From NCBI RefSeq assembly GCF_018310535.1, contig NZ_CP074102.1, positions 8,308,001-8,372,000 of the forward strand: 64,000 nt of DNA, given 5' to 3'. Below the pieces are notes generated by a model, which saw only the letters and a program-made list of their open reading frames with translations, had not been told where the DNA came from and did no database searches. The DNA comes from Streptomyces mirabilis. Its GTDB lineage: Bacteria > Actinomycetota > Actinomycetes > Streptomycetales > Streptomycetaceae. This document shows positions 1 through 64,000 of this stretch, piece by piece (the first letter of the stretch is position 1; each line of letters opens with the position of its first letter). The translations under genes and the position numbers were made by a program.

Positions 1-766
1 CGGCTCACACGTCGGACGCCTCAGCCGCAGGATGACGACTACAACAGGGAAGCAAAAGGTCGGCCGCATACGCCGTCATTCATCGGGGCTTGACCTGCGA
101 ATCAAGACTCAAACGCAACGGTGTTGGCCGCGAGATGTCGGCGATCGAGACTGCCACTTCCTCATCCGGTACTTGGCTGCCGGCTCACCCGTGCGGGCGG
201 TAAGGCATACAGGCCCGCCTGGCCGTAACGCGGTTGCCGGGCCCGCTGTCCCGTCTCCCGGCCCGGGACACCTCGTTCGGGTCACCGAGGATCTGCCACT
301 GCCTTAGGTCGTCAAGGCGGCACAAGGCGGCTCGGACGGTTTCCGCGGCCCGGCGCGCACGCCCGGCGCCCCGCAGCCCGCAGCCCGCAGGGGATTCAGC
401 CGTCGTCGCTGTCGCGCGTGAGCTGGTTCAAAGCGTCTTAAAGCGTCTGCTGCCGGGCTGGGCGATGAGCCGGTCTGTCGGGGCTGGGCAAGACGGCTGA
501 AATCGGCCACTCTCGTGAGATCTCGGCATCCGCGCAACGCTCACTGGCTGAGGCATTCCGGGCTGTCTCGGGCTTCTGAAGATCGCCGTCGACACGCGAC
601 GAGCCGCCACGCCGAGGAGCGTTTCGACTTCGTTCTGTGAGAGTGCGAGGTCACCCGGGAAGGGCTTGGCCGAGGGGGCTTTGAGGTCGTTTCAGGGCCG
701 GATCTGATCAACGTTTGGGGGCTAGGGTGAGGTCCTTCCTGCGACTGCTCCGGAGGTGCCCTCCCG
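1..766. other. No recognisable gene upstream of dnaE
   Basis: Short overlapping reading frames occur on both strands, but none has a recognisable protein family, a good ribosome binding site or consistent third-position GC. The composition is less even than in the flanking genes, which suits decayed accessory DNA. The last 15 bases before the polymerase gene hold its Shine-Dalgarno sequence (GGAGGT at 752-757). Confidence 0.4.
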
Positions 767-3700
767 GTGACGGATTCCTTTGTTCACCTGCACAATCACA
801 CCGAATATTCGATGCTCGACGGCGCGCAGAAGCTCAAGCCGATGTTCGCCGAGGTCGAGCGTCAGGGCATGCCGGCCGTCGCCATGAGCGACCACGGCAA
901 CATGTTCGGTGCGTACGAGTTCCATCAGGTGTCCAAGGGTGTCGACGGCGTCAAGCCGATCATCGGGATCGAGGCCTACGTCGCGCCGTCCTCGCGCCGG
1001 AATCGCAAGCAGGAGTTCTGGGGTCCGGGCGGCCAGCGGGCGATGTCGGACGACGGTGAGGGCTCGAAGGACGTCTCCGGCGGTGGCCGGTTCACGCATA
1101 TGACGATGTGGGCGCAGAACGTCCAGGGTCTGAAGAACCTCTTCCACCTGTCGACCGAGGCCAGCTACACCGGTCAGTTCCCCGCGGGCAAGCCGCGGAT
1201 GGACATGGAGCTGATCAGCGAGCAGGCAGGCGGCATCATCGCCACGACGGGCTGCCCGTCCGGGGCGATCCAGACGCGGCTGCGGCTGAACCAGTACGAC
1301 GAGGCCCGTGAAGTCGCTGCCGCCTACCAGGACATCTTCGGCAAGGAGAGTTACTTCCTGGAGCTGATGGACCATGGGCTGTCCATCGAGAAGGACGTCC
1401 GTGACGGGCTGTTGCGGCTGGCCAAGGATCTGAACATTCCGCTGCTGGCCACGAACGACGCGCACTATGTGCACGAGGACCAGGCCGATGCGCATGACAA
1501 CCTGCTGTGTATCGGGGTGGGCAAGAACAAGGACGACCCGAAGCGGTTCCGGTTCCAGGGCAGCGGCTATTACCTCAAGACCGCCGCCGAGATGCGGGAG
1601 TTGTTTGCGGAGCTGCCGGAGGCCTGCAACAACACCCTTCTGATCGCCGAGCGCATCGAGTCCTACGACTCCGTCTTCGAGAACGTCGACGAGATGCCGC
1701 AGTACCCGGACGTGCCGGAGGGGGAGACGCAGGAGTCCTGGCTGCGCAAGGAATGCCTCAAGGGCCTGGCCATGCGCTACGGCGACCCGATCCCGGCCGA
1801 GGTCATGGAGCGCTTCGAGACCGAGATGACGGTCATCGGCCCCATGGGCTTCTCCTCCTACTTCCTCGTGGTCGCCGACATCTGCCGCCACGCCCGCGAC
1901 AACAAAATCCCGGTCGGGCCCGGCCGCGGGTCGGCCACCGGCTCGATCGTCGCGTACGCGACCCGCATCACCGAGCTGTGCCCGCTCGAGCACGGCCTGC
2001 TCTTCGAACGCTTTTTGAACCCTGAGCGCATCAACCCGCCGGATGTCGACCTCGACTTCGACGACCGCCAGCGTGACGCCATGGTCCGCTACGTCACCGA
2101 GAAGTACGGCGACGAGTACACCGCCATGGTCAACACCTTCGGCAAGATCAAAGCCAAGAACGCGATCAAGGACTCGTCCCGCATCCTCGGCTACCCCTTC
2201 CAGCACGGCGAGCGCATCACCAAGGCGCTCCCGCCGGACATCATGGGCAAGTCGATCCCGCTGGACGGCATCTTCGACTCCGCGCACCCGCGCTACGGCG
2301 AGGCCGGCGAAATCCGGACGATGTACGAGAACGAGCCGGAGGTGAAGAAGGTCATCGACACCGCCAAGGGTGTCGAAGGCCTGACCCGCGGCACCGGTGT
2401 GCACGCGGCCGCGGTCATCCTGTCCAAGACGAAGCTGACCGAGCGCATCCCGCTGCACATGCGCGCCAAGGACGGCGTCAAGATCACCGGATTTGACTAC
2501 CCCAGCTGCGAAAACATGGGGCTGGTCAAGATGGACTTCCTGGGCCTGCGCAACCTGGGCGTGATCGACCACGCGCTGACGAACATCCGTGAGAACCGCG
2601 GCGTCAAGCTGGCCACCGTCGACCCGGGCAACGGCGACACCAGCGTCACCGTGATCCCGCTGGATGACAAGAAGACCTTCGAGCTTCTGGGCCGCGGCGA
2701 CACGTTCGGCGTGTTCCAGCTCGACGGCGGCGGCATGCGCGCGCTGCTGAAACTGATGGAACCCTCCCGCTTCGAGGACATCGCGGCCGCCCTCGCCCTG
2801 TACCGGCCCGGCCCGATGGCTGCCAACGCGCACACCAACTACGCGCTGCGGCAAAACGGCAAGCAGGACCCGGACCCGATCCACCCCGAGCTGAAGGAAG
2901 TCCTGGACCCGATCCTGGGCTCCACCCACCACCTGCTCATCTTCCAAGAGCAGATCATGGCCATCGCCCGGACCTTGGCCGGCTACACGCTCGGTGGCGC
3001 CGACATGCTGCGCCGCGCGATGGGCAAGAAGAAGCCCGAGGTGCTGGCCGCCGAGTGGCAGAAGTTCCACGACGGCATGGCCGACAACGACTACTCGGAA
3101 GAGTCCATCAAGGCGATCTGGGACGTCATGCTCCCGTTCTCCGGCTACGCGTTCAACAAGTCCCACACCGCAGGCTACGGACTCGTCTCCTACTGGACCG
3201 CCTACCTCAAGGCCAACTACCCGGCCGAGTACATGGCGGCCCTGCTCACCTCTGTCGGTGACGACAAGGACAAGGCCGGCATCTACCTCGCCGATGCCCG
3301 CAAGCTCGGCGTCACCGTCCTCGCGCCGGATGTGAACGAGTCGCTCGCCGAGTTCGCGGCCGTCGGCGACGACGTCCGCTTCGGACTGTTGTCAGTACGC
3401 AACGTGGGCGACAACGTCATCGAATCGATCATCGCGGCCCGCAAGTCCAAGGGGAAGTTCACTTCGTTCTCCGACTTCCTCGACAAGGTCGACCTGCCCG
3501 CGCTGAACAAGCGGGCCGTGGAATCCCTCATCAGATCCGGCGCCTTCGACTCCCTCGGACACACCCGCAAGGGACTGTCCGCCGCCCACGAGAGCGCCAT
3601 CGATGCAGTCGTCCCGCTCAAGAAGGCAGCCGCCTACGGACAGGACGATCTCTTCGCCGGCCTCGGCGATGCAGCCAGCGACGACAGCTTCAGCCTGGAT

Positions 3701-4360
3701 GTGCCGGTCAGCGACGACGAATGGCCCCGCAAGCAACTGCTGTCCATCGAACGCGAGATGCTCGGCATGTACGTCTCCGCGCACCCGCTGGACGGCACCG
3801 AGCACATCCTGTCCACCAACCGCGACACCACCATCGTGGACCTGTTGGCCTCAGGACGTACCGAAGGCGTGGTCCGCCTCTCCGGCCTGATCACCAGCGT
3901 CCAGCCCAAGATGACCAAACAAGGCAACGCCTGGGCCATTGTCAACCTCGCCGACCGTGACGGAACGATCGAGGTCCTCTTCTTCCCCGCCACCTACCAG
4001 ATGGTCGCCGCCGCCCTGGTGGAGGACAGCGTCATCACCGTGCAAGGCCGCGTCAACGACCGCGACGGCGCCATCAGCATCTTCGGGCAGGAACTGAAGG
4101 TCCTCGACGTGACCTCCGCCGAACGCGACGGCGCAGCCCCCGTCCAGCTTCGGCTGCCCTATCACCGCATCAACGAGCTGTGCATCAACGAACTCAAACG
4201 CATCATGGGTGCCCACCCCGGCCAGAATCCCGTTCAACTCGCGGTGCGCGGCCCGCAGAAGACCGTCGTCTACCAGCTTCCCTCGCTGGTGAACGCCGCT
4301 ACCATCGCCTCAGACATCAAGGGATCCTTTGGCCCGGAGGCGTGGCAAGGGGTGGCGTGA
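767..4360 (+). CDS. dnaE: DNA polymerase III alpha subunit paralogue (DnaE type)
   Basis: Replicative-type C-family polymerase, 1197 aa. The GTG start is 10 nt after GGAGGT. An N-terminal PHP domain begins HLHNHTEYSMLDG and keeps DHGN, GIEAY and TNDAHY. The palm carries PDVDLDFDD (about residues 425-433) and KMDFLGLRNLG (about 588-598), so all three catalytic aspartates are present. A QDDLF clamp-binding peptide lies near residue 959, followed by an OB-fold. Residues around the PHP and fingers differ from the usual Streptomyces housekeeping DnaE as I remember it, which begins with HLHVHTQYSLLDG. The IS-rich setting and the coupled zinc-ribbon gene also suggest a second copy rather than the essential one. 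It is not the ImuB-linked DnaE2 type by context. Catalytic activity is expected; the biological role is inferred only. Confidence 0.9.
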   Translation: MTDSFVHLHNHTEYSMLDGAQKLKPMFAEVERQGMPAVAMSDHGNMFGAYEFHQVSKGVDGVKPIIGIEAYVAPSSRRNRKQEFWGPGGQRAMSDDGEGSKDVSGGGRFTHMTMWAQNVQGLKNLFHLSTEASYTGQFPAGKPRMDMELISEQAGGIIATTGCPSGAIQTRLRLNQYDEAREVAAAYQDIFGKESYFLELMDHGLSIEKDVRDGLLRLAKDLNIPLLATNDAHYVHEDQADAHDNLLCIGVGKNKDDPKRFRFQGSGYYLKTAAEMRELFAELPEACNNTLLIAERIESYDSVFENVDEMPQYPDVPEGETQESWLRKECLKGLAMRYGDPIPAEVMERFETEMTVIGPMGFSSYFLVVADICRHARDNKIPVGPGRGSATGSIVAYATRITELCPLEHGLLFERFLNPERINPPDVDLDFDDRQRDAMVRYVTEKYGDEYTAMVNTFGKIKAKNAIKDSSRILGYPFQHGERITKALPPDIMGKSIPLDGIFDSAHPRYGEAGEIRTMYENEPEVKKVIDTAKGVEGLTRGTGVHAAAVILSKTKLTERIPLHMRAKDGVKITGFDYPSCENMGLVKMDFLGLRNLGVIDHALTNIRENRGVKLATVDPGNGDTSVTVIPLDDKKTFELLGRGDTFGVFQLDGGGMRALLKLMEPSRFEDIAAALALYRPGPMAANAHTNYALRQNGKQDPDPIHPELKEVLDPILGSTHHLLIFQEQIMAIARTLAGYTLGGADMLRRAMGKKKPEVLAAEWQKFHDGMADNDYSEESIKAIWDVMLPFSGYAFNKSHTAGYGLVSYWTAYLKANYPAEYMAALLTSVGDDKDKAGIYLADARKLGVTVLAPDVNESLAEFAAVGDDVRFGLLSVRNVGDNVIESIIAARKSKGKFTSFSDFLDKVDLPALNKRAVESLIRSGAFDSLGHTRKGLSAAHESAIDAVVPLKKAAAYGQDDLFAGLGDAASDDSFSLDVPVSDDEWPRKQLLSIEREMLGMYVSAHPLDGTEHILSTNRDTTIVDLLASGRTEGVVRLSGLITSVQPKMTKQGNAWAIVNLADRDGTIEVLFFPATYQMVAAALVEDSVITVQGRVNDRDGAISIFGQELKVLDVTSAERDGAAPVQLRLPYHRINELCINELKRIMGAHPGQNPVQLAVRGPQKTVVYQLPSLVNAATIASDIKGSFGPEAWQGVA

Positions 4361-4731
4361 GCGAGGAAGCCGGTACTGGCGAGCCGCACGACTTAGAAGA
4401 GATCGTCCTCATCGTCGACGTAACACCACGTTGTCCCAGCTGCAGCCGGCCGACGGTACTGCTGGCCCGCTATCCCCACAGCTGGGGCAACAACAGGGGC
4501 GGCACCGTCAGCGGCTTCAGAGAAGCCGTGCTGTGCCGATTCTGCGACCGCGATGGTCCGGCCGCCGCACCGCTGATCGCCCTCTTTGAAGAGGATGGTT
4601 CCTTCCCTGCCGACCAACTCGATGTTTTCGGGCCACTCGCCGAGGTGTGGGTCGAAAACCGCCGGAACACCGCCGTCGACGAGGGACTCCTCAACGAGCA
4701 GGCGCGGCTCTGGCGAGGCGGTGAGTTCTAG
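4357..4731 (+). CDS. Small zinc-ribbon protein coupled to dnaE (DUF6300-like)
   Basis: 124-residue protein with a GTG start that overlaps the polymerase stop codon (GTGA), so translation is probably coupled. Two CxxC pairs, CPSC near residue 24 and CRFC near residue 60, would bind one zinc ion. The segment LLARYPHSW and the acidic C-terminal half resemble the Streptomyces DUF6300 family as I recall it; its function is unknown. Co-translation with a DnaE paralogue suggests a partner or regulatory role in the same process, but nothing in the sequence proves contact. No signal peptide or membrane segment. Confidence 0.7.
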   Translation: MSEEAGTGEPHDLEEIVLIVDVTPRCPSCSRPTVLLARYPHSWGNNRGGTVSGFREAVLCRFCDRDGPAAAPLIALFEEDGSFPADQLDVFGPLAEVWVENRRNTAVDEGLLNEQARLWRGGEF

Positions 4732-4868
4732 CTGGGGAGTCGTCATCGGAACCCGGCCCGGAACACTCCTACGGAACAGCGCTGACCTCGGTCCGCTTCC
4801 CCGCGCCGGGCGTCCCGGTCATCGATCCCTGACGGAACACCCTGACACGCCTGTCTACAGAAAAGGAT

Positions 4869-4898
4869 TTGAGCGAGGCGGTGCCCCGCCCCTACTGT
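4869..4898 (+). promoter_or_regulatory. Candidate promoter of leader-GNAT-infA operon
   Basis: TTGAGC and TACTGT are separated by 18 bp, a fair fit to a housekeeping sigma promoter. It lies about 40 bp before a short leader ORF with a strong ribosome binding site. It is judged by eye only. Confidence 0.4.
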
Positions 4899-4937
4899 CG
4901 TGGTGGATCGTGAAGTCGTCGTATGGAGGTGAGACCC

Positions 4938-4991
4938 GTGAACACAGTTACCCATGGGTGCTCCCTCAACCCGTCACGGTCCGGCGGCTGA
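4938..4991 (+). CDS. Leader peptide of acetyltransferase-IF-1 operon
   Basis: 17-codon ORF, GTG start, encoding MNTVTHGCSLNPSRSGG. It is preceded 5 nt upstream by GGAGGTGA (4925-4932), a stronger Shine-Dalgarno than that of most genes in the window. It ends 55 bp before the acetyltransferase start, with a hairpin between them that reaches the next ribosome binding site. This layout is that of translational attenuators (erm-type leaders), in which a stalled ribosome on the leader opens the downstream gene. No homologue is recognised; the function is inferred from layout alone. Confidence 0.45.
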   Translation: MNTVTHGCSLNPSRSGG

Positions 4992-5003
4992 AGTTCGGTG
5001 TCG

Positions 5004-5040
5004 CCAGGAGCGCCTGAGATCGAGGCACTCCTGGAAGGAG
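5004..5040 (+). promoter_or_regulatory. Hairpin overlapping the GNAT ribosome binding site
   Basis: CCAGGAG (5004-5010) pairs with CTCCTGG (5028-5034), with an inner GCCT/AGGC stem. The 3' arm runs into the Shine-Dalgarno GGAAGGAG (5033-5040). In the folded state the ribosome binding site is partly hidden. Together with the leader ORF this suggests translational control of the acetyltransferase and IF-1. Confidence 0.45.
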
Positions 5041-5046
5041 ACTCCG

Positions 5047-5841
5047 ATGAACACAAAGCCTTTCACATCTGGCCTGAGCGAGAACGCGGTGATGATCACG
5101 CGCGTCGCGGACAGGCAATGGCATGCACTGGATGACGACCTGGTGGTCGGCCGCGGGCATGCGGAGCACCGGCACGACGGACGCTTGTTCGTCAGCATCG
5201 ACGCCTGGCACGACGCCACCTTCGACCGGCTCGCCGAGGTGATGCTGGCGCAACTGCCGGCGCCGCTGTACACGGTGGTCGACGAAGCTGACGTCGAGCT
5301 GACGGCCGGCTGGCGGCGGGCCGGTTTCACGATCCGGCGCCGCGAGTGGGAGTACGTCGTGCCGACCGACCCGCGGGTCACAGGGCTCGGCGAAGTGCTG
5401 CCGCCTTCGGGCGTGACGATCGTGCCCGCCGGTCATGCGGACGAGTGTCTGCTGCGGGCGGTGGACCGCGCGATCCGTGACGAAGTCGAGGCGACCGCCG
5501 GGTGGTGGCAGTCGATGCCCGCGGAGGTAATTCCCCGGCCCGAAGACGACACCATCGTCGACCCGTCGAAGTACGCGGTGGCCGCGGCGCCGGACCGCTA
5601 CCTGGGGCTGATCCGGGTAGCGACGGTGAACCGGCCGCGCATCGGGCTGGTCGCGGTCCGGGCCGGCGAGCAGCGTCGCGGCATCGCGCGGGCGCTGCTG
5701 GCCCACGCGCTGGGGACGCAGCACCGCTCCGGGTTCGCCGCGGCCTATGCCGAAGTCCACGAGTCCAACCAAGCAGCCTCGGCGCTGTTCGAGAGCATCG
5801 GCGCCCGGCCGATGAGCAGCAACCTGGAGCTGGTGCGATGA
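5047..5841 (+). CDS. GNAT-family N-acetyltransferase
   Basis: 264-residue cytoplasmic acetyl-CoA-dependent acyltransferase. The C-terminal half (about 195-260) has the GNAT signature: [20 protein letters not shown] supplies the Q/R-x-x-G-x-G/A-type pyrophosphate loop, followed by [20 protein letters not shown]. The N-terminal half (about 10-110) may be a second, degenerate GNAT fold, as in two-domain aminoglycoside or ribosomal-protein acetyltransferases. The ATG is 6 nt after GGAAGGAG. Its last codons overlap the IF-1 start (ATGA), so the two are co-translated. The substrate cannot be read from the sequence. Pairing with a translation factor behind a leader ORF suggests a drug, ribosomal or translation-related target (inference). 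Confidence 0.8.
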
Positions 5842-6062
5842 CGAAGCACAAGAACGTCATCGAAGTCGAGGGCAAGGTCGTCGAGTGCCTGCGCAGCGCC
5901 ATGTTCACCGTGGAGCTGGAGAACGGCCACCAGGTGCTCGCGCACATCAGCGGGAAGATCCGCAAGAACTACATCAAGATCATGCTGGAAGACCGGGTAC
6001 TGGTGGAGCTCCCGCCGTACGACCTGACGCGCGGCCGGATCGTGTTCCGGTACCGGAACTAG
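5838..6062 (+). CDS. infA: Translation initiation factor IF-1 paralogue
   Basis: 74-residue S1/OB-fold protein. [20 protein letters not shown], the following [13 protein letters not shown] and the ending GRIVFRY are the full IF-1 pattern. IF-1 binds the 30S A-site region during initiation and can act as an RNA chaperone. The start codon overlaps the acetyltransferase stop. The housekeeping infA of Streptomyces lies in the ribosomal protein region (map-infA-rpmJ). None of those genes is here, so this is a second copy, probably expressed with the acetyltransferase under special conditions. Confidence 0.9.
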
Positions 6063-6095
6063 CGGCGGTCGGCACCTTCCGCGGTAGCTGATCCT

Positions 6096-6132
6096 GGGGC
6101 CCCGGTCACGGCGTTTCCGTGACCGGGGCCCC
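6096..6132 (+). terminator. Terminator after infA
   Basis: Perfect 16-bp stem, GGGGCCCCGGTCACGG against its complement, around a CGTTT loop, 33 bp after the infA stop. It closes the leader-GNAT-infA unit. Confidence 0.8.
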
Positions 6133-6164
6133 GATGATGGCTCGCACGGCCACGGCGGCCACCG

Positions 6165-6380
6165 CTTTAGCCGCCGCCGGCAGGTCTGGCCCGAGCCGAA
6201 CCCCAGCTCCAGGGGGAGCAGTTGTGAGGCGATGTGGTTGTGCAGCACGTGCAGGATGCCCTACAGGCACAGCCGGTCCGGCACCGGCCGCGGGCCGGGT
6301 GCCTTCTCGGGCCAGGGCGGCAGCAGCGGCTCGATCAGCGCCCACAGATCACCGAACACCTTCCACGGCCGGGTAGTCAC
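6165..6380 (-). pseudogene. IS5-family transposase N-terminal fragment
   Basis: Reading from GTG at 6380 gives TRPWKVFGDLWALIEPLLPP and then PEKAPGPRPVPDRLCL. An in-frame TAG follows, then GILHVLHNHIASQLLPLELG and GSGQTCRRRLKRW. This is the N-terminal region of a DUF4096/IS5-type transposase. The premature stop and the absence of any catalytic part show it is a relic. Confidence 0.75.
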
Positions 6381-6500
6381 ACCATCCCGAACGGTCGAAT
6401 CGTCACACCGGACACGGCCGAACAGGGCCGTTCAACAAGATCGTGTTACGAGCTCAAAGAATCAGTACTCGACTTCGCCATAACCGCTTAGCCGAAGTAT

Positions 6501-6995
6501 GTGTTGAGGGCGGATAATTGCCCGCTCGGTGATGCTGGATACTGTTCCGCTTCCGGAAACGGTAACCAGACGACCCTCTGCCCCATATTTCTTCACGACG
6601 GGCTCGGATTGAGACTTCCAGACGTCCCACCGTTGCATTACCACGTGGCGGGTCTCGTCTTCGCACGTGACCGCAGCGGCGGTGAGGGAGCGCCCACCGC
6701 CTGGGTGACGCTCCCGCCCGGTACCACCGCCGTCGGCCATTCGGTCAACTGCGCCCCGTGGCAGGAGAACAACCCGGCCGCCGAGGCGAAAGGGCCGTAC
6801 GTCTGCAGCCTGCCGGGCATCGTCGTGCCCAAGGGGCAGGTCACCAACTTCTCCTTGACCGTCCGGGTCGACGACGTGGTCACGCATGCCAAGGGCGGCG
6901 TCCAGCTGGTCTGGGGCCCGGACCCGGCCGACTCCCACCGGCCCGCTTTCGATCCGGACAGCCGCAACGACTCCGCCGTCCTCACCGTGAACTGA
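6501..6995 (+). pseudogene. 3' remnant of an exported beta-sandwich protein
   Basis: The last ~130 codons have good codon bias and read like the end of a secreted repeat domain: LPPGTTAVGHSVNCAPW, then VPKGQVTNFSLTVRVDDVV and finally SRNDSAVLTVN. That pattern, with two cysteines and a terminal N-D-S-A-x-L-T-V strand, is common in extracellular DUF11-like domains. No signal peptide or convincing start is present, and the first 30 codons look non-coding. I treat it as the truncated 3' end of a surface-protein gene cut by the adjacent IS debris. A short intact gene is possible but less likely. Confidence 0.45.
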
Positions 6996-7090
6996 GCCAC
7001 GGCCCACGGGCGGTGCCGGGCTGCTTCACCCCGTCATGGCCGAACGACCTCGGTGCGAGCCGTATGTCCTGCGCCTTTCGCTTCAGCCGG

Positions 7091-7555
7091 TCAGGCGCCC
7101 ATGAAGAGCCGGGGAAGCTGCCCGACCGTCCCCAGAGCCGCGGCAGCCACCTGGGCCTGTCGAACCGAGCACCCGGGGCGGGTCGGGGGCAGCAACAACT
7201 CGGTCGGCGCCCGGAGTCCGTCGCCCCGGTCCGTGACGTCAAGACGCCCCCAGAACCACATGTTCTGGGGGCGTGCTTGGTTGCTCTGCTTCTTGGCGAG
7301 GCGGAGCTGGTTGACGCACCGCAGGTCCTGCCGGTACTTCACCGAAGCTTGCCGGTACCAGAACCGGCATTGCGACGTGTCGCCCGTCACCGGCCCGGTC
7401 ACCTTGAGCCGGGCCATGTGATACCACTCGGCTGGTTTGTGGGCTTTCACGGTGAAGGTGGTCGACCGTTCCGGCAGTCCGGTGACGTCATCGAATGGTG
7501 ACTTCACCGGGAGCACGCCGATCCCGTATCCGTAGATGTCGTCGGTGCTCACCAC
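7091..7555 (-). pseudogene. Hypothetical gene fragment
   Basis: From a GTG near 7555 the frame shows clean actinomycete codon use for about 90 codons, including DDIYGYGIGVLPVKSPFDDV, AEWYHMARLKVTGPVTGD and CRFWYRQASVKYRQ. Then it runs through a perfect hairpin and becomes low-complexity. The hairpin inside the frame suggests the original stop has been lost. No family is recognised and no start with a ribosome binding site was found. Confidence 0.3.
7244..7274. terminator. Bidirectional terminator-like hairpin
   Basis: ACGCCCCCAGAAC and its exact complement form a 13-bp stem around a CACAT loop. There is no clear U-tract on either side, as is common in Streptomyces. It lies between a plus-strand 3' remnant and a minus-strand remnant. 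Confidence 0.6.
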
Positions 7556-7671
7556 CTTGGTACTGGTGGGGTCTCGTATTCAACTGTCGCCAGATCTCCG
7601 CGGAGCTCAGTCTCGGCTGTCACCGTCAGTAATACCGGGCAACAGCGTGGTTCGAGCCGCGCCCGGGTGTC

Positions 7672-8070
7672 TCAGCAGTTGGCGCTGTAGCGGATACACC
7701 CGGGCGGGGGCGCGTGGTCGGTATTCCACTGGTGCTGTGAGGCCCCCAGTATCAGGCCAGCCAGGAGAGCCACCAGCAGGTGTGCGATCGCCGTCCAGGG
7801 GGCACGGAACAGTCCCGCGAGTACTGCCACGATGAGTACGGCGACCAACAGCACCCACACGCGATTGATGTGCGCGAGGGTTGCCGCGTCGACCTGCGCC
7901 TTGTCGCCTTGCGCTGCCCATACCTCCATGCCGAGGCCGAACATCCAGTCCAGCACCAGCCACGCGGTCTCCAGTAGGAGCAGCGGTATCGCGAGGGCAA
8001 GGTCCGCGCCCCGGCGTGTTCGGTGCGACCAGGGGCGCCAGCGATGCGGCGCTGGAAGGGGATTCGTCAT
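7672..8070 (-). CDS. Hypothetical membrane protein
   Basis: 132 residues from ATG. Three hydrophobic stretches are visible: ALAIPLLLLETAWLVLDWMF, VWVLLVAVLIVAVLAGLF and IAHLLVALLAGLILGA. A basic N-terminus precedes the first, so the N-terminus is probably cytoplasmic. The tail holds two cysteines (PGCIRYSANC) that would lie outside. The ribosome binding site is weak. No family recognised; divergent from the next membrane protein gene. Confidence 0.55.
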   Translation of the reverse strand: MTNPLPAPHRWRPWSHRTRRGADLALAIPLLLLETAWLVLDWMFGLGMEVWAAQGDKAQVDAATLAHINRVWVLLVAVLIVAVLAGLFRAPWTAIAHLLVALLAGLILGASQHQWNTDHAPPPGCIRYSANC

Positions 8071-8221
8071 GGCTGCAGGGTGCCGAGCCTGGTGGTGACG
8101 CGCATGAGTACGCGTACCCAATTCTGGGTCGGCGTGGAGCCAGGGGGTGGGTGACCCGCCCAGTATTGAACGTGTTCAGATTTAGTGAGAGCATCGCGCT
8201 CAACTGCTCCGGGGGGCGACG

Positions 8222-8647
8222 ATGAAGCACAAGCCAGTGCGTGAGTGGGCGACGACCATAGGGGCGTCCGCTGAACTCCTCTCGGCATCCCTGTTGTGGG
8301 CGGCAGGGGTTGCTGTCGGCCCTTGGCTGCCAATCGTCATGGGCGTCCTGGATCTGACGGGCATTGCCCTCGTCCTGAGCATGCTGGTCTGCGGCTTTGT
8401 GCCTTCCTTGCTGTTGGGGGGGCTCCTCGGGCGTGCCCGTGCCTGGCGGCTGCTGGCAGCGTGCGGCGCTGTGGGGCCGTGCCTTTGGATTGCCGACTTC
8501 ACGATCATGAGCGATCCCGATGTCCATACGGATGGCGCGGTGGTAGTCGCTGCCGTGGGATGTGTGATCTTCGTGCTCATCATCGCCCCTCTCATGGCGG
8601 GCGCAGTTGCAGGTCGGATCTGCAGTCGTCCCAGCGCAACTCAATGA
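8222..8647 (+). CDS. Hypothetical four-helix membrane protein
   Basis: 141 residues, ATG after GGGGGG-type Shine-Dalgarno (8209-8214). Four likely membrane segments: ELLSASLLWAAGVAVGPWL, GIALVLSMLVCGFVPSLLLG, WRLLAACGAVGPCLWIADF and VVAAVGCVIFVLIIAPLMAG. Short loops and no soluble domain. No family recognised; may be a small transporter-like or integrity protein. Its neighbours are relics, so it may be an orphan. Confidence 0.55.
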   Translation: MKHKPVREWATTIGASAELLSASLLWAAGVAVGPWLPIVMGVLDLTGIALVLSMLVCGFVPSLLLGGLLGRARAWRLLAACGAVGPCLWIADFTIMSDPDVHTDGAVVVAAVGCVIFVLIIAPLMAGAVAGRICSRPSATQ

Positions 8648-8679
8648 GCTCTGGACTGCTGGGACATCGGGGAGCAGGA

Positions 8680-9032
8680 AGTCGGAGTCGACCGGCTCGG
8701 TGCCGACCTTCTGGAGCATCAGGTGCCGATCGTCGAGGTGGTCCACCGCAACCGCGTCGTCGAGGATTCGGTCAGCGATCGCCTCGGCGTTCAGCCCGTC
8801 GTGGAGGGCATGGGCGGCCAGTGTTCTGGCCCGCTCCAGGCCGGTGTCCAGCGTCAAGCCCGGCCCCTCGACCACACCGCCGGTGAGCATGACCAGTGCG
8901 GTGCCCTCCTCCAGGGTGAAGGTCTCCTCGAGGTAGTCGGTGCCTGACAGGACTCCCAGCACCGGAGACCGCCCGGCAGCTCGCGGATGTCGCTGCCGCC
9001 GTCCTCGCGTACACAGAGCAACGGCACATGGC
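8680..9032 (-). pseudogene. PP2C/SpoIIE-type phosphatase C-terminal fragment
   Basis: Two minus-strand frames join to give PLLCVREDGGSDIREL, then PVLGVLSGTDYLEETFTLEE and GTALVMLTGGVVEGPGLTLD. This matches the end of the SpoIIE/RsbU phosphatase domain, where the usual LLLYTDGLVE has become VMLTGGVVE, losing the metal-binding aspartate. A frameshift near 8965 and the missing front make this a relic of an anti-anti-sigma factor regulator. Confidence 0.6.
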
Positions 9033-9100
9033 CCGCGCCAGGCGGGCGAGGAACTCGACGATGTGGCGCGGGACATCGAGCGTGGCAGCATGGGTGACCA
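9033..9100 (-). pseudogene. Transposase N-terminal scrap
   Basis: LVTHAATLDVPRHIVEFLAR resembles the first residues of a widespread Streptomyces IS5-type transposase whose N-terminus I recall as ATLDVPRHVVRFLARLL. It abuts the PP2C fragment, so an IS end probably broke that gene. Confidence 0.4.
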
Positions 9101-9406
9101 ACGTGGGCCTCTGGTTCGGCGGACGACCTGGTAGTGAGAAGCGTCCTACCAGGGGCTTCACGGCCACCCGCGGCCGGGGGCTCCGGTGCGACCTGGCCAT
9201 GCGCCCAGATCGCACACCCGGGCAAATGCGCTCCCCAGCGGACGGCCGGAGCGGGAGTAGCGCCGTGGGCGCTACGAGCAGAAGGCACGTTCTCGCCCTG
9301 GCTGCCAGTTGCTCTGTCGGGCTGGGGCCGCCGGCAGCCATTGCGCGAACAGTCCCTGGCCAGGCAAGATGCCCCGCATTGTTCGTGCGGCAGGGGTGGA
9401 ACAGCT

Positions 9407-10582
9407 GTGAACCAGAAAGCCCGCAATGGCGGAGCGGAATCGTCGGGAATGGTCGGCCGAGTCCGCTATCGGGCTTCGTGGCAGCAGTCCCTGCCACTGG
9501 GTCTGATCCTCGGCGCCGCCGTGCTGATGCAGTTGGCGAACCCCTTGCTGTGGGCGCACCAGCGGCCCGGGCTGCCCGGCCTGCCGTTCGAGTCGCGGGT
9601 CCTGCCCCTGGTGCTGCCGTTCTTCGTCATGCTCGAACTGTGGGTGCTGAGCCGCTACGTCGGGGTAACCCTGACCCCTGAGGCGGTCGTCGTCCACAAC
9701 CTGCGCCGCCGGACCATCCCGTGGACCAACGTCGCCGAGGTCGCGATCGAGCCGTTCACCGGCGGACGGCGGGTGGTCCTCTACGAGACGGATGGACGCC
9801 GCACCCCGCTACGAATGCCCAGCTCCGGTTTCCTGTCCCGCGACCGGCGGTTCGACGACAAGGTCGCGACCATCCGAAGCTGGTGGCTTGCCAACGGCGG
9901 CGCGGCCCAAGTCGAAGACACAGCTGGTGAACTCGGCGCCTGGGGGCATACCTACGGCCGGCTGCCCGAGCGACTGGGCATGCGACCTGCGCCGAGCCGG
10001 TCGGTGCCCACGGTCCTGCTGCTCGGCTGGCTTGCGGCTGATGCGGTGATGGCGGGGTTCGCCGAGGGGCCCGGCGCTGATCACCCGACGCTCCTCGGCC
10101 GCACGCTCGGCGCACTCGTCGCGATCTCGCTGCTGCTGGGCGCGGGCTTCCTGAGCTTCGGTAGAGGCGTCATCCTCACTGCCGACCACCTGGTCATACG
10201 AGGGCTGCGGCCCCGAACCGTTCCCTGGGACGAGATTCAAGGGATCGCCGTCGAGCGCCACCGCGGCGGGCGCAGGCTAGTCATCCTTGAAGCGAGCAGT
10301 CGCCGAACGCCATTGCCAGTACCGCGTGTCGGACGCGTGCTCTGGGACTCGGAGTTCGAAGCCAAGAGCCAGACGCTACGTCACTGGTGGCGCACTCACG
10401 CGGAGATTGGCACGACCCCGACCGAAGCGGCACTCCAACCCTCGGACCAGCCACCGCTCCTTCCCTACCGCGGACCGCGTCTGTGGCAGAAGGGAGTGCT
10501 GGCCCTGGCCTGCATCGTCCTCGGCTACGAGATCCTTCTGTCAGTTCTAGTCGGAGCTCTGTTCCTCACCGTCGGTCAGTGA
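9407..10582 (+). CDS. Membrane protein with duplicated PH-like domain
   Basis: 391 residues from GTG after GGGGTGGA (a later ATG at 9449 is possible). Each half has one or two hydrophobic segments followed by a soluble module. The modules are clearly duplicated: GVTLTPEAVVVHNLRRRTIP, WTNVAEVAIE and GGRRVVLYETDGRRTPLRMP in the first half, GVILTADHLVIRGLRPRTVP, WDEIQGIAVE and GGRRLVILEASSRRTPLPVP in the second. Both modules end about 30 residues later in IRSWW/LRHWW. This strand pattern is that of small bacterial PH-like domains. A last membrane segment closes the protein. No partner genes are adjacent. The role is unknown; such domains often bind proteins or membranes. Confidence 0.7.
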   Translation: MNQKARNGGAESSGMVGRVRYRASWQQSLPLGLILGAAVLMQLANPLLWAHQRPGLPGLPFESRVLPLVLPFFVMLELWVLSRYVGVTLTPEAVVVHNLRRRTIPWTNVAEVAIEPFTGGRRVVLYETDGRRTPLRMPSSGFLSRDRRFDDKVATIRSWWLANGGAAQVEDTAGELGAWGHTYGRLPERLGMRPAPSRSVPTVLLLGWLAADAVMAGFAEGPGADHPTLLGRTLGALVAISLLLGAGFLSFGRGVILTADHLVIRGLRPRTVPWDEIQGIAVERHRGGRRLVILEASSRRTPLPVPRVGRVLWDSEFEAKSQTLRHWWRTHAEIGTTPTEAALQPSDQPPLLPYRGPRLWQKGVLALACIVLGYEILLSVLVGALFLTVGQ

Positions 10583-10725
10583 GAAAACCTCAGTGCCGCG
10601 GAGAAGGTTGAATCGAACCTCGCGAGAATTCAAATGCCGAGATGAGGCGTGCAGAGTATCGGTTCTCGTCCCAAGCTCCGCGTCTCCACTGACGGTTCGA
10701 GGGTGTCGGGCACGCGGGCGCACGT

Positions 10726-11290
10726 TTGCCGGCGGATCTTGCCGATGCCACCGGTCTGACCACCGCCTGCTCCACTGCGTTCAGGGCGTTGCGACCGCGT
10801 GGCACCGGGCACGATCCAGGTCGGACCGCCACCGATCTCGCGGTGATGTTCGCCGACAGCGGTGGGGCGATAGCGGATCTGGCCGTGCTGCGGGACCAGG
10901 GCGGGGTATTCGGACCGGTCGCCTCCACGCCCACCGCCTGGCGGTTGCTCGCCGACACCGACGGGGCAGTACTCGCTTCGCTGCGAGCGGCCCGCGCCTC
11001 ACTTCGGCTTCCATCCGCTGCAGTGTTTCCGCGCGAACATCGGCGAGGTCATGTCTGGCCGACTGCGGCCCGGCAACTCCGGAGCCAACACCGCCGACCA
11101 TCACATCGCGGTGCTGGACGACGCCCTCGCACAGATCTCCTACGCTCACCGGTACGGCACCCAGATCCTGGTCCGCGCCGACTGCGCCGGATCCGCGAAA
11201 GCCTTCCTCACCCACTTCCGGACCTTGCGCGAGCACGGGCTGAACCTGCGGTTCTCGATCGGATACGCGGTCACCGAGCCAGTCGGTCGT
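10726..11290 (+). pseudogene. IS1380-family transposase relic
   Basis: A first frame gives LADATGLTTACSTAFRALRP, then GHDPGRTATDLAVMFADSGG and VFGPVASTPTAWRLLADTDG, the N-terminal region of IS1380 transposases. After a deletion near 11,005 a second frame gives RLRPGNSGANTADHHIAVLD, HRYGTQILVRADCAGSAKAF and the following LRFSIGYAVTEPV, the catalytic core. The first aspartate region and the C-terminus are missing and the frames do not match, so it is inactive. Confidence 0.75.
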
Positions 11291-11750
11291 GCGGTCGGTC
11301 GGCACCCGCATCACCGTGCGGCGCGAACGACCGCACCCTGGCGCCCAACTGTCCCTGTCGACCACGACGAGGGCCTGCGGCACCAGGTATTCCTTACCGG
11401 TACCCCTTACCCATCGCCTCGACCACCCAACAGTTGATGATCAACGCACCGTACGGCGAGTGCGGACAGCGCGGCGGCAGCCGTACGGGCGGCGGGAGTG
11501 AAGCGCACGACGGTTTTCCTCTCGAAGATCACGGACGGTTTGTGATCTTCGTAGCGAGCCGCATGCCGCCCGTCTGGCACATTGCCGTCGACGCACCCGT
11601 GCGGCTGGTAAGTCACACCGCCGCCAATGACCTCGCGCGGCCGCGGGGCTGGACCGCGCGCCGGTACGGGCATGGCCTAGTAGGGTTTCGATCGCCTCTG
11701 ACAGGCCCCGCCGCCGGGACCGTGGCGCGCCGGAGGTTCGTCCCACGGTC
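11291..11750. other. Gene-free spacer after IS relic
   Basis: No frame here shows consistent codon bias, a family match or a ribosome binding site. It probably holds worn IS sequence and the 3' flank of the deacetylase gene on the minus strand. No clear hairpin was found at that gene's end. Confidence 0.35.
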
Positions 11751-12599
11751 TCACCCAGTCGGTGGCTGGATGTAGTCCTCCAGGCGCGCCACGGTGAATC
11801 CCTGTATTTGGATGCGCTTGAGCAGATTGCCGAACATCTCCGTCATCGTGGTGCCCTTGAGTTCCTTGGGTCCGCGGAAGTGGGCGAGGATGATGTCGCC
11901 GGGGCGCAGCTTCTTGTCCGCTTCCTGATACCGCAAGGTGGTGATCTGCATGGATTCCCGCCACCGGACGATCGCCCGGGGCCCGCATTCCCCCACCGCG
12001 GTCTTGGTGTCGTTGTTGTACGCGCCGTAGGGCGGGCGGAACAGCAGTGGTGCGGTGCCGTACTGATGGGTGAGGATCTTCTGGTCGCCGCATACTTCTT
12101 CCTTCTGGCGGGCCAACGGGATGGTGTTCATCGCGGGGTGGTGCAGGGTGTGGTTCTGGATGTGGTTGCCCATCGCCTGCAGTGGTTTGAAGTACCCGTA
12201 ATCCGACTTGATGGTGTCGTTCATGAGGAACATCGTGATCGGAATCTTCAAGTCTCTTATCATCTCGATGAACTTGGGGTCTTTCTCTGCTCCGTCGTCG
12301 ACCGTGATGAAGACGACCTTCTGTGAGGTCGGTAGGTGCGCGAAGACCGGGACGGTTCCGGTAGCGGAGAGTTTGACGGGCCTGTCCGCCGGGGGTTTTG
12401 GGGGCGCGGGCAGCGGCGTGAGACTCCACTTCTTCCAGGTGGTGGCGCTCGGTGCGTTGCTGGGGGCCGGCTGGCGCGAGGTGGCGGCCGGGCCGGTTGC
12501 GCTGCCACCCCCCGCGCCGCAGCCGCCGGCCGCCATGGCCGCAACGACCGCGCCCGTCAGCAATCTGTAGAACCCGCTCCGCCTGTTGTGCCGCTTCAC
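11751..12599 (-). CDS. Secreted polysaccharide deacetylase (NodB-like) lipoprotein
   Basis: 282 residues from GTG preceded by GGAAGA. Basic N-terminus (KRHNRRSGFYR), a hydrophobic run and AAGGC form a lipoprotein-type export signal. It is followed by a Ser/Pro/Thr linker and then a NodB homology domain. FITVDDGAEKDP supplies the metal-binding and catalytic aspartates, HTLHHP the two histidines, RPPYGAYN the third motif and DIILAHF the last. The enzyme would remove N- or O-acetyl groups from a cell wall or extracellular polysaccharide. The frame stays open upstream to 12,725, but those codons look poor. It lies alone between IS elements. Confidence 0.8.
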   Translation of the reverse strand: MKRHNRRSGFYRLLTGAVVAAMAAGGCGAGGGSATGPAATSRQPAPSNAPSATTWKKWSLTPLPAPPKPPADRPVKLSATGTVPVFAHLPTSQKVVFITVDDGAEKDPKFIEMIRDLKIPITMFLMNDTIKSDYGYFKPLQAMGNHIQNHTLHHPAMNTIPLARQKEEVCGDQKILTHQYGTAPLLFRPPYGAYNNDTKTAVGECGPRAIVRWRESMQITTLRYQEADKKLRPGDIILAHFRGPKELKGTTMTEMFGNLLKRIQIQGFTVARLEDYIQPPTG

Positions 12600-12814
12600 C
12601 GCACCGGTCTTCCGTAAGTGCCGTGCCGTCCTTGACTCTGCTGGGAAAGGTACCCGGCCACGCGGGAGAGGGCGTTCATTGACCAGGCCGTGTACGCCGT
12701 CGCGCCAGTCCTCCGTGAACAGCAACTGCTCGATCCCCTCTCTGTCAGCCTTGAGTGAGACGTCCCGCTTCGTCGGGTTAGCCTGAGAGGGTACGACAGG
12801 AGAACCACCCCCTC

Positions 12815-13198
12815 ATGACCAGCACCAAGCCCGCCGGATCCGATCCGGCTCCCCGGCCGAAGCGCCGCACTTTCAGTCCCGAGTACAAGCTGCGGATCGT
12901 GGCCGAGTACGACGCCGCGCCCAAGAACGAGAAGGGCGCGGTCCTGCGCCGCGAGCGGCTGTACCACTCCCATGTCAAGGAGTGGCGGGCCGCGCGGGAT
13001 GCCGGGGCCCTGGAGAAGCTGGTCGACCAGCGCACCGGCCCGGCGAGGCCGAAGAAGTCTGCTGCCGTGGCGGAGAACGAGAAGCTGCGCCGCCAGGTGG
13101 AGCGTCTGGAGAAGGAACTGGCCCGGAACAAGGCCGCGTTGGAGGTCATGGGAAAAGCTTCCGCGCTCTTGGAAATGATCTCCGAGGGCGCGGACTGA
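12815..13198 (+). CDS. IS3-family transposase OrfA
   Basis: 127 residues. The N-terminal helix-turn-helix (RRTFSPEYKLRIVAEYDAA and the following HSHVKEWR) binds the IS ends. A leucine-zipper coiled coil (AENEKLRRQVERLEKELARN) mediates multimerisation. OrfB lies in the -1 frame, so a programmed frameshift would normally make the OrfAB transposase. OrfA itself is intact and may act as a repressor or inhibitor. Confidence 0.9.
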   Translation: MTSTKPAGSDPAPRPKRRTFSPEYKLRIVAEYDAAPKNEKGAVLRRERLYHSHVKEWRAARDAGALEKLVDQRTGPARPKKSAAVAENEKLRRQVERLEKELARNKAALEVMGKASALLEMISEGAD

Positions 13199-13930
13199 AC
13201 GCTGCCGTCGACCCGGTGGCCGACGACGCGTTCACCGGCATCGAGGGCGAGCTCGATATCACGGCCGCCTGCCGGCTGACCGGCCGCTCCAGAGCCACCC
13301 ACTACCGTCGGCTGCGTCCGGCGCCGCCGCGCGGACCCCGCAAGCGGCAGGTCCAGCCCTCGGCTCTGACGGCCGAGGAGCGGGCTGCGGTCCTGGACCT
13401 GATGAACAGCGTCGAGTACGCCGAGTTGCCGCCCGCCCAGATCTGGGCCCGCGAGCTGGATGCCGGGCGCTACCACTGCTCCGTCTCCACGATGTACCGG
13501 ATCCTGCGCGAGAAGGGGCAGTCCGGCGAGCGCCGAAGACAGACCACCCACCCGGCGAAGTCGGTGCCCGAACTGGTCGCCACCGGGCCCTCGCAGGTGT
13601 TCACCTGGGACATCACCAAGGCGGCCGGACCGGTCAAGGGCGTCTGGTTTCACGCCTACGTCATCCTCGACATCTTCAGCCGCTACATCGTCGGCCATAC
13701 CGTCGAGCGGGCCGAATCAGCAGCGCGGGCCGAGGAGTTGATCCGCGAGACCATCGCCCGCAACGGCATCGTGCCCCAGACCGTGCACGCGGACCGCGGC
13801 ACCTCGATGACCTCGAAGAAGGTCTCGCAGTTGCTGATCGACCTCGGCGTCACCCGGTCGCACTCGCGGCCGAAGACTTCCAACGACAACCCCTACAGCG
13901 AGGCCCAGTTCAAGACCACGAAGTACATGT

Positions 13931-13940
13931 CCGACTACCC
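13931..13940. repeat. Left copy of 10-bp target site duplication
   Basis: CCGACTACCC, repeated exactly at 15,737-15,746. The length suits IS4-family insertion. Confidence 0.9.
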
Positions 13941-15736
13941 CAATGCCGCGTAGTTAAGCGACCTGCGGCTTCGTCAAACTGCGCCCGTCGATGCCACGGA
14001 CGTGACAACGGGACCTTCGTTAGGCAGAGAAGCCGACCAAGGTCTTCCCTCCCGAGAGGTCCCGTTGCCCGATCAGTGTGCCACCACCACGTTCACCGAG
14101 ACCATCACCTGCGCGGCTGGCGCTTTCGCGCCCGGGCACCTCGGCGAGTTGACCCAGCATGTGCCGTTCGAACTGGCTGACGCCGTACTGGAGGAGACTC
14201 GGACCGGGCATCGTCGCCTGCGGCATCTCCCCTCACGCGTCGGCATCTACTTCCTCCTGGCTTTGGCGATGTTCCCGGCCCTGGGCTATGCGCGTGTCTG
14301 GGACAAGCTTGTCGTCGGCCTGCACGGACTGGCGCCGCACCGGCCGTCGGAGAAGGCACTACGCGATCTGCGGCGCCGTCTGGGGCCGGCTCCGTTGAAG
14401 GCGTTGTTCGACGCGGTGTCCGGGCCACTCGCCCGGCCAGGCACGAAGGGCACTTGCTACCGCTCCTGGCGCACGGTCGCCTTCGACGGCTGCAGTTCGC
14501 TCAAGGCCCCTGACCAGCCTCGGATCCGCAGTCTGTTCAGCAAGTCCAAGCACCGGTGGGGCATCTCCGGCTACCCGGCCCTGCGGTTGACGGCCCTGGT
14601 CGAGACCGGGACACGAGGCTTACTCGGCGCAGTCTTCGGCCCCACCAGCGTCGGCGAACCGACCCATGCCGCCCAGCTCATGCACCTCCTGTCACCAAAA
14701 ATGCTCCTCCTGGCCGACCGTGGCTTCGACGGGAACAACTTCTATGCAGCCGTCGCCCGCAGCGGTGCTCAGCTGCTGGTCCGCCTCGGCCCGCACCGCA
14801 AGCCCGTCGTCCTGGAAGTCCTCGCCGACGGCTCCTACCTCACCCTGCTGGGCGGGCTCAAGCTCCGGGTCATTGAGGCGGACATCACCGTGACCCTTCG
14901 CGACGGGCAACGCGTGCACGACCGCTACCGTCTGGTCACCACACTGCTCGACCCCGGCAGCGACCCGGCGTCCGTGCTGGTGCGGCTCTACCATGAGCGG
15001 TGGGAGATCGAGTCGGCCTTCTATTCGCTGCGGCACACGCTGCTTCGCGGACGGGTCCTGCGGTCTTGCGACCCGTTCGGACTGGAGCAGGAACTGTGGG
15101 CGACCTTGGCCTTCTACCAGGTTCTCCGCAGGGCCATGGTCGAGGCCGCCGAGGCCGCGTCGGGGACTGATCCCGACCGCGTGAGCTTCACCGTGGCCCT
15201 CGAAGCAGCGCGGGACCAGCTCACCGCGGCGCGAGGCATCCTGCCCGCCGAAGACAGCAGCGGGTGCTCGGGACGCATCGGCCAAGCCGTACTCGCCAAC
15301 CTGCTGCCGGCCCGGCGCCCCCGCGTCAGCGCCCGCAAGGTGAAGTGCCCCATGACCCGATACCCCGGCAACCCCGTCGACCCCCGCCCGGCGATCAGCC
15401 AGGACATCACTGCCCTGGACATCGCGGTCCATCAGGCGGTCATGCCACCGCCCGCTCCTACCCGCCCATCCCTCACTCCGGGCCGCAAGACGCTCGTGCT
15501 CGACCTCCTGCGAACCGATCCCGAACGACCCTGGCGGTCACAGGAGATCGCCGAAGCGATCGCCTGCTCCAACATCAAGAGCCTATGGACACAGCTCTCG
15601 ACCTGGGTGAAAGACGGGATGCTCCGCAAGATCGCCAAGGACACCTACGCCCTCGTCCCGGACTGGGCATGATGTGACGAGCCGCATCCCGCCGCCCATT
15701 TGACGAAACCGCAGGTCGCTTAACTACGCGGCATTG
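13941..15736 (+). mobile_element. Intact IS4-family insertion sequence (1,796 bp)
   Basis: The left end CAATGCCGCGTAGTTAAGCG and the right end complement agree over 38 bp with one mismatch (13,941-13,978 and 15,699-15,736). A 10-bp direct repeat flanks it. One full-length transposase gene fills the element. Everything needed for movement appears present, and the exact duplication suggests a recent insertion. Confidence 0.9.
14002..15672 (+). CDS. IS4-family DDE transposase
   Basis: 556 residues from GTG; a TTG at 14,065 (LPDQCATTTFTETITC) is an alternative start. N-terminal DUF4372-like region, then the DDE core: VAFDGCSSLK (first Asp), MLLLADRGFDG (second Asp) and YHERWEIESAFYSLRH, the Y-(2)-R-(3)-E signature of IS4. 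The C-terminal 90 residues hold a winged-helix-like segment (RSQEIAEAIACSNIKSLWTQ). Full length, no stop or frameshift. Confidence 0.9.
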   Translation: MTTGPSLGREADQGLPSREVPLPDQCATTTFTETITCAAGAFAPGHLGELTQHVPFELADAVLEETRTGHRRLRHLPSRVGIYFLLALAMFPALGYARVWDKLVVGLHGLAPHRPSEKALRDLRRRLGPAPLKALFDAVSGPLARPGTKGTCYRSWRTVAFDGCSSLKAPDQPRIRSLFSKSKHRWGISGYPALRLTALVETGTRGLLGAVFGPTSVGEPTHAAQLMHLLSPKMLLLADRGFDGNNFYAAVARSGAQLLVRLGPHRKPVVLEVLADGSYLTLLGGLKLRVIEADITVTLRDGQRVHDRYRLVTTLLDPGSDPASVLVRLYHERWEIESAFYSLRHTLLRGRVLRSCDPFGLEQELWATLAFYQVLRRAMVEAAEAASGTDPDRVSFTVALEAARDQLTAARGILPAEDSSGCSGRIGQAVLANLLPARRPRVSARKVKCPMTRYPGNPVDPRPAISQDITALDIAVHQAVMPPPAPTRPSLTPGRKTLVLDLLRTDPERPWRSQEIAEAIACSNIKSLWTQLSTWVKDGMLRKIAKDTYALVPDWA

Positions 15737-15746
15737 CCGACTACCC
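15737..15746. repeat. Right copy of 10-bp target site duplication
   Basis: CCGACTACCC, identical to the left copy; orfB of the host IS resumes here. Confidence 0.9.
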
Positions 15747-16130
15747 AGAACGGTTCGACTCGCTCGCCCACGCCCGCGACTGGTTCGACGCGTTCATCGC
15801 GTACTACAACCACGAGCACCGGCACTCGGGCATCGGCTGGCACACACCGGCCAGCGTGCACTTCGGCACCGCCGAGGAGGTCCGCGACCAGCGGGCCGTC
15901 ACCCTCGCCGAGGCATACGCCCGCCACCCCGAACGCTTCGGCCGCCGCCCCCGACCACCCCGGATACCCCAGCAGGCATGGATCAACGACCCGGCCAAGC
16001 GCAGGGAACCCGCACCACAAATCTCATAGCCTCACGACCGTCTCACTGGACTTGAAATCTTCCGATCGCACTCCCCGGCGCGGCGCCGCCGGCCGAGGTG
16101 GCGATGCGGGCGACAGCGTCCGGGCAGTGA

Positions 16131-16168
16131 GAAGCCCTGGCTGGACGGGGGAGACCAGCCAGGGCTTC
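16131..16168. terminator. Terminator-like hairpin
   Basis: GAAGCCCTGGCTGG and its exact complement form a 14-bp stem around ACGGGGGAGA. It is 80 bp past the IS3-family end and probably belonged to a gene now lost. Confidence 0.6.
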
Positions 16169-16447
16169 AGCCAGGATTGTCCCATGGGCTGGAGGTGAGG
16201 CCCGGGGGCACCGCCCCTCCGCAGTCACAAATGAATACTCAACCACCCTTGGTTGTTCCACCTTTGGCATGGAGCACCGCGTGATGTGGGGGCACGGTCA
16301 GCGGCTTTACGGCGACACGGCGCAGGTCCAGAAGGCGATGGGTGCGGCTCTCCTGAAGTGACCTGTTGGCCGGCGTAGTTGTGGGTCGATCTGCCGCGAT
16401 GGCGCGGTGGCTTCTACCGTTTCGGGTCGGAGCGAGGTGGCTGTCGG

Positions 16448-16543
16448 GTGAGTTCGCTGATCGAAGAGCTGTATCGGCGGGAGGCGGCTGCGAGGGACGA
16501 AGCGGCCGGGCTGCGCCGTGAGATCGACGGACGCGACGGGTGA
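16448..16543 (+). pseudogene. 31-codon coiled-coil ORF, likely gene remnant
   Basis: GTG start, encoding SSLIEELYRREAAARDEAAG and a further charged helix, then stop. The heptad-like pattern resembles the first helix of several transposases or DNA-binding proteins. No ribosome binding site is obvious. The remaining bases from 16,051 to 16,605 hold only this and the hairpin. Confidence 0.25.
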
Positions 16544-16605
16544 CGGGCGGATCCGCCTGGGGAAATGAGCGGCAGGGTACCCCTGGTACGCGGTACGGTG
16601 CGCCG

Positions 16606-17040
16606 ATGTCAGCGATCAAGAAGTTCCAAGTCACCTTTGACTGCGCAGAACCTGAGCGCCTCGCTCGCTTCTGGTGTGAAGTGTTGGGGTACGTCATACC
16701 GCCGCCACCGGAGGGGTTCACCACCTGGGACGATTTCAACCGCACCCTGCCTCCTGAGAAGCAGGGATCATGGTTCGCCTGCAGTGATCCCTCAGGCGTG
16801 GGCCCGCGCCTGTACTTCCAGCGCGTCCCCGAGGGCAAGATCGTTAAGAATCGGGTGCATCTCGACGTCCGGGCCGGCACCGGGCTCGTGGGGGACGAGC
16901 GCCTCGCCACGCTCGAAGCCGAGTGCGCACGACTGGTCGCGCTCGGCGCGACCCACGTGCAAACGCTGTATGCCGATGAGGAAAACGAGTCGTGCATCCC
17001 GATGCTGGACATCGAGGGCAACGAGTTCTGTATCGACTGA
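16606..17040 (+). CDS. VOC-family (glyoxalase-like) protein
   Basis: 144-residue single-domain vicinal oxygen chelate protein. IKKFQVTFDCAEPERLARFW starts the first beta-alpha-beta-beta-beta module, and NRVHLDVRAGTG the second; PMLDIEGNEFCID ends it. The usual metal ligands of glyoxalase I are only partly matched, so it could bind a small molecule or act as a hydrolase or isomerase. It stands alone between IS relics, without a clear Shine-Dalgarno. Confidence 0.75.
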   Translation: MSAIKKFQVTFDCAEPERLARFWCEVLGYVIPPPPEGFTTWDDFNRTLPPEKQGSWFACSDPSGVGPRLYFQRVPEGKIVKNRVHLDVRAGTGLVGDERLATLEAECARLVALGATHVQTLYADEENESCIPMLDIEGNEFCID

Positions 17041-17110
17041 GCACTCTCCGAGCCGGGGGAGGTGGGGAGCCGCCTCCCTTGGGCCTCTCTGGTCTCGTAT
17101 GGGGAGGGAG

Positions 17111-17627
17111 TTACCCCGTGAGGGCGAGGTTGTGCATCCGGGCGATGCCGAGCAAGGCGGTGTGAACGCCGTCGCCTTTCAGACGGCAGTCACGAAGGAT
17201 CTTCCATGCCTTCATCCGTGCGAAGACGTGCTCGACGTGGGCCCGGACCTTGCGGTGGGAGTCGCTGTGCTCCTCTTTCCAAGCTGGCAGTTCGGTCTGG
17301 CCGCGTTCACGGCGGTGCGGGATGAGTAGGCCGGTGCCCCGATAGCCGCCGTCCGCGATGACCGTAGCCCGGCCGACGGCGGCCTTCGCACCGGAAGGTC
17401 CCATGCCTTGCAATCATTGCGGTTGCCCGCGACCGGTCGGCCGGCTTCGACACCCCGAACAGCGGGGCGAGCTGCCTCCGCGTCAAGTTCGTACGCCAGT
17501 AGGCCGCTACCAGCAGGATCCGGTCCGCCAGAGTCAGCCTCCACGGCCGCCCCTTGCGCACCTGGTCCGTACCTTCGCTCCGCATCGCAGTGACGAGCTT
17601 GCCGAACTGCCGCGGGCTCAGACCCAT
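17111..17627 (-). pseudogene. IS5-family transposase with internal deletion
   Basis: The N-terminal part reads GLSPRQFGKLVTAMRSEG and then LADRILLVAAYWRTNLTRRQ plus LAPLFGVSK, a helix-turn-helix region. After a frameshift and loss of the first catalytic block it resumes as TVIADGGYRGTGLLIPHRRE and KVRAHVEHVFARMKAWKILR, the DDE_4 C-terminal half, and ends RMHNLALTG. Inactive. Confidence 0.8.
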
Positions 17628-17783
17628 GTGTGAAAGGGAGGACAGCCCTTAGATTCGAAGGTGCCAACCAAACGTCCCCGGAGAGAAGAGCCCCGTGGAA
17701 CGGTACGACGCACCCTCGACAGCCGACCCCTTTGACCGTTCAACTCGTTTGTTCCCCTGGCTCGTTGTTGCCTCACCAGCCCG

Positions 17784-17930
17784 GTGAGTGCCGGCCTGCA
17801 CCACGATGAGCTGGAAGGACTCCTTGACCTGCGAGGCCGCGACGTCCTGCGGCAATTCCTGTCGGACCACCTGGAACTGCGGGCCCGGCGGGAGGAGGAT
17901 GCAGTCGGGGCCTGCCCGCACCCGCCACCC
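17784..17930 (+). pseudogene. Possible ISKra4-type transposase fragment
   Basis: SAGLHHDELEGLLDLRGRDV and then RQFLSDHLELRARREEDAV resemble the N-terminal block of ISKra4 transposases, in which a D-H-L-x-L-R-A-x-R-E motif is typical. Only about 45 codons remain. The rest of the gap from 17,628 to 18,130 shows nothing else recognisable. Confidence 0.4.
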
Positions 17931-18130
17931 GGCCGTGTCCGGCACGCCCGAACAACCCCAGCCACACGAAGCCCTCGGCCACCGGTCGCTCACACGAACC
18001 GGCCGAAGACTTCGTCGTGCCTGGGGCATGATGGCCCCTCAGCAACAGCAGTCCCAGGGGACCACGCGCATCCGTAGCGCCACCCGCAACAACAGCCATA
18101 TCGGCCCACAGGCATTCCGCGGCTGTCACC

Positions 18131-18862
18131 ATGGCGTCCATGGAAAGCGAACTGCCACCGGGCCAGCCTCCGCGAGTCCTCAACCCTCTCTGGATCATCG
18201 CGCTCTTCCTGGGGCTCTCCGAGACCACCGTGGGAATCGCCACTGCTCTATCAAGCGGCTGGGTCCAAGGGCTGCTCGCGGTGTTCGCAGTCGCGTTTCC
18301 CGTCCTGGTCTCCGCCGTATTCTTCTTCATATTGTGGCAGCGGCCGGAGGTGCTCTACGCACCCGGGGATTTCCCCGAGCACGTGTCGATCAGCACCTAC
18401 GTGGACGGCATGCGCCGACGAGCGGCAGCAGATCCCGATACCATCCAAGTGGTCGTCAACGACATGCTGCGGACCGTGCTGCCCGCCGCTTTGAGCAGCG
18501 CCTCGGATGCCTCAGACGTGGTGGAGGAGACGTTGGCCAATGCCAACCAGGTCCTCGTGGAGCGCACTCTGAGCGTCGATATCAGCCCCATAACGGGAGT
18601 TCCGGGAGACCTGTTCCGTTCCACGGTCTACAGCACGCAGACAGTGAGCGATTTCCTTGATTCCCTCTGGGAGCACCTCAGGGACTTCGTCGCGCCGTTC
18701 AGATATGGCCGGGACTGGGTTCTGGTCGATCAGCAGAACAACAAGCCACTCAGGAACCTGGGGTCCTATTGGTCCGAGAGGAACGACACGGAGGCCGACT
18801 ACAGGCTCCTCGGTGGCGTGGGCATTACCCCTGCGTCCCAGCTCATCGCGACGCGCCGCTGA
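18131..18862 (+). CDS. Hypothetical protein with two membrane helices and cytoplasmic domain
   Basis: 243 residues; ATG at 18,131 or 18,140. Two adjacent membrane helices (PLWIIALFLGLSETTVGIAT and LLAVFAVAFPVLVSAVFFFI) are followed by about 165 soluble residues with WVLVDQQNNKPLRNLGSYWS near the end. This 2TM-plus-domain layout occurs in sensors and in effector subunits of some defence systems, but no known domain is recognised. It is alone, next to IS remnants. Confidence 0.55.
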   Translation: MASMESELPPGQPPRVLNPLWIIALFLGLSETTVGIATALSSGWVQGLLAVFAVAFPVLVSAVFFFILWQRPEVLYAPGDFPEHVSISTYVDGMRRRAAADPDTIQVVVNDMLRTVLPAALSSASDASDVVEETLANANQVLVERTLSVDISPITGVPGDLFRSTVYSTQTVSDFLDSLWEHLRDFVAPFRYGRDWVLVDQQNNKPLRNLGSYWSERNDTEADYRLLGGVGITPASQLIATRR

Positions 18863-19122
18863 CCACTGTCTGCGGGGGCAGACTCCGCTCCCGAATCAAA
18901 TCCTGCACATTTCCCAGCTCAGCCAGTCTGGTCGGGGAGGGAGACCTCTGGGTTCAGTATCCGTCACCGTCGCTGAAACTGACGTCGGGCTGCAGTGGCC
19001 CGCACCTTTCCGGGGAGATCACCCGTCGGGCCGAAGTCCCGGGACCGGTGGGGCTCCGGACATCCGCGTGCGACCGGGCTCGGCGCACAGGAGGAGAGTG
19101 ACCTGCTCGGCCCGGCGGCTCC

Positions 19123-19575
19123 TCATGGTGTGCTGTCGACGTCCATGGCCGCCGGATTCAGTGACTCCAGGAGTTTCAGGAGCAGTGAGTGGGCCTGTTC
19201 CTGCTCCGTCGGTGTGAGTACTTCCAGGGCTTCGGCGTGGGTGGCGTCCACGGCGGCGCCGGCCTCGGCCGCGAGCCGCAGGCCGGCCTCGGTGGCGTGC
19301 AAGCGGTGAGTGCGTCTGTCGCCGGGGGCGGTACGGCGTTCCAGAAGCCCGCGTGCGACGAGTCCGTTGACCGCGGTGCCCATGGACTGGGGGGTGATGG
19401 CCGCTCTGCGTGCGGCGGTCGCGCTGGTGACGCCCGGGTCGAAGGCGGCCTGGATCAGGGCGCTGTTCTGGGCGAGGGTCAGGTGGAAGGGGCGCAGGGT
19501 GCGCTCGATCCGGGTCGCCATGATCTGGCCGATCTGCCAGGCCACGTATCCGGTACGCCGGTCGGGATGTTTCAC
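19123..19575 (-). CDS. MarR-family transcriptional regulator
   Basis: 150 residues from GTG preceded by AGGGG. Winged-helix core: AQNSALIQAAFDPGVTSATA (helix 2-3), ITPQSMGTAVNGLVARGLLE (recognition helix) and the wing ERRTAPGDRRTHRLHATEAG. C-terminal helix for dimerisation. It diverges from a membrane exporter-like gene, the usual MarR layout for repression of an efflux function. Confidence 0.85.
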   Translation of the reverse strand: MKHPDRRTGYVAWQIGQIMATRIERTLRPFHLTLAQNSALIQAAFDPGVTSATAARRAAITPQSMGTAVNGLVARGLLERRTAPGDRRTHRLHATEAGLRLAAEAGAAVDATHAEALEVLTPTEQEQAHSLLLKLLESLNPAAMDVDSTP

Positions 19576-19604
19576 GTGGCGGACCCCTTTTGTAAGGCAG
19601 CTGA

Positions 19605-19617
19605 TTGTGGTGTACAA
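19605..19617. promoter_or_regulatory. Candidate MarR operator
   Basis: TTGTGGTGTACAA has inverted TTGT/ACAA ends around 5 bp, between the divergent MarR and membrane protein genes. Confidence 0.35.
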
Positions 19618-19669
19618 CAGATTATCAGTTGGCTTCCATTCTTCCTATTCTTCGAGGATCCTGCCTCCA

Positions 19670-20728
19670 ATGTCCCAGCACGCCTCCGCCCGACAGCACC
19701 ACAAGCACGCCCTGGACGTGGCCCATCCGCCGCCGCGCCCCGGGACCCCGCGCGCCGTCCTGGTGCCCGTGGCGGTCGTCCTGCTGATCGGCACCGTGTT
19801 CGTCAGCGTCTATCTCGCCGCCTTCCACGCACCGCGCCCCCATGAGCTGCGGGTGGGCACCACGGAGATCGGCACCCACCAGGCCCAGCTGCGCCAGGAC
19901 CTCGCACACGCCGTTCCGGACGGCTTCACCCTGGAGACCTACCCCGACGAATCCACCGCCCGGCACGCCGTGCAGGACCGGTCCGTGTACGCGGCCTACC
20001 TCGGCAAGGGGGACCTGCTCTACGGCAGTGCCAACGGAGCCGCTGTCACCGCCACAGTGACCACCGCGTTCGGCTCCGTGGCCCGCGCGGAACACCACCG
20101 CCTCTCCGTCGAGGACGTCGCCCCGGCGTCAGTGGGGGACACCCGGGGGCTGTCCGTCTTCTACGCGGCCTTCGGCCTGGTACTGGCCGGATACCTCTTC
20201 GGCATGACCACCTACCAGCTCGCCCCCCGCCTCCAGTACCGCTGGCGGATGGCCAGCCTGGCCCTGTTCGGCGTGGCCGGCGGCGTCCTGGTCGCCGTCA
20301 TCGCCGGCAGCACCGGCTTCGGCGCCCTGCCCGGTCCCTTCCTGCCCCTCGCCCTCGTTGTCGCGCTGATGGGCGCCGCGGTCGGCGGCACGACCATGGT
20401 GCTGCTGCGTCTGTTCGGCTCCGCCGGCGTCAGTCTCGCCTCGATCCTTCTGCTGATTCTCGGCAACAGCAGCAGCGGCGGCATCATGCCCGCCGCCTAC
20501 CTCCCCGCCTGGCTGCGCCCGCTGTCCGAGATCCTGCCCGTCGGGGTCGGCGTCCGCGCCATGCAGGGGCTCTCCCGCTTCCAGGACGACGGCCTGACCC
20601 GCGCCCTGGTGATTCTCCCGCTGTGGGTGCTGGGCGCCGCCGCCGTGCTCTACCTCAAGGACGTCTTCCGGCGCGAGACCCCGAGCCTCGTGCGGGACAC
20701 GGCCGAGCCCCAGCCCGCAGCGGCCTGA
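19670..20728 (+). CDS. ABC-2-like/DUF3533 membrane protein (YhgE/Pip type)
   Basis: 352 residues; ATG after GAGGA. One N-terminal helix (VLVPVAVVLLIGTVFVSVYL), a ~100-residue extracellular domain, then five or six helices in the C-terminal half ending LYLKDVFRRE. Helix order and the motif PLSEILPVGVGVRAMQGLSR fit the DUF3533/ABC-2 permease-like family, which exports peptides or acts in drug tolerance. Divergent MarR control suggests induction by a small molecule. Confidence 0.7.
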   Translation: MSQHASARQHHKHALDVAHPPPRPGTPRAVLVPVAVVLLIGTVFVSVYLAAFHAPRPHELRVGTTEIGTHQAQLRQDLAHAVPDGFTLETYPDESTARHAVQDRSVYAAYLGKGDLLYGSANGAAVTATVTTAFGSVARAEHHRLSVEDVAPASVGDTRGLSVFYAAFGLVLAGYLFGMTTYQLAPRLQYRWRMASLALFGVAGGVLVAVIAGSTGFGALPGPFLPLALVVALMGAAVGGTTMVLLRLFGSAGVSLASILLLILGNSSSGGIMPAAYLPAWLRPLSEILPVGVGVRAMQGLSRFQDDGLTRALVILPLWVLGAAAVLYLKDVFRRETPSLVRDTAEPQPAAA

Positions 20729-20865
20729 CAACGGAGGCGATCAGCCTGCCGTACGAAGAGCGCGTCCCTCTGGATGCGCGGCCGGCCGGCGCGAACGACT
20801 CGGCGCAGGCACCAAGGCCCGAGCCGGACGCCCGGACGCCCGGCCGGTGACGGTGAACGCGTGGG

Positions 20866-21741
20866 TCAGCTGCCGAGGCCGTGGCCGTGGCCGAGGTCCT
20901 CGATGAGCCCGGGGTGGACCGGCTGCCAGCCCAGCAGTTCACGGGTCAACGCGTTCGAGGCAGACATGTCGAGCCCGAGGATGCGGGCCAGGAAGCCGAA
21001 GTGGGCGGCGGCGTCCTCGTCCGCTACGGCGGCCACGGGCACGTTCGCCTTGCGGCCGACGACCTCGGCGATGGCGCGGATGGTCACGCCCTCCTCGCCG
21101 ACGCCGTGCAGCACCGATCCCGCCGGTGCCTTCTCCACGGCCAGGCGGAACAGGCGCGCGACATCGAGTCGGTGGGCCGAGGGCCAGCGGTTGGACCCGT
21201 CGCCGAGGTAGCCGGAGACGCCCTTCTCGCGGGCGATGGCGGTCAGTTGAGCGACCATGTCGCACCGGCTCCGGTCGTGGACCGTCGGCGCGAGCCGCAC
21301 GAGGGACGAGCGCACGCCGCCCTCCGCGAGCGCTAGCGCGGCCCGGCCGCCGGCGCTGCGGGGGCTCGGCGAGGCGGCGGCCCGCGGGTCGCCCTCGGCC
21401 CCCACGGGTCCCCCGCCGGCGACGACCAGCGGCCGGTCCGAGCCCTCAAGGGCGTCCCCGAACGCCTCGATGGCGCGCAACTCGGCGCCCGCCGCGGCCT
21501 CGTGCTGCGACAAGTCGTGGTTGAACGCCAGATGGACGACTCCCTCGGCCTCGGCGGCGCCGGCGCGCAGGCCGTCGAGGTCCTCCAACGTGCCACGGCG
21601 TACCGCGGCGCCGACGGCGGACAGGGCGGCCGCCGAGGCATCCGAGCGAGCGAGCCCGACGACCTCATGCCCGGCGTCGATGAGATCGGACACGAGGACG
21701 GAACCGATGAACCCGGACGCGCCGGTGACGAACACACGCAT
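20866..21741 (-). CDS. NAD-dependent epimerase/short-chain oxidoreductase
   Basis: 291 residues. MRVFVTGASGFIGSVLVSDL is the TGxxGxxG Rossmann start of extended or atypical SDRs. Residues 60-80 (GVVHLAFNHDLSQH) line the nicotinamide. The classical YxxxK is not evident: the central segment is PSPRSAGGRAALALAEGGVR, as in the atypical SDR group similar to NmrA or DUF1731-like sugar-nucleotide enzymes. Substrate unknown. It diverges from a LysR gene about 310 bp away, probably its regulator. Confidence 0.8.
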   Translation of the reverse strand: MRVFVTGASGFIGSVLVSDLIDAGHEVVGLARSDASAAALSAVGAAVRRGTLEDLDGLRAGAAEAEGVVHLAFNHDLSQHEAAAGAELRAIEAFGDALEGSDRPLVVAGGGPVGAEGDPRAAASPSPRSAGGRAALALAEGGVRSSLVRLAPTVHDRSRCDMVAQLTAIAREKGVSGYLGDGSNRWPSAHRLDVARLFRLAVEKAPAGSVLHGVGEEGVTIRAIAEVVGRKANVPVAAVADEDAAAHFGFLARILGLDMSASNALTRELLGWQPVHPGLIEDLGHGHGLGS

Positions 21742-22050
21742 GGCGGTGCACTCCTTGGATGAACGGAATCGGAAGGAATCGGACGAACTTAAGCGTGATC
21801 ATGCGAAATCGGAATGAATTGGGCGGAGGGGAAACGAGGACCGGCCCGATGGGGCGCTCAGCCGGCGCTCGGCCGGCGCCCGCCCGGTGATCCCACTCTG
21901 CGGCGACCTCGCACGCCAGGTCCAATGAATGCTTCGCAAGGGGCGATACGCCGCGTGCATCGCCATCGCCATCGCCAGTGCCATCGCCACGGCGGTCGTT
22001 CGGGCGCTGACGGGTCCACTGTCAGGTCGCGCGAGAGCTACGCTGGCCGG

Positions 22051-22992
22051 GTGCCCGACTCGTCACCGCCTCCGGCAGCCTTCGATCTGCGGCTGGTGTG
22101 GTGTTTCACCGTCGTGGCCGAGTACCGGCATTTCGGCCGCGCCGCCGAGGCCCTCCACACCACCCAGCCGTCTCTGAGCCGGCAGATCCACCGCCTCGAA
22201 CGGCAGCTGGGCGCCCGGCTGTTCGAGCGCACGCCCCACGGCAACCACCTCACGGAGGCCGGCGAGGTCTTCCTGCCGCTCGCCACGGAACTGCTGCGCT
22301 CCGCCGACCGGGCCGCGGGGCGCGCCCGGGCCGCCGCCCGGCCCAGCCGCATCACCATCGGCTACACGCCGGGCCTCATCATCACCCCGGTCGTGCGCGA
22401 GCTGCGCCACCGGCACCCCGACGCCGAGGTACGAACCCTGCATCTGGCCCCCGGCGAACCGCGCGCGGCGCTCCTCGACCGCCGGGTGGATGCCGTGGTC
22501 GCCCGGCTGCCGTTCACCGCCGACGGTCTGGATGTAACCGCCCTCTACGACGAGCCCCGGGTCCTGGTGGTGCCGCGGGACCACCGGCTGGCCGGCAAGG
22601 AAGCGGTCACCCTCGACGACATCGCCGACGAACCCCTGCCCACGGTGCGGGGGTCCGACCCGCTCCTGAACGCGTTCTGGCGCATCCACCCCCGGCCCGA
22701 CGGACGCCCGGCCCCCGAAGGCCCGCTGATCGAGTCCACCGAGGACAAGTTCGAACTCGTCGCCGCCGGGCAGGCCGTGATCATCTCCGTCGACGTCCAC
22801 GCCCACAGCCTGCGCCCGGACCTCACCACGGTCCCGCTCCAGGGCGTCGAGCCCAGCCGTGTCGTACTGGCGACGCGCGCCCGCGACCGCAACGGCCTGG
22901 TGGCGGCCTTCCGTACGTACGCCCGAGCCCACCTCACGGGTCTCGCCCCGACCGGCCCCGCGAGCGCCCCGCCGTCACGATCGGTGGAGTGA
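22051..22992 (+). CDS. LysR-family transcriptional regulator
   Basis: 313 residues; GTG start. The helix-turn-helix is LRLVWCFTVVAEYRHFGRAA and then HTTQPSLSRQIHRLERQLGA, followed by RLFERTPHGNHLTEAGE. A two-lobed periplasmic-binding-like effector domain begins at ITIGYTPGL. It diverges from the short-chain epimerase gene; LysR proteins usually control such a divergent neighbour. The ~310-bp gap holds repeated GAATCGG/AATCGG blocks near the epimerase start and a (GCCATC)n run at about 21,958-21,990, with no other gene. Confidence 0.9.
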   Translation: MPDSSPPPAAFDLRLVWCFTVVAEYRHFGRAAEALHTTQPSLSRQIHRLERQLGARLFERTPHGNHLTEAGEVFLPLATELLRSADRAAGRARAAARPSRITIGYTPGLIITPVVRELRHRHPDAEVRTLHLAPGEPRAALLDRRVDAVVARLPFTADGLDVTALYDEPRVLVVPRDHRLAGKEAVTLDDIADEPLPTVRGSDPLLNAFWRIHPRPDGRPAPEGPLIESTEDKFELVAAGQAVIISVDVHAHSLRPDLTTVPLQGVEPSRVVLATRARDRNGLVAAFRTYARAHLTGLAPTGPASAPPSRSVE

Positions 22993-23010
22993 CCGCTGGG
23001 GTGCCGCCCT

Positions 23011-23391
23011 TCAGTCGGCCCGAATGAAGCGGGCCATCCCGATGGACTTGGGCGCCCTGTCGGTGAACCCGAACTTCCGGTAGAGATGGTGGGCGTCGCC
23101 GTCGGCGATGAGGGAGACGTACGAGAGTGCCGGTGCGCGGCGTTCCAACTCGTCGTTCAGGGCCTGCATGATGCGGCGGCCGAGTCCACGGCCCTGGTGC
23201 TCGGGCAGGACGCAGATGTCGACGATCTGGAAGAAGCATCCTCCGTCGCCGATGATCCGGCCCATGCCGATCGGATCGCCGCCGTGGACGGCCACCACCC
23301 CGTACCAGGTGTGGGACAGCCTCACCGCCGCGCCCTCGGCGGACTTGTCGGTGAGGCCGGCGCTGGTGCGGAGCCGGCGGTAGTCCTCCAC
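23011..23391 (-). CDS. GNAT-family N-acetyltransferase
   Basis: About 126 residues from GTG at 23,391. The core is complete: VVAVHGGDPIGMGRIIGDGG, VVDICVLPEH-type beta4 (VDICVLPEHQGRGLGRRIMQ) with the acetyl-CoA loop QGRGLG, and YRKFGFTDRAPKSIGMARF. The closely related family I recall extends about ten residues further (to YEVHPGVPSVEDY), and those residues are encoded upstream, but no start codon lies there in frame. So the true start is uncertain. The gene follows the TetR gene on the same strand and may be co-transcribed. Confidence 0.75.
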   Translation of the reverse strand: MEDYRRLRTSAGLTDKSAEGAAVRLSHTWYGVVAVHGGDPIGMGRIIGDGGCFFQIVDICVLPEHQGRGLGRRIMQALNDELERRAPALSYVSLIADGDAHHLYRKFGFTDRAPKSIGMARFIRAD

Positions 23392-23447
23392 CGACGGGAC
23401 GCCGGGGTGGACCTCGTATGCGCTGGGATCGGGCGAGGCGCTTCCCT

Positions 23448-24101
23448 TTACGGCTCGGTGTGACGCGGGGCGTAGTGGCCCAGGAACATGTCGACGCCAC
23501 CCGTGATCAGGCGGTCGGTGAGATCGTCGTCGATGTCGGTGCCGTAGGCACTGAAGACCAGGTACGGGAAGACCAGCAGCGAGTAGAGCTGGAGCAGGGC
23601 CACCTCGATGTCGGGCACGTCGAGCCGGCCCTGTGCGACCAGTTGCCGGAGCGCTCCCGCGACGACGGGGTGATGGCGCTCGGGACCGGCGTCGTGCCAG
23701 CCCTTGCCGAGTTCGGGGAAGCGGTGCAGTTCGCGGGCGACGACGTTCCGCAGCGCGAGGATCTCCGGGTCGGTGCGGATTCCGGCCACCCAGGCGCGGG
23801 CGGCGGCGATGAGCGACGCACGCAGGTCGTCCGAGTCGGCGAGACGGGCGATGGCGCTGACGAGGGTGCCGCCGAGCGGGGCGTCGAGCGAGTCCTTGAC
23901 GACTCCGGTGAACAGGGCTTCCTTGCTGCCGAAGTGGTTGTAGACCGTCACCTTCGACACGCCCGCCTCGGCGGCGATGAGATCGACACTCACGTCGAAG
24001 CCCTCCCGCAGAAAGAGCTCGCGGGCCGCTTTGAGGATGGCCAGTCGCTTTGCCTCGGCGCGCGGTCCGGCGGGGGGCCGCTTGACGTCCTTCGTGCTCA
24101 T
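23448..24101 (-). CDS. TetR-family regulator of the divergent efflux gene
   Basis: 217 residues. N-terminal DNA-binding domain AILKAARELFLREGFDVSVD plus LIAAEAGVSKVTVYNHFGSK. The C-terminal ligand domain (RAWVAGIRTDPEILALRNVV) fits the AefR/TetR_C_7-like group. It diverges from a DHA2 drug exporter with palindromes between, so it is the probable repressor of that exporter. Confidence 0.9.
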   Translation of the reverse strand: MSTKDVKRPPAGPRAEAKRLAILKAARELFLREGFDVSVDLIAAEAGVSKVTVYNHFGSKEALFTGVVKDSLDAPLGGTLVSAIARLADSDDLRASLIAAARAWVAGIRTDPEILALRNVVARELHRFPELGKGWHDAGPERHHPVVAGALRQLVAQGRLDVPDIEVALLQLYSLLVFPYLVFSAYGTDIDDDLTDRLITGGVDMFLGHYAPRHTEP

Positions 24102-24120
24102 GCGACGAGTCTACCGGCAT

Positions 24121-24168
24121 GTGAACTGAACGGTTGAGTTCATATGTACTGGGCCGTACAGTTCACTT
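24121..24168. promoter_or_regulatory. TetR operator region, tetR/MFS intergenic
   Basis: TGAACT (24,122-24,127) and AGTTCA (24,137-24,142) form one palindrome; CAGTTCAC at 24,160-24,167 is a further half-site in inverted orientation to GTGAACTG, and GTAC repeats flank GGGCCC-like sequence between. Such paired sites suit two TetR dimers over divergent promoters. Confidence 0.6.
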
Positions 24169-24243
24169 GACCGGGCTTGTGCGGAGATGGTCGTGGCCCG
24201 GCCGCACTTCCCCCTTCCGTATCGCACGCTTGGAGGATTCGTC

Positions 24244-25674
24244 GTGACGCACAGCACCGCCGACGCGCACCACGCGCCCGCTTCGCACCCCCCGGCCGAC
24301 CCGCGCCGCTGGCTGATGCTCGTCCTGCTCTGCCTGGCCCAGTTCATGCTCATCCTGGACGTCACCGTCGTGAACGTCGCCCTGCCCGACATGGCCGCCG
24401 ACCTCGACCTCGGCAGGCAGGCGCTGACCTGGGTGGTGACCTCGTACACCCTGTGCTTCGGCGGGCTGATGCTGCTCGGCGGGCGCCTCGCCGACGTGTT
24501 CGGCGCCCACCGCACCGTCCTCGCAGGGCTCGCGGTGTTCACCACCGCGTCCCTGGTCACCGGGCTCGCCACGGGCGCACCCATGCTGCTGGGCGGGCGG
24601 ATATCCCAGGGCATCGGAGCCGCCCTGCTCTCCCCGGCCGCCCTCTCGATCGTCACCACCGGCTTCCAAGGCGCGGAACGCAACAAGGCTCTCGGCGTCT
24701 GGGCGGCCGTCGGCGGCACCGGATCGGCCATCGGTGTGCTGCTGGGCGGGGCACTGACCGACGGGCCCGGCTGGCAGTGGGTCTTCTACATCAACGTCCC
24801 CGTCGGCGTCCTCGCCCTCGCCGCGCTGCCGGGCCTGCTCCCGGCCCGTCCGCCGCGGGCGGCCCGGCTCGACCTGCCCGGCGCGCTGCTGGTCACCGCG
24901 GGCACCGGATCGCTCATCTACGGCCTGGTCAAGGCGGGCGACACGGGCTGGAGCGGAGCTGCCACACTGCTGTCGCTGCTCGCTGCGGTCGTGCTGTACG
25001 GGGCGTTCGCCGCGGTCGAACGGATCGGCGGCGCCCCGCTGATGGACCTCCGCATGCTCACCCGCCGTCCCGTGGTCGCGGGCGCGTTCCTGCTGCTGAT
25101 CGCCACCGCGCTGCTGATCGCGTTCTTCTTCCTTGGCTCGGTCTACCTGCAGCACGTACGCGGCTTCAGCCCGCTGCGGACCGGCCTCGTGTTCCTGCCC
25201 GTGGCCGTCGCCACCGCCGTCGGCGCCCACCTCGGATCCCGGCTCGTCGGCAGGATCGGCAGCAGGACGACCGCGGTGGGAGGCCTGCTGATCGCGGCGG
25301 CGGGCACCGCGCCGCTGACCCGGTTGTCGCACGACGGCAGCGTGTACGCCGGCCTGCTGCCGGGCCTCGCCGTCGCCTCGCTCGGCCTCGGGGCGGTCTT
25401 CGTCACCGCCACCACCACGGCGCTGGCCATGGTCGCGCGCGAAGAGGCAGGGCTGGCCTCGGGCGTCGTCAACACCTTCCACGAGGTGGGGGGTTCGATC
25501 GGCGTGGCCGTCCTGTCCACCGTCGCCGCCGCGGGCATCGAGGACGGCGCGATCGACGGTTTCACGGACGCGTTCACGCTCAGCGCGGTCGTGGCCGCCG
25601 TGAGCGCGGGCGTCGCCCTGTTCCTCGTACCGCGCGGCAGGCCACAGACGACCGGCGGTCCGCATGTGCACTGA
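24244..25674 (+). CDS. MFS drug exporter, DHA2 (14-TM) family
   Basis: 476 residues; GTG 4 nt after GGAGGATT. QFMLILDVTVVNVALPDMAA is the DHA2 motif in helix 1, GGRLADVFGAHRTVLAG the motif A loop, and the antiporter motif C region (GGTGSAIGVLLGGALTDGPG) follows. About fourteen hydrophobic segments. Proton-driven export of drugs or cations from the cytoplasm. The divergent TetR gene and intervening palindromes point to ligand-induced expression. Confidence 0.9.
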   Translation: MTHSTADAHHAPASHPPADPRRWLMLVLLCLAQFMLILDVTVVNVALPDMAADLDLGRQALTWVVTSYTLCFGGLMLLGGRLADVFGAHRTVLAGLAVFTTASLVTGLATGAPMLLGGRISQGIGAALLSPAALSIVTTGFQGAERNKALGVWAAVGGTGSAIGVLLGGALTDGPGWQWVFYINVPVGVLALAALPGLLPARPPRAARLDLPGALLVTAGTGSLIYGLVKAGDTGWSGAATLLSLLAAVVLYGAFAAVERIGGAPLMDLRMLTRRPVVAGAFLLLIATALLIAFFFLGSVYLQHVRGFSPLRTGLVFLPVAVATAVGAHLGSRLVGRIGSRTTAVGGLLIAAAGTAPLTRLSHDGSVYAGLLPGLAVASLGLGAVFVTATTTALAMVAREEAGLASGVVNTFHEVGGSIGVAVLSTVAAAGIEDGAIDGFTDAFTLSAVVAAVSAGVALFLVPRGRPQTTGGPHVH

Positions 25675-25691
25675 AGCGCCCGAGTGACCGC

Positions 25692-25723
25692 CCGGGCTCC
25701 CCACAGCGGTCGAGGGAGCCCGG
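25692..25723. terminator. Terminator between convergent genes
   Basis: CCGGGCTCCC pairs exactly with GGGAGCCCGG around a 12-nt loop, between the convergent MFS and DUF305 genes. Confidence 0.7.
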
Positions 25724-25745
25724 AACGGTCAACGGGTACCGCGGA

Positions 25746-26408
25746 TCAGAGCCGGTCGAGGATGCTCTTGAGCTGCTTGACCTCGGCGGACTGGCCCGTG
25801 ACGATGGCGTCGGCCATCTTCTTGGCGTCGGGGTTCTGGCCGCTCTTCTGCTCGGTCTTCGCCATGGCGATCGCGCCGTTGTGGTGGTCGATCATCATCT
25901 GGGCGAACATCTTGTCGAACTCCTTGCCCTGCATGGCCTTGAGTTCCTTCATGTCCTTGTCGGACATCATGCCGTCGCCGCCCATGCCCATCCCGGGCAT
26001 GTCCCCCGTCGCGGTGGGCTTGCCCCAGGACTTGAGCCAGCCCGTCATGGTCTTGATCTCGGGGTCCTGAGCCTTCTCGATCTTCGCGGCCAGGTCCTTG
26101 ATCTCCGCGTCGGAAGCGCGGCCGTCGGCCAGCTGGGCCATCTCCACGGCCTGCTCGTGGTGGGGGATCATCATCTGCGCGAACGTGACGTCCGCCTCGT
26201 CGGCGTCACCGGCCTTGTCGGCCGCCGTCGCGGTCGCTGTCACCGGGCCCTTGCTGCCGCCGTGGTCCATGCCGCTCGCGCCGTCGCTGTCGCCGCCGCA
26301 GGCGGAGAGCATCAGGGCCCCGGCGGCTACGACGCCGACGGCCGCGACACGGCGGACGGGCTTGCGGTGGAGGTGCTTGCCGTGGAAGGCGCGCGTGAAG
26401 GCAGTCAT
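25746..26408 (-). CDS. DUF305 lipoprotein
   Basis: 220 residues. The signal ends in LSAC, a lipobox, so it is anchored outside the membrane. Two DUF305 half-domains each carry the metal-site motif: MMIPHHEQAVEMA near residue 80 and MMIDHHNGAIAMA near 167, with a Met/Gly-rich linker (GDMPGMGMGGDGMM) between. The ferritin-like fold with paired histidines and methionines is associated with copper handling. The neighbouring membrane protein is on the same strand and often accompanies this family. Confidence 0.9.
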   Translation of the reverse strand: MTAFTRAFHGKHLHRKPVRRVAAVGVVAAGALMLSACGGDSDGASGMDHGGSKGPVTATATAADKAGDADEADVTFAQMMIPHHEQAVEMAQLADGRASDAEIKDLAAKIEKAQDPEIKTMTGWLKSWGKPTATGDMPGMGMGGDGMMSDKDMKELKAMQGKEFDKMFAQMMIDHHNGAIAMAKTEQKSGQNPDAKKMADAIVTGQSAEVKQLKSILDRL

Positions 26409-26500
26409 CGTGAACTCACCTCGTGTGTTGGTTCTGGCTGTGTGGGCGTACGCGTCGTCGCGGGAGCGCGCGTGGTGCGCGTCCGCGAGGGCGGTTCGGC

Positions 26501-26953
26501 CTACAGCCGCAGGACCGACAACTCGGTGAGATCAGGGCCGCGGGGTGGGGGATTGGGCCGCAGCATGACGGGCGCCTCGGCGAGGAGCTTCGCCAGCCAG
26601 TCCGGACGGCGAGTGAGGGCCGTCCTCAGCAGCGCGGTGAGCACCCACGCGCCGAACATCACCGCCACGCACAGCGAGAGCATGTCCATCGCCATGGCCG
26701 GCTTGTCCTTGGACGCCGTGTGTGCGGAGTGCGCGGCGCTGCCCCGCTCCGGTGACGCCGGAGCCCCCATGGGGTCGTGGGCGGCTGGCGCCGCGGGCAT
26801 CGTCGAGACGTGGGACGCGGGGCTCATGCCGTCGCCGGACGACTGGTCGGGGTGTCCCACGGTGTGCATGACGAACACGCCCAGCGCGAGAACGACGACG
26901 AGCAACAGGTGCCCGTAGGCGCCTGCCGCTCGTACGTATCGGTTCACGTGCAC
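26501..26953 (-). CDS. DUF6153-like membrane protein
   Basis: 150 residues from GTG preceded by GGAG. Helix one (GHLLLVVVLALGVFVMHTVG) is followed by a His/Met/Ser-rich external loop and a second helix (MLSLCVAVMFGAWVLTALLR), ending in PPPRGPDLTELSVLRL. This conserved tail and the GVFVMHTVGHP motif match the DUF6153 family as I recall it. The metal-like loop and the DUF305 neighbour suggest copper stress, but that is inferred. Confidence 0.7.
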   Translation of the reverse strand: MHVNRYVRAAGAYGHLLLVVVLALGVFVMHTVGHPDQSSGDGMSPASHVSTMPAAPAAHDPMGAPASPERGSAAHSAHTASKDKPAMAMDMLSLCVAVMFGAWVLTALLRTALTRRPDWLAKLLAEAPVMLRPNPPPRGPDLTELSVLRL

Positions 26954-27159
26954 GCCGGTAGTCTCCGTCTGTGATCGCTTCGGACTGGCTCTCCGACAGT
27001 AGCGAAGGGGAGTGGAGCGTGCCGTCATGGGGGTCGGATACCGGCCCGCTTCCTGAGCGGCTCACTGAACGCACGGTGCGGTACCGAACCCCGCACTGGC
27101 ATGACCGACCCGGAACCGCTCCTCCGGCGGAACGGCCTTCACCCTGTCGGGCCAGGGCC

Positions 27160-27210
27160 CGTCAAGGCGGTGTCAACGTCCACGTGACCGGCGCCAAGGA
27201 TGCGTCAAGG
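27160..27210 (+). promoter_or_regulatory. GTCAA direct repeats upstream of kdpD-like gene
   Basis: GTCAAGG at 27,160, GTCAAC at 27,171 and GTCAAGG at 27,204: the first two are 11 bp apart and the third 33 bp further on. Similar 11-bp pairs precede the KimA-like gene and kdpF. OmpR-type regulators such as KdpE bind direct repeats about one helical turn apart, so this is a candidate KdpE site. The rest of the 350-bp gap to the start codon holds no gene. Confidence 0.5.
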
Positions 27211-27305
27211 GTTGTGCCGGACGACTCGCGGAAGGGCTTCGGTGGGGGGAAGTAGCCCTTCCCGTCGGCGAGTTGATCTTCAGTGAGCGGAGCGCGTCGG
27301 CTGCG

Positions 27306-29909
27306 ATGAATGACGTACCGACCGAGATGAGTGATGTGCGGACCGGCGGGGGTGAGGTATGGACCGCCGCGGGTGACGTACGGCCCGGTCGGCTGAAGGT
27401 CTACCTCGGCGCTGCTCCGGGGGTGGGCAAGACCTACCGCATGCTCGACGAGGGGCGACGCAGGGCGGCGCGGGGTGCCGATGTGGTGGTGGGGTTCGTG
27501 GAGTGCCACGGGCGCTTGGGTACGGAGGCGATGCTCGACGGCCTGGAGGTCGTACCGCGCGCCCCCTGCTCCTATCGCGGCGGGGAGTTCGAGGAGATGG
27601 ACCTGGCCGCGGTTCTCGCCCGTCGCCCGCAGGTCGCGCTGGTGGACGAGGTCGCCCACAGCAATGTGCCGGGAGGCGGTCGCAACGCCAAGCGCTGGCA
27701 GGACATCGAGGAACTGCTCGCCGCCGGGATCGACGTCATCACAGCCCTCAACATCCAGCACCTGGAGTCCCTCAACGACGTCGTCGAGAAGATCACGCGG
27801 GTACCGCAGCACGAGACGGTGCCCGACGAGGTCGTACGACGCGCGCAGCAGATCGAACTGGTGGACATTCCGCCGGAGGGGCTGCGACGCCGGATGGCGC
27901 ACGGCAACATCTACGCGCCAGAGAAGGTCGATGCCGCTCTCGCCAACTACTTCCGCCCCGGCAACCCGACCGCGCTGCGTCAACTGGCCCTGCTGTGGGT
28001 GGCCGACCGGGTGGACGAGGCGCTCCAGTCGTACCGCTCCGAGCACGGTATCGGCGGGGTGTGGGAGACGAGGGAACGGGTGATCGTGGCGCTCACCGGC
28101 GGTCCCGAGGGAGACACCCTCATCCGGCGGGCCGCCCGGATCGCCGACCGGTCGGCGGGCGGTGACCTGCTCGCCGTGCACGTGACCCGCAGCGACGGTC
28201 TCGCGGCGGGCACCTCGCACGCCTCACTCGCCCGGCAGCGGCGGCTGGTCGAGGACCTGGGCGGGAGCTACCACTCGGTCGTCGGCGACGACGTGCCGAC
28301 CGCCCTCGTCGAGTTCGCCCGCGCCGAGAACGCCACCCAACTCGTCCTCGGCACCAGCCGCAGGGGTCGCGTCGAGCGCTTCGTCACCGGGCGCGGCACC
28401 GGCGAGACGGTCGTCGAACTCTCCGGCGACATCGACATCCACACGGTCACGCACGAACGCGCCGGACGCGGCACGCTGCTGCCCTCGCGGCGGCGCACCC
28501 TGTCGACCGCGCGCCGGGTCGCGGGCCCGGTGGCCGGGCTGCTGCTGCCCGTGGCGCTCACCTTCCTGCTCGATCTCGACTGGGCCCGGGACCGGCTCAA
28601 CCTCACCAGCGAGGCACTGCTGTTCCTGCTCACCGTGGTGGGTGTGGCCTGCATAGGCGGGGTCGTCTCGGCGGTGATCGCCTCGGTCACGGCGTCCCTG
28701 CTGCTCAACTACTGGTTCATCCCGCCCGTCGGCCAGTTCACGCTCGACGATCCCAACGCGCTGCTGGCCCTGGCGGTCTTCGCGGCGGTCGCCGCCGTGG
28801 TCGCCGGCGTCGTCGACCGCTCCCTGCGCCTGTCGCGGCGCTCGGCCCGCGCCACCGCCGAGGCCGAGACCATGTCCTCGCTCGCCGGCAGCATCGTGCG
28901 CGGTGGTGCGACGATCCCGGCACTGGTGGAACGCACACGCGAGACCTTCGGCATGGACTCGGCGGAACTCGTCGACGAGCCGCCCGGAGACGACGGCGCG
29001 ACGGTCGTGCCCGCGGGCCCCGGCGCCTTCCTCGTCCTGCGCGGGCGCCCCCTGCCCTCCTCCGAGCGGCGCGTGCTCGCCGCCTTCGCCGCCCATGTGG
29101 GATCCGCCGTCGAACGGGCCAGGCTCGCCGAGGCCGCCGCCGAGGTCGAACCGGTCAAGGCCGCCGACCGGATGCGTACGGCGCTGCTGCGGGCGGTCGG
29201 CCACGACCTGCGCACGCCTCTCGCGGCGGGCTGGGCCGCGGTCTCCTCGCTGCGCAGCCGGGACGTCGACTTCTCCGACGAGGACCGGGACGAACTACTC
29301 GCGACCGCGGACGAGTCCGTGGCCAAGCTCAACCGCTTGGTCGAGAACCTCCTCGACCTCAGCCGCCTTCAGGCGGGCGCGCTCACGCTGAACCTGCGGG
29401 CCACCACACTGGAGGAGGTCCTTCCGGCGGCGCTCGCGGACACCCCCGAGGTGGCGGTCGGGGACCTGGAGGAGATCCCGGCCGTGCTGGCCGATCCGCC
29501 GCTCCTGGAACGCGTGATCGCCAACCTCGTCGGCAACGCGGCCCGCCACAGCCCGGCGGACCGCAAGGTGCTGCTGACCGCGAGCACCCACGCGGGCCGC
29601 GTCGAAATCCGTGTCGTCGACCGAGGCCCCGGCCTGCCGTCGCCCTCCAAGCTCTCGGCTCCGCTCGAGCAGGGAGGCACCCCCGTCCGCGACCGGCTCT
29701 TCGAGCCCTTCCAGCGTCTGGGCGACACCGACAACACCACCGGCCTCGGCCTTGGCCTGGCCCTGTCCCGGGGGCTGACCGAGGCGATGGACGGCACCCT
29801 CACCCCGGAGGACACCCCCGGCGGCGGTCTGACGATGGTGCTGTCGCTGCCCTTCGCCGAGCGAGTGGATCTTCCCAGTGATACGCAGAGCGTAGGAGGC
29901 GGCGTATGA
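27306..29909 (+). CDS. kdpD: KdpD potassium/turgor sensor histidine kinase
   Basis: 867 residues. N-terminal KdpD domain with Walker A GAAPGVGKT (35-43) and RPQVALVDEVAHSN; a USP domain (about 255-380); four DUF4118 membrane helices (about 405-510); a short GAF-like region; HisKA with HDLRTPL (His at about 633); and HATPase with NLVGNAARHSP, DRGPGLPSP and GLGLGLAL. All catalytic motifs are present. It is separated from kdpE by about 8 kb. Because the kdpD next to kdpE is broken, this copy is the likely partner of KdpE. ATG at 27,306 chosen; ATG at 27,327 is possible. GTCAA repeats lie upstream. Confidence 0.9.
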   Translation: MNDVPTEMSDVRTGGGEVWTAAGDVRPGRLKVYLGAAPGVGKTYRMLDEGRRRAARGADVVVGFVECHGRLGTEAMLDGLEVVPRAPCSYRGGEFEEMDLAAVLARRPQVALVDEVAHSNVPGGGRNAKRWQDIEELLAAGIDVITALNIQHLESLNDVVEKITRVPQHETVPDEVVRRAQQIELVDIPPEGLRRRMAHGNIYAPEKVDAALANYFRPGNPTALRQLALLWVADRVDEALQSYRSEHGIGGVWETRERVIVALTGGPEGDTLIRRAARIADRSAGGDLLAVHVTRSDGLAAGTSHASLARQRRLVEDLGGSYHSVVGDDVPTALVEFARAENATQLVLGTSRRGRVERFVTGRGTGETVVELSGDIDIHTVTHERAGRGTLLPSRRRTLSTARRVAGPVAGLLLPVALTFLLDLDWARDRLNLTSEALLFLLTVVGVACIGGVVSAVIASVTASLLLNYWFIPPVGQFTLDDPNALLALAVFAAVAAVVAGVVDRSLRLSRRSARATAEAETMSSLAGSIVRGGATIPALVERTRETFGMDSAELVDEPPGDDGATVVPAGPGAFLVLRGRPLPSSERRVLAAFAAHVGSAVERARLAEAAAEVEPVKAADRMRTALLRAVGHDLRTPLAAGWAAVSSLRSRDVDFSDEDRDELLATADESVAKLNRLVENLLDLSRLQAGALTLNLRATTLEEVLPAALADTPEVAVGDLEEIPAVLADPPLLERVIANLVGNAARHSPADRKVLLTASTHAGRVEIRVVDRGPGLPSPSKLSAPLEQGGTPVRDRLFEPFQRLGDTDNTTGLGLGLALSRGLTEAMDGTLTPEDTPGGGLTMVLSLPFAERVDLPSDTQSVGGGV

Positions 29910-29992
29910 GCAGGGGGCGTACGACTCATGGAAGCGGCGTACGAGGGCTCGGGCCCGAGGTCGCCGTGGCAACCGCAGGAGGTGACGGTGTG

Positions 29993-30730
29993 ATGACCGG
30001 CTATTCGCTCCGGGACCGGCTCGCCCTGGTGGCGGGCCTGGTGGGCCCCTTCCTGGTGGCGCTCGTCCTCGTGCCCTTCCGTACGGATCTGTCGCATACG
30101 AACGCGGCGCTGATCCTGGTCGTGGTGGTGGTCGCGGTCGCCGCCCTAGGCAGCCGTACGGCGGGGGCGCTCGCGGCGCTGTCCGCGGCTGCCTGGTTCG
30201 ACTTCTTCCTCACCCGCCCGTACGAGACGTTCGACATCCATACCTCGGCCGACATCGAGACGGCGGTGCTGCTGCTCGTCGTCGGCGTGATCGTGTCCCA
30301 GCTCGCGGCCCGGGCCCGCCGCCTGGAGGTCATCACGGTGACGGACGCGGACTATCTCGCCCGCGTCCACGAGACCGCCGAGCTCGCCCAGTCCGCCAAG
30401 TCCTCAGACACCGTGGTCGACCACGTCCGCGGCCAGCTCACCGAGCTGCTCGGCCTGCGCGGCTGCCGCTACGAGTACGGCACCCTGCTGGGGCAGCCGC
30501 CCCGGCTGGAGCAGGACGGAAACGTCTCGGTCGGCCACCGGCGCCGGGACGTCGACGCCTGCGGCTGGCCGGACGGCGAGATCGAACTGCGCACCTACGG
30601 CAACGGCCACTACCTGGGCCGCTTCATGCTCACCCCCGGCCCGGGCCCCGTACCGCCACTCCAGGCCCGCCTGGTGGCGGTCACCCTCGCCGACCAGACG
30701 GGCGCGGCCCTGGACACGGCCGGGCCGTAG
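29993..30730 (+). CDS. Orphan DUF4118 membrane protein, kinase-less KdpD-like
   Basis: 245 residues; ATG 7 nt after AGGAGGTGA, 83 bp past kdpD. Four DUF4118 helices (from LALVAGLVGPFLVALVLVPF to AVLLLVVGVIVSQLAARARR) are followed by about 120 residues resembling a GAF domain (RVHETAELAQSAKSSDTVVD, then LLGLRGCRYEYGTLLG). There is no HisKA, HATPase, USP or Walker region. It equals the middle of a KdpD protein on its own and may tune or sense alongside the kinase (inference). Confidence 0.8.
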   Translation: MTGYSLRDRLALVAGLVGPFLVALVLVPFRTDLSHTNAALILVVVVVAVAALGSRTAGALAALSAAAWFDFFLTRPYETFDIHTSADIETAVLLLVVGVIVSQLAARARRLEVITVTDADYLARVHETAELAQSAKSSDTVVDHVRGQLTELLGLRGCRYEYGTLLGQPPRLEQDGNVSVGHRRRDVDACGWPDGEIELRTYGNGHYLGRFMLTPGPGPVPPLQARLVAVTLADQTGAALDTAGP

Positions 30731-30785
30731 GTACCCGCGGGGGCACTGCGCGCAGCCGAGCAGGAGCCGTGCGGGGCAGTGGGCC

Positions 30786-30803
30786 GTCAAGGTCCCGTCA
30801 AGG
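30786..30803 (+). promoter_or_regulatory. GTCAA direct repeat upstream of kimA-like gene
   Basis: GTCAAGGTCCCGTCAAGG: two GTCAAGG copies 11 bp apart, about 125 bp before the start codon. This is the cleanest of the three pairs in the potassium island. Confidence 0.55.
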
Positions 30804-30929
30804 TCCGGGGGTTCGGCGCGAAGAAGGCGCAAGGAAGGGTCGAACGCGGTCGGGGACGGACAGAACCTGGGCGCACCCGCGCATCGCCTCCCCGCGTGCG
30901 CGGGCCACCGCGTAAGGAGCCCGTATTCC

Positions 30930-32771
30930 ATGTCTGTCCTGACCATCGAGCCGGGGGCGACCCCCGTCGGCGAGGAGCCGCCGGATACCGGTGAGCGCCA
31001 TCGCCTCACCGCCCTCACGGGGCTGGCCGCTCTGTCGCTGGACGCGATGGCCTCGGTGGCGTACGGGCCCGAGGCGATCGTCCTGGTGCTGGCCGCGGCG
31101 GGTGCGCACGGCCTCGGCTTCACGCTGCCGGTGACGCTGGCCATCGCGGGGCTGCTGGCGGTGCTCGTCGCCTCGTACCGGCAGGTGATCGCCGCGTTCC
31201 CGGACGGCGGCGGGTCGTACGCCGTCGCCAGGACCCACCTGGGCGCCCGTACGAGTCTGGTGGCGGCGGCCTCGCTGGTCCTGGACTATGTGCTGAATGT
31301 GGCGGTCGCCGTCACCGCCGGGGTGGCGGCGCTGACCTCGGCGTTTCCTGAGCTGTACGGCGACCGGCTGTGGTTGTGTCTGGCCGTGCTGGTGCTGATC
31401 ACGGGCGTGAATCTGCGCGGCATCGTGGAGTCGGCGCGCGCGTTCATCGTGCCGACGGCGGTCTTCGTCGTGTCGATCCTGGTGCTGATCGTCGTGGGTC
31501 TCTTCCGGTCCGCGCCTGTCAGCACCGCGGCCGCCGCCGGGCACGCCTCCGTCCTCGCGGACAACGCCACCACGGTCGGCGCGCTGCTCCTGCTGAAGGC
31601 CTTTGCCTCGGGGTGCAGCGCGCTCACCGGTGTGGAGGCGCTGGCCAACGCGGTGCCGTCCTTCCGTGTTCCGCGTGTGCGCCGGGCCCAGCGGGCGGAG
31701 GTGGCCCTGGGGGCCGTCCTCGGGGTGATGCTGATCGGTCTGTCGGTCCTCATCTCGCGCTTCCACCTCCAGCCGGTGGAGGGTGTCACGGTCCTTGCTC
31801 AGCTCGCGGACGCCTCGCTGGGTCACAACTGGGCCTTCTACGTCATCCAGTTCGCGACGATGATCCTGCTGGCGCTCTCCGCGAACACCTCTTTCGGCGG
31901 CCTGCCCGTGCTGCTGAAGCTGCTGGCCCGCGACAACTACCTCCCGCACGTCTTCGCCCTGAAGGCGGACCGGCAGGTGCACCGTCACGGTGTGCTCGCG
32001 CTGGCCCTGGTGTCGGCTGTCCTGCTGGTCTTCTCCGGCGGCGATACCAACACCCTGGTGCCGCTTTTTGCCATCGGCGTCTTTATCGGCTTCACGATCG
32101 CGCAGGTCGGGATGGTCCGGCACTGGCGTGGTGAGCGGGGGAGGGGGTGGCGGGGCAGGGCCTGGCTGAATGGTTTCGGCGCCGTGCTCACGGGTGTCTC
32201 GGCGGTCGTGGTGGCGGCGACGAAGTTCGTGGACGGTGCTTGGCTGATAGTGATCGCCGTGCCGCTGCTGGTGGCCGCCTTCGAGACGGTGCACCGGGCG
32301 TATGCGCGGATCGGCGAGCGGCTGGGCCTGGGGCGGATCCCCGAGCCGCCGCACCGCGACCGTTCGCTGGTGATCGTTCCGGTGTCGAACCTGTCCCGGC
32401 TGACCGTGGAGGCCCTGAACGCCGCCGCCTCCCTCGGGGACGAGGTACGTGCCGTCACGGTGTGCCACCCCGACACCGAGGACCGCGCCCACACGCATGC
32501 GCTGGCCCGCGACTGGGCACAGTGGGACCCCGGAGTACCGCTCGTCCAGCTCACCTCCGAGCGCCGCACCGTGGGGCGCCCGATCGCCGAGTACGTGGGC
32601 GAGACGGCCGCCGCGGAGCCCGGCACCCGGGTCACCGTGCTGATTCCCGAGGTCGAGCCGGACCGGCTGTGGCAGCGGCTGCTCCAGAACCAGCGGGGCG
32701 CGGTCGTCGCCCACGCGGTGCGCCGTGACACGGACGCGGTGATCTGCCGGCTGCGGTTCCGCGTCTTCTGA
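30930..32771 (+). CDS. kimA: KimA-like potassium importer (APC/KUP superfamily)
   Basis: 613 residues, close to B. subtilis KimA (about 607). Twelve predicted helices begin with LTALTGLAALSLDAMASVAY and GPEAIV; GGGSYAVARTHLGARTSLVA and LTGVEALANAVPSFRVPRVR are APC signatures. A ~150-residue soluble C-terminal domain (LVIVPVSNLSRLTVEALNAA onward) matches the cytoplasmic dimerisation domain of KimA. The family imports K+ with protons; the B. subtilis protein is controlled by c-di-AMP. Position between kdpD and kdpFABC and shared upstream repeats support a K+ role over amino acid transport. Confidence 0.8.
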   Translation: MSVLTIEPGATPVGEEPPDTGERHRLTALTGLAALSLDAMASVAYGPEAIVLVLAAAGAHGLGFTLPVTLAIAGLLAVLVASYRQVIAAFPDGGGSYAVARTHLGARTSLVAAASLVLDYVLNVAVAVTAGVAALTSAFPELYGDRLWLCLAVLVLITGVNLRGIVESARAFIVPTAVFVVSILVLIVVGLFRSAPVSTAAAAGHASVLADNATTVGALLLLKAFASGCSALTGVEALANAVPSFRVPRVRRAQRAEVALGAVLGVMLIGLSVLISRFHLQPVEGVTVLAQLADASLGHNWAFYVIQFATMILLALSANTSFGGLPVLLKLLARDNYLPHVFALKADRQVHRHGVLALALVSAVLLVFSGGDTNTLVPLFAIGVFIGFTIAQVGMVRHWRGERGRGWRGRAWLNGFGAVLTGVSAVVVAATKFVDGAWLIVIAVPLLVAAFETVHRAYARIGERLGLGRIPEPPHRDRSLVIVPVSNLSRLTVEALNAAASLGDEVRAVTVCHPDTEDRAHTHALARDWAQWDPGVPLVQLTSERRTVGRPIAEYVGETAAAEPGTRVTVLIPEVEPDRLWQRLLQNQRGAVVAHAVRRDTDAVICRLRFRVF

Positions 32772-32847
32772 CGCCTTGATCCGACGCCTTGCTTCGACGC
32801 CCTACTCCGGACCCCGCTATGACGCCCTGCTCCGACGTCCTGCCCTG
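32771..32847. repeat. Imperfect 13-bp tandem repeat
   Basis: About six units resembling GACGCCCTGCTCC (for example GACGCCTTGATCC, GACGCCTTGCTTC, GACGCCCTACTCC) follow the KimA stop codon directly. The unit is not codon-sized; no function seen. Confidence 0.6.
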
Positions 32848-32858
32848 TTACGCGCCCT

Positions 32859-32889
32859 GATGGCCCGCATCTCGCCGATGCGGGCCATC
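32859..32889 (+). terminator. Terminator after kimA-like gene
   Basis: GATGGCCCGCAT and its exact complement form a 12-bp stem around CTCGCCG. Confidence 0.75.
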
Positions 32890-32941
32890 GGCGTACTCGG
32901 CCGGACGGCGGGACCCGTCGCCGCACGTGGAGCGGTCGGTC

Positions 32942-32990
32942 GTAAGGGTTCCGTCAAAGGCGGACCGGCCGCCGTATGGGAGGTGTCAAC
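32942..32990 (+). promoter_or_regulatory. GTCAA-type repeats upstream of kdpF operon
   Basis: GTAAGGGTTCCGTCAAAGG contains GTAAGG and GTCAAAGG 11 bp apart, and GTCAAC follows 32 bp later. Spacing and sequence echo the sites before the kdpD and kimA-like genes. Confidence 0.5.
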
Positions 32991-33066
32991 GGCGGCCAGA
33001 TCCGGCCATCGAGGCGGTTACCTCTAACCGTCCGCTTCATTTCTGAACCTCTCCTAGGAGTTCGCG

Positions 33067-33150
33067 ATGGCCGATCTGGCCTTCGTCGTCACCACGATCG
33101 CGGTGTTCGCGCTGGTGGCCCTCGTCGCCAAGGGGGTGACGAAGCTGTGA
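33067..33150 (+). CDS. 27-residue membrane peptide ahead of kdpF
   Basis: Sequence starts [20 protein letters not shown] and ends AKGVTKL: a single membrane helix with a basic cytoplasmic tail. The ATG follows TAGGAG by 6 nt, a good site. Its stop overlaps the GTG of kdpF, so they are coupled. Size and hydrophobicity resemble KdpF itself, which stabilises the Kdp complex; a second small subunit is plausible. Confidence 0.65.
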
Positions 33151-33236
33151 CCGCCGAGAACATTGTCGGCCTGGTCGTGGCCGTCGCCCTGCTGGGCTAT
33201 CTCGTCCTCGCCCTGATCTTCCCGGAGAGGTTCTGA
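33147..33236 (+). CDS. kdpF: KdpF, small subunit of K+-transporting ATPase
   Basis: 29 residues with one helix, [20 protein letters not shown] then IFPERF. The F-P-E-x-F ending is the KdpF signature. It binds lipid-facing KdpA and steadies the complex. GTG overlaps the preceding stop; kdpA begins 8 bp later. Confidence 0.9.
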
Positions 33237-33244
33237 GCCTCGAT

Positions 33245-34909
33245 ATGAGTCCCGTTCTTGCCGGCGTGCTTCAGCTGCTCGCGCTCATAGCGGCGCTGGC
33301 CCTCGCCTACGTCCCCCTTGGCGACTACATGGCCAAGGTCTACTCCTCCGACAAGCACTGGCGTGTGGAGAAGTGGATCTACAAGGGCATCGGCGCCAAT
33401 CCGAACACGGAGATGCGCTGGCCCGCGTACCTGCGTGGCGTCCTCGCCTTCTCCGCGGTCAGTGTCCTCTTCCTCTACCTGCTGCAGCGCCTCCAGGGTC
33501 ATCTGCCCGGCTCGCTCGGCTTTGCCGCGATCGACCCGGACCAGGCGTTCAACACCGCCGCGTCGTTCGTCACCAACACCAACTGGCAGTCGTACTACGG
33601 CGAGCAGGCCATGGGCCATGTCGTGCAGACCGGCGGCCTGGCGGTGCAGAACTTCGTCTCCGCCGCGGTCGGTATCGCCGTCGCCGTGGCGCTGGTGCGC
33701 GGCTTCTCGCGCTCCCGTACCGGTGAGCTGGGCAACTTCTGGGCCGACCTGGTGCGCGGTACGGTCCGTATCCTGCTGCCGCTCTCGGTGGTCGCCGCGA
33801 TCGTCCTGGTCGCGTGCGGTGCGATCCAGAACTTCTCCGGGATCCACTCGGTGGGCCAGTTCATGGGCGGTTCGCAGCAGTGGAACGGCGGTGCGGTCGC
33901 TTCGCAGGAGGCCATCAAGGAGGTGGGTACCAACGGTGGCGGTTACTTCAACGCCAACTCCGCGCACCCCTTCGAGAACCCCACCCCGTTCTCGAACCTG
34001 TTCGAGATCTTCCTGCTGCTGGTCATTCCGTTCGCGCTGACCCGCACCTTCGGCCGTATGGTCGGCAGCCTGAAGCAGGGCTACGCGATCCTGGCGACGA
34101 TGGCCACGATCTGGCTCGGCTTCATCGCCCTGATGATGTGGACCGAGTTCGCCCACCACGGTCCGGCGTTCCAGATCGCGGGCGGCGCGATGGAGGGCAA
34201 GGAGAACCGCTTCGGTGTCGGCGCCTCGTCGATCTTCGCGGTGTCGACCACCCTGACCTCGACGGGTGCGGTGGACTCCTTCCACTCCTCGTTCACCGGC
34301 CTCGGCGGCGGTATCACCATCCTGGGCATGCAGCTCGGCGAGATCGCGCCGGGTGGTACCGGTTCCGGTCTCTACGGCATGCTGATCATGGCGATCATCG
34401 CGGTGTTCATCGCGGGTCTGATGGTCGGGCGCACGCCCGAGTACCTGGGCAAGAAGATCGGCACCCGCGAGATCAAGTTCGCGGCCTGCTACATCCTCAT
34501 CACCCCGGCGCTGGTGCTCGTCTTCACCGCCGCGGCGATGGCCCTGCCGACTCCGGGCCACTCCATGACCAACAGCGGGGCGCACGGCTTCTCCGAGATC
34601 CTGTACGCCTACTCCTCCGGCGCCAACAACAACGGCTCGGCCTTCGCGGGCCTGAACGCCGACACGCAGTGGTTCAACAGCACGATCGGCATCGCGATGC
34701 TGCTCGGCCGCTTCCTGCCGATGGTGTTCGTGCTGGCGCTGGCCGGTTCGCTCGCCGAGCAGAAGCCGGTCCCGGCCACCGCGGGCACCCTGCGCACCGA
34801 AAAGCCGCTGTTCACCGGCCTGTTGGTGGGCGCCATCCTGATCATCACCGGTCTGACCTACTTCCCGGCGCTCGCGCTGGGTCCGCTGGCCGAGGGGCTG
34901 GCGTCTTGA
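33245..34909 (+). CDS. kdpA: KdpA, K+-binding and translocating subunit
   Basis: 554 residues, ten helices, full length. The four selectivity-filter loops are visible: [30 protein letters not shown], the [13 protein letters not shown] loop and [13 protein letters not shown]. It passes K+ to KdpB for ATP-driven uptake at very low external K+. Coupled at both ends with kdpF and kdpB. Confidence 0.97.
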
Positions 34910-34944
34910 CCACTCGCACAGATTCGCCTTCAGAAGAGGACTCG

Positions 34945-37050
<2,106 letters not shown>

Positions 37051-37056
37051 TCGGCT

Positions 37057-37725
37057 ATGAACAACTCGGTTACGAACACTGCCCGGTTGCTCTGGGCGGG
37101 CCTGCGGGCCCTGCTCGTGCTCACCGTCGTCTGCGGGGTGCTCTACCCGCTGGCCATCACCGGCGTGGCCCAGGGCCTGTTCTCCGACCAGGCGAACGGC
37201 TCGGAGATCAAGGCGAACGGCAAGGTCGTCGGTTCCTCGCTGATCGGCCAGTCCTACAACCTGCCGCTGAAGAAGGGCCAGGAGACCCCGGACGCCGACC
37301 TGAAGTGGTTCCAGGGCCGCCCCGCGAACGGGCTGGGCGCCAACAGCGTCAACACGCAGTACAAGCTGATCCTGTCGGGCGCCACCAACCGTTCGGGTGA
37401 CAACGCCGACCTGATCAAGTGGGTCAAGGACGCCAAGGCCGCCGTCATCAAGGACAACTCGGTGAACGGCTACACGGTCAAGCCCTCCGACGTGCCCGCC
37501 GACGCGGTCACCTCCTCCGGCTCGGGCCTGGACCCGGACATCTCCCCGAAGTACGCCGACATCCAGGTGCACCGGATCGCGGAGAACAACGGCCTGCCCG
37601 TCGCCCAGGTGCAGAAGCTGGTCGACGAGCACACCGACGGCCGCACCCTCGGCTTCATCGGCGAGCCCCGCGTCAACGTCCTGGAGCTCAACATCGCGCT
37701 CAAGGGACTTGTGGCGAAGAGCTGA
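37057..37725 (+). CDS. kdpC: KdpC, assembly/affinity subunit
   Basis: 222 residues with one N-terminal helix (ALLVLTVVCGVLYPLAITGV) and an external domain. GSSLIGQSY, the FQGRPA segment and the C-terminal LGFIGEPRVNVLELNIAL are the KdpC marks. Starts 7 bp after the kdpB stop. Confidence 0.95.
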   Translation: MNNSVTNTARLLWAGLRALLVLTVVCGVLYPLAITGVAQGLFSDQANGSEIKANGKVVGSSLIGQSYNLPLKKGQETPDADLKWFQGRPANGLGANSVNTQYKLILSGATNRSGDNADLIKWVKDAKAAVIKDNSVNGYTVKPSDVPADAVTSSGSGLDPDISPKYADIQVHRIAENNGLPVAQVQKLVDEHTDGRTLGFIGEPRVNVLELNIALKGLVAKS

Positions 37726-37742
37726 TGGCCTTAGGCGCACCG

Positions 37743-37791
37743 CGCGGGAGTTGGCGGACGGGGAACAGACCCCGGTTCGTCAACTCCCGCG
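37743..37791 (+). terminator. Hairpin between kdpC and kdpE
   Basis: CGCGGGAGTTG pairs exactly with CAACTCCCGCG across 27 nt that can form an inner GGGG/CCCC stem. It may end most kdpFABC transcripts and lower kdpE expression, or act as an mRNA processing site. Confidence 0.55.
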
Positions 37792-37850
37792 TTCACGAGG
37801 CCGGTTCCGTATGGTTCCGGCCCGCCGTACGACAGGAAAGGCGCACACTG

Positions 37851-38534
37851 ATGACCCGGGTACTGGTGGTGGAGGACGACCCTCAGCTCGTCCGGGCCCT
37901 CGTGATCAACCTGCAGGCCCGCAAGTACGGCGTGGACCCCGCCCCCGACGGCACCACCGCACTGCGCATCGCCGCCGCCCGGCAGCCCGACGTGGTCCTG
38001 CTCGACCTCGGCCTGCCCGACATGGACGGCACGGACGTCATCAAGGCCCTGCGCGGCTGGACCCGCGTACCGATCCTCGTGCTGTCCGCCCGCCGGGCCT
38101 CCGACGAGAAGGTCGCGGCCCTGGACGCGGGCGCCGACGACTACATCACCAAGCCGTTCAGCATGGACGAACTCCTCGCCCGACTGCGCGCCGCCGTCCG
38201 CCGCACGGACGACGTTCCGCTGGCCCCCGAGACGACGCTCGTCACGACGGACGGATTCACCATCGACCTGCTCGCCAAGAAGGCCACCCGCGCCGGGCAC
38301 GACGTACGCCTCACACCGACCGAGTGGCATCTGCTGGAGATCCTGGTCACCAACCCCGGCCGGCTCATCACACAGAGACACCTGCTGGCGGAGGTATGGG
38401 GAGTCAGCCAGAGCAACAAGACCAACTACCTGCGGGTCTACATGGCCCAACTCCGCCGCAAACTTGAGGCTGACCCCGCCCACCCCCGCTACCTCATCAC
38501 CGAGCCGGGCATGGGATACCGCTTCGAAAGCTGA
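37851..38534 (+). CDS. kdpE: KdpE response regulator, OmpR family
   Basis: 227 residues; ATG after AGGAAAGG. Receiver domain with acidic pocket VVEDD, phospho-Asp in VVLLDLGLPD (about residue 51) and ITKP lysine; winged-helix DNA-binding domain with LTPTEWHLLEILVTNPGRLI and the following TNYLRVYMAQLRRKLE. Activates kdp genes after phosphorylation by KdpD. The gene directly downstream is a broken kdpD, so the kinase at 27,306 is the likely partner. Confidence 0.95.
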   Translation: MTRVLVVEDDPQLVRALVINLQARKYGVDPAPDGTTALRIAAARQPDVVLLDLGLPDMDGTDVIKALRGWTRVPILVLSARRASDEKVAALDAGADDYITKPFSMDELLARLRAAVRRTDDVPLAPETTLVTTDGFTIDLLAKKATRAGHDVRLTPTEWHLLEILVTNPGRLITQRHLLAEVWGVSQSNKTNYLRVYMAQLRRKLEADPAHPRYLITEPGMGYRFES

Positions 38535-38566
38535 GGCGTGCGTACGAAACCGACGAAGAGAAGAGA

Positions 38567-39256
38567 ATGGCACGCGGCAAGCTTCGGATCTACCTCGGTG
38601 CGGCACCGGGGGTCGGCAAGACGTACGCGATGCTCTCCGAGGCGCACCGCCGGGTCGAGCGGGGCACCGACTGCGTCGTCGCGTACGTGGAACACCACCA
38701 CCGGCCGCGCACCGAGGTGATGCTGCACGGTCTGGAGCAGGTCCCGCTCTAGGAGTTGGAGTACCGCGGCTCCACGTTCACCGAGATGGACATCGACGCG
38801 GTGCTGGCCCGCCGGCCCCAGGTGGCCCTGGTCGACGAGCTGCCCCACACGAACATCCCCGGCTCCCGCAACGCCAAGCGCTGGCAGGACGTCGAGGAAC
38901 TCCTCGCCGCCGGGATCGACGTCATCTCCACGGTCAACATCCAGCACCTTGAGTCGCTGGGCGACGTCGTCGAGTCCATCACGGGTGTACGGCAGCAGGA
39001 GACCGTCCCGGACGAGGTCGTACGGCGGGCGGACCAGATCGAACTGGTCGACATGTCACCGCCCGCGCTGCGTCGCCGTATGGCGCACGGCAACATCTAC
39101 AAGTCCGACAAGGTCGACGCGGCCCTGTCCAACTACTTCCGGCCCGGCAACCTCACCGCCCTGCGTGAACTCGCCCTGCTGTGGGTGGCCGACCGGGTCG
39201 ACGAGTACCTGACCGAGTACCGCAGCGAGCACCGGGTCACCGCACGATCGGGGTGA
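38567..39256 (+). pseudogene. kdpD: Truncated kdpD with amber stop, N-terminal domain only
   Basis: Starts MARGKLRIYLGAAPGVGKTY, 32 bp after kdpE. A TAG at 38,750-38,752 interrupts the frame between QVPL and ELEYRGSTF. The same frame then continues with RPQVALVDELPHTNIPGSRN to LTEYRSEHRV and ends at 39,254. The USP, membrane, GAF and kinase parts are absent. A short Walker-A-containing peptide of 61 residues could still be made. The amber codon is probably one change from a CAG or AAG sense codon. Confidence 0.9.
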
Positions 39257-39650
39257 CGGTCCCGGTCTGCAGACGCGACATGTCCAGCAGGTTGCCCACG
39301 AGGCGCCGGGCGGCGAGGTCCACGACGGAGGCCGGCCGTGGTCGGCTCCTTGCTGCTGAACTGGTTCTTCACCCCGCCCGTCCACACCCTGGGGTAGAGG
39401 CCGCCCAGTACTTCACCGCGTTCTCCACGAGGTTGGCGACCGATCGTTCCAGCAGACCGGGGTCGACGACGACCATCGGATCGTCGCCGATGACGTGGTG
39501 GAAGGTGCCGCCGAGGTCCTCGGCCAGGGTGCGCTGGACGGCGAGTTCCGTTCTCCCCGTGCCCACCCGGCCCGTGCAGGTCCACGGCGTCACGTCGCTC
39601 TCCCGTTCCAGGAGCGCGACCGACTCCATGCCGAAGGTCTCCCGGACCAC
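39245..39650 (-). pseudogene. Shuffled, partly inverted kdpD fragments
   Basis: On the minus strand: LVGNLLDMSRLQTGTVTPIV (end of HisKA, about 39,245-39,310), VVVDPGLLERSVANLVENAV (HATPase N-box, about 39,405-39,475), RTLAEDLGGTFHHVIGDDP (USP domain, about 39,478-39,535) and VRETFGMESVALLERESDV (GAF region, about 39,590-39,650). On the plus strand at 39,338-39,394: VVGSLLLNWFFTPPVHTLG (DUF4118 helix). The order and orientation differ from any KdpD. These are remnants of the missing part of the adjacent kdpD after repeated rearrangement. Confidence 0.8.
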
Positions 39651-39777
39651 GGCCGTGTCCGCGCACGCTCATGAGCGCACATCTCCTCCTCGGGCTGCCG
39701 ATGCCCGTTCCGGACCGACATGCTGAAGTACGCGTCCGCTCAAGCGAGTCGGTCCCGCGGCCGACCCCGGAAAGCAG

Positions 39778-39897
39778 GTGTTCCTCTGCTCTTCGCGCCA
39801 GGACCGCGATGACGTCCAACGGCTCAAGGAACAGCTCACCGACAAGGGGTTGAACGCCTGGATCGACCTGTCCGACATACTGCCGTCGGCCAGGTGA
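39778..39897 (+). pseudogene. TIR-domain N-terminal fragment
   Basis: VFLCSSRQDRDDVQRLKEQL then TDKGLNAWIDLSDILPSAR and stop. This matches the first strand, helix and second strand of bacterial TIR domains (VFISYSHxD...L...G...W.D). Only 39 codons remain and there is no ribosome binding site, so it is a scrap of a defence or signalling gene. Confidence 0.5.
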
Positions 39898-39932
39898 CGC
39901 GAGGCGGTCGTACGATCAGCGTCGGCCGCCGA

Positions 39933-40601
39933 TCAGGTCGCGGCCGCGCCTTCGGTGACGACGTCGACGGCCAGGCGGCGGTGGGCCGCGAAGAGATCGA
40001 GCGCGGTCCCGGTGTCGCGGGCGCGCAGTGCGGCGACGAGCCCGCGGTGCTCCTCCGGGATGTGGGCGAGGTACCCCTCGGTGCTGTGGCCGATCCGGGT
40101 CAGCAGGAACAGGTGGACCTGGCAGCGGATGGCTTCCCACGCCTCTTGCAGACGCTGGTGTCCGGCGGCGGCGAAGACGGCGTCGTGGAAGGCGATGTCG
40201 CAGCGCACCATCTCGTGCTCGTCCGCCGCACGCTCCATGAGCCCGGCGGTCTTCTCGATCCCCGCGATGTCCTCGTCCGAGGCGCGGGCGATCACCTGCG
40301 CCACGGCGAGTTCCTCCAACGCGCCTCGCAGACTGTCGAGTTCGGCGACGTCCGCGGGCGACAGCGTCGTCACGAGGGTGCCCCGGTGCCAGGCGCAGTG
40401 GACCAGGCCCTCGCGCTCCAGCAGCCGGAGCGCCTCCCGCACCGGGCCACGGCTGACGTCCAGCGCACCGGACAGTTCCACCTCGCGCAGCGGCGACCCA
40501 GGGGCGTAGGCCCCGCTGAAGATCGCCTCCCGGATACGGTCCGCGACCTCGTCCGCCAGGCCCCGTCGGCGCGCAGGGGCCACCCTGTCCTGGTCACGCA
40601 T
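39933..40601 (-). CDS. GntR-family (FadR/FCD) regulator
   Basis: 222 residues; ATG after GGGAGG. Winged helix ADRIREAIFSGAYAPGSPLR then ALDVSRGPVREALRLLEREG; FCD all-helical domain with metal-site histidines (FHDAVFAAAGHQR, and H in the last helices). It diverges from the VOC/NAD-binding pair, with two ATGTTAACAT palindromes between, so it probably represses that operon and itself. Confidence 0.9.
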   Translation of the reverse strand: MRDQDRVAPARRRGLADEVADRIREAIFSGAYAPGSPLREVELSGALDVSRGPVREALRLLEREGLVHCAWHRGTLVTTLSPADVAELDSLRGALEELAVAQVIARASDEDIAGIEKTAGLMERAADEHEMVRCDIAFHDAVFAAAGHQRLQEAWEAIRCQVHLFLLTRIGHSTEGYLAHIPEEHRGLVAALRARDTGTALDLFAAHRRLAVDVVTEGAAAT

Positions 40602-40626
40602 GGTCTTGCCTCCCTCGATTGTCGGC

Positions 40627-40662
40627 ATGTTAACATTCCTTGGATGTCTCAATGTTAACATT
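40627..40662. promoter_or_regulatory. Twin GntR operators
   Basis: ATGTTAACAT occurs at 40,627-40,636 and 40,652-40,661, perfect palindromes 25 bp centre to centre, each followed by T or TC. The AT-rich pair stands out in high-GC DNA. Confidence 0.75.
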
Positions 40663-40721
40663 CGGACATTGACCCCGGTGGACGCACCCGGACTCGCGTT
40701 CAGGAAGGCAGGACACGCGCC

Positions 40722-41153
40722 ATGACCGTGCTCGCATCACCGATCCCGCGGTTCCACCTGGCCATGCCGGTCGACGACCTGGCCGCCGCGCGCCGCTTCT
40801 ACGGCGAGGTGCTCGGCCTCGCGCAGGGCCGCAGCGCGGACAGCTGGGTGGACTGGAATCTGCAGGGCCACCAGTTCGTCACGCACCTGGCCCCGGCTCG
40901 CGTGCGGCACGCCCACAACCCGGTCGACGGCCACGACGTCCCGGTGCCGCACTTCGGCCTGATCCTGACGATCCCCGAGTTCCAGAAGCTCGCCGACCGG
41001 TTGCGCGCGGCGGGTACCGAATTCGTCATCGAGCCGTATGTGCGCTTCGAGGGCCAGACCGGTGAGCAGTGGACGATGTTCCTCCTCGATCCTGCGGGCA
41101 ACGCTCTCGAGTTCAAGGCGTTCGCCGACGACTCCCAGGTCTTCGCCGCCTGA
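40722..41153 (+). CDS. VOC-family protein (glyoxalase/dioxygenase-like)
   Basis: 143 residues; two VOC modules. [20 protein letters not shown] and VLGLAQGR open the first, with H in the FHLA strand; [20 protein letters not shown] and the terminal [15 protein letters not shown] (Glu ligand) give the second. Related proteins act on glyoxals or ring-cleavage substrates. It is followed 59 bp later by an NAD-binding protein and is divergent from GntR. Confidence 0.85.
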
Positions 41154-41211
41154 CGGCGCCGCTGCGAAGAGCAGCGATCGACGAAGAACCGACGAAGAGA
41201 GGCGCATCATC

Positions 41212-41865
41212 ATGAAGGTGTTCCAGATCGGCGCCGCCGGAGGTGTCGGCAACCGGCTCGCCCGTCTGCTCGTCGCCCGCGGTGACGCGGTGACCGGCAT
41301 GCACCGCAACCCCGCCCAGACCGAGACCGTGCGTGCGAGTGGCGCGACCCCGCTCACCGGAGACCTCGTCGACGACTCGGTGGACGAGCTCGCGGCGAAG
41401 ATCGGCGGGCACGACGCGGTGGTGTTCTCCGCCGGAGCCCACGGCACCGGCAGGGACAAGACCACCGCCATCGACGGGAAGGGCCTGGAGAAGGCCGCAA
41501 CCGCGGCCGCCCGCGCCGGGGTCTCGCGGTTCGTGCTCGTCTCCGTCTTCCCGGACGCCCTGCGCGCCGGCGAGCCCGACGAGGGCTTCGAGCACTACAT
41601 GAAGGTCAAGAAGACCGCCGACGTCCACCTCACCCGCACCGGCCTCGACTGGCTGATCGTCCGTCCTGGCACTCTCCTCGACGAGCCCGGCACCGGCCGC
41701 GTCACCGCGGGCCCGGCCATCGAGTACGGCGACGTGCGCCGCGACGACGTCGCGGCGTTCATCGACGCGGCCCTGCACGAGCCGGCCCTGGGCCGCGTCA
41801 TCGTCGAACTCACCGGTGGCGAGACCCCCGTGACCGAGGCGGTCGCTCGGCTCGTGAGCTCGTGA
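41212..41865 (+). CDS. NAD(P)-binding oxidoreductase (atypical SDR, NmrA-like)
   Basis: 217 residues. MKVFQIGAAGGVGNRLARLL is an altered Rossmann start (GxAGGVG), and LDWLIVRPGTLLDEPGTGRV the NAD(P)H-binding domain 10 motif. Short form of the family, often redox sensors or flavin reductases. Probably one operon with the VOC gene under GntR. Confidence 0.8.
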   Translation: MKVFQIGAAGGVGNRLARLLVARGDAVTGMHRNPAQTETVRASGATPLTGDLVDDSVDELAAKIGGHDAVVFSAGAHGTGRDKTTAIDGKGLEKAATAAARAGVSRFVLVSVFPDALRAGEPDEGFEHYMKVKKTADVHLTRTGLDWLIVRPGTLLDEPGTGRVTAGPAIEYGDVRRDDVAAFIDAALHEPALGRVIVELTGGETPVTEAVARLVSS

Positions 41866-41961
41866 GCCCCGCCCCGACAGCCCCCCCGCACGGCAGAAGG
41901 CGACGCGCAGCTCCAGCAGGTCTACGTCAACCTCGAGAAGGCGGTGTGCTGGGGGTGTCGC

Positions 41962-42903
41962 TCACCGCGGAGTGCCGACCGCGTGCAGCACCGCGTCGGC
42001 CATGCCGCGTGCGCCGCGCTCGTTGGGATGCATCGGGGCGGCGGGAAGGCTGGGCAGCAGCGGCTCGATCCAGCGGGTGTCCCTGCCCGAGCAGGCGTCA
42101 CGGCCGACGGAGGGCTTGTACGTGTCGACGTATCCGGCCCCGGCTTCCTGCGCCCGCTTGCGCAGCTCGGCGTTGAGCTGCTGTTCCTTGTCGTGGAGGT
42201 AGGTAGCGTCACCGGGTGCGAGGGTCAGGTCGTCGGCGCAGCCGGAGCCACCCGTCGGCAGGATCGCCGGGTATCCCACGACGTACACGCGGGCCTTCGG
42301 GGCACGGTGCTTCACCTCGGCCACCGCTTCGGACAGCCGCTCACCCGCCGTGTCGATCTTCCGCTGTACGTCGTCGGTTTCGCCGGAGACGTACTTCCCC
42401 CGGCACGGCGCGTCGTCCCCGGTGTACTTGCCGCGGCCCGTCATGTCGTAGATCACGCCCGCCTTGACGCATGCGGTGATCAACGAGCTGAAGCCGATGT
42501 CGTTGCCGCCGATGCCGAGGGTGACCAGCCGCGTCCCGGCGGACAGTGCCGACAGCTGGGCCGGGTTGGTGCCGTCGTCGGTGGACTGCGGCGTCGTCAG
42601 GTCGGCGATGGTGGCCCCGCTGCAGCTCACGTCGCGGAAGTGGGCCGCCCGCAGCCCCAGCCGCGCGGCGACCAGCGCCGGGTAGTCGTGGTCGGAGCGA
42701 TCGCACCCGGCGGGGGTTCCGGTCCGGTCGGGGATCTGTGGCCCGGCGGTGTAGGAGTCGCCGAGCGCCACATACGGTCCCCGTGGCGTCGCGACTCCGA
42801 CCGGGTCGGTGCCCGAGTTGTGCCGGGTGATGCCGACCGCGGCGACCAAGGTGGCGCAGGCGAGGAAGACCCCGAGCAGCACGGTTCGTAGGTGATTCGT
42901 CAT
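41962..42903 (-). CDS. Secreted SGNH/GDSL esterase
   Basis: 313 residues. Single N-terminal helix (LLGVFLACATLVAAVGI) exports or anchors it. Block I GDSYTAG (catalytic Ser), block II SCSGAT (Gly), block III GIGGNDIG (Asn) and block V MHPNE (His) are complete. Several Cys pairs suit an external enzyme. Similar to Streptomyces secreted lipases/phospholipases. Substrate not readable. Confidence 0.85.
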   Translation of the reverse strand: MTNHLRTVLLGVFLACATLVAAVGITRHNSGTDPVGVATPRGPYVALGDSYTAGPQIPDRTGTPAGCDRSDHDYPALVAARLGLRAAHFRDVSCSGATIADLTTPQSTDDGTNPAQLSALSAGTRLVTLGIGGNDIGFSSLITACVKAGVIYDMTGRGKYTGDDAPCRGKYVSGETDDVQRKIDTAGERLSEAVAEVKHRAPKARVYVVGYPAILPTGGSGCADDLTLAPGDATYLHDKEQQLNAELRKRAQEAGAGYVDTYKPSVGRDACSGRDTRWIEPLLPSLPAAPMHPNERGARGMADAVLHAVGTPR

Positions 42904-43152
42904 CAACATGTCCTGCTGCCTCGGTGACGGATGAGGGGCGCGCACGCCGGAAGGCCCAACAGCCCGCTGGACAAAGGGAAACAGTCGTTGGAGAGGTCGC
43001 TTCGTCCCGCTCGCTGGGACGTCTTCAGGCTCTCTGGTCGGGCCCTGCCGCGTCGTCCTGCGGCTGCCGACAATCCCGGCTACTGAGAACGCAGTACGCC
43101 GGGGAGTGCGCGTAGTGCCGATGCAGACGCATGCCGGCGCCCACCGTGGTCC

Positions 43153-44376
43153 TCAGTCGCTGCCACGCCACTGGAGCAGATCGAGGGCGACGGCCACCTT
43201 GACCGTGTTGTCCTCGAGTGGCCTCGGAAGCAGTTGGCCGGCTCGGTCGAGCTGCCGGAGCAGGGTGTTGCGGTGGGTGTAGAGCCGGCGGGCGGCGCGG
43301 GTCGTGTTGCACTGGGCCTGGATGTACGTGAGGACGGCGTGCCTCAGTTCCGGGCTCGCCGTGGCGAGGTCGCCGAGGGTGGTCTTGACGAAGTCGTCGG
43401 CCTGTTCGACGTCCTGGCTGATCAGGCTGCTGAGCTGGACGTCGTCGAAACCGGCGACACGACGCGGTGAACGGAGCCTGGCGAGCATGCGCTGGGTGGT
43501 CAGCGCGTCGAGGTGGCTGCGCCGGAAGCCTTCCCTGCCCCGGGCGGGCGGGCCCACGGCGATCCGGACGCCCGGCAGCGGGTCGAGGAGTCGGCTCAGC
43601 AGGCCGGTGTCCGGTGCGGCGGGTCCGGGCAGCCACACCCACAAAGTGGCCGCGCCGACGATCACGGTGAGAGGTTGCTGCACTCCGGTCGTCTGCGCCA
43701 GAACCTCGGTCGCACGCTCGAGGTGGCCCGGTTCGGGGCCCGGTTCCTCGCTCCATACGACGGCGGCGGTGTGCGTCCGGTCGAGGGCGTAGCCCAGACG
43801 TGCTTCCGCCCGTTGCCGGCTGATGGGCGCGCCCTCGACGAGCAGGGTGACGATCTCGCGACGTTCGGCGTGGGTGCCGTGGGTCAGCTCTTCGCGCTCG
43901 GCGGCCATGCGTGCGGCGATGTCGACGATCGTGGCGTCGAGGAAGCCCGAGACGGAGCGCGCCGACACATCGAGCAGCTCGCGCAGTTCGTCGGGGTCGG
44001 AGGTCAGGGTGAAGGCGGTCTGCATCCAGCGCCGCCAGGCCGCGTTCTGTCCGACGCGGTAGGAGTCAAGGGCCGATTCGTCGAGCCCGCGGCGCACCAG
44101 GTCACGGGCATGGCCGAGACTGTCCGGGCCGATGTACGCGGGTACGGGCGCGCCGGGGTCGCGCGCGGTCTCCGACGCCCAGAACGCCAGGTGGGCGCGG
44201 TTGATCCGCCGTGTGGCGGCGCGCAGGGCGGGGTCCTGTGCGATGGCTCGCATGGTCACCGCCGCCAAGGTCGCCTCGTCGATCTCGTCGAGCCACTCCT
44301 GCAGACTGTTGAGTGCGATCTCCGCACCCTGCCGAAGCAGATCGCATGTCCGTTCGGACGGGTGCTGCCAGGTCAT
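43153..44376 (-). CDS. PucR/CdaR-type helix-turn-helix regulator
   Basis: 407 residues. RsbRD-N-like N-terminal region, a GGDEF-like middle segment, and a C-terminal PucR helix-turn-helix: LRHAVLTYIQAQCNTTRAAR then LYTHRNTLLRQLDRAGQLL. It diverges from the monooxygenase gene at 44,518 and probably controls it. The Shine-Dalgarno is weak. Confidence 0.85.
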   Translation of the reverse strand: MTWQHPSERTCDLLRQGAEIALNSLQEWLDEIDEATLAAVTMRAIAQDPALRAATRRINRAHLAFWASETARDPGAPVPAYIGPDSLGHARDLVRRGLDESALDSYRVGQNAAWRRWMQTAFTLTSDPDELRELLDVSARSVSGFLDATIVDIAARMAAEREELTHGTHAERREIVTLLVEGAPISRQRAEARLGYALDRTHTAAVVWSEEPGPEPGHLERATEVLAQTTGVQQPLTVIVGAATLWVWLPGPAAPDTGLLSRLLDPLPGVRIAVGPPARGREGFRRSHLDALTTQRMLARLRSPRRVAGFDDVQLSSLISQDVEQADDFVKTTLGDLATASPELRHAVLTYIQAQCNTTRAARRLYTHRNTLLRQLDRAGQLLPRPLEDNTVKVAVALDLLQWRGSD

Positions 44377-44398
44377 GACTGCACGGTAGCCAGCAGTG

Positions 44399-44411
44399 GT
44401 GCAAAATGCAC
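44399..44411. promoter_or_regulatory. Candidate PucR operator
   Basis: GTGCAAAATGCAC, a palindrome with 5-bp arms, in the 141-bp gap between the PucR-type regulator and the monooxygenase; flanking GTG/TGGT extends the symmetry loosely. Confidence 0.4.
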
Positions 44412-44517
44412 TGGTTCTTTCCGATGACGGTGCGAACTGCCACACCGTACTGGCTGGTATGTGCGGTCATCATCGAGGCACCACCCAGCGAACGCCTCAT
44501 CAACGGAGTCCCCGCAC

Positions 44518-46011
44518 ATGACCCGTCAGAGCGAGCACATCGACGTGCTGATCATCGGCGCCGGCATCTCCGGCATCGGCGCTGCCCACTACCTGCGGAC
44601 CGAGCGGCCCGGCAGCAGTTACGCGGTCCTGGAGGCCCGTGGTGTCTCCGGCGGCACGTGGGCGCTGTTCCGCTATCCGGGCGTCCGGTCGGACTCCGAC
44701 CTGCACACCTTCGGCTACGCCTTCAAGCCGTGGCGCAACGACAAGTCGATCGCCACCGCCGATCTGATCCTCGACTACCTGCGGGAGACCGCGGGGGAGA
44801 GCGGCATCGAAGCGCACATCCGCTACCACCACAGGGTGCGCGGCGCGGCCTGGTCCACCGCCGAGGCCCGCTGGACGGTGGAGATCGAGCGCGCCGACAC
44901 CGGTGAGACGGTGTCGATGACCGCGAACTGGCTGTTCTGCGCCGGTGGTTACTACCGCTACGACGAAGGGTTCACCCCCCGGTTCGAGGGCCGGGAGCGG
45001 TTCGCCGGACAGATCGTGCACCCGCAGCACTGGCCGGAGGACCTGGACTGCGCGGGCAAGAAGATCGTGGTGATCGGCAGCGGTGCGACGGCCGTCACGC
45101 TGATCCCGGCGCTGGCAGACGCGGCCGGCCATGTCACCATGCTCCAGCGTTCGCCCACCTACATCCTTCCGGTCGCGTCGGAGGACGTGATCGCGAACAC
45201 GCTGCGCAAGGTGTTGCCGGCCGGCCTCGCCCACCGGCTCACCCGGCGCAAGAACATCGCCGTGCAGCGCCTCATCTGGCGGACCTCGCGACGTCACCCA
45301 CGGGTCGTACGACGTCTCATCCGCGCCGTGAACATCAGGCAACTGCCGGCCGGTTATCCCGTGGACGAGCACTTCAACCCGCCCTACGACCCCTGGGACC
45401 AGCGGCTGTGCACGGTCCCCGACGCGGACCTGTTCAAGGCGCTCAGGAAGGGAACGGCCTCGGTCGTCACCGACCGGATCGCGACGTTCACCGAGACCGG
45501 CATCCGGCTCGAGTCCGGTCGTGAGCTCGACGCCGACATCATCGTCACCGCCACCGGGTTGAACGTGCAGTTGTTCGGCGGGATGGCGCTCTCGGTGGAC
45601 GGTGAACCCGTCGACTTCGCCGACAAGGTGGCCTTCAAGGGCATGATGCTGAGCGGCGTACCGAACTTCGCCTTCGCGATCGGCTACACCAACTCCTCGT
45701 GGACGCTCAAGGTGGGCCTGCTGTGCGAGCACTTCACCCGGCTGCTCGGACACATGGACGCCACCGGCACGGACATCTGCTGCCCCGAGCTCCCCGACCC
45801 GGCCATGCCGACCCGTCCGCTGCTCGACTTCGGCGCCGGATACGTCAAGCGGTCCCTCCACGTGATGCCGCGTCAAGGACTCGCCTATCCCTGGCTCATG
45901 TCGATGAACTACCACTCCGACGTCAAACTGCTGCGCGGCGGCCCCGTCGAGGACGACAACCTGCGCTTCGCCTCCGGCGCACGCCAAGCGAAGGCCGAGA
46001 CGTCGGCATGA
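44518..46011 (+). CDS. Flavin-containing (Baeyer-Villiger type) monooxygenase
   Basis: 497 residues, similar in length to EthA. FAD site VLIIGAGISGIGAAHYL, NADPH site VVIGSGATAVTLIPALAD and the Baeyer-Villiger-like fingerprint FAGQIVHPQHWP are present, as is the ending VTATGLNVQLFGGM typical of EthA-type enzymes. Inserts oxygen into ketones or oxidises S/N atoms using NADPH. CGGAG precedes the ATG. Divergent PucR regulator suggests substrate-induced expression. Confidence 0.9.
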   Translation: MTRQSEHIDVLIIGAGISGIGAAHYLRTERPGSSYAVLEARGVSGGTWALFRYPGVRSDSDLHTFGYAFKPWRNDKSIATADLILDYLRETAGESGIEAHIRYHHRVRGAAWSTAEARWTVEIERADTGETVSMTANWLFCAGGYYRYDEGFTPRFEGRERFAGQIVHPQHWPEDLDCAGKKIVVIGSGATAVTLIPALADAAGHVTMLQRSPTYILPVASEDVIANTLRKVLPAGLAHRLTRRKNIAVQRLIWRTSRRHPRVVRRLIRAVNIRQLPAGYPVDEHFNPPYDPWDQRLCTVPDADLFKALRKGTASVVTDRIATFTETGIRLESGRELDADIIVTATGLNVQLFGGMALSVDGEPVDFADKVAFKGMMLSGVPNFAFAIGYTNSSWTLKVGLLCEHFTRLLGHMDATGTDICCPELPDPAMPTRPLLDFGAGYVKRSLHVMPRQGLAYPWLMSMNYHSDVKLLRGGPVEDDNLRFASGARQAKAETSA

Positions 46012-46353
46012 GCGACGACCGCTTCGTGCCCGTAGGATGCGACATCACCCCGTGCCACCGGACGCACGGCGATGATCGACGGCTGCGTCGGCCGGGGCTT
46101 CTTCGGCATCCACTTCCACAACCGTGACGCCGGTCGGTCCACGAGGATCGCGGCGCCGCCGGGCGCGCTGTGTCAGGCGCGGGTTCGCCCGCGGTTCGCC
46201 CGCGGCGACGCGTACGGCCTCGGAGACCCGGCCCAGGACACCACCCACCGGCCTGCTCGAGCACCTCGGTGCGGCGAGCGCGCACGCCGTCGCGACCGGC
46301 GCGGGCTCGGCCACCGGGCTCGATCCCGCACGCGCGCTCCGCCCCACCGGTCC
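46012..46353. other. No supported gene
   Basis: Overlapping frames on both strands lack family matches. One starting MIDGCVGRGFFGIHFHNRDA is not recognised and has no ribosome binding site. The region probably holds a decayed gene end before the palindromic repeat. Confidence 0.35.
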
Positions 46354-46439
46354 AGGGCCTGTCCGGCGGATCATGCCGGAGACGCTGCGCCTCTGCGGCG
46401 CCGTTGCTTCCCCCCGACCTGATCCACCGGACAGGCCCT
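46354..46439. repeat. Palindromic MITE-like repeat, copy 1
   Basis: Begins AGGGCCTGTCCGGCGGATCA and ends with its complement (one mismatch). The right end supplies the stop codon of the HxlR gene. The inner sequence GCGCCGTTGCTTCCCCCCGA also occurs, nearly unchanged, in copy 2, so this is a shortened relative. Confidence 0.7.
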
Positions 46440-46917
46440 AGCGAGCGGTGGGATCCAAGGCCTTCGCCGACGGACCGGGGCGGGTGCGTGCCTCCGGCGG
46501 GACGAGGGGGCCGTGTCCCGCGGAGCAGACGACCACGGTCTCGACCGGCGCGCCGCAGCCGGCGTGCGTGACCTCCAGGGGCGGGCCCTCGGGATCCGCA
46601 GCATGGCGGTCTCCCCACTGCTTGAGGGCGATCATCGCCGGCCACAGCTCCCAGCCCTTGCGGGTGAGCCGGTACTCGTGGCGGGTGCGGCTGCCGGGCT
46701 CGTTGTAGGGGACGGTGTCCAGGATCCCGGCCGCGACGAGCTTCCGCAGCCGGTCCGAGAGCACGCTCTCGGACAGCCCGACGTGCCGACGGAAGTCGTC
46801 GAAGCGCCGTACGCCGTTCATGGCATCCCGCAGGACCAGCAGTGACCATTTCTCGCCCACCAGGTCGAGAGTCCGCTGGACCGTGCAGTTCTCGGTGCTT
46901 GTCTCGAGCCACGTCAT
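46438..46917 (-). CDS. HxlR-family regulator
   Basis: 159 residues. CTVQRTLDLVGEKWSLLVLR, then GVRRFDDFRRHVGLSESVLS and the wing YRLTRKGWELWPAMIALKQW are the HxlR signature, including a redox-type Cys at the start. The last TAG codon lies in the end of a palindromic repeat, which may have altered the original C-terminus. Divergent from the thioesterase gene. Confidence 0.85.
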   Translation of the reverse strand: MTWLETSTENCTVQRTLDLVGEKWSLLVLRDAMNGVRRFDDFRRHVGLSESVLSDRLRKLVAAGILDTVPYNEPGSRTRHEYRLTRKGWELWPAMIALKQWGDRHAADPEGPPLEVTHAGCGAPVETVVVCSAGHGPLVPPEARTRPGPSAKALDPTAR

Positions 46918-46939
46918 GCGCCCCATCGTAGGCTGGCTT

Positions 46940-46974
46940 CGACGTTGACATCCAGACGTCGTCCTGGCTAGCTT
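46940..46974 (+). promoter_or_regulatory. Promoter and HxlR operator candidate
   Basis: TTGACA (46,945-46,950) and TAGCTT (46,969-46,974) are 18 bp apart. CGACGT and ACGTCG (46,940-46,945 and 46,956-46,961) form a palindrome overlapping the -35 box, so binding would block transcription of the thioesterase gene. Confidence 0.5.
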
Positions 46975-47007
46975 CGAATTCCACATTCAGATTATCGAGG
47001 GAGCGTC

Positions 47008-47493
47008 ATGGGCAGGTCACGCACGTACGACTGGGAGGACCCCACCGTCTCCGCCGCCGCCGTCGGGCAGCACAGCGGTCTCGACTTCCTCCGCGAGGTG
47101 CAGGCCGGACGGCTCCCCGCCCCGCCGATCTCGGCGACCCTCGGGATGACGCTCGAAGAGGTCGAGCACGGCCGGGTCGTCTTCGCCCTCGTTCCGGGCG
47201 AGGAGCACTACAACCCCATCGGAAGCGTCCACGGCGGGGTATACGCCACCCTGCTCGATTCGGCGGCGGGCTGCGCGGTGCAGTCGGTCCTGCCGCAGGG
47301 GATGGGGTATACCTCACTCGACCTGAATGTGAAGTTCCTGCGCCCGGTCACCGTGGACACCGGCAAGGTCCGTGCCGTGGGCACCGTCCTGAACAGCGGA
47401 CGTCGTACCGCCCTCGCGCAGGCCGAGCTCTTCGATTCCGGGGACCGGCTGCTGGCGCACACGACCAGCAGCTGTCTGCTGTTCCCCGTCTGA
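47008..47493 (+). CDS. PaaI-family hotdog thioesterase
   Basis: 161 residues; ATG after GAGGGAG. HYNPIGSVHGGVYATLLDSA is the hotdog helix with the HGG motif and the catalytic Asp; YTSLDLNVKFLRPV is the next strand. Hydrolyses acyl- or aryl-CoA thioesters. Lies at the head of a run with a cysteine hydrolase and dihydrolipoyl dehydrogenase, under the divergent HxlR. Confidence 0.9.
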   Translation: MGRSRTYDWEDPTVSAAAVGQHSGLDFLREVQAGRLPAPPISATLGMTLEEVEHGRVVFALVPGEEHYNPIGSVHGGVYATLLDSAAGCAVQSVLPQGMGYTSLDLNVKFLRPVTVDTGKVRAVGTVLNSGRRTALAQAELFDSGDRLLAHTTSSCLLFPV

Positions 47494-47538
47494 CCGGCGC
47501 GCCCGCACAGGAGTGCGACGTACGGAAGGCAGGCAGCT

Positions 47539-48162
47539 ATGACGGTGTATGACTACGACCGGCGCCGGACGGGGGTTCTGCTGGTCGATCCGCTGAACGA
47601 CTTCCTCGCCGACGAGGGCAAGCTCTGGCCGCGCATCGCGGAGGTCGCGCGGGAGGTCGACCTGCGGGCCCATCTGTCCGAACTGGTGTCCACCGCTCGC
47701 GAGGTCGACGTTCCGGTGTTCTACGTGCCACATCACCGCTGGGCACCGGGGCTGTACGAGTTCTGGTCCCATCCGAACCCGTCACAACGCGCCGTGGACA
47801 AGAACCAGCTCTTCGCTCAGGACGCGTTCGGCGGGGATTGGTATCCGCCCCTGCGGCCCGAGCCCTCGGACACGGTGGTCGCACAGCACTGGGCCCAGAG
47901 CGGGTTCGCCAACACGGACCTGGAGATGCGCCTCCGCCAGCGCGGCGTGGATCATGTGATCGTCATCGGACTGCTCGCGAACACCTGCATCGAGACCACG
48001 GCCAAGTACGCGATGGAACTCGGATTCCATGTGTCGCTGGTGACCGACGCCACCGCGGCGTTCTCGAGCGAACTCATGAGGGCCGCCCATGAATTGAACG
48101 GTCCGACCTACGCACATGTGATCACAGACACGAAAAGTGTCGTAGCGGCACTGAAGACATAA
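47539..48162 (+). CDS. Isochorismatase-like cysteine hydrolase
   Basis: 207 residues. Catalytic Asp in LLVDPLNDF (about residue 17), Lys region and nucleophilic Cys in LLANTCIETTAKYA (about 153) with the cis-peptide before it. Members hydrolyse amides, carbamates or isochorismate. Starts 45 bp after the thioesterase stop, likely same operon. Substrate unknown. Confidence 0.9.
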   Translation: MTVYDYDRRRTGVLLVDPLNDFLADEGKLWPRIAEVAREVDLRAHLSELVSTAREVDVPVFYVPHHRWAPGLYEFWSHPNPSQRAVDKNQLFAQDAFGGDWYPPLRPEPSDTVVAQHWAQSGFANTDLEMRLRQRGVDHVIVIGLLANTCIETTAKYAMELGFHVSLVTDATAAFSSELMRAAHELNGPTYAHVITDTKSVVAALKT

Positions 48163-48233
48163 GGTCACAGGGACAGATGGTGCAGAGGATGTTGGACCGG
48201 CTCTGAGCCGGGCTTCACCGGAAGGATCCACTC

Positions 48234-49637
48234 ATGGACGAGCGCTTCGACGTGGTCGTACTCGGAGCAGGACCGGGCGGCTATGTCGCCGCCATCCGCG
48301 CCGCGCAACTCGGCAAGCGGGTCGCGGTCGTCGAGGAGCGGTACTGGGGTGGTGTGTGTCTGAACGTCGGCTGCATCCCCACGAAGGCGCTGCTGCGCAA
48401 TGCCGAGCTGGCGCACATCTTCACGCGGGAGGCGAAGACGTTCGGCATCAAGGTCGACGGCGAGGTCTCCTTCGACTACGGCGAGGCGTTCCGGCGCAGC
48501 CGCCGGGTCGCGGACGGCCGCGTCAAGGGCGTCCACTTCCTGATGAAGAAGAACGCGATCACCGAGATCGACGGCCGCGGCACCTTCCTCGACGCCCACA
48601 CGCTTCAGGTCGCCCTTGCCGACGGCACCACGAAGACGGTCGGATTCGACGACTGCATCATCGCCACCGGCGCCACCCCCAAGTTGCTGCCCGGCACCCG
48701 GCGCAGCGACCGTGTCGTCACCTACGAGGAGCAGATCCTCGCCGAGGACCTGCCGCGCTCCATCGTGATCGCGGGCGCCGGGGCGATCGGCATCGAGTTC
48801 GCGTACGTCCTGCACAACTACGGTGTGAAGGTCACGGTCGTCGAGTTCCTGGACCGGGTCGCCCCGCTGGAGGACGCGGACGTCTCCGCCGAACTCGCCA
48901 AGCAGTACCGGAAGCTGGGCATCGATGTGCTCACCTCGACGCGTGTCGAGTCGATCGACGAGTCGGGCCCGCAGGTGCGGGTGACGGTCACCGGCAAGGA
49001 CGGTGCGCAGAAGGTTCTGGAGGCCGACAAGGTCCTCCAGGCGATCGGCTTCGCGCCGAACGTCACCGGGTACGGCCTGGAGGCCACGGGTGTACGGGTC
49101 ACCGAGCGCGGCGCGATCGACGTCGACGGCCGCTGCCGTACGTCCGTACCGCACATCTACGCGATCGGGGATGTGACCGCGAAGCTGATGCTCGCGCACA
49201 ACGCCGAGTCCATGGGGATCATCGCGGCCGAGACGATCGCGGACGCGGAGACCATGGAGCTGGACTATGTGATGATCCCGCGTGCCACGTACTGCCAGCC
49301 GCAGATCGCCAGTTTCGGCTACACCGAGGCACAGGCGAAGGAGCGGGGCTACGACGTCAAGGTCGCCAAGTTCCCCTTCACGGCCAACGGCAAGTCGCAC
49401 GGTCTGGGTGACACGGTCGGCTTCGTGAAGCTGATCAGCGACGCCAGGTACGGCGAGCTCCTCGGGGGCCATCTGATCGGTCCGGACGTGACGGAGCTGC
49501 TGCCGGAGCTGACGCTGGCGCAGCAGTGGGACCTGACCGTGCACGAGGTCGCCCGCAATGTCCACGCCCACCCGACCCTGGGTGAAGCGGTGAAGGAAGC
49601 CGTGCACGGCCTGGCCGGACATATGATCAACTTCTGA
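48234..49637 (+). CDS. lpdA: Dihydrolipoyl dehydrogenase
   Basis: 467 residues, E3 component of 2-oxoacid dehydrogenase or glycine cleavage complexes. FAD site [20 protein letters not shown], redox disulfide [19 protein letters not shown] site [13 protein letters not shown] and the C-terminal active-site [13 protein letters not shown] (His-Glu) are complete. No E1 or E2 gene is beside it, so it may be an extra copy serving another complex. Follows the hydrolase by 71 bp. Confidence 0.95.
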
Positions 49638-49788
49638 GTCCGTGCGACGCGCTGGAGCACCGGCGCGCGAGGAGGTCGCCCACCGCGGCGACCTGGACGA
49701 CCTCACTCACCGCATGCTCGAGCTCAACGCGCAGCGCAGGGCGGGTGGTCGGCGCCGGGCTGGACACCTTGACGCCCATCGCGCAGCC

Positions 49789-49811
49789 CCCGCGGTGATT
49801 TCCGCCGCGGG
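49789..49811. terminator. Hairpin between lpdA and alcohol dehydrogenase gene
   Basis: CCCGCGG and CCGCGGG around 9 nt, between converging genes. The 225-bp gap otherwise holds no gene. Confidence 0.45.
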
Positions 49812-49861
49812 CGGCTGACGCTCACGAGGGGGTGGCGGTGCTGACGACGCGAACGGCACCC

Positions 49862-50878
49862 TCAGGGGCGCAGCACCAGGCGGATCGGATCGCCCTTCTT
49901 GCGCTCCAGCCGTTCGACGGCTTCGGCCGCCTGGTTCAGGGGCAGTACGTCCGAGATGGAGCGGGAGAAGTCCAGCCGCCCGTTCTCGGTGAGGTGGATG
50001 AGTTGTGCCACCGCGTTCGCGCCGGAGCCGAAGTGGCCCAGGAGCCGTAGCTCTCGGGTACTGAAGGTGGTGCTGTCCGCGATGGTGACCGGCTTTCCAC
50101 TCAGCCCGACGAGGATCAACTTGCCGCCGTCGGCCAGCACGGACAGGGCCTGCTCGCGCACCGGGGTGACGCCGGCGAAGTCGAAGGCGGCCTCGATACC
50201 GGCCCCGCGGGTGGCGGCGGCGACCTTGTCCGCCAGACCGGGGTCGGCCGGATCGAGGGCGAGGTCCGCGCCGAAGGCCAGGGCGCGGTCGCGGGCGGCG
50301 GGGGAAGGGTCGACGGCGATGATGGGGCAGGCGCCCACCATGCGCAGCAGCTGCACCCCGTGCGCGCCCAGACCGCCGATGCCCCAGACCCCGACCGCCT
50401 GGCCGGGGCGGACACCGGCGGTGTCGGTGATGGCGCCCCACGGGGTGGAGACCGCGTCGGGGATGACCGCTCCCTGCTCGAAGGGGATCGAGTCCGGGAG
50501 CGATACCAGGGTGTCGATCCGGGCGAGCGCGAATTCGGCCCAGCCTCCGTCGTAGTCGACACCACGGGTCCAGCCCCGCCCGTCGCGGTACTCGCCGGCC
50601 TGGAGGACGACGCGGTCGCCGACTTCCCAGCCGCCCGCGTCCGGACCCGGCTCGGCGACGGTGCCGGCCACCTCGTGCCCCAGGGTCACCGTGTCGCCCC
50701 GCAACAGCGCGGGTGTGCCGCCGAGTTCTCCGGAGATCAGGTGGACGTCGGACAGGCACACCCCGGCCGCTTCCACCTTGACCAGGACCTCACCCGCACC
50801 GGGGGTGGGCCGGTCGACCTCCTCGACCCGCAGCTCGTGGGTGGGGAAGTGCAGACGCACTGCGCGCATGACAGCCAT
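49862..50878 (-). CDS. Zinc-binding alcohol dehydrogenase (MDR family)
   Basis: 338 residues. Catalytic-zinc ligands GVCLSDVH (Cys near 42) and GHEVAG (His near 68); NAD(P) site WGIGGLGAHGVQLLRMVGA. The four-cysteine structural zinc loop normally after residue 90 is absent; there the sequence is LQAGEYRDGRGWTRGVDYDG. So it is a single-zinc type. Substrate unknown. Confidence 0.85.
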   Translation of the reverse strand: MAVMRAVRLHFPTHELRVEEVDRPTPGAGEVLVKVEAAGVCLSDVHLISGELGGTPALLRGDTVTLGHEVAGTVAEPGPDAGGWEVGDRVVLQAGEYRDGRGWTRGVDYDGGWAEFALARIDTLVSLPDSIPFEQGAVIPDAVSTPWGAITDTAGVRPGQAVGVWGIGGLGAHGVQLLRMVGACPIIAVDPSPAARDRALAFGADLALDPADPGLADKVAAATRGAGIEAAFDFAGVTPVREQALSVLADGGKLILVGLSGKPVTIADSTTFSTRELRLLGHFGSGANAVAQLIHLTENGRLDFSRSISDVLPLNQAAEAVERLERKKGDPIRLVLRP

Positions 50879-50974
50879 GACGGCTTCCTCTCCGTACGTG
50901 ATCTGTGCCGTGATCTGTACCGTGAAGTGTCACCGTTGGCGCCGCGGTTGAGGTCCGTTCTACGATCCCGGGAC

Positions 50975-51460
50975 ATGACGACTCCCCCCTGCTACGCCTG
51001 CGGCCAGGAAGCGCGGTTCGACGAACTTCCGCCCCGCGAACGCGTCGTGTCCGATGAGTACTGGCGGGTGGCTCACAGCTTCAACACCGCGGTGCCCGGC
51101 TGGCTGGTGCTGCTGCCGCGACGGCATGTCACGGCCGTCCATGACCTCACCGACGCCGAGGCCGGGGCCCTGGGGGTGTGGCAGGTCAGGCTCTCCAGGG
51201 TGCTGCGCGGGGCGACCGGTTGCCTCAAGACCTACGTCGTCCAGTTCGCCGAGTCCGAGGGCTTCTCGCACGTGCACTTCCACATCGTGCCGCGCATGGC
51301 GGATCTGTCCGTCGCACACCGTGGGCCGGGCATCTTCGGGCTCCTGGACCGTCCGGAGCCGGAGCGGGTGACAACGGAAGGCGCGGACCGTATGGCCCGC
51401 GCCCTACGAGCCCGGCTTCACGGGCTCCCGCACTCCTGGGGTCCGCCGGACAGGCTCTAG
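50975..51460 (+). CDS. HIT-family nucleotide hydrolase/transferase
   Basis: 161 residues. The histidine triad HVHFHIVPR and strand GWLVLLPRRHVTAVHDLTD define the family; an N-terminal CYACGQE pair may bind metal. Acts on nucleoside phosphoramidates or dinucleotide polyphosphates. The stop codon lies in the loop of a perfect 16-bp hairpin, so the last residues (GPPDRL) come from repeat-like sequence. Confidence 0.85.
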   Translation: MTTPPCYACGQEARFDELPPRERVVSDEYWRVAHSFNTAVPGWLVLLPRRHVTAVHDLTDAEAGALGVWQVRLSRVLRGATGCLKTYVVQFAESEGFSHVHFHIVPRMADLSVAHRGPGIFGLLDRPEPERVTTEGADRMARALRARLHGLPHSWGPPDRL

Positions 51461-51481
51461 TAGGGCCTGTCCGGCGGACCC
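51439..51481 (+). terminator. Hairpin spanning the HIT stop codon
   Basis: GGGTCCGCCGGACAGG pairs exactly with its complement across an 11-nt loop that contains the TAG stop. The right arm is the left end of repeat copy 2. Confidence 0.75.
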
Positions 51482-51648
51482 TGCCGGAGACGCGGGGTCT
51501 GGCACGCTCATCTGCGGCGTTGTCGTCGGTTGCCGACGCTCCGCGTCGACGCCCTCCTCCGCCTTGCAGCTGGACGCACCAGACCCCGCTCACCTGCGCT
51601 TATGAGGCGCCGTTACTTCCCTCCGACCTGATCCGCCGGACAGGCCCT
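51462..51648. repeat. Palindromic MITE-like repeat, copy 2 (187 bp)
   Basis: Ends in AGGGCCTGTCCGGCGGA and its complement, flanked by TA on the left and A on the right. Inside, GCGGGGTCTGG (51,492-51,502) pairs with CCAGACCCCGC (51,579-51,589), so the whole element can fold into one long hairpin. Its right end gives the acyl-CoA dehydrogenase stop codon. No coding capacity. Confidence 0.8.
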
Positions 51649-52819
51649 AGTTCTGAACCCTGAGGGTGCCCCGGTCGCTCTCCCGCAGCGCGCGACCGAT
51701 GATCAGGCGCTGGATCTGGTTGGTGCCCTCGAAGATCTGCATGACCTTGGCCTCCCGCATATAGCGCTCGACCGGGAAGTCGCGGGTGTAGCCGGCGCCG
51801 CCCAGGACCTGGACGGCGTCCGTGGTGACCTTCATGGCGTTGTCCGTGGCGATCAGCTTGGCGATGGACGCTTCGCAGGCGAACGGGAGCCCCTGGTCCT
51901 TGAGCCGGGCGGCGGCGAGCGTGGTGGCGCGGGAGGCCTGGACCGCCGCGGCCATGTCCGCGAGCACGAAAGCCAGCCCCTGGTGTTCGATGATCGGGCG
52001 GCCGAAGGTCTCCCGTTCGCGCGAGTAGCGCAGCGCGTGGTCCAGTGCTCCCTGGGCCAGGCCCGTGGCGACGGCCGCGATGCCGAGTCGTCCGCAGTCC
52101 AGTCCGGCGAAGGCGATCTTGAGTCCCTGGCCCTCCTCGCCGATGCGTCGATCCGCCGGGACACGCACGTCCTCCAGGCGGATGGTCGCGGTGGCCGACC
52201 CGGTCAGACCCATCTTGTGCTCGGGCGGATCGGCTATCAGACCAGGGGTGTCGGCCGGGACGAGGAAGCAGGAGATCGCGCCCGAGCCCGCGTCGGACGT
52301 GCGCGCCATGATCGTGTAGAAGTCCGCGTGCCCACCGTGCGTGGTCCACGCCTTGGCGCCGTTCAGGACGTAGTGGTCGCCGTCCCTGACGGCCCGGGTG
52401 CGCATCGCGGCGGGGTCGGAACCGGCGTGGGCCTCGGACAGGCAGTAGGCGCCGAGCAGCTCGCCGCTGAGCATGTCGGGCAGCCACTCCTTCCTCTGCT
52501 CCTCGGTGCCGAAGGAGGCGAGGGCGAAGCAGGACAACGCGTGCACCGAGACGCCGACCCCGACGCTGGCCCACACGGCGGCGATCTCCTCGAGGACCTG
52601 GAGGTAGACCTCGTAGGGCTGGTCCCCGCCGCCGTACTCCTCGGCGTAGGGCAGGCTCAGCAGGCCCGCCCGGCCGAGCGTGCGGAAGATCTCGCGGGGG
52701 AACTTCTCCTCGGCCTCCGCCTCGGCGACGCGAGGCGCGAGCTCCTTCTCGGCGAGCTCACGGGTCAGGCCGATCAGGTCGACGGCTTCCGGGGCGGGAA
52801 GCGTACGGGTAGCTGGCAT
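51647..52819 (-). CDS. Acyl-CoA dehydrogenase
   Basis: 390 residues. YCLSEAHAGSDPAAMRTRA (FAD/substrate site), the QVLGGAGYTRDFPVERYMRE segment and IFEGTNQIQR with the catalytic Glu are typical. Oxidises an acyl-CoA at the alpha-beta bond, passing electrons to ETF. It diverges from a CaiB/BaiF transferase gene over a palindrome, so both probably serve one acyl-CoA or branched-chain pathway under TetR control. The terminal TAG lies in a palindromic repeat. Confidence 0.95.
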   Translation of the reverse strand: MPATRTLPAPEAVDLIGLTRELAEKELAPRVAEAEAEEKFPREIFRTLGRAGLLSLPYAEEYGGGDQPYEVYLQVLEEIAAVWASVGVGVSVHALSCFALASFGTEEQRKEWLPDMLSGELLGAYCLSEAHAGSDPAAMRTRAVRDGDHYVLNGAKAWTTHGGHADFYTIMARTSDAGSGAISCFLVPADTPGLIADPPEHKMGLTGSATATIRLEDVRVPADRRIGEEGQGLKIAFAGLDCGRLGIAAVATGLAQGALDHALRYSRERETFGRPIIEHQGLAFVLADMAAAVQASRATTLAAARLKDQGLPFACEASIAKLIATDNAMKVTTDAVQVLGGAGYTRDFPVERYMREAKVMQIFEGTNQIQRLIIGRALRESDRGTLRVQN

Positions 52820-52859
52820 GGGATTTCCTCGGTCGCTCTGGAACTATTGATACGGTGAG

Positions 52860-52875
52860 CGATACAACAGTATCG
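52860..52875. promoter_or_regulatory. TetR operator between acyl-CoA dehydrogenase and CoA transferase
   Basis: CGATACAACAGTATCG is a perfect palindrome with 6-bp arms; a further GATAC lies 11 bp upstream and GGTACC 8 bp downstream. The TetR gene at the end of the cluster is the likely binder. Confidence 0.65.
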
Positions 52876-52894
52876 TTTTTGGTACCGTGATGCC

Positions 52895-54061
52895 ATGCAG
52901 TCCAGCGATGGATCCGGGGGCCCCCTCGTCGGTCTACGCGTCCTCGAGCTCGCGGGACTCGGGCCGGCTCCGCACGCGGCCATGGTGCTGGCCGATCTCG
53001 GCGCCGACGTGGTGCGCGTCGAGCGGCCCTCCGGCCGGGCGCTGCGGCTCGGCCCGGAAGGCGCCACCGACATCGTGCGGCGCGGCCGCAGGTCGGTCTT
53101 CGCCGATCTCAAGGAGTCCGAGGGACGTGCGCTGGTACGGGCGCTGGCCGCCCGGGCCGATGTGCTGATCGAGGGCCTGCGGCCGGGCGCCGCCGAGCGC
53201 CTCGGCGTCGGCCCCGAGGACTGCGGCAGGGAGAACCCGGGCCTCGTCTACGCACGCGTCACCGGCTGGGGTCAGGACGGCCCGCTCGCCCAGGATCCCG
53301 GGCACGACCTGAACTACATCGGTCTCACCGGGCTGCTCCACGCGATGGGCCGTGCCGGTGATCCGCCGCCCCCGCCGCTCAATCTGGTGGGAGATTTCGG
53401 GGGTGGGTCCATGCTTCTGGTCATCGGCGTCCTGGCCGCGCTCTGGGAGCGCTCACGTTCCGGGGCCGGGCAGGTCGTGGACTCCGCCATGCTCGACGGG
53501 ACCGCCCTGCTCGGCCAGATGACGTACGCGCTGCGCGGCATGGGCGAGTGGTCGGACGAACGGAGCGCCAACCTCCTCGACGGGGCCGCCCCTTTCTACG
53601 ACACCTACGAGTGCGGCGACGGCAAGTACGTGGCCGTCGCCGCACTCGAACCGCAGTTCTTCGCGGCGCTCCTGGAGGGACTGGGCATCGCCGGGGCCCA
53701 CCTGCCCGCCCAGGGCGACCGCGGCGGCTGGCCCGTGCTGCGGGCCTGGTTCGAACAGCGCTTCGCCTCCCGCACGCGCGACGAGTGGACCGCGCACTTC
53801 GCCGGCACGGACGCGTGCGTCACCCCCGTGCTGACGTTCGCGGAGGCGGGAGCGCACCCGCATGTGGTAGCCCGGAGCACCCTCGTCGAGGTCGACGGCA
53901 TCCTCCAGGCCGCACCGGCCCCGCGCTTCTCGCGCACTCCCAACCGGCGGCCCTCGGCCCCGGGTGCGCCGGGCGCGGACACCGAGTCGGTGCTGCGCGA
54001 CTGGGGTGTCGGCTCCCCGGCCGCCACCCCCGCGGTCAGGGCGAGACCGCGTGCACGATGA
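52895..54061 (+). CDS. CaiB/BaiF CoA-transferase family (alpha-methylacyl-CoA racemase-like)
   Basis: 388 residues. [20 protein letters not shown] and [20 protein letters not shown] open it; [17 protein letters not shown] has the racemase His and [10 protein letters not shown] the Asp pair, matching mycobacterial MCR rather than formyl-CoA transferases. Probably epimerises 2-methylacyl-CoA for beta-oxidation with the divergent dehydrogenase. Its last 26 bp overlap the 3' end of the convergent TetR gene. Confidence 0.9.
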
Positions 54062-54608
54062 GCGACGCCAACTCGGCGTACGCCTCCGCGTCGGTCAGCC
54101 CCGTGCGCGCGGACACCTCGCCGCGCTGGATCTCCTGCATGGTGGCGGCGACGACCTCGCCCACGAAGGCCGCGTGGACGTCACGGAACGCGCCGGCGGC
54201 GACGCCGTCCGCGATCAGCTGTCTGATCCGGCCCGCGGCCAGGCGGGTGTTGGCCTCGTACACCTCGCGGGCCGGTTCGAATCCGGCCATGTCGTCGAGG
54301 AACCGCCGGGACAGCGGCCTCAACTGCTGGGCGACCGCGTTCAGGTAGACCACCACGCGCTCCGCGGGCGCGGAGGTGTCCGCCACCTGCTTCTCGATGG
54401 CCTCGGCCGCACTCCGGAAGTAGTGCTTCACGGCCTCACGGACCAACTCCTGCTTGCTGCCCGCCAGTTGGTACAACGTCGTCTTCGAGCAGCGCAGCCG
54501 CTCGGTCAGTTCGTCGAGCGTGAACGAGGCGAAACCTTCCGCCGCCAGCAGGGCGACCAGCCGTTTCAGCAGGTCGGTCTGGCGCGCTGTGCGACGTGTG
54601 GACGGCAT
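54036..54608 (-). CDS. TetR-family regulator
   Basis: 190 residues. [20 protein letters not shown] then [20 protein letters not shown] is the DNA-binding domain, and a helical ligand domain follows. Probably represses the acyl-CoA dehydrogenase and racemase genes through the CGATAC palindrome, with an acyl-CoA as the signal (inference). Confidence 0.9.
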
Positions 54609-54651
54609 GACCTCAGCGTAGCCGTTCCCCTTTACTCGGCAGGAGATGCTG

Positions 54652-55429
54652 TCAGCGGGCGGTCCAGCCGCCGTCCACGACGACCGTCTGTCCGGTGACA
54701 TAGCTTCCGGCGTCGCCGACGAGCCACAGGACCGCGCCGACGATGTCATCGGCGGTCCCCTCCTTGGGCAGCGGGGTGTTGCGGCGCAGGTACTCGGCGG
54801 CGCGCTCACCGCTCGTAGAGCGGGCCGGTGATCTCGCTGCGGAAGAAGCCGGGGGCGACCGTGTTCACCCGGATCGAATGCCGCGCCCACTGCACCGCGA
54901 GTTCGGCGGTCAGGCCGGACAGGCCCGCCTTGCTCGCCGCGTACGAGGCCTGCGGGATGCCGGGGATACCGACCCGGCCGCTGATGGACGAGATGTTGAC
55001 GATCGCGCCCCGGCCGAGGGCGCGCATGTGGGGGAAGACGGCCTGCGCGATCAGCAACGGGGCCAGCAGGTTGAGGTCCATGGTGCGGCGGACGGCGTCG
55101 AGCGGTTCGGACTAGGCGCGCTCGGTCGTGAACATGTTCCCGGCGGCGTTGACGAGGATCTCCGGCGGTCCCAGTCCCTCGACGACCGTCGGCACCACGG
55201 AGCCGATCCGGTCGAGGTCGGACAGGTCGCAGGGGACGGCGAGGCCGTCGATCCCCTGGGCGAGCTCGGCCAGCCGGTCGTGACGGCGGGCCACCACGGC
55301 GACCCGGGCGCCGAGCGAGGCGAGTGCGCGAGCCACCGACGCTCCCAGACCCGACGAGGCACCGGTCACGACCGCCACCCGGCCATTGAGGCCGAACATC
55401 CGTGCGGCGACATCGGGGTCGGGCGCCAC
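54652..55429 (-). pseudogene. Short-chain dehydrogenase pseudogene
   Basis: GTG at 55,429 after GGGAG, then MFGLNGRVAVVTGASSGLGA. The SDR order is complete: TGxxxGLG, NAAGN, ISSISGRVG, YAASK and a C-terminal TGQTVVVDGGW. However a TAG at 55,112-55,114 stops it after TTERA, and one extra base near 54,810 shifts the frame after GPLYER. The total length (778 nt) is one more than a multiple of three. Formerly a 3-oxoacyl/alcohol dehydrogenase, now inactive. Confidence 0.9.
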
Positions 55430-55521
55430 GCGGGTCTCCCTTCGACGGCAGAGCGTGTCGGGGGGCGGCTCCGGCGCAGACCGCTGACCGTTGAACAGGC
55501 CCGGCACGCATCGTATGCCGG

Positions 55522-55692
55522 TCGGAGAAGGCGCGTGCCGTGGCGCGTCGCATCCGGGCGGGATGGGTCGCGATCAACGACGCGTTCGACTTCGGCTGTC
55601 CGTTCGGCGGGTACAAGAAGAGCGGCAACGGCCGGGAGTGGGGCGAGTTCGGCTTCCACGACTACCTGGAGACCAAGGGCATTCTCGGCTAG
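55522..55692 (+). pseudogene. Aldehyde dehydrogenase C-terminal fragment
   Basis: SEKARAVARRIRAGWVAIND, then FDFGCPFGGYKKSGNGREWG and HDYLETKGILG. This is the last ~56 residues of the family; no start, no catalytic Cys or Glu. The TAG stop coincides with the start of repeat copy 3. Confidence 0.85.
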
Positions 55693-55795
55693 GGCCTGTC
55701 CGGCGGATCAAGTCGCGGGAATCGGGCGGTCCCTCATGAACGCAGATGTGCGTGCCAAGCCCCGCGTCTGCGGCATGATCCGCCGGACAGGCCCC
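55691..55795. repeat. Palindromic MITE-like repeat, copy 3
   Basis: AGGGCCTGTCCGGCGGATCA at the left and its complement at the right (last bases diverge), with 65 bp of different inner sequence. Abuts the aldehyde dehydrogenase fragment and provides its TAG. Confidence 0.7.
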
Positions 55796-55827
55796 AGGGG
55801 GCGATCCGGACGACACCCCTGCACGCC

Positions 55828-55862
55828 TGAGGCGGCCTCATCGGGATGACGAGGCCGCCTCA
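55828..55862. terminator. Terminator at end of inositol transport operon
   Basis: TGAGGCGGCCTC and its exact complement form a 12-bp stem with an 11-nt loop, 50 bp beyond the TIM-barrel gene stop on the minus strand. Confidence 0.75.
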
Positions 55863-55911
55863 CGGAGCGGACATCCGGGTGCAGGCGGATGCGGGCGGGG
55901 CGCCGGACGGG

Positions 55912-56814
55912 TCAGGCGCCGCAGGAGCGCAGGAACTTCCGGGTGCGTACGGCGATCGGGAGCGGCTTGTCCGGCTCGCAGGGGTACATGTCCTGCTCGA
56001 CGATGGCGAACAGCTCCACGCCCAGACGCTGGGCGGCCACCAGCACCGGCTCCAACTCCGGTACGCCGGACGGGGGTTCGCACATCACACCGCGCTGCAC
56101 GGCGGGACCGAACGGCACCTCGTTCTTGACGACGTCGGCGAGGATCGCCGGGTCGACCTGCTTGAGGTGCAGATAGCCGATGCGCTCGCCGTACGTCTCG
56201 ATGAGCTTGACGCTGTCGCCGCCGCAGTAGGCGTAGTGCCCGGTGTCCAGGCACAGGTTGACCAGGTCGGAGTCGGTGGAGTCGAGGAAGCGCTCGACGT
56301 GGTCCTCGGTGTCGATGTGCGTGTCGGCGTGCGGGTGGACGACGATGTCGAGGCCGTATGTCTCCTTGACCTCGTGGCCCAGCCGTTCCATGCCCTTGGT
56401 CAGGTGGGCCCACTGCTCGGCGGTCAGCTCGGGCGGCTCGATGATCTCGGCGGTCTTGTCGTCCCGCCAGAAGGAGGGGATGACCACCAGATGCTTCGCG
56501 CCCATGGCCTGGGTGAGCGCGGCGACCTCGCTGACGTGTTCCCAGGTGGCGTCCCAGACGGACGGTCCGCGGTGCAGCCCGGTGAAGACCGTACCGGCCG
56601 ACACCTTCAGGTCGCGTTTGTCGATCTCGGTGGTGAGCCGGACAGGGTCGCTCGGCAGATAGCCGTAGGGGCCGAGTTCGATCCAGGAGTAGCCCGCCTC
56701 GGACACCTCGTCCAGGAAGCGTTCCCAGGGCACCTGCTGTGGATCGTCGGGGAACCAGACGCCCCAGGAGTCCGGTGCGGAGCCGACCCGGATGCGGTCC
56801 AGGGGAGCGGTCAT
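55912..56814 (-). CDS. Sugar phosphate isomerase/epimerase (IolE/IolI-type TIM barrel)
   Basis: 300 residues, AP endonuclease-2 fold. PDSWGVWFPDDP at the start, VVHPHADTHIDTE, NLCLDTGHYAY and YLHLKQVD supply the metal-binding Glu/His/Asp residues. Similar to inosose dehydratase or isomerase of inositol breakdown. Last gene of the importer operon; its start overlaps the ATPase stop region by a few bases, so it is co-translated. Confidence 0.8.
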   Translation of the reverse strand: MTAPLDRIRVGSAPDSWGVWFPDDPQQVPWERFLDEVSEAGYSWIELGPYGYLPSDPVRLTTEIDKRDLKVSAGTVFTGLHRGPSVWDATWEHVSEVAALTQAMGAKHLVVIPSFWRDDKTAEIIEPPELTAEQWAHLTKGMERLGHEVKETYGLDIVVHPHADTHIDTEDHVERFLDSTDSDLVNLCLDTGHYAYCGGDSVKLIETYGERIGYLHLKQVDPAILADVVKNEVPFGPAVQRGVMCEPPSGVPELEPVLVAAQRLGVELFAIVEQDMYPCEPDKPLPIAVRTRKFLRSCGA

Positions 56815-56815
56815 G

Positions 56816-57730
56816 TCAGGAGGTCCCTTCGGGAGTGGCCGCCACGGGTGCTTTGAGGTCCTCGGCTTCGGGGAGTTCCTCGACGTCGACGCCGCGTACC
56901 TGGGCCAGTTCGTGCTTGAGCGCGGCGAGTTCGGCTCCGCCTGCCATGTGGTTGGTCAGCTCTTCGAGGCTGACCTCGCTGCGGGCGGCGCTGAGTTCCA
57001 TGGTGCCCAGGCGCAGCACGCTGAAGTGGTCGCCGACCATGTAGGCGTGGTGGGGGTTGTGGGTGATGAAGATGACGCCCAGGCCGCGGTCGCGGGCGGC
57101 GGCGATGTACTTCAGGACGACGCCGGACTGTTTGACGCCGAGGGCGGCGGTGGGCTCGTCGAGGATGAGGACGCGGGCGCCGAAGTACACGGCGCGGGCG
57201 ATGGCCACCGACTGGCGCTGGCCGCCGGAGAGGGTGCCGATGGGCTGGTCGAGGTCGTCGAGGACGATGCCCATGTTGCGCAGTTCCTCGTCCGCGGTCT
57301 TCTTCATGCGGTCGATGTCGAGGCGCTGGATCGGCCAGGGGCCTTTGGTCATCTCGGAGCCGAGGAAGAAGTTGCGCCACACCGGCATCAGCGGCACGGT
57401 CGCCAGGTCCTGGTAGACGGTGGCGATACCGCGGTCCAGGGCCTCGCGCGGGGTGGAGAAGCGTACGGGGGCGCCGTCGACGAGGAATTCGCCCTCGGTG
57501 TGCTGGTGCAGGCCGGAGATGATTTTGATGAGGGTGGACTTGCCGGCGCCGTTGTCGCCGAGGACGCAGGTCACCTGGCCGGGGTGGACGGCGAGGGAGA
57601 CTCCGTGCAGGGCACGGATGTTGCCGTACGCCTTCCCGGCGCTGCGCAGTTCGACGATCGGGGCGGTGCCGTCCTCGGGCGGAGCGTCCGGGAGGATGGC
57701 GCCGGCGGGTCCGGATCCGTTGGTTGTCAT
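56816..57730 (-). CDS. Sugar (inositol-type) ABC importer ATPase
   Basis: 304 residues. Walker [11 protein letters not shown], signature LSGGQRQS and Walker [13 protein letters not shown], with the switch His in FITHN. Only one ATPase domain, half the size of RbsA-type proteins, plus a ~50-residue C-terminal tail. Powers the adjacent permease. Confidence 0.9.
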
Positions 57731-57738
57731 GGGTCGGT

Positions 57739-58815
57739 TCACCTCCGGGTCGCCGCGCGGCGGACCCACAGATTGATGAGCGTGGCGCCGAGCAGCATCA
57801 CGCCGAGGAAGGCCTTGAACCAGTCGGGGTTCCAGCCCGCGTACACGATGCCCTGGTTGACCATGCCGAACATGAAGGCGCCGAAGACCGGTCCGATCGC
57901 GGAGCCGTAGCCGCCGGTGAGCAGACAGCCGCCGATCACCGCCGCGGCGATGTAGATCAGTTCCTGGCCGACGCCCTCGCCGGACTGGACGGTGTTGAAG
58001 GAGAACAGCTGGTGCATGCCGATGAACCAGGCGCCGAAGCCGACCAGCATGAACAGCGTGATCTTGGTGAAGGTGACGGGTACGCCGACCGCGCGGGCGC
58101 TGTCCTGGTTGCCGCCGACGGCGAAGATCCAGTTGCCGTACTTGGTGCGCAGCAGGACCCAGGTGGCGATGGCGGCGAAGACCAGCCACCACACGATGGT
58201 GATCTTCACCTGGACGCCGCCGACGTCGAAGGACGAGGCGAAGACCTTCTTGGCCTGGTCGAAGCCGTCCATGGTGCTGATGTCGTCGGTCGCGACGTTG
58301 CCGGTGATCAGCTTGGTCACCGCGAGGTTGACGCCTTGCAGGATCAGGAAGGTGCCGAGCGTGACCAGGAAGCTTGGTAGCCCGGTGCGGACCATCATCC
58401 AGCCGTTGAACGCGCCGACCGCCAGCGAGACGATCAGTGCGACGATCACGCCCACCCAGACGTTCATGGTCAGTTGGTAGCTGACCATGCTCGCGGTGAG
58501 CGCCGAGGTGATCACGGCGACGCCGGCCGAGAGGTCGAACTCGCCGCCGATCATCAGCAGCGCCACGGGCAGTGCCATGATCCCGATCGTCGACGACTGG
58601 TAGAGCACGGTCGCCATCGAGCTGCCGGAGCGTACCGACGGCGCGGCGATCAGGAAGAAGACGAACACCGCCACGGCGCCGAGGAAGACGCCGACCTCGG
58701 GGCGGGCGAGCAGCCGCAGCGTCAGGGAGCGCTGGGCGGTCCGGCCGTCGGTCTCCTTGGGGCCGGGGGCCGGCGGTGTGGTCACCGCCGGCTCAGCCTG
58801 CTGGGCCATGCTCAT
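57739..58815 (-). CDS. Sugar ABC importer permease
   Basis: 358 residues, about ten helices, BPD_transp_2 (RbsC/IatP) family; [20 protein letters not shown] is the characteristic loop. Its ATG overlaps the receptor gene stop codon (TGATG). Inner-membrane channel for the inositol or pentose-like substrate. Confidence 0.9.
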
Positions 58816-59834
58816 CACCGGGTGCCCTTCGCGGCGAACTGGGCGACGGCGTCGACGTTGGACTTGTCGACGAAGGCCGGGCCCGTCAGGATCGGCTGCT
58901 CCCCGCCGCCGCTGTAGTTGCCGTTCGTCTTGTAGAGCCACAGCGAGTCGACGGCCAGGTAGCCCTGCAGGTACGGCTGCTGGTCGACCGCGAACTGGAT
59001 CGTGCCCTTGCTGATGGCGCCGGTCAGGTCCTTGTTGAGGTCGAACGTGGCGATCTTCGCCTTGCTGCCGGCGTCGCCCAGCGACTGCACCGCGGTCAGG
59101 GCGTACGGGGCGCCGAGGGTGACCACGTAGTCGATCGCGCTGTCCTGCTTGAGCTTGGCGGTGATCGTCGACTTCACGGACGGCATGTCGGTGCCGTTGA
59201 CGTACAGCGTCTCCGTCTTGCCGCTGAAGGTCTTCTTCACGCCGTCGCAGCGCTGGGTGAGTCCGATGTTGCCCTGCTCCTGGATCACACAGACGGCCTT
59301 CTTCGCGCCCTCCGAGTTCAGCCTCTTGCCCAGCGCCTCACCCGCCACCGTCTCGTCCTGGCCGAAGAACTCCATCAGGCCCAGCTTCTGCCAGTCGCTG
59401 ACGCCCGAGTTGAGGCCGACCACCGGGATCTTGGCCGACGTCGCCTTGCTCACGACGTCCTTCATGGCGTCCGGCTTGGCGAGGGTGATCGCGATGCCGT
59501 CGACCTTCTGGTCGATGGCGTTCTGGACCAGGTTGGCCTGGTTGCCCGCGTTCGGGTCGGCGGAGTAGATCAGCTTGACGTTGTCCTTGGCGGCCGCGGC
59601 CTCGGCGCCCTTGCGGACGATGTCCCAGAACGTGTCGCCGGGTGCCTGGTGGGTGACCAGCGCGACCGTCATGCGGGGCGTGCCGGCCTTGCCGGCCGAC
59701 ACCGCCGCCCCGCTCTCCTCGGACTTCTTTCCGCCGGAGCTGCTGGAGCAGCCGGCTATGAGCAGCATGGATGCCGCTGCGGTCGCGACGAGCGGGGCGA
59801 TTCTGCGGGTACGGGGGTGAAACGTGCGGTCCAT
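58815..59834 (-). CDS. Sugar-binding lipoprotein receptor (IbpA-like)
   Basis: 339 residues. Lipobox LIAGC after a basic and hydrophobic signal; Periplasmic_BP 4/1 domain with MTVALVTHQAPGDTFWDIVR, ADPNAGNQANLVQNAIDQKV and VDGIAITLAKPDA. Captures sugar outside and delivers it to the permease. First gene of a four-gene minus-strand operon, divergent from iolC; inositol is inferred from context. Confidence 0.9.
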   Translation of the reverse strand: MDRTFHPRTRRIAPLVATAAASMLLIAGCSSSSGGKKSEESGAAVSAGKAGTPRMTVALVTHQAPGDTFWDIVRKGAEAAAAKDNVKLIYSADPNAGNQANLVQNAIDQKVDGIAITLAKPDAMKDVVSKATSAKIPVVGLNSGVSDWQKLGLMEFFGQDETVAGEALGKRLNSEGAKKAVCVIQEQGNIGLTQRCDGVKKTFSGKTETLYVNGTDMPSVKSTITAKLKQDSAIDYVVTLGAPYALTAVQSLGDAGSKAKIATFDLNKDLTGAISKGTIQFAVDQQPYLQGYLAVDSLWLYKTNGNYSGGGEQPILTGPAFVDKSNVDAVAQFAAKGTR

Positions 59835-59982
59835 CTTTCCAGCACCTCACTGTGCGACAGGGGAAAGGGAACGGGACGGCGCCGGGGCGCTGGGCCCGTG
59901 CGGGGCTCGGACAGGACGTCCGGGTCGATGCGGGTGACGCGGCTGCTTCGTTGGGACGGGATACAAGTCCCTGACACACCCC

Positions 59983-60050
59983 CCTGTCAATACTTTGTTA
60001 AGACATCATTTCCTGATCAGGTCCGAATGTCAGTACAAAGTCTTGACAGG
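59983..60050. promoter_or_regulatory. Symmetric divergent promoter/operator of iol and transporter operons
   Basis: CCTGTCAATACTTTG (59,983-59,997) and CAAAGTCTTGACAGG (60,036-60,050) form a large inverted repeat with one mismatch. Each arm contains a TTGACA -35 box: on the plus strand with TACACC 18 bp on, on the minus strand with TTGTAT 18 bp on. A regulator on the arms would control both directions at once. No IolR-type regulator gene is in the window. Confidence 0.7.
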
Positions 60051-60126
60051 GGAGGGCCATGGGTCCTACACCTAAGAGGCACCGGGCGCCCCGTTGCCCG
60101 CATCCCACGCATCAGGAGCGTCACGC

Positions 60127-61098
60127 ATGCCTGAGTCCGCTGAATCCTTCGACGCCGAATCCCTCGACGTCATCACCATGGGACGCATCGGCGTCGATCT
60201 GTATCCGCTGCAGACGGGTGTGCCGCTCGCGCAGGTCGAGTCCTTCGGGAAGTTCCTCGGCGGCTCGGCGGCCAACGTCGCGGTGGCCGCCGCCCGCCTC
60301 GGCCGGTCCACCGCGGTGATCACCCGCACCGGACAGGACCCCTTCGGCACCTATCTCCACCAGGCGCTCAAGGAGTTCGGCGTCGACGACCGCTGGGTCA
60401 CGCCCGTCGACGCCTACCCCACGCCGATCACGTTCTGCGAGATCTTCCCGCCGGACGACTTCCCGCTCTACTTCTACCGGCGGCCCAAGGCACCCGACCT
60501 GGAGATCCGGACCGACGAGCTGGACTTCTTCGCGATCCGCGCGGCCCGCATCTTCTGGATCACCGGCACCGGCCTGAGCGAGGAGCCCAGCCGCTCCGCC
60601 ACACTCGCCGCGCTGAAGGCGCGTGCCAAGTCCGGCACCACCGTCTTCGACCTCGACTGGCGGCCCATGTTCTGGACGGACCCGGACGAGGCACGCCCGT
60701 ACTATGCCGAGGCCCTGCGCCACGCCACCGTCGCCGTGGGCAACCTGGACGAGTGCGAGATCGCCACCGGCGTACGCGAACCCCGCGCGTGCGCCGAAGC
60801 CCTGCTGGCGGCCGGTGTGGAACTCGCCGTCGTCAAACAGGGCCCCAAGGGGGTCCTGGCCGTCCACCGCGACGGCACCGTCGCCGAGGTCCCGCCCGTC
60901 CCGGTGGAGGTCGTCAACGGCCTCGGCGCCGGAGACGCGTTCGGCGGCTCGCTCTGCCACGGTCTGCTGTCCGGCTGGGAGCTGGAGAAGACCATCCGGT
61001 ACGCCAACGCGGCCGGCGCGCTCGTCGCCTCCCGTCTCGCCTGCTCCTCCGCGATGCCCACCGAGTCCGAGGTCGAGGACCTCCTCGCGCGCGGCTGA
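60127..61098 (+). CDS. iolC: 5-dehydro-2-deoxygluconokinase
   Basis: 323 residues, PfkB/ribokinase family. GKFLGGSAANVAVAAARLGR at the front, FYRRPKAPDLEI (inositol-specific) and NGLGAGDAFGGSL with the catalytic Asp. Phosphorylates 5-dehydro-2-deoxy-D-gluconate in myo-inositol breakdown. ATG after GGAG; first gene of the plus operon. Confidence 0.9.
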   Translation: MPESAESFDAESLDVITMGRIGVDLYPLQTGVPLAQVESFGKFLGGSAANVAVAAARLGRSTAVITRTGQDPFGTYLHQALKEFGVDDRWVTPVDAYPTPITFCEIFPPDDFPLYFYRRPKAPDLEIRTDELDFFAIRAARIFWITGTGLSEEPSRSATLAALKARAKSGTTVFDLDWRPMFWTDPDEARPYYAEALRHATVAVGNLDECEIATGVREPRACAEALLAAGVELAVVKQGPKGVLAVHRDGTVAEVPPVPVEVVNGLGAGDAFGGSLCHGLLSGWELEKTIRYANAAGALVASRLACSSAMPTESEVEDLLARG

Positions 61099-61127
61099 CC
61101 GACGCCACCCCCTGAACGGAGCCTGTC

Positions 61128-62006
61128 TTGAGCATCAGCATCCCCGACCTCGCCACGGTGCGCGCCCGGCATCCGGAGGCCATCGCCGAAGCGGCCGCCC
61201 GCCGGGTCCGCCGCCCGCTGATCGGCGACAGCGGCCGCCTGATGATCGTGGCCGCGGACCACCCCGCACGCGGCGCCCTCGGCGTCGGCGAGCACCGCCT
61301 GGCCATGGCCAACCGCGCCGACCTCCTCGAACGCCTCTGCGTCGCGCTGGCCCGGCCCGGGGTGGACGGGGTGCTCGCCACCGCCGACATCCTGGAGGAC
61401 CTGCTGCTCCTGGGCGTTCTGGAGAACAAGGTCGTGATGGGCTCCATGAACCGCGGCGGCCTGTCCGGCGCGTCCTTCGAGATGGACGACCGCTTCACCG
61501 GCCACCGAGCCGCGGACATCGAGCGGCTGCGCTTCGACGCCGGAAAGCTGCTGGTGCGCATCGACTACGACGACCCGGGCTCCCTGGAGACCCTGCAGAC
61601 CACCGCGCGCGCCATCGACGACATGGCCGCCCGCCGACTGCCCCTGTTCGTCGAGCCGTTCATATCCCGCCGGGTGGACGGCAAGGTCCGCAACGACCTG
61701 AGCTCCGAGGCCGTCACCCGGTCCATCGCCATCGCCTCCGGCCTCGGTGGCACCTCGGCCTACACCTGGCTCAAGCTCCCGGTCACCGACGACCCCGACG
61801 ACATGGCCGAGGTGCTGGAGGCCTCCACCCTGCCGGCCGTACTGCTCGGCGGCGAGGTCGGCGGCGACCAGGAGGGCGCGTACGAGAGATGGCGCAAGGC
61901 CCTGCGGCTGCCCACCGTCCAGGGCATGGTCGTGGGCCGCTCGCTGCTCTACCCCGCCGAGGGCAGCGTGGAGACCGCGGTGGACACCGCGGTCGGACTG
62001 CTCTGA
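61128..62006 (+). CDS. Cgl0159-type (beta/alpha)8 aldolase-like protein
   Basis: 292 residues from TTG after GGAG. LMIVAADHPARGALGVGEHR, then VMGSMNRGGLSGASFEMDDR and SGLGGTSAYTWLKLPV; Lys of the last motif may form the Schiff base. Resembles the actinobacterial Cgl0159 family found in iol clusters; it probably cleaves the phosphorylated product (IolJ role). Confidence 0.8.
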   Translation: MSISIPDLATVRARHPEAIAEAAARRVRRPLIGDSGRLMIVAADHPARGALGVGEHRLAMANRADLLERLCVALARPGVDGVLATADILEDLLLLGVLENKVVMGSMNRGGLSGASFEMDDRFTGHRAADIERLRFDAGKLLVRIDYDDPGSLETLQTTARAIDDMAARRLPLFVEPFISRRVDGKVRNDLSSEAVTRSIAIASGLGGTSAYTWLKLPVTDDPDDMAEVLEASTLPAVLLGGEVGGDQEGAYERWRKALRLPTVQGMVVGRSLLYPAEGSVETAVDTAVGLL

Positions 62007-62076
62007 CTCCCCCCGCCCGCGCCGACTCGCCGCCTCCCGAAGGCCCGCTCTGATTCCCGTAGAGGAGCCACTCCCG

Positions 62077-62961
62077 ATGACCACCACGCACCATCTGCCC
62101 GCGGGCAAGGCCGCCGCCGACGTCTACGCCGTGGACGTCAGTCCCGAGTCGGCCGGCTGGGGCCACTCCAGCCTGCGGGTGCTCGACCTGCCCGCCGGCG
62201 GCTGGCACGCCTTCGACACCGGCGACAGCGAGTGGATCGTGCTCCCGCTCTCGGGCGGCTGCACCGTCGCGGTCGGCGGCGATACGTTCCGGCTCGCCGG
62301 GCGGGAGAGCGTCTTCAGCGGGGTGAGCGACTTCGCGTACGTGCCCCGCGACGCCCAGGTCTCGATCGCCTCGCGCGACGGCGGCAGGTTCGCGCTCACC
62401 GGCGCCCGCTGCACCCGCCGGCTGCCCGCCCGCTACGGGCCCGCCTCCTGCGTCCCGGTCGAACTGCGCGGCACCGGCTCCTGCTCCCGCCAGGTCAACA
62501 ACTTCGGCGCGGCCGGGGTCTTCGAGTGCGACAAGCTGATCGCCGTCGAGGTGATCACCCCCGGTGGCAACTGGTCCTCCTTCCCGCCGCACAAGCACGA
62601 CGAACACCGGCCCGGCGAGGAGTCCGAACTCGAGGAGATCTACTACTTCGAGTTCGCCCCGCACGAGGGCACGCCCGGCCTCGGCTACCAGCGCGTCTCG
62701 CCCTCGGGCCACGGCGCCAACACCGATGTGCTGGCGGAGGTGCGCGACGGTGACGTCGTCCTCATCCCCGACGGCTGGCACGGGCCGTCCATGGCCGTGC
62801 CCGGCCACGACATGTACTACCTCAACGTCATGGCCGGCCCCGGCACCGACCGCGCCTGGCTGATCTGCGACCACCCCGACCACGCCTGGATCCGTGACAC
62901 CTGGCCGGAGCGGCCGGTCGACCCCCGCCTGCCCCTCTACACCGCCCCCGAGAGGTCCTGA
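62077..62961 (+). CDS. iolB: 5-deoxy-glucuronate isomerase
   Basis: 294 residues, bicupin. ECDKLIAVEVITPGGNWSSF then PPHKHDEH with metal ligands, and EIYYFEF, VLIPDGWHGPSMAVPGHDMY, YLNVMAG. Converts 5-deoxyglucuronate to 2-deoxy-5-keto-gluconate. ATG after AGAGGAG; its stop overlaps iolD. Confidence 0.95.
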   Translation: MTTTHHLPAGKAAADVYAVDVSPESAGWGHSSLRVLDLPAGGWHAFDTGDSEWIVLPLSGGCTVAVGGDTFRLAGRESVFSGVSDFAYVPRDAQVSIASRDGGRFALTGARCTRRLPARYGPASCVPVELRGTGSCSRQVNNFGAAGVFECDKLIAVEVITPGGNWSSFPPHKHDEHRPGEESELEEIYYFEFAPHEGTPGLGYQRVSPSGHGANTDVLAEVRDGDVVLIPDGWHGPSMAVPGHDMYYLNVMAGPGTDRAWLICDHPDHAWIRDTWPERPVDPRLPLYTAPERS

Positions 62962-64000
62962 TGAGCACCACCACCCGTCGCCTGACGACAGCCCAGGCGC
63001 TGGTGCGCTTCCTGTCCGCGCAGTACAGCGAGCGCGACGGCGTACGCCACCGGCTGATCGCCGGCACCTGGGGCATCTTCGGCCACGGCAATGTGGCGGG
63101 CATCGGCCAGGCCCTCCTGGAGGCCGGCGAGGACACCATGCCCTTCCACCAGGGCCGCAACGAACAGTCCATGGTGCACGCGGCGGTCGGCTACGCCCGC
63201 CAGCGGAGCCGCCTCTCCGCGCAGGCCGTGACCACGTCCATCGGCCCCGGCGCCACCAACCTCGTCACCGGCGCCGCCCTCGCGACGATCAACCGCCTGC
63301 CCGTACTGCTGCTGCCCGGCGACTACTTCGCGACGCGCTCCGCCGACCCCCTGCTCCAGCAGCTGGAACACCCCGTCGAGGCCGATGTCTCCGTCAACGA
63401 CACACTGCGCCCGGTCTCCCGCTATTTTGACCGGATCACCCGCCCGGAGATGCTGATCCCGGCCGCGCTCAACGCGATGCGGGTGCTGGCCGACCCGGCC
63501 GACACCGGTGCCGTCACCCTCTCCCTGCCGCAGGACGTGCAGGCGGAGGCGTACGACTGGCCGGAGGAGTTCTTCGCCGAGCGCGTCTGGCGCGTACGCC
63601 GTCCCGCCCCCGATCCGTTGGAACTCGCCGATGCCGTACGGGCGATCCGCGCCGCCGAGCGCCCCCTGATCGTCGCCGGCGGGGGAGCGCACCACAGCGA
63701 GGCCGAGGAAGCGCTCAAGGCCCTGGTCGACGCCACCGGCATCCCGGTCGCCTCCACCCAGGCGGGCAAGGGCTCGCTGCGTCACGACCACCCCGCCGAC
63801 CTCGGCGGCATCGGCCACACCGGCACCGCGGTCTGCGACGACATCGCCCGCACCGCCGACCTGATCATCGGGGTCGGCACTCGCTACACGGACTTCACCA
63901 CCGCCTCGAACACGCTGTTCCAGCAGCCGGGCGTCCGCTTCGTCAACCTCAACATCACCGCCTTCGACGCCCACAAGCTCGCCGCCCGGCCGCTGATCGC
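62961..64000 (+). CDS. iolD: 3D-trihydroxycyclohexane-1,2-dione hydrolase (5' part)
   Basis: ATG overlaps the iolB stop (TGATG). The 346 codons in view encode a ThDP enzyme: IAGTWGIFGHGNVAGIGQAL, GRNEQSMVHAAVGYARQ (ThDP Glu), SIGPGATNLVTGAALATINR and ADLIIGVGTRYTDFTTAS in the central domain. Hydrolytic ring-opening step of inositol catabolism. The gene runs beyond the window. Confidence 0.95.
   Translation, partial: MSTTTRRLTTAQALVRFLSAQYSERDGVRHRLIAGTWGIFGHGNVAGIGQALLEAGEDTMPFHQGRNEQSMVHAAVGYARQRSRLSAQAVTTSIGPGATNLVTGAALATINRLPVLLLPGDYFATRSADPLLQQLEHPVEADVSVNDTLRPVSRYFDRITRPEMLIPAALNAMRVLADPADTGAVTLSLPQDVQAEAYDWPEEFFAERVWRVRRPAPDPLELADAVRAIRAAERPLIVAGGGAHHSEAEEALKALVDATGIPVASTQAGKGSLRHDHPADLGGIGHTGTAVCDDIARTADLIIGVGTRYTDFTTASNTLFQQPGVRFVNLNITAFDAHKLAARPLI

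Follow-up and report, generated by a model that had tools for sequence, protein, structure and literature searches.

A short leader found in front of five kinds of genes in actinobacteria probably turns these genes on, as judged from its sequence, when ribosomes jam at the start of the message. One copy lies in the stretch of 64,000 nucleotides of Streptomyces mirabilis DNA analyzed here (the window), part of a 9.6-Mb genome, where it precedes a gene encoding a GNAT-domain protein and a second gene encoding IF-1 (infA). On balance we take this GNAT-infA unit (4860–6132) to be a translation-stress operon that would combine a WblC-type promoter with a four-arm switch responding to ribosome position, a reading in which our confidence is reasonable rather than high. 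The elements concerned are as follows.

4860–4898, + strand: WblC/WhiB7-type promoter, 12 of 13 positions in agreement with the published consensus
4860–4865, + strand: WblC box GAAAAG, followed by 3 bp (GAT) up to the −35 element
4869–4874, + strand: −35 element TTGAGC, followed by 18 bp up to the −10 element
4893–4898, + strand: −10 element TACTGT, the start site being expected near 4905–4906
4907–4913, + strand: arm 0, AUCGUGA, at the expected 5' end of the mRNA (consensus fold)
4925–4931, + strand: GGAGGTG, Shine-Dalgarno sequence of the leader, 5' of its ORF (read directly)
4925–4940, + strand: arm 1, from the leader Shine-Dalgarno sequence through the start codon GTG (4938–4940)
4938–4991, + strand: leader ORF from GTG to TGA, 17 codons plus the stop codon TGA, VNTVTHGCSLNPSRSGG (read directly)
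4956–4965, + strand: arm 2, GGGUGCUCCC, within the leader ORF, partner of arm 1 or arm 3
4974–4980, + strand: arm 0', UCACGGU, inside the leader ORF, which may pair with arm 0 (helix P0)
4996–5014, + strand: arm 3, 3' of the leader stop, with outer CGGUGUC (4996–5002) and inner GGAGCGCC (5007–5014)
5024–5031, + strand: inner part of arm 4, GGCACUCC, which pairs with inner arm 3
5033–5040, + strand: Shine-Dalgarno sequence of the GNAT gene, GGAAGGAG, within arm 4 (5024–5046)
5040–5046, + strand: outer part of arm 4, GACUCCG, ending at the GNAT ATG
5047–5841, + strand: GNAT-domain protein of 264 residues (domain profile matches)
5838–6062, + strand: second IF-1 (infA) of 74 residues (TIGR00008 match)
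6096–6111 and 6117–6132, + strand: perfect 16-bp inverted repeat 3' of infA, without a T run (read directly)

Much of this layout had been proposed in the initial annotation and is borne out. The 17-codon leader ORF with a strong ribosome site is present behind GGAGGTG, the hairpin (4996–5046) encloses the next Shine-Dalgarno sequence and reaches the GNAT ATG, and the reading frames of the acetyltransferase and of IF-1 share an ATGA overlap (5838–5841), both family assignments being confirmed by profile scores. The 16-bp element was described there as a perfect terminator; the inverted repeat is real, but it lacks a T run and does not appear in the list of the terminator scan, and it possibly marks the 3' end of the unit. 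Upstream of the unit, 767–4360 encodes a full-length DnaE, the second one of the main replicative type in this genome; the other (G000:C1:6498586-6502101) is 56% identical to it, and there are two more distant relatives. A DUF6300 gene (PF19817, 4357–4731) shares a few bases with the 3' end of dnaE.

The promoter-like boxes of the initial annotation were not detected as a promoter by a generic sigma-70 scan of the unit, but they do correspond to the WblC consensus GAAAWY-3-TKGMNN-16..19-TANNNT as given in the available text of PMC7157823. WblC box, −35 and −10 elements stand at the published spacing, so that the unit carries the sequence mark of the WblC/WhiB7 regulon, whose targets include GNATs and translation proteins (PMC7157823, main text). 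Scores of at least 11 out of 13 were obtained for 50 of 53 GNAT-infA loci, compared with 4 of 1060 shuffled sequences. Considered by leader class, the promoter accompanies 52/56 GNAT leaders, 15/15 leaders of rifampin monooxygenase genes (rox) and 42/66 leaders of alpha/beta hydrolase genes (abh), and none of the 13 PrmC or 8 patatin leaders, the frequency in 1580 shuffles being 0.4%. The putative control of the unit by WblC is thus suggested by a motif.

The GNAT protein scores 33.9 bits against Acetyltransf_1 (gathering score 20.7), which places it in the GNAT superfamily, the acetyltransferase domain occupying only the C-terminal third (residues 166–258). With the RimI model TIGR01575 it reaches 35.9 bits, under the cut-off of 86.4, and its closest solved relatives by sequence are ribosomal-protein-alanine acetyltransferases (best E 2e-9). 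The second IF-1 scores 111 bits against TIGR00008 (cut-off 61.15), as expected of a member of the IF-1 family, and is 69% identical to the product of the other infA of the same genome. A search of 295 genomes of the genus for the GNAT gene gave any match in 72. From this search 56 loci were taken and 53 counted, leaving out L056 and L057 (33% identity, IF-1 not found) and L058 (a fragment). All 53 encode a near full-length GNAT (59–100% identity), and infA follows in every one of them, the alignments touching or lying at most 124 nt apart; the pairing for which a search in relatives had been proposed is therefore constant among these orthologues. IF-1 was likewise found in 46/46 further GNAT loci with a leader, partly from the same genomes, which include Streptosporangium subroseum, Amycolatopsis acidicola, A. 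echigonensis, Streptacidiphilus jeojiense and a Nocardia metagenome-assembled genome. Each of 15 GNAT-bearing genomes examined contains exactly two infA copies. When 16 second IF-1 proteins are aligned with 16 housekeeping ones, columns 20 and 22 hold Cys and Arg in all second copies and Ser and Pro in all housekeeping copies, and at column 46 Lys replaces Met in 15 of the 16 second copies. In its sequence, then, the second IF-1 is an intact and distinct IF-1. No downstream IF-1 or GNAT match was obtained for the non-GNAT leaders searched; neither protein is found, for example, at the hydrolase locus L106.

The distribution of the leader was analyzed with two covariance models, R1, built from the 53 GNAT-infA leaders, and the broader R2, built from 68 diverse leaders. 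In the window's own genome R1 recognizes two further places, in front of an abh-class gene (L060) and of a PrmC-like gene (L061), giving three copies in total; a weak R2 match in the same genome has an E-value of 0.6. R1 matches occur in 221 of 293 genomes of the order and in 78 of 296 genomes (31 of 114 genera) of the class, R2 matches in 89 of 296 genomes (33 of 114 genera) of the class; in a sample of the phylum, R2 matched 15 of 296 genomes, all 15 inside the class. The genes 3' of 105 R1 loci encode alpha/beta hydrolases (64), FAD monooxygenases (15), PrmC-like proteins (13), patatin-like proteins (8) and GNATs (3), two being left unassigned at this step; L194 and L128 were placed in the hydrolase class by the leader alone. 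One monooxygenase scored in full reaches 846.8 with the rifampin monooxygenase equivalog model (cut-off 800), and one PrmC-like protein 438.8 with TIGR03704 (cut-off 248.8). The hydrolase class is defined more loosely: alpha/beta hydrolase models match one of three proteins tried and none match the other two, the remaining proteins having been put in the class by similarity. At several rox loci (among L092–L104, L116 and L117) the monooxygenase has an extra N-terminus resembling the start of leader-bearing hydrolases, as if the leader and the 5' end of the gene had moved together.

A pattern scan of named genomes recovered at least 118 leader stretches. Among the 118 matches listed, whose genomes we take to be all actinobacterial, 67 precede hydrolase, 18 monooxygenase, 13 GNAT, 10 PrmC-like and 4 patatin genes, while in 6 the sequence ends within 204 bases of the leader; 7 are identical over 130 nt to leaders obtained before, so the sets overlap. 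Weaker R2 loci also precede the same gene kinds (36/37, of which 33 PrmC). One leader-like R2 match (L378), which lacks a nearby downstream ORF of 80 codons or more, is possibly a decayed copy. Leader and foldable RNA thus appear to constitute one family in front of five unrelated gene kinds in actinobacteria. The unit had been proposed to sense slowed translation; leader, hairpin and WblC-type promoter agree with this proposal, but the arrangement is not peculiar to GNAT-infA, since four other gene kinds share it. A known RNA family was rejected as an explanation: no Rfam 15 family matches the leader, either in the window (searched up to E 1) or at six other loci (up to E 0.1), or at gathering scores in a search of the whole window, the weak matches obtained lying off the leader (three in 4700–6300, one among the six other loci). 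A phage origin was rejected as well, the exact leader pattern occurring in 0 stretches of viral contigs. The literature searched, which leaves most subscription papers outside its coverage, contained neither the leader nor a leader-controlled IF-1, in keeping with the view that such an IF-1 is not known to have been described. For S. lividans, eight amino-acid leader peptides are reported in the available text of PMC8079986, and no peptide shown in it resembles this leader.

All 53 GNAT-infA loci possess a leader ORF behind GGAGGTG, of 17 codons in 52 (the window included) and of 19 codons in one. Across all classes, 154 of 158 leaders close at 14–21 codons; for the two alternative frames the corresponding numbers are 3 and 19, and the +1 frame is of limited use as a control because 126 leaders meet a stop in it at once through A/GTGA. 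Similarly, 114 of the 118 matches listed from the pattern scan close at 14–19 codons. The counts for the arms leave out the four leaders outside 14–21 codons (n = 154). Arm 2 begins at offset 19 in 81 leaders, 18 in 51, 16 in 14, 20 in 6, 17 in 1 and 21 in 1, and consequently falls in each of the three reading frames; two GNAT clades, both with 17 codons, differ in the frame that runs through it, and their peptides differ beyond codon 4. Conserved residues are limited to about the first four (M/V/I-N-A/T-V), the third positions being free. The conservation of leader codons anticipated in the initial annotation therefore holds for frame and length, but not beyond approximately codon 4. Because arm 2 occurs in all three frames, what appears to be kept is the RNA and the length of the ORF rather than the peptide past codon 4 or so.

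The PrmC leaders differ in their start codons. Among 55 distinct leaders, which are related and do not represent 55 independent events, the start is ATT in 33, ATC in 17, ATG in 2, GTT in 2 and GTC in 1, that is, AUU or AUC in 50. All 55 frames close at 14–26 codons (48 of them at 17–21), compared with 8 and 4 for the two alternative frames, and 6.2% of shuffled sequences close at 17–21 codons. We infer that translation of these leaders starts at AUU or AUC. Separately, a subgroup of abh leaders (L171, L179, L180, L183, L184, L189, L190 and L194) has an ATC start and an ORF of 14–15 codons whose stop abuts arm 3, L180 and L184 being without that stop; L171 and L179 have a low WblC promoter score.

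The predicted RNA has the four-arm topology of erm leaders: helix 1:2 would mask the ribosome site of the leader, helix 3:4 that of the GNAT gene, and helix 2:3 excludes both. In the window, the hairpin 4996–5046 has a folding energy of −26.0 kcal/mol (z −3.1, matched by 1 of 200 shuffles) and the whole leader 4906–5049 a z-score of −2.3 (matched by 5 of 200). Its own minimum-energy fold contains 3:4, has 1:2 in a neighbouring register and misses P0. The compound leader pattern, defined after the relatives had been seen, has a single match in the window and none in 100 shuffled sequences. In the 154 leaders, which are related and not independent and whose arms were located by best match to the consensus, a procedure favouring complementarity, 1177/1232 cells (95.5%) are paired in 1:2, 1331/1386 (96.0%) in 2:3 and 1122/1386 (81.0%) in inner 3:4, the control combination 2:4 giving 840/1386 (60.6%); in GNAT leaders alone, 2:3 is paired in 423/424 cells. 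In 138/154 leaders 3:4 leaves the sixth base of arm 3 without a partner, whereas in 150/154 that base pairs with arm 2. Since in most leaders this base pairs only with arm 2, it speaks for selection on 2:3.

Covariation was examined by comparing each arm with its own and with swapped partners. On 73 non-redundant leaders the own partner is preferred for 1:2 (z −4.0) and 3:4 (z −6.3), no such signal being obtained for P0 (z −1.1) or for 2:3 (z +1.7), the latter because both arms hardly vary; the control combination arm 0':arm 3 shows a mild signal (z −2.0, p 0.027). For the outer 3:4 helix the overall result is z −7.3, and z is −4.4 when swaps stay within a class (65 non-redundant leaders of 140). 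It is chiefly the abh leaders that produce the within-class signal; in rox and prmC own and swapped partners are about equal, and in patatin (2 leaders) the swapped ones fit better. In an alignment of 68 diverse leaders, itself fitted to the structure, 87 cells of the OFF fold have changes on both sides, compared with 25 in shuffled alignments and at most 28 when slid, and P0 has both-side changes in 5 of 5 pairs. With the GNAT alignment alone, 3 pairs show both-side changes (3.1 in shuffles), and 17 cells do so (6.5 in shuffles). The compensating changes called for in the hairpin are thus found, less clearly when GNAT leaders are taken by themselves, and they support 3:4.

In the mechanism we propose, 1:2 and 3:4 would form on a leader free of ribosomes, and GNAT-infA would be off. 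A ribosome parked at codons 1–2 would open 1:2 and leave arm 2 (+19 to +28) bare, which could then capture arm 3 before the transcription of arm 4 is complete; with 2:3 formed, the GNAT ribosome site would stay open and IF-1 would be translated by way of the ATGA overlap. A ribosome farther along the leader would cover arm 2 and allow 3:4 to close, so that ribosome position would decide and the peptide would hardly matter past its first residues. Since arm 1 comprises the ribosome site and the start codon of the leader itself, the informative ribosome position would be codons 1–2; in ARE5 leaders of S. coelicolor, LSAP drugs are described to arrest ribosomes on the start codons of uORFs (available text of PMC12421871). 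Promoter and leader together would act as an AND gate, with transcription when WblC is up and translation when ribosomes jam early.

Folding calculations restrict the form such a switch may take. At equilibrium, 3:4 beats 2:3 in GNAT, rox and, on average, abh leaders, also when a ribosome occupies the start codon, the mean unpairing of the ribosome-binding site of the gene going from 0.41 to 0.42; PrmC leaders are the nearest to switching, 2:3 rising from 1.5 to 6.5 pairs. Mean energies are −25.3 kcal/mol for the 3:4 hairpin and −16.2 kcal/mol for the 2:3 duplex. A pure equilibrium switch is not supported, as 3:4 dominates once the whole RNA is present, and because 3:4 is the more stable helix the switch would have to be kinetic. 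When transcripts ending just before arm 4 were folded, a ribosome at codon 1 led to a 2:3 helix of 5 bp or more in 95 of 154 leaders and one at codon 2 in 89; the number was 11 at codon 3, 11 without ribosome, and 0 at codons 4, 5, 6, 7, 9 and 11; for GNAT leaders only, the numbers are 19/56 (codon 1) and 25/56 (codon 2). As this staged folding favours codons 1–2, the mechanism is probably a kinetic switch that senses a ribosome there and makes use of all four core arms.

The strongest rival to this switch places the decisive ribosome at the leader stop codon: a ribosome terminating there would keep 3:4 open, translation of GNAT would be coupled to that of the leader, and slow termination would raise expression. 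Indeed, a ribosome at the stop cuts 3:4 from 12.6 to 6.7 pairs, the largest average effect tested, ORF length and the distance from stop to arm 3 are held in narrow limits (the stop lies 7–14 nt before inner arm 3 in 139/154 leaders), and one target is a PrmC-like methyltransferase, related to release-factor methyltransferases. It leaves, however, the near-invariant 2:3 complementarity and the sixth base of arm 3 without a reason, mean unpairing of the ribosome-binding site rises only from 0.41 to 0.47, and prmC leaders lose more of 3:4 with a ribosome at the start codon than at the stop; we hold this explanation to be unlikely, though worth keeping in mind. The erm-like stalling by a drug-specific nascent peptide inside the ORF, which follows from the analogy in the initial annotation when it is taken literally, is improbable. 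Typical features of erm leaders are present, namely a leader ORF with its ribosome-binding site, a masking hairpin with compensatory change and an exclusive 2:3 helix, and the M/V-N-A/T-V start with free third positions could be read as the beginning of such a peptide; a conserved stalling peptide was not found in the leader, though, arm 2 being read in three frames and the codons varying, with clades that differ in peptide after codon 4, and no 2:3 helix forms at the six ribosome positions between codons 4 and 11. A constitutive structure or mRNA-stability element, the leader ORF only keeping the 5' end loaded with ribosomes, would fit the one dominant fold at equilibrium, but it is hard to reconcile with an exclusive 2:3 helix kept as well as 1:2 and better than inner 3:4, and we give it little credence. 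Transcription attenuation, as described for the Streptomyces stress genes wblC and are5sc (PMC12421871, available text), is very improbable here, since no terminator-like site was found on the + strand in 4000–7000 and hairpin 3:4 reaches right up to the GNAT start codon.

If the kinetic switch at codons 1–2 is correct, the leader would be a general, largely peptide-independent ribosome sensor in the antibiotic response of soil actinobacteria, and one leader would join a family of drug-inactivating enzymes with translation proteins (IF-1 and a PrmC relative). IF-1 and IF-3 govern the fidelity of initiation, and a conserved group of leader ORFs apparently starting at AUU or AUC would offer a direct test bed for it. 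A wider reading, which we put forward tentatively and consider rather doubtful, is that the PrmC branch and the other classes form an undescribed RNA family of Actinomycetes, which senses a ribosome standing on the first codons of an ORF that is only a dummy and thereby reports arrested or hesitant initiation to unrelated protection genes; the PrmC branch, through AUU/AUC, would report initiation fidelity, and the second IF-1 would be both output of the sensor and feedback on it.

Ribosome-targeting drugs induce erm- and cat-type genes through short leader ORFs. The present leader resembles these translational attenuators (such as ermC) in its short ORF, in helices 1:2 and 3:4 masking ribosome sites with 2:3 as the alternative, and in the presumed control of translation, no terminator having been found here. 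In contrast to erm and cat, arm 1 here consists of the ribosome site and start codon of the leader itself, the peptide is not conserved, and one element is common to five gene kinds in 33 of 114 genera. The infC gene (IF3) is autoregulated through an AUU start codon in dependence on initiation fidelity, and the non-canonical AUU start is shared with the PrmC leaders, but here AUU or AUC would open a leader ORF in front of a PrmC-like gene. With the WblC/WhiB7 regulon the unit shares the promoter form and the presence of GNATs and translation proteins among the targets (PMC7157823, main text); unlike that regulon, whose description in the same main text has 0 occurrences of infA, the leader also occurs without a WblC promoter (prmC, patatin). 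The uORF attenuators of wblC, are5sc and tiaA are similar in belonging to Streptomyces, in responding to the same stress and in LSAP stalling at start codons, and the control of tiaA appears to be translational; they are set apart by the uORFs of 3 (are5scL1) and 9 (tiaA) residues and by the terminator/antiterminator folds in their description (PMC12421871, available text). In topology, then, the element follows erm; it departs from erm in where the sensing ribosome stands, in being indifferent to the peptide, in the range of its targets and in the AUU/AUC starts.
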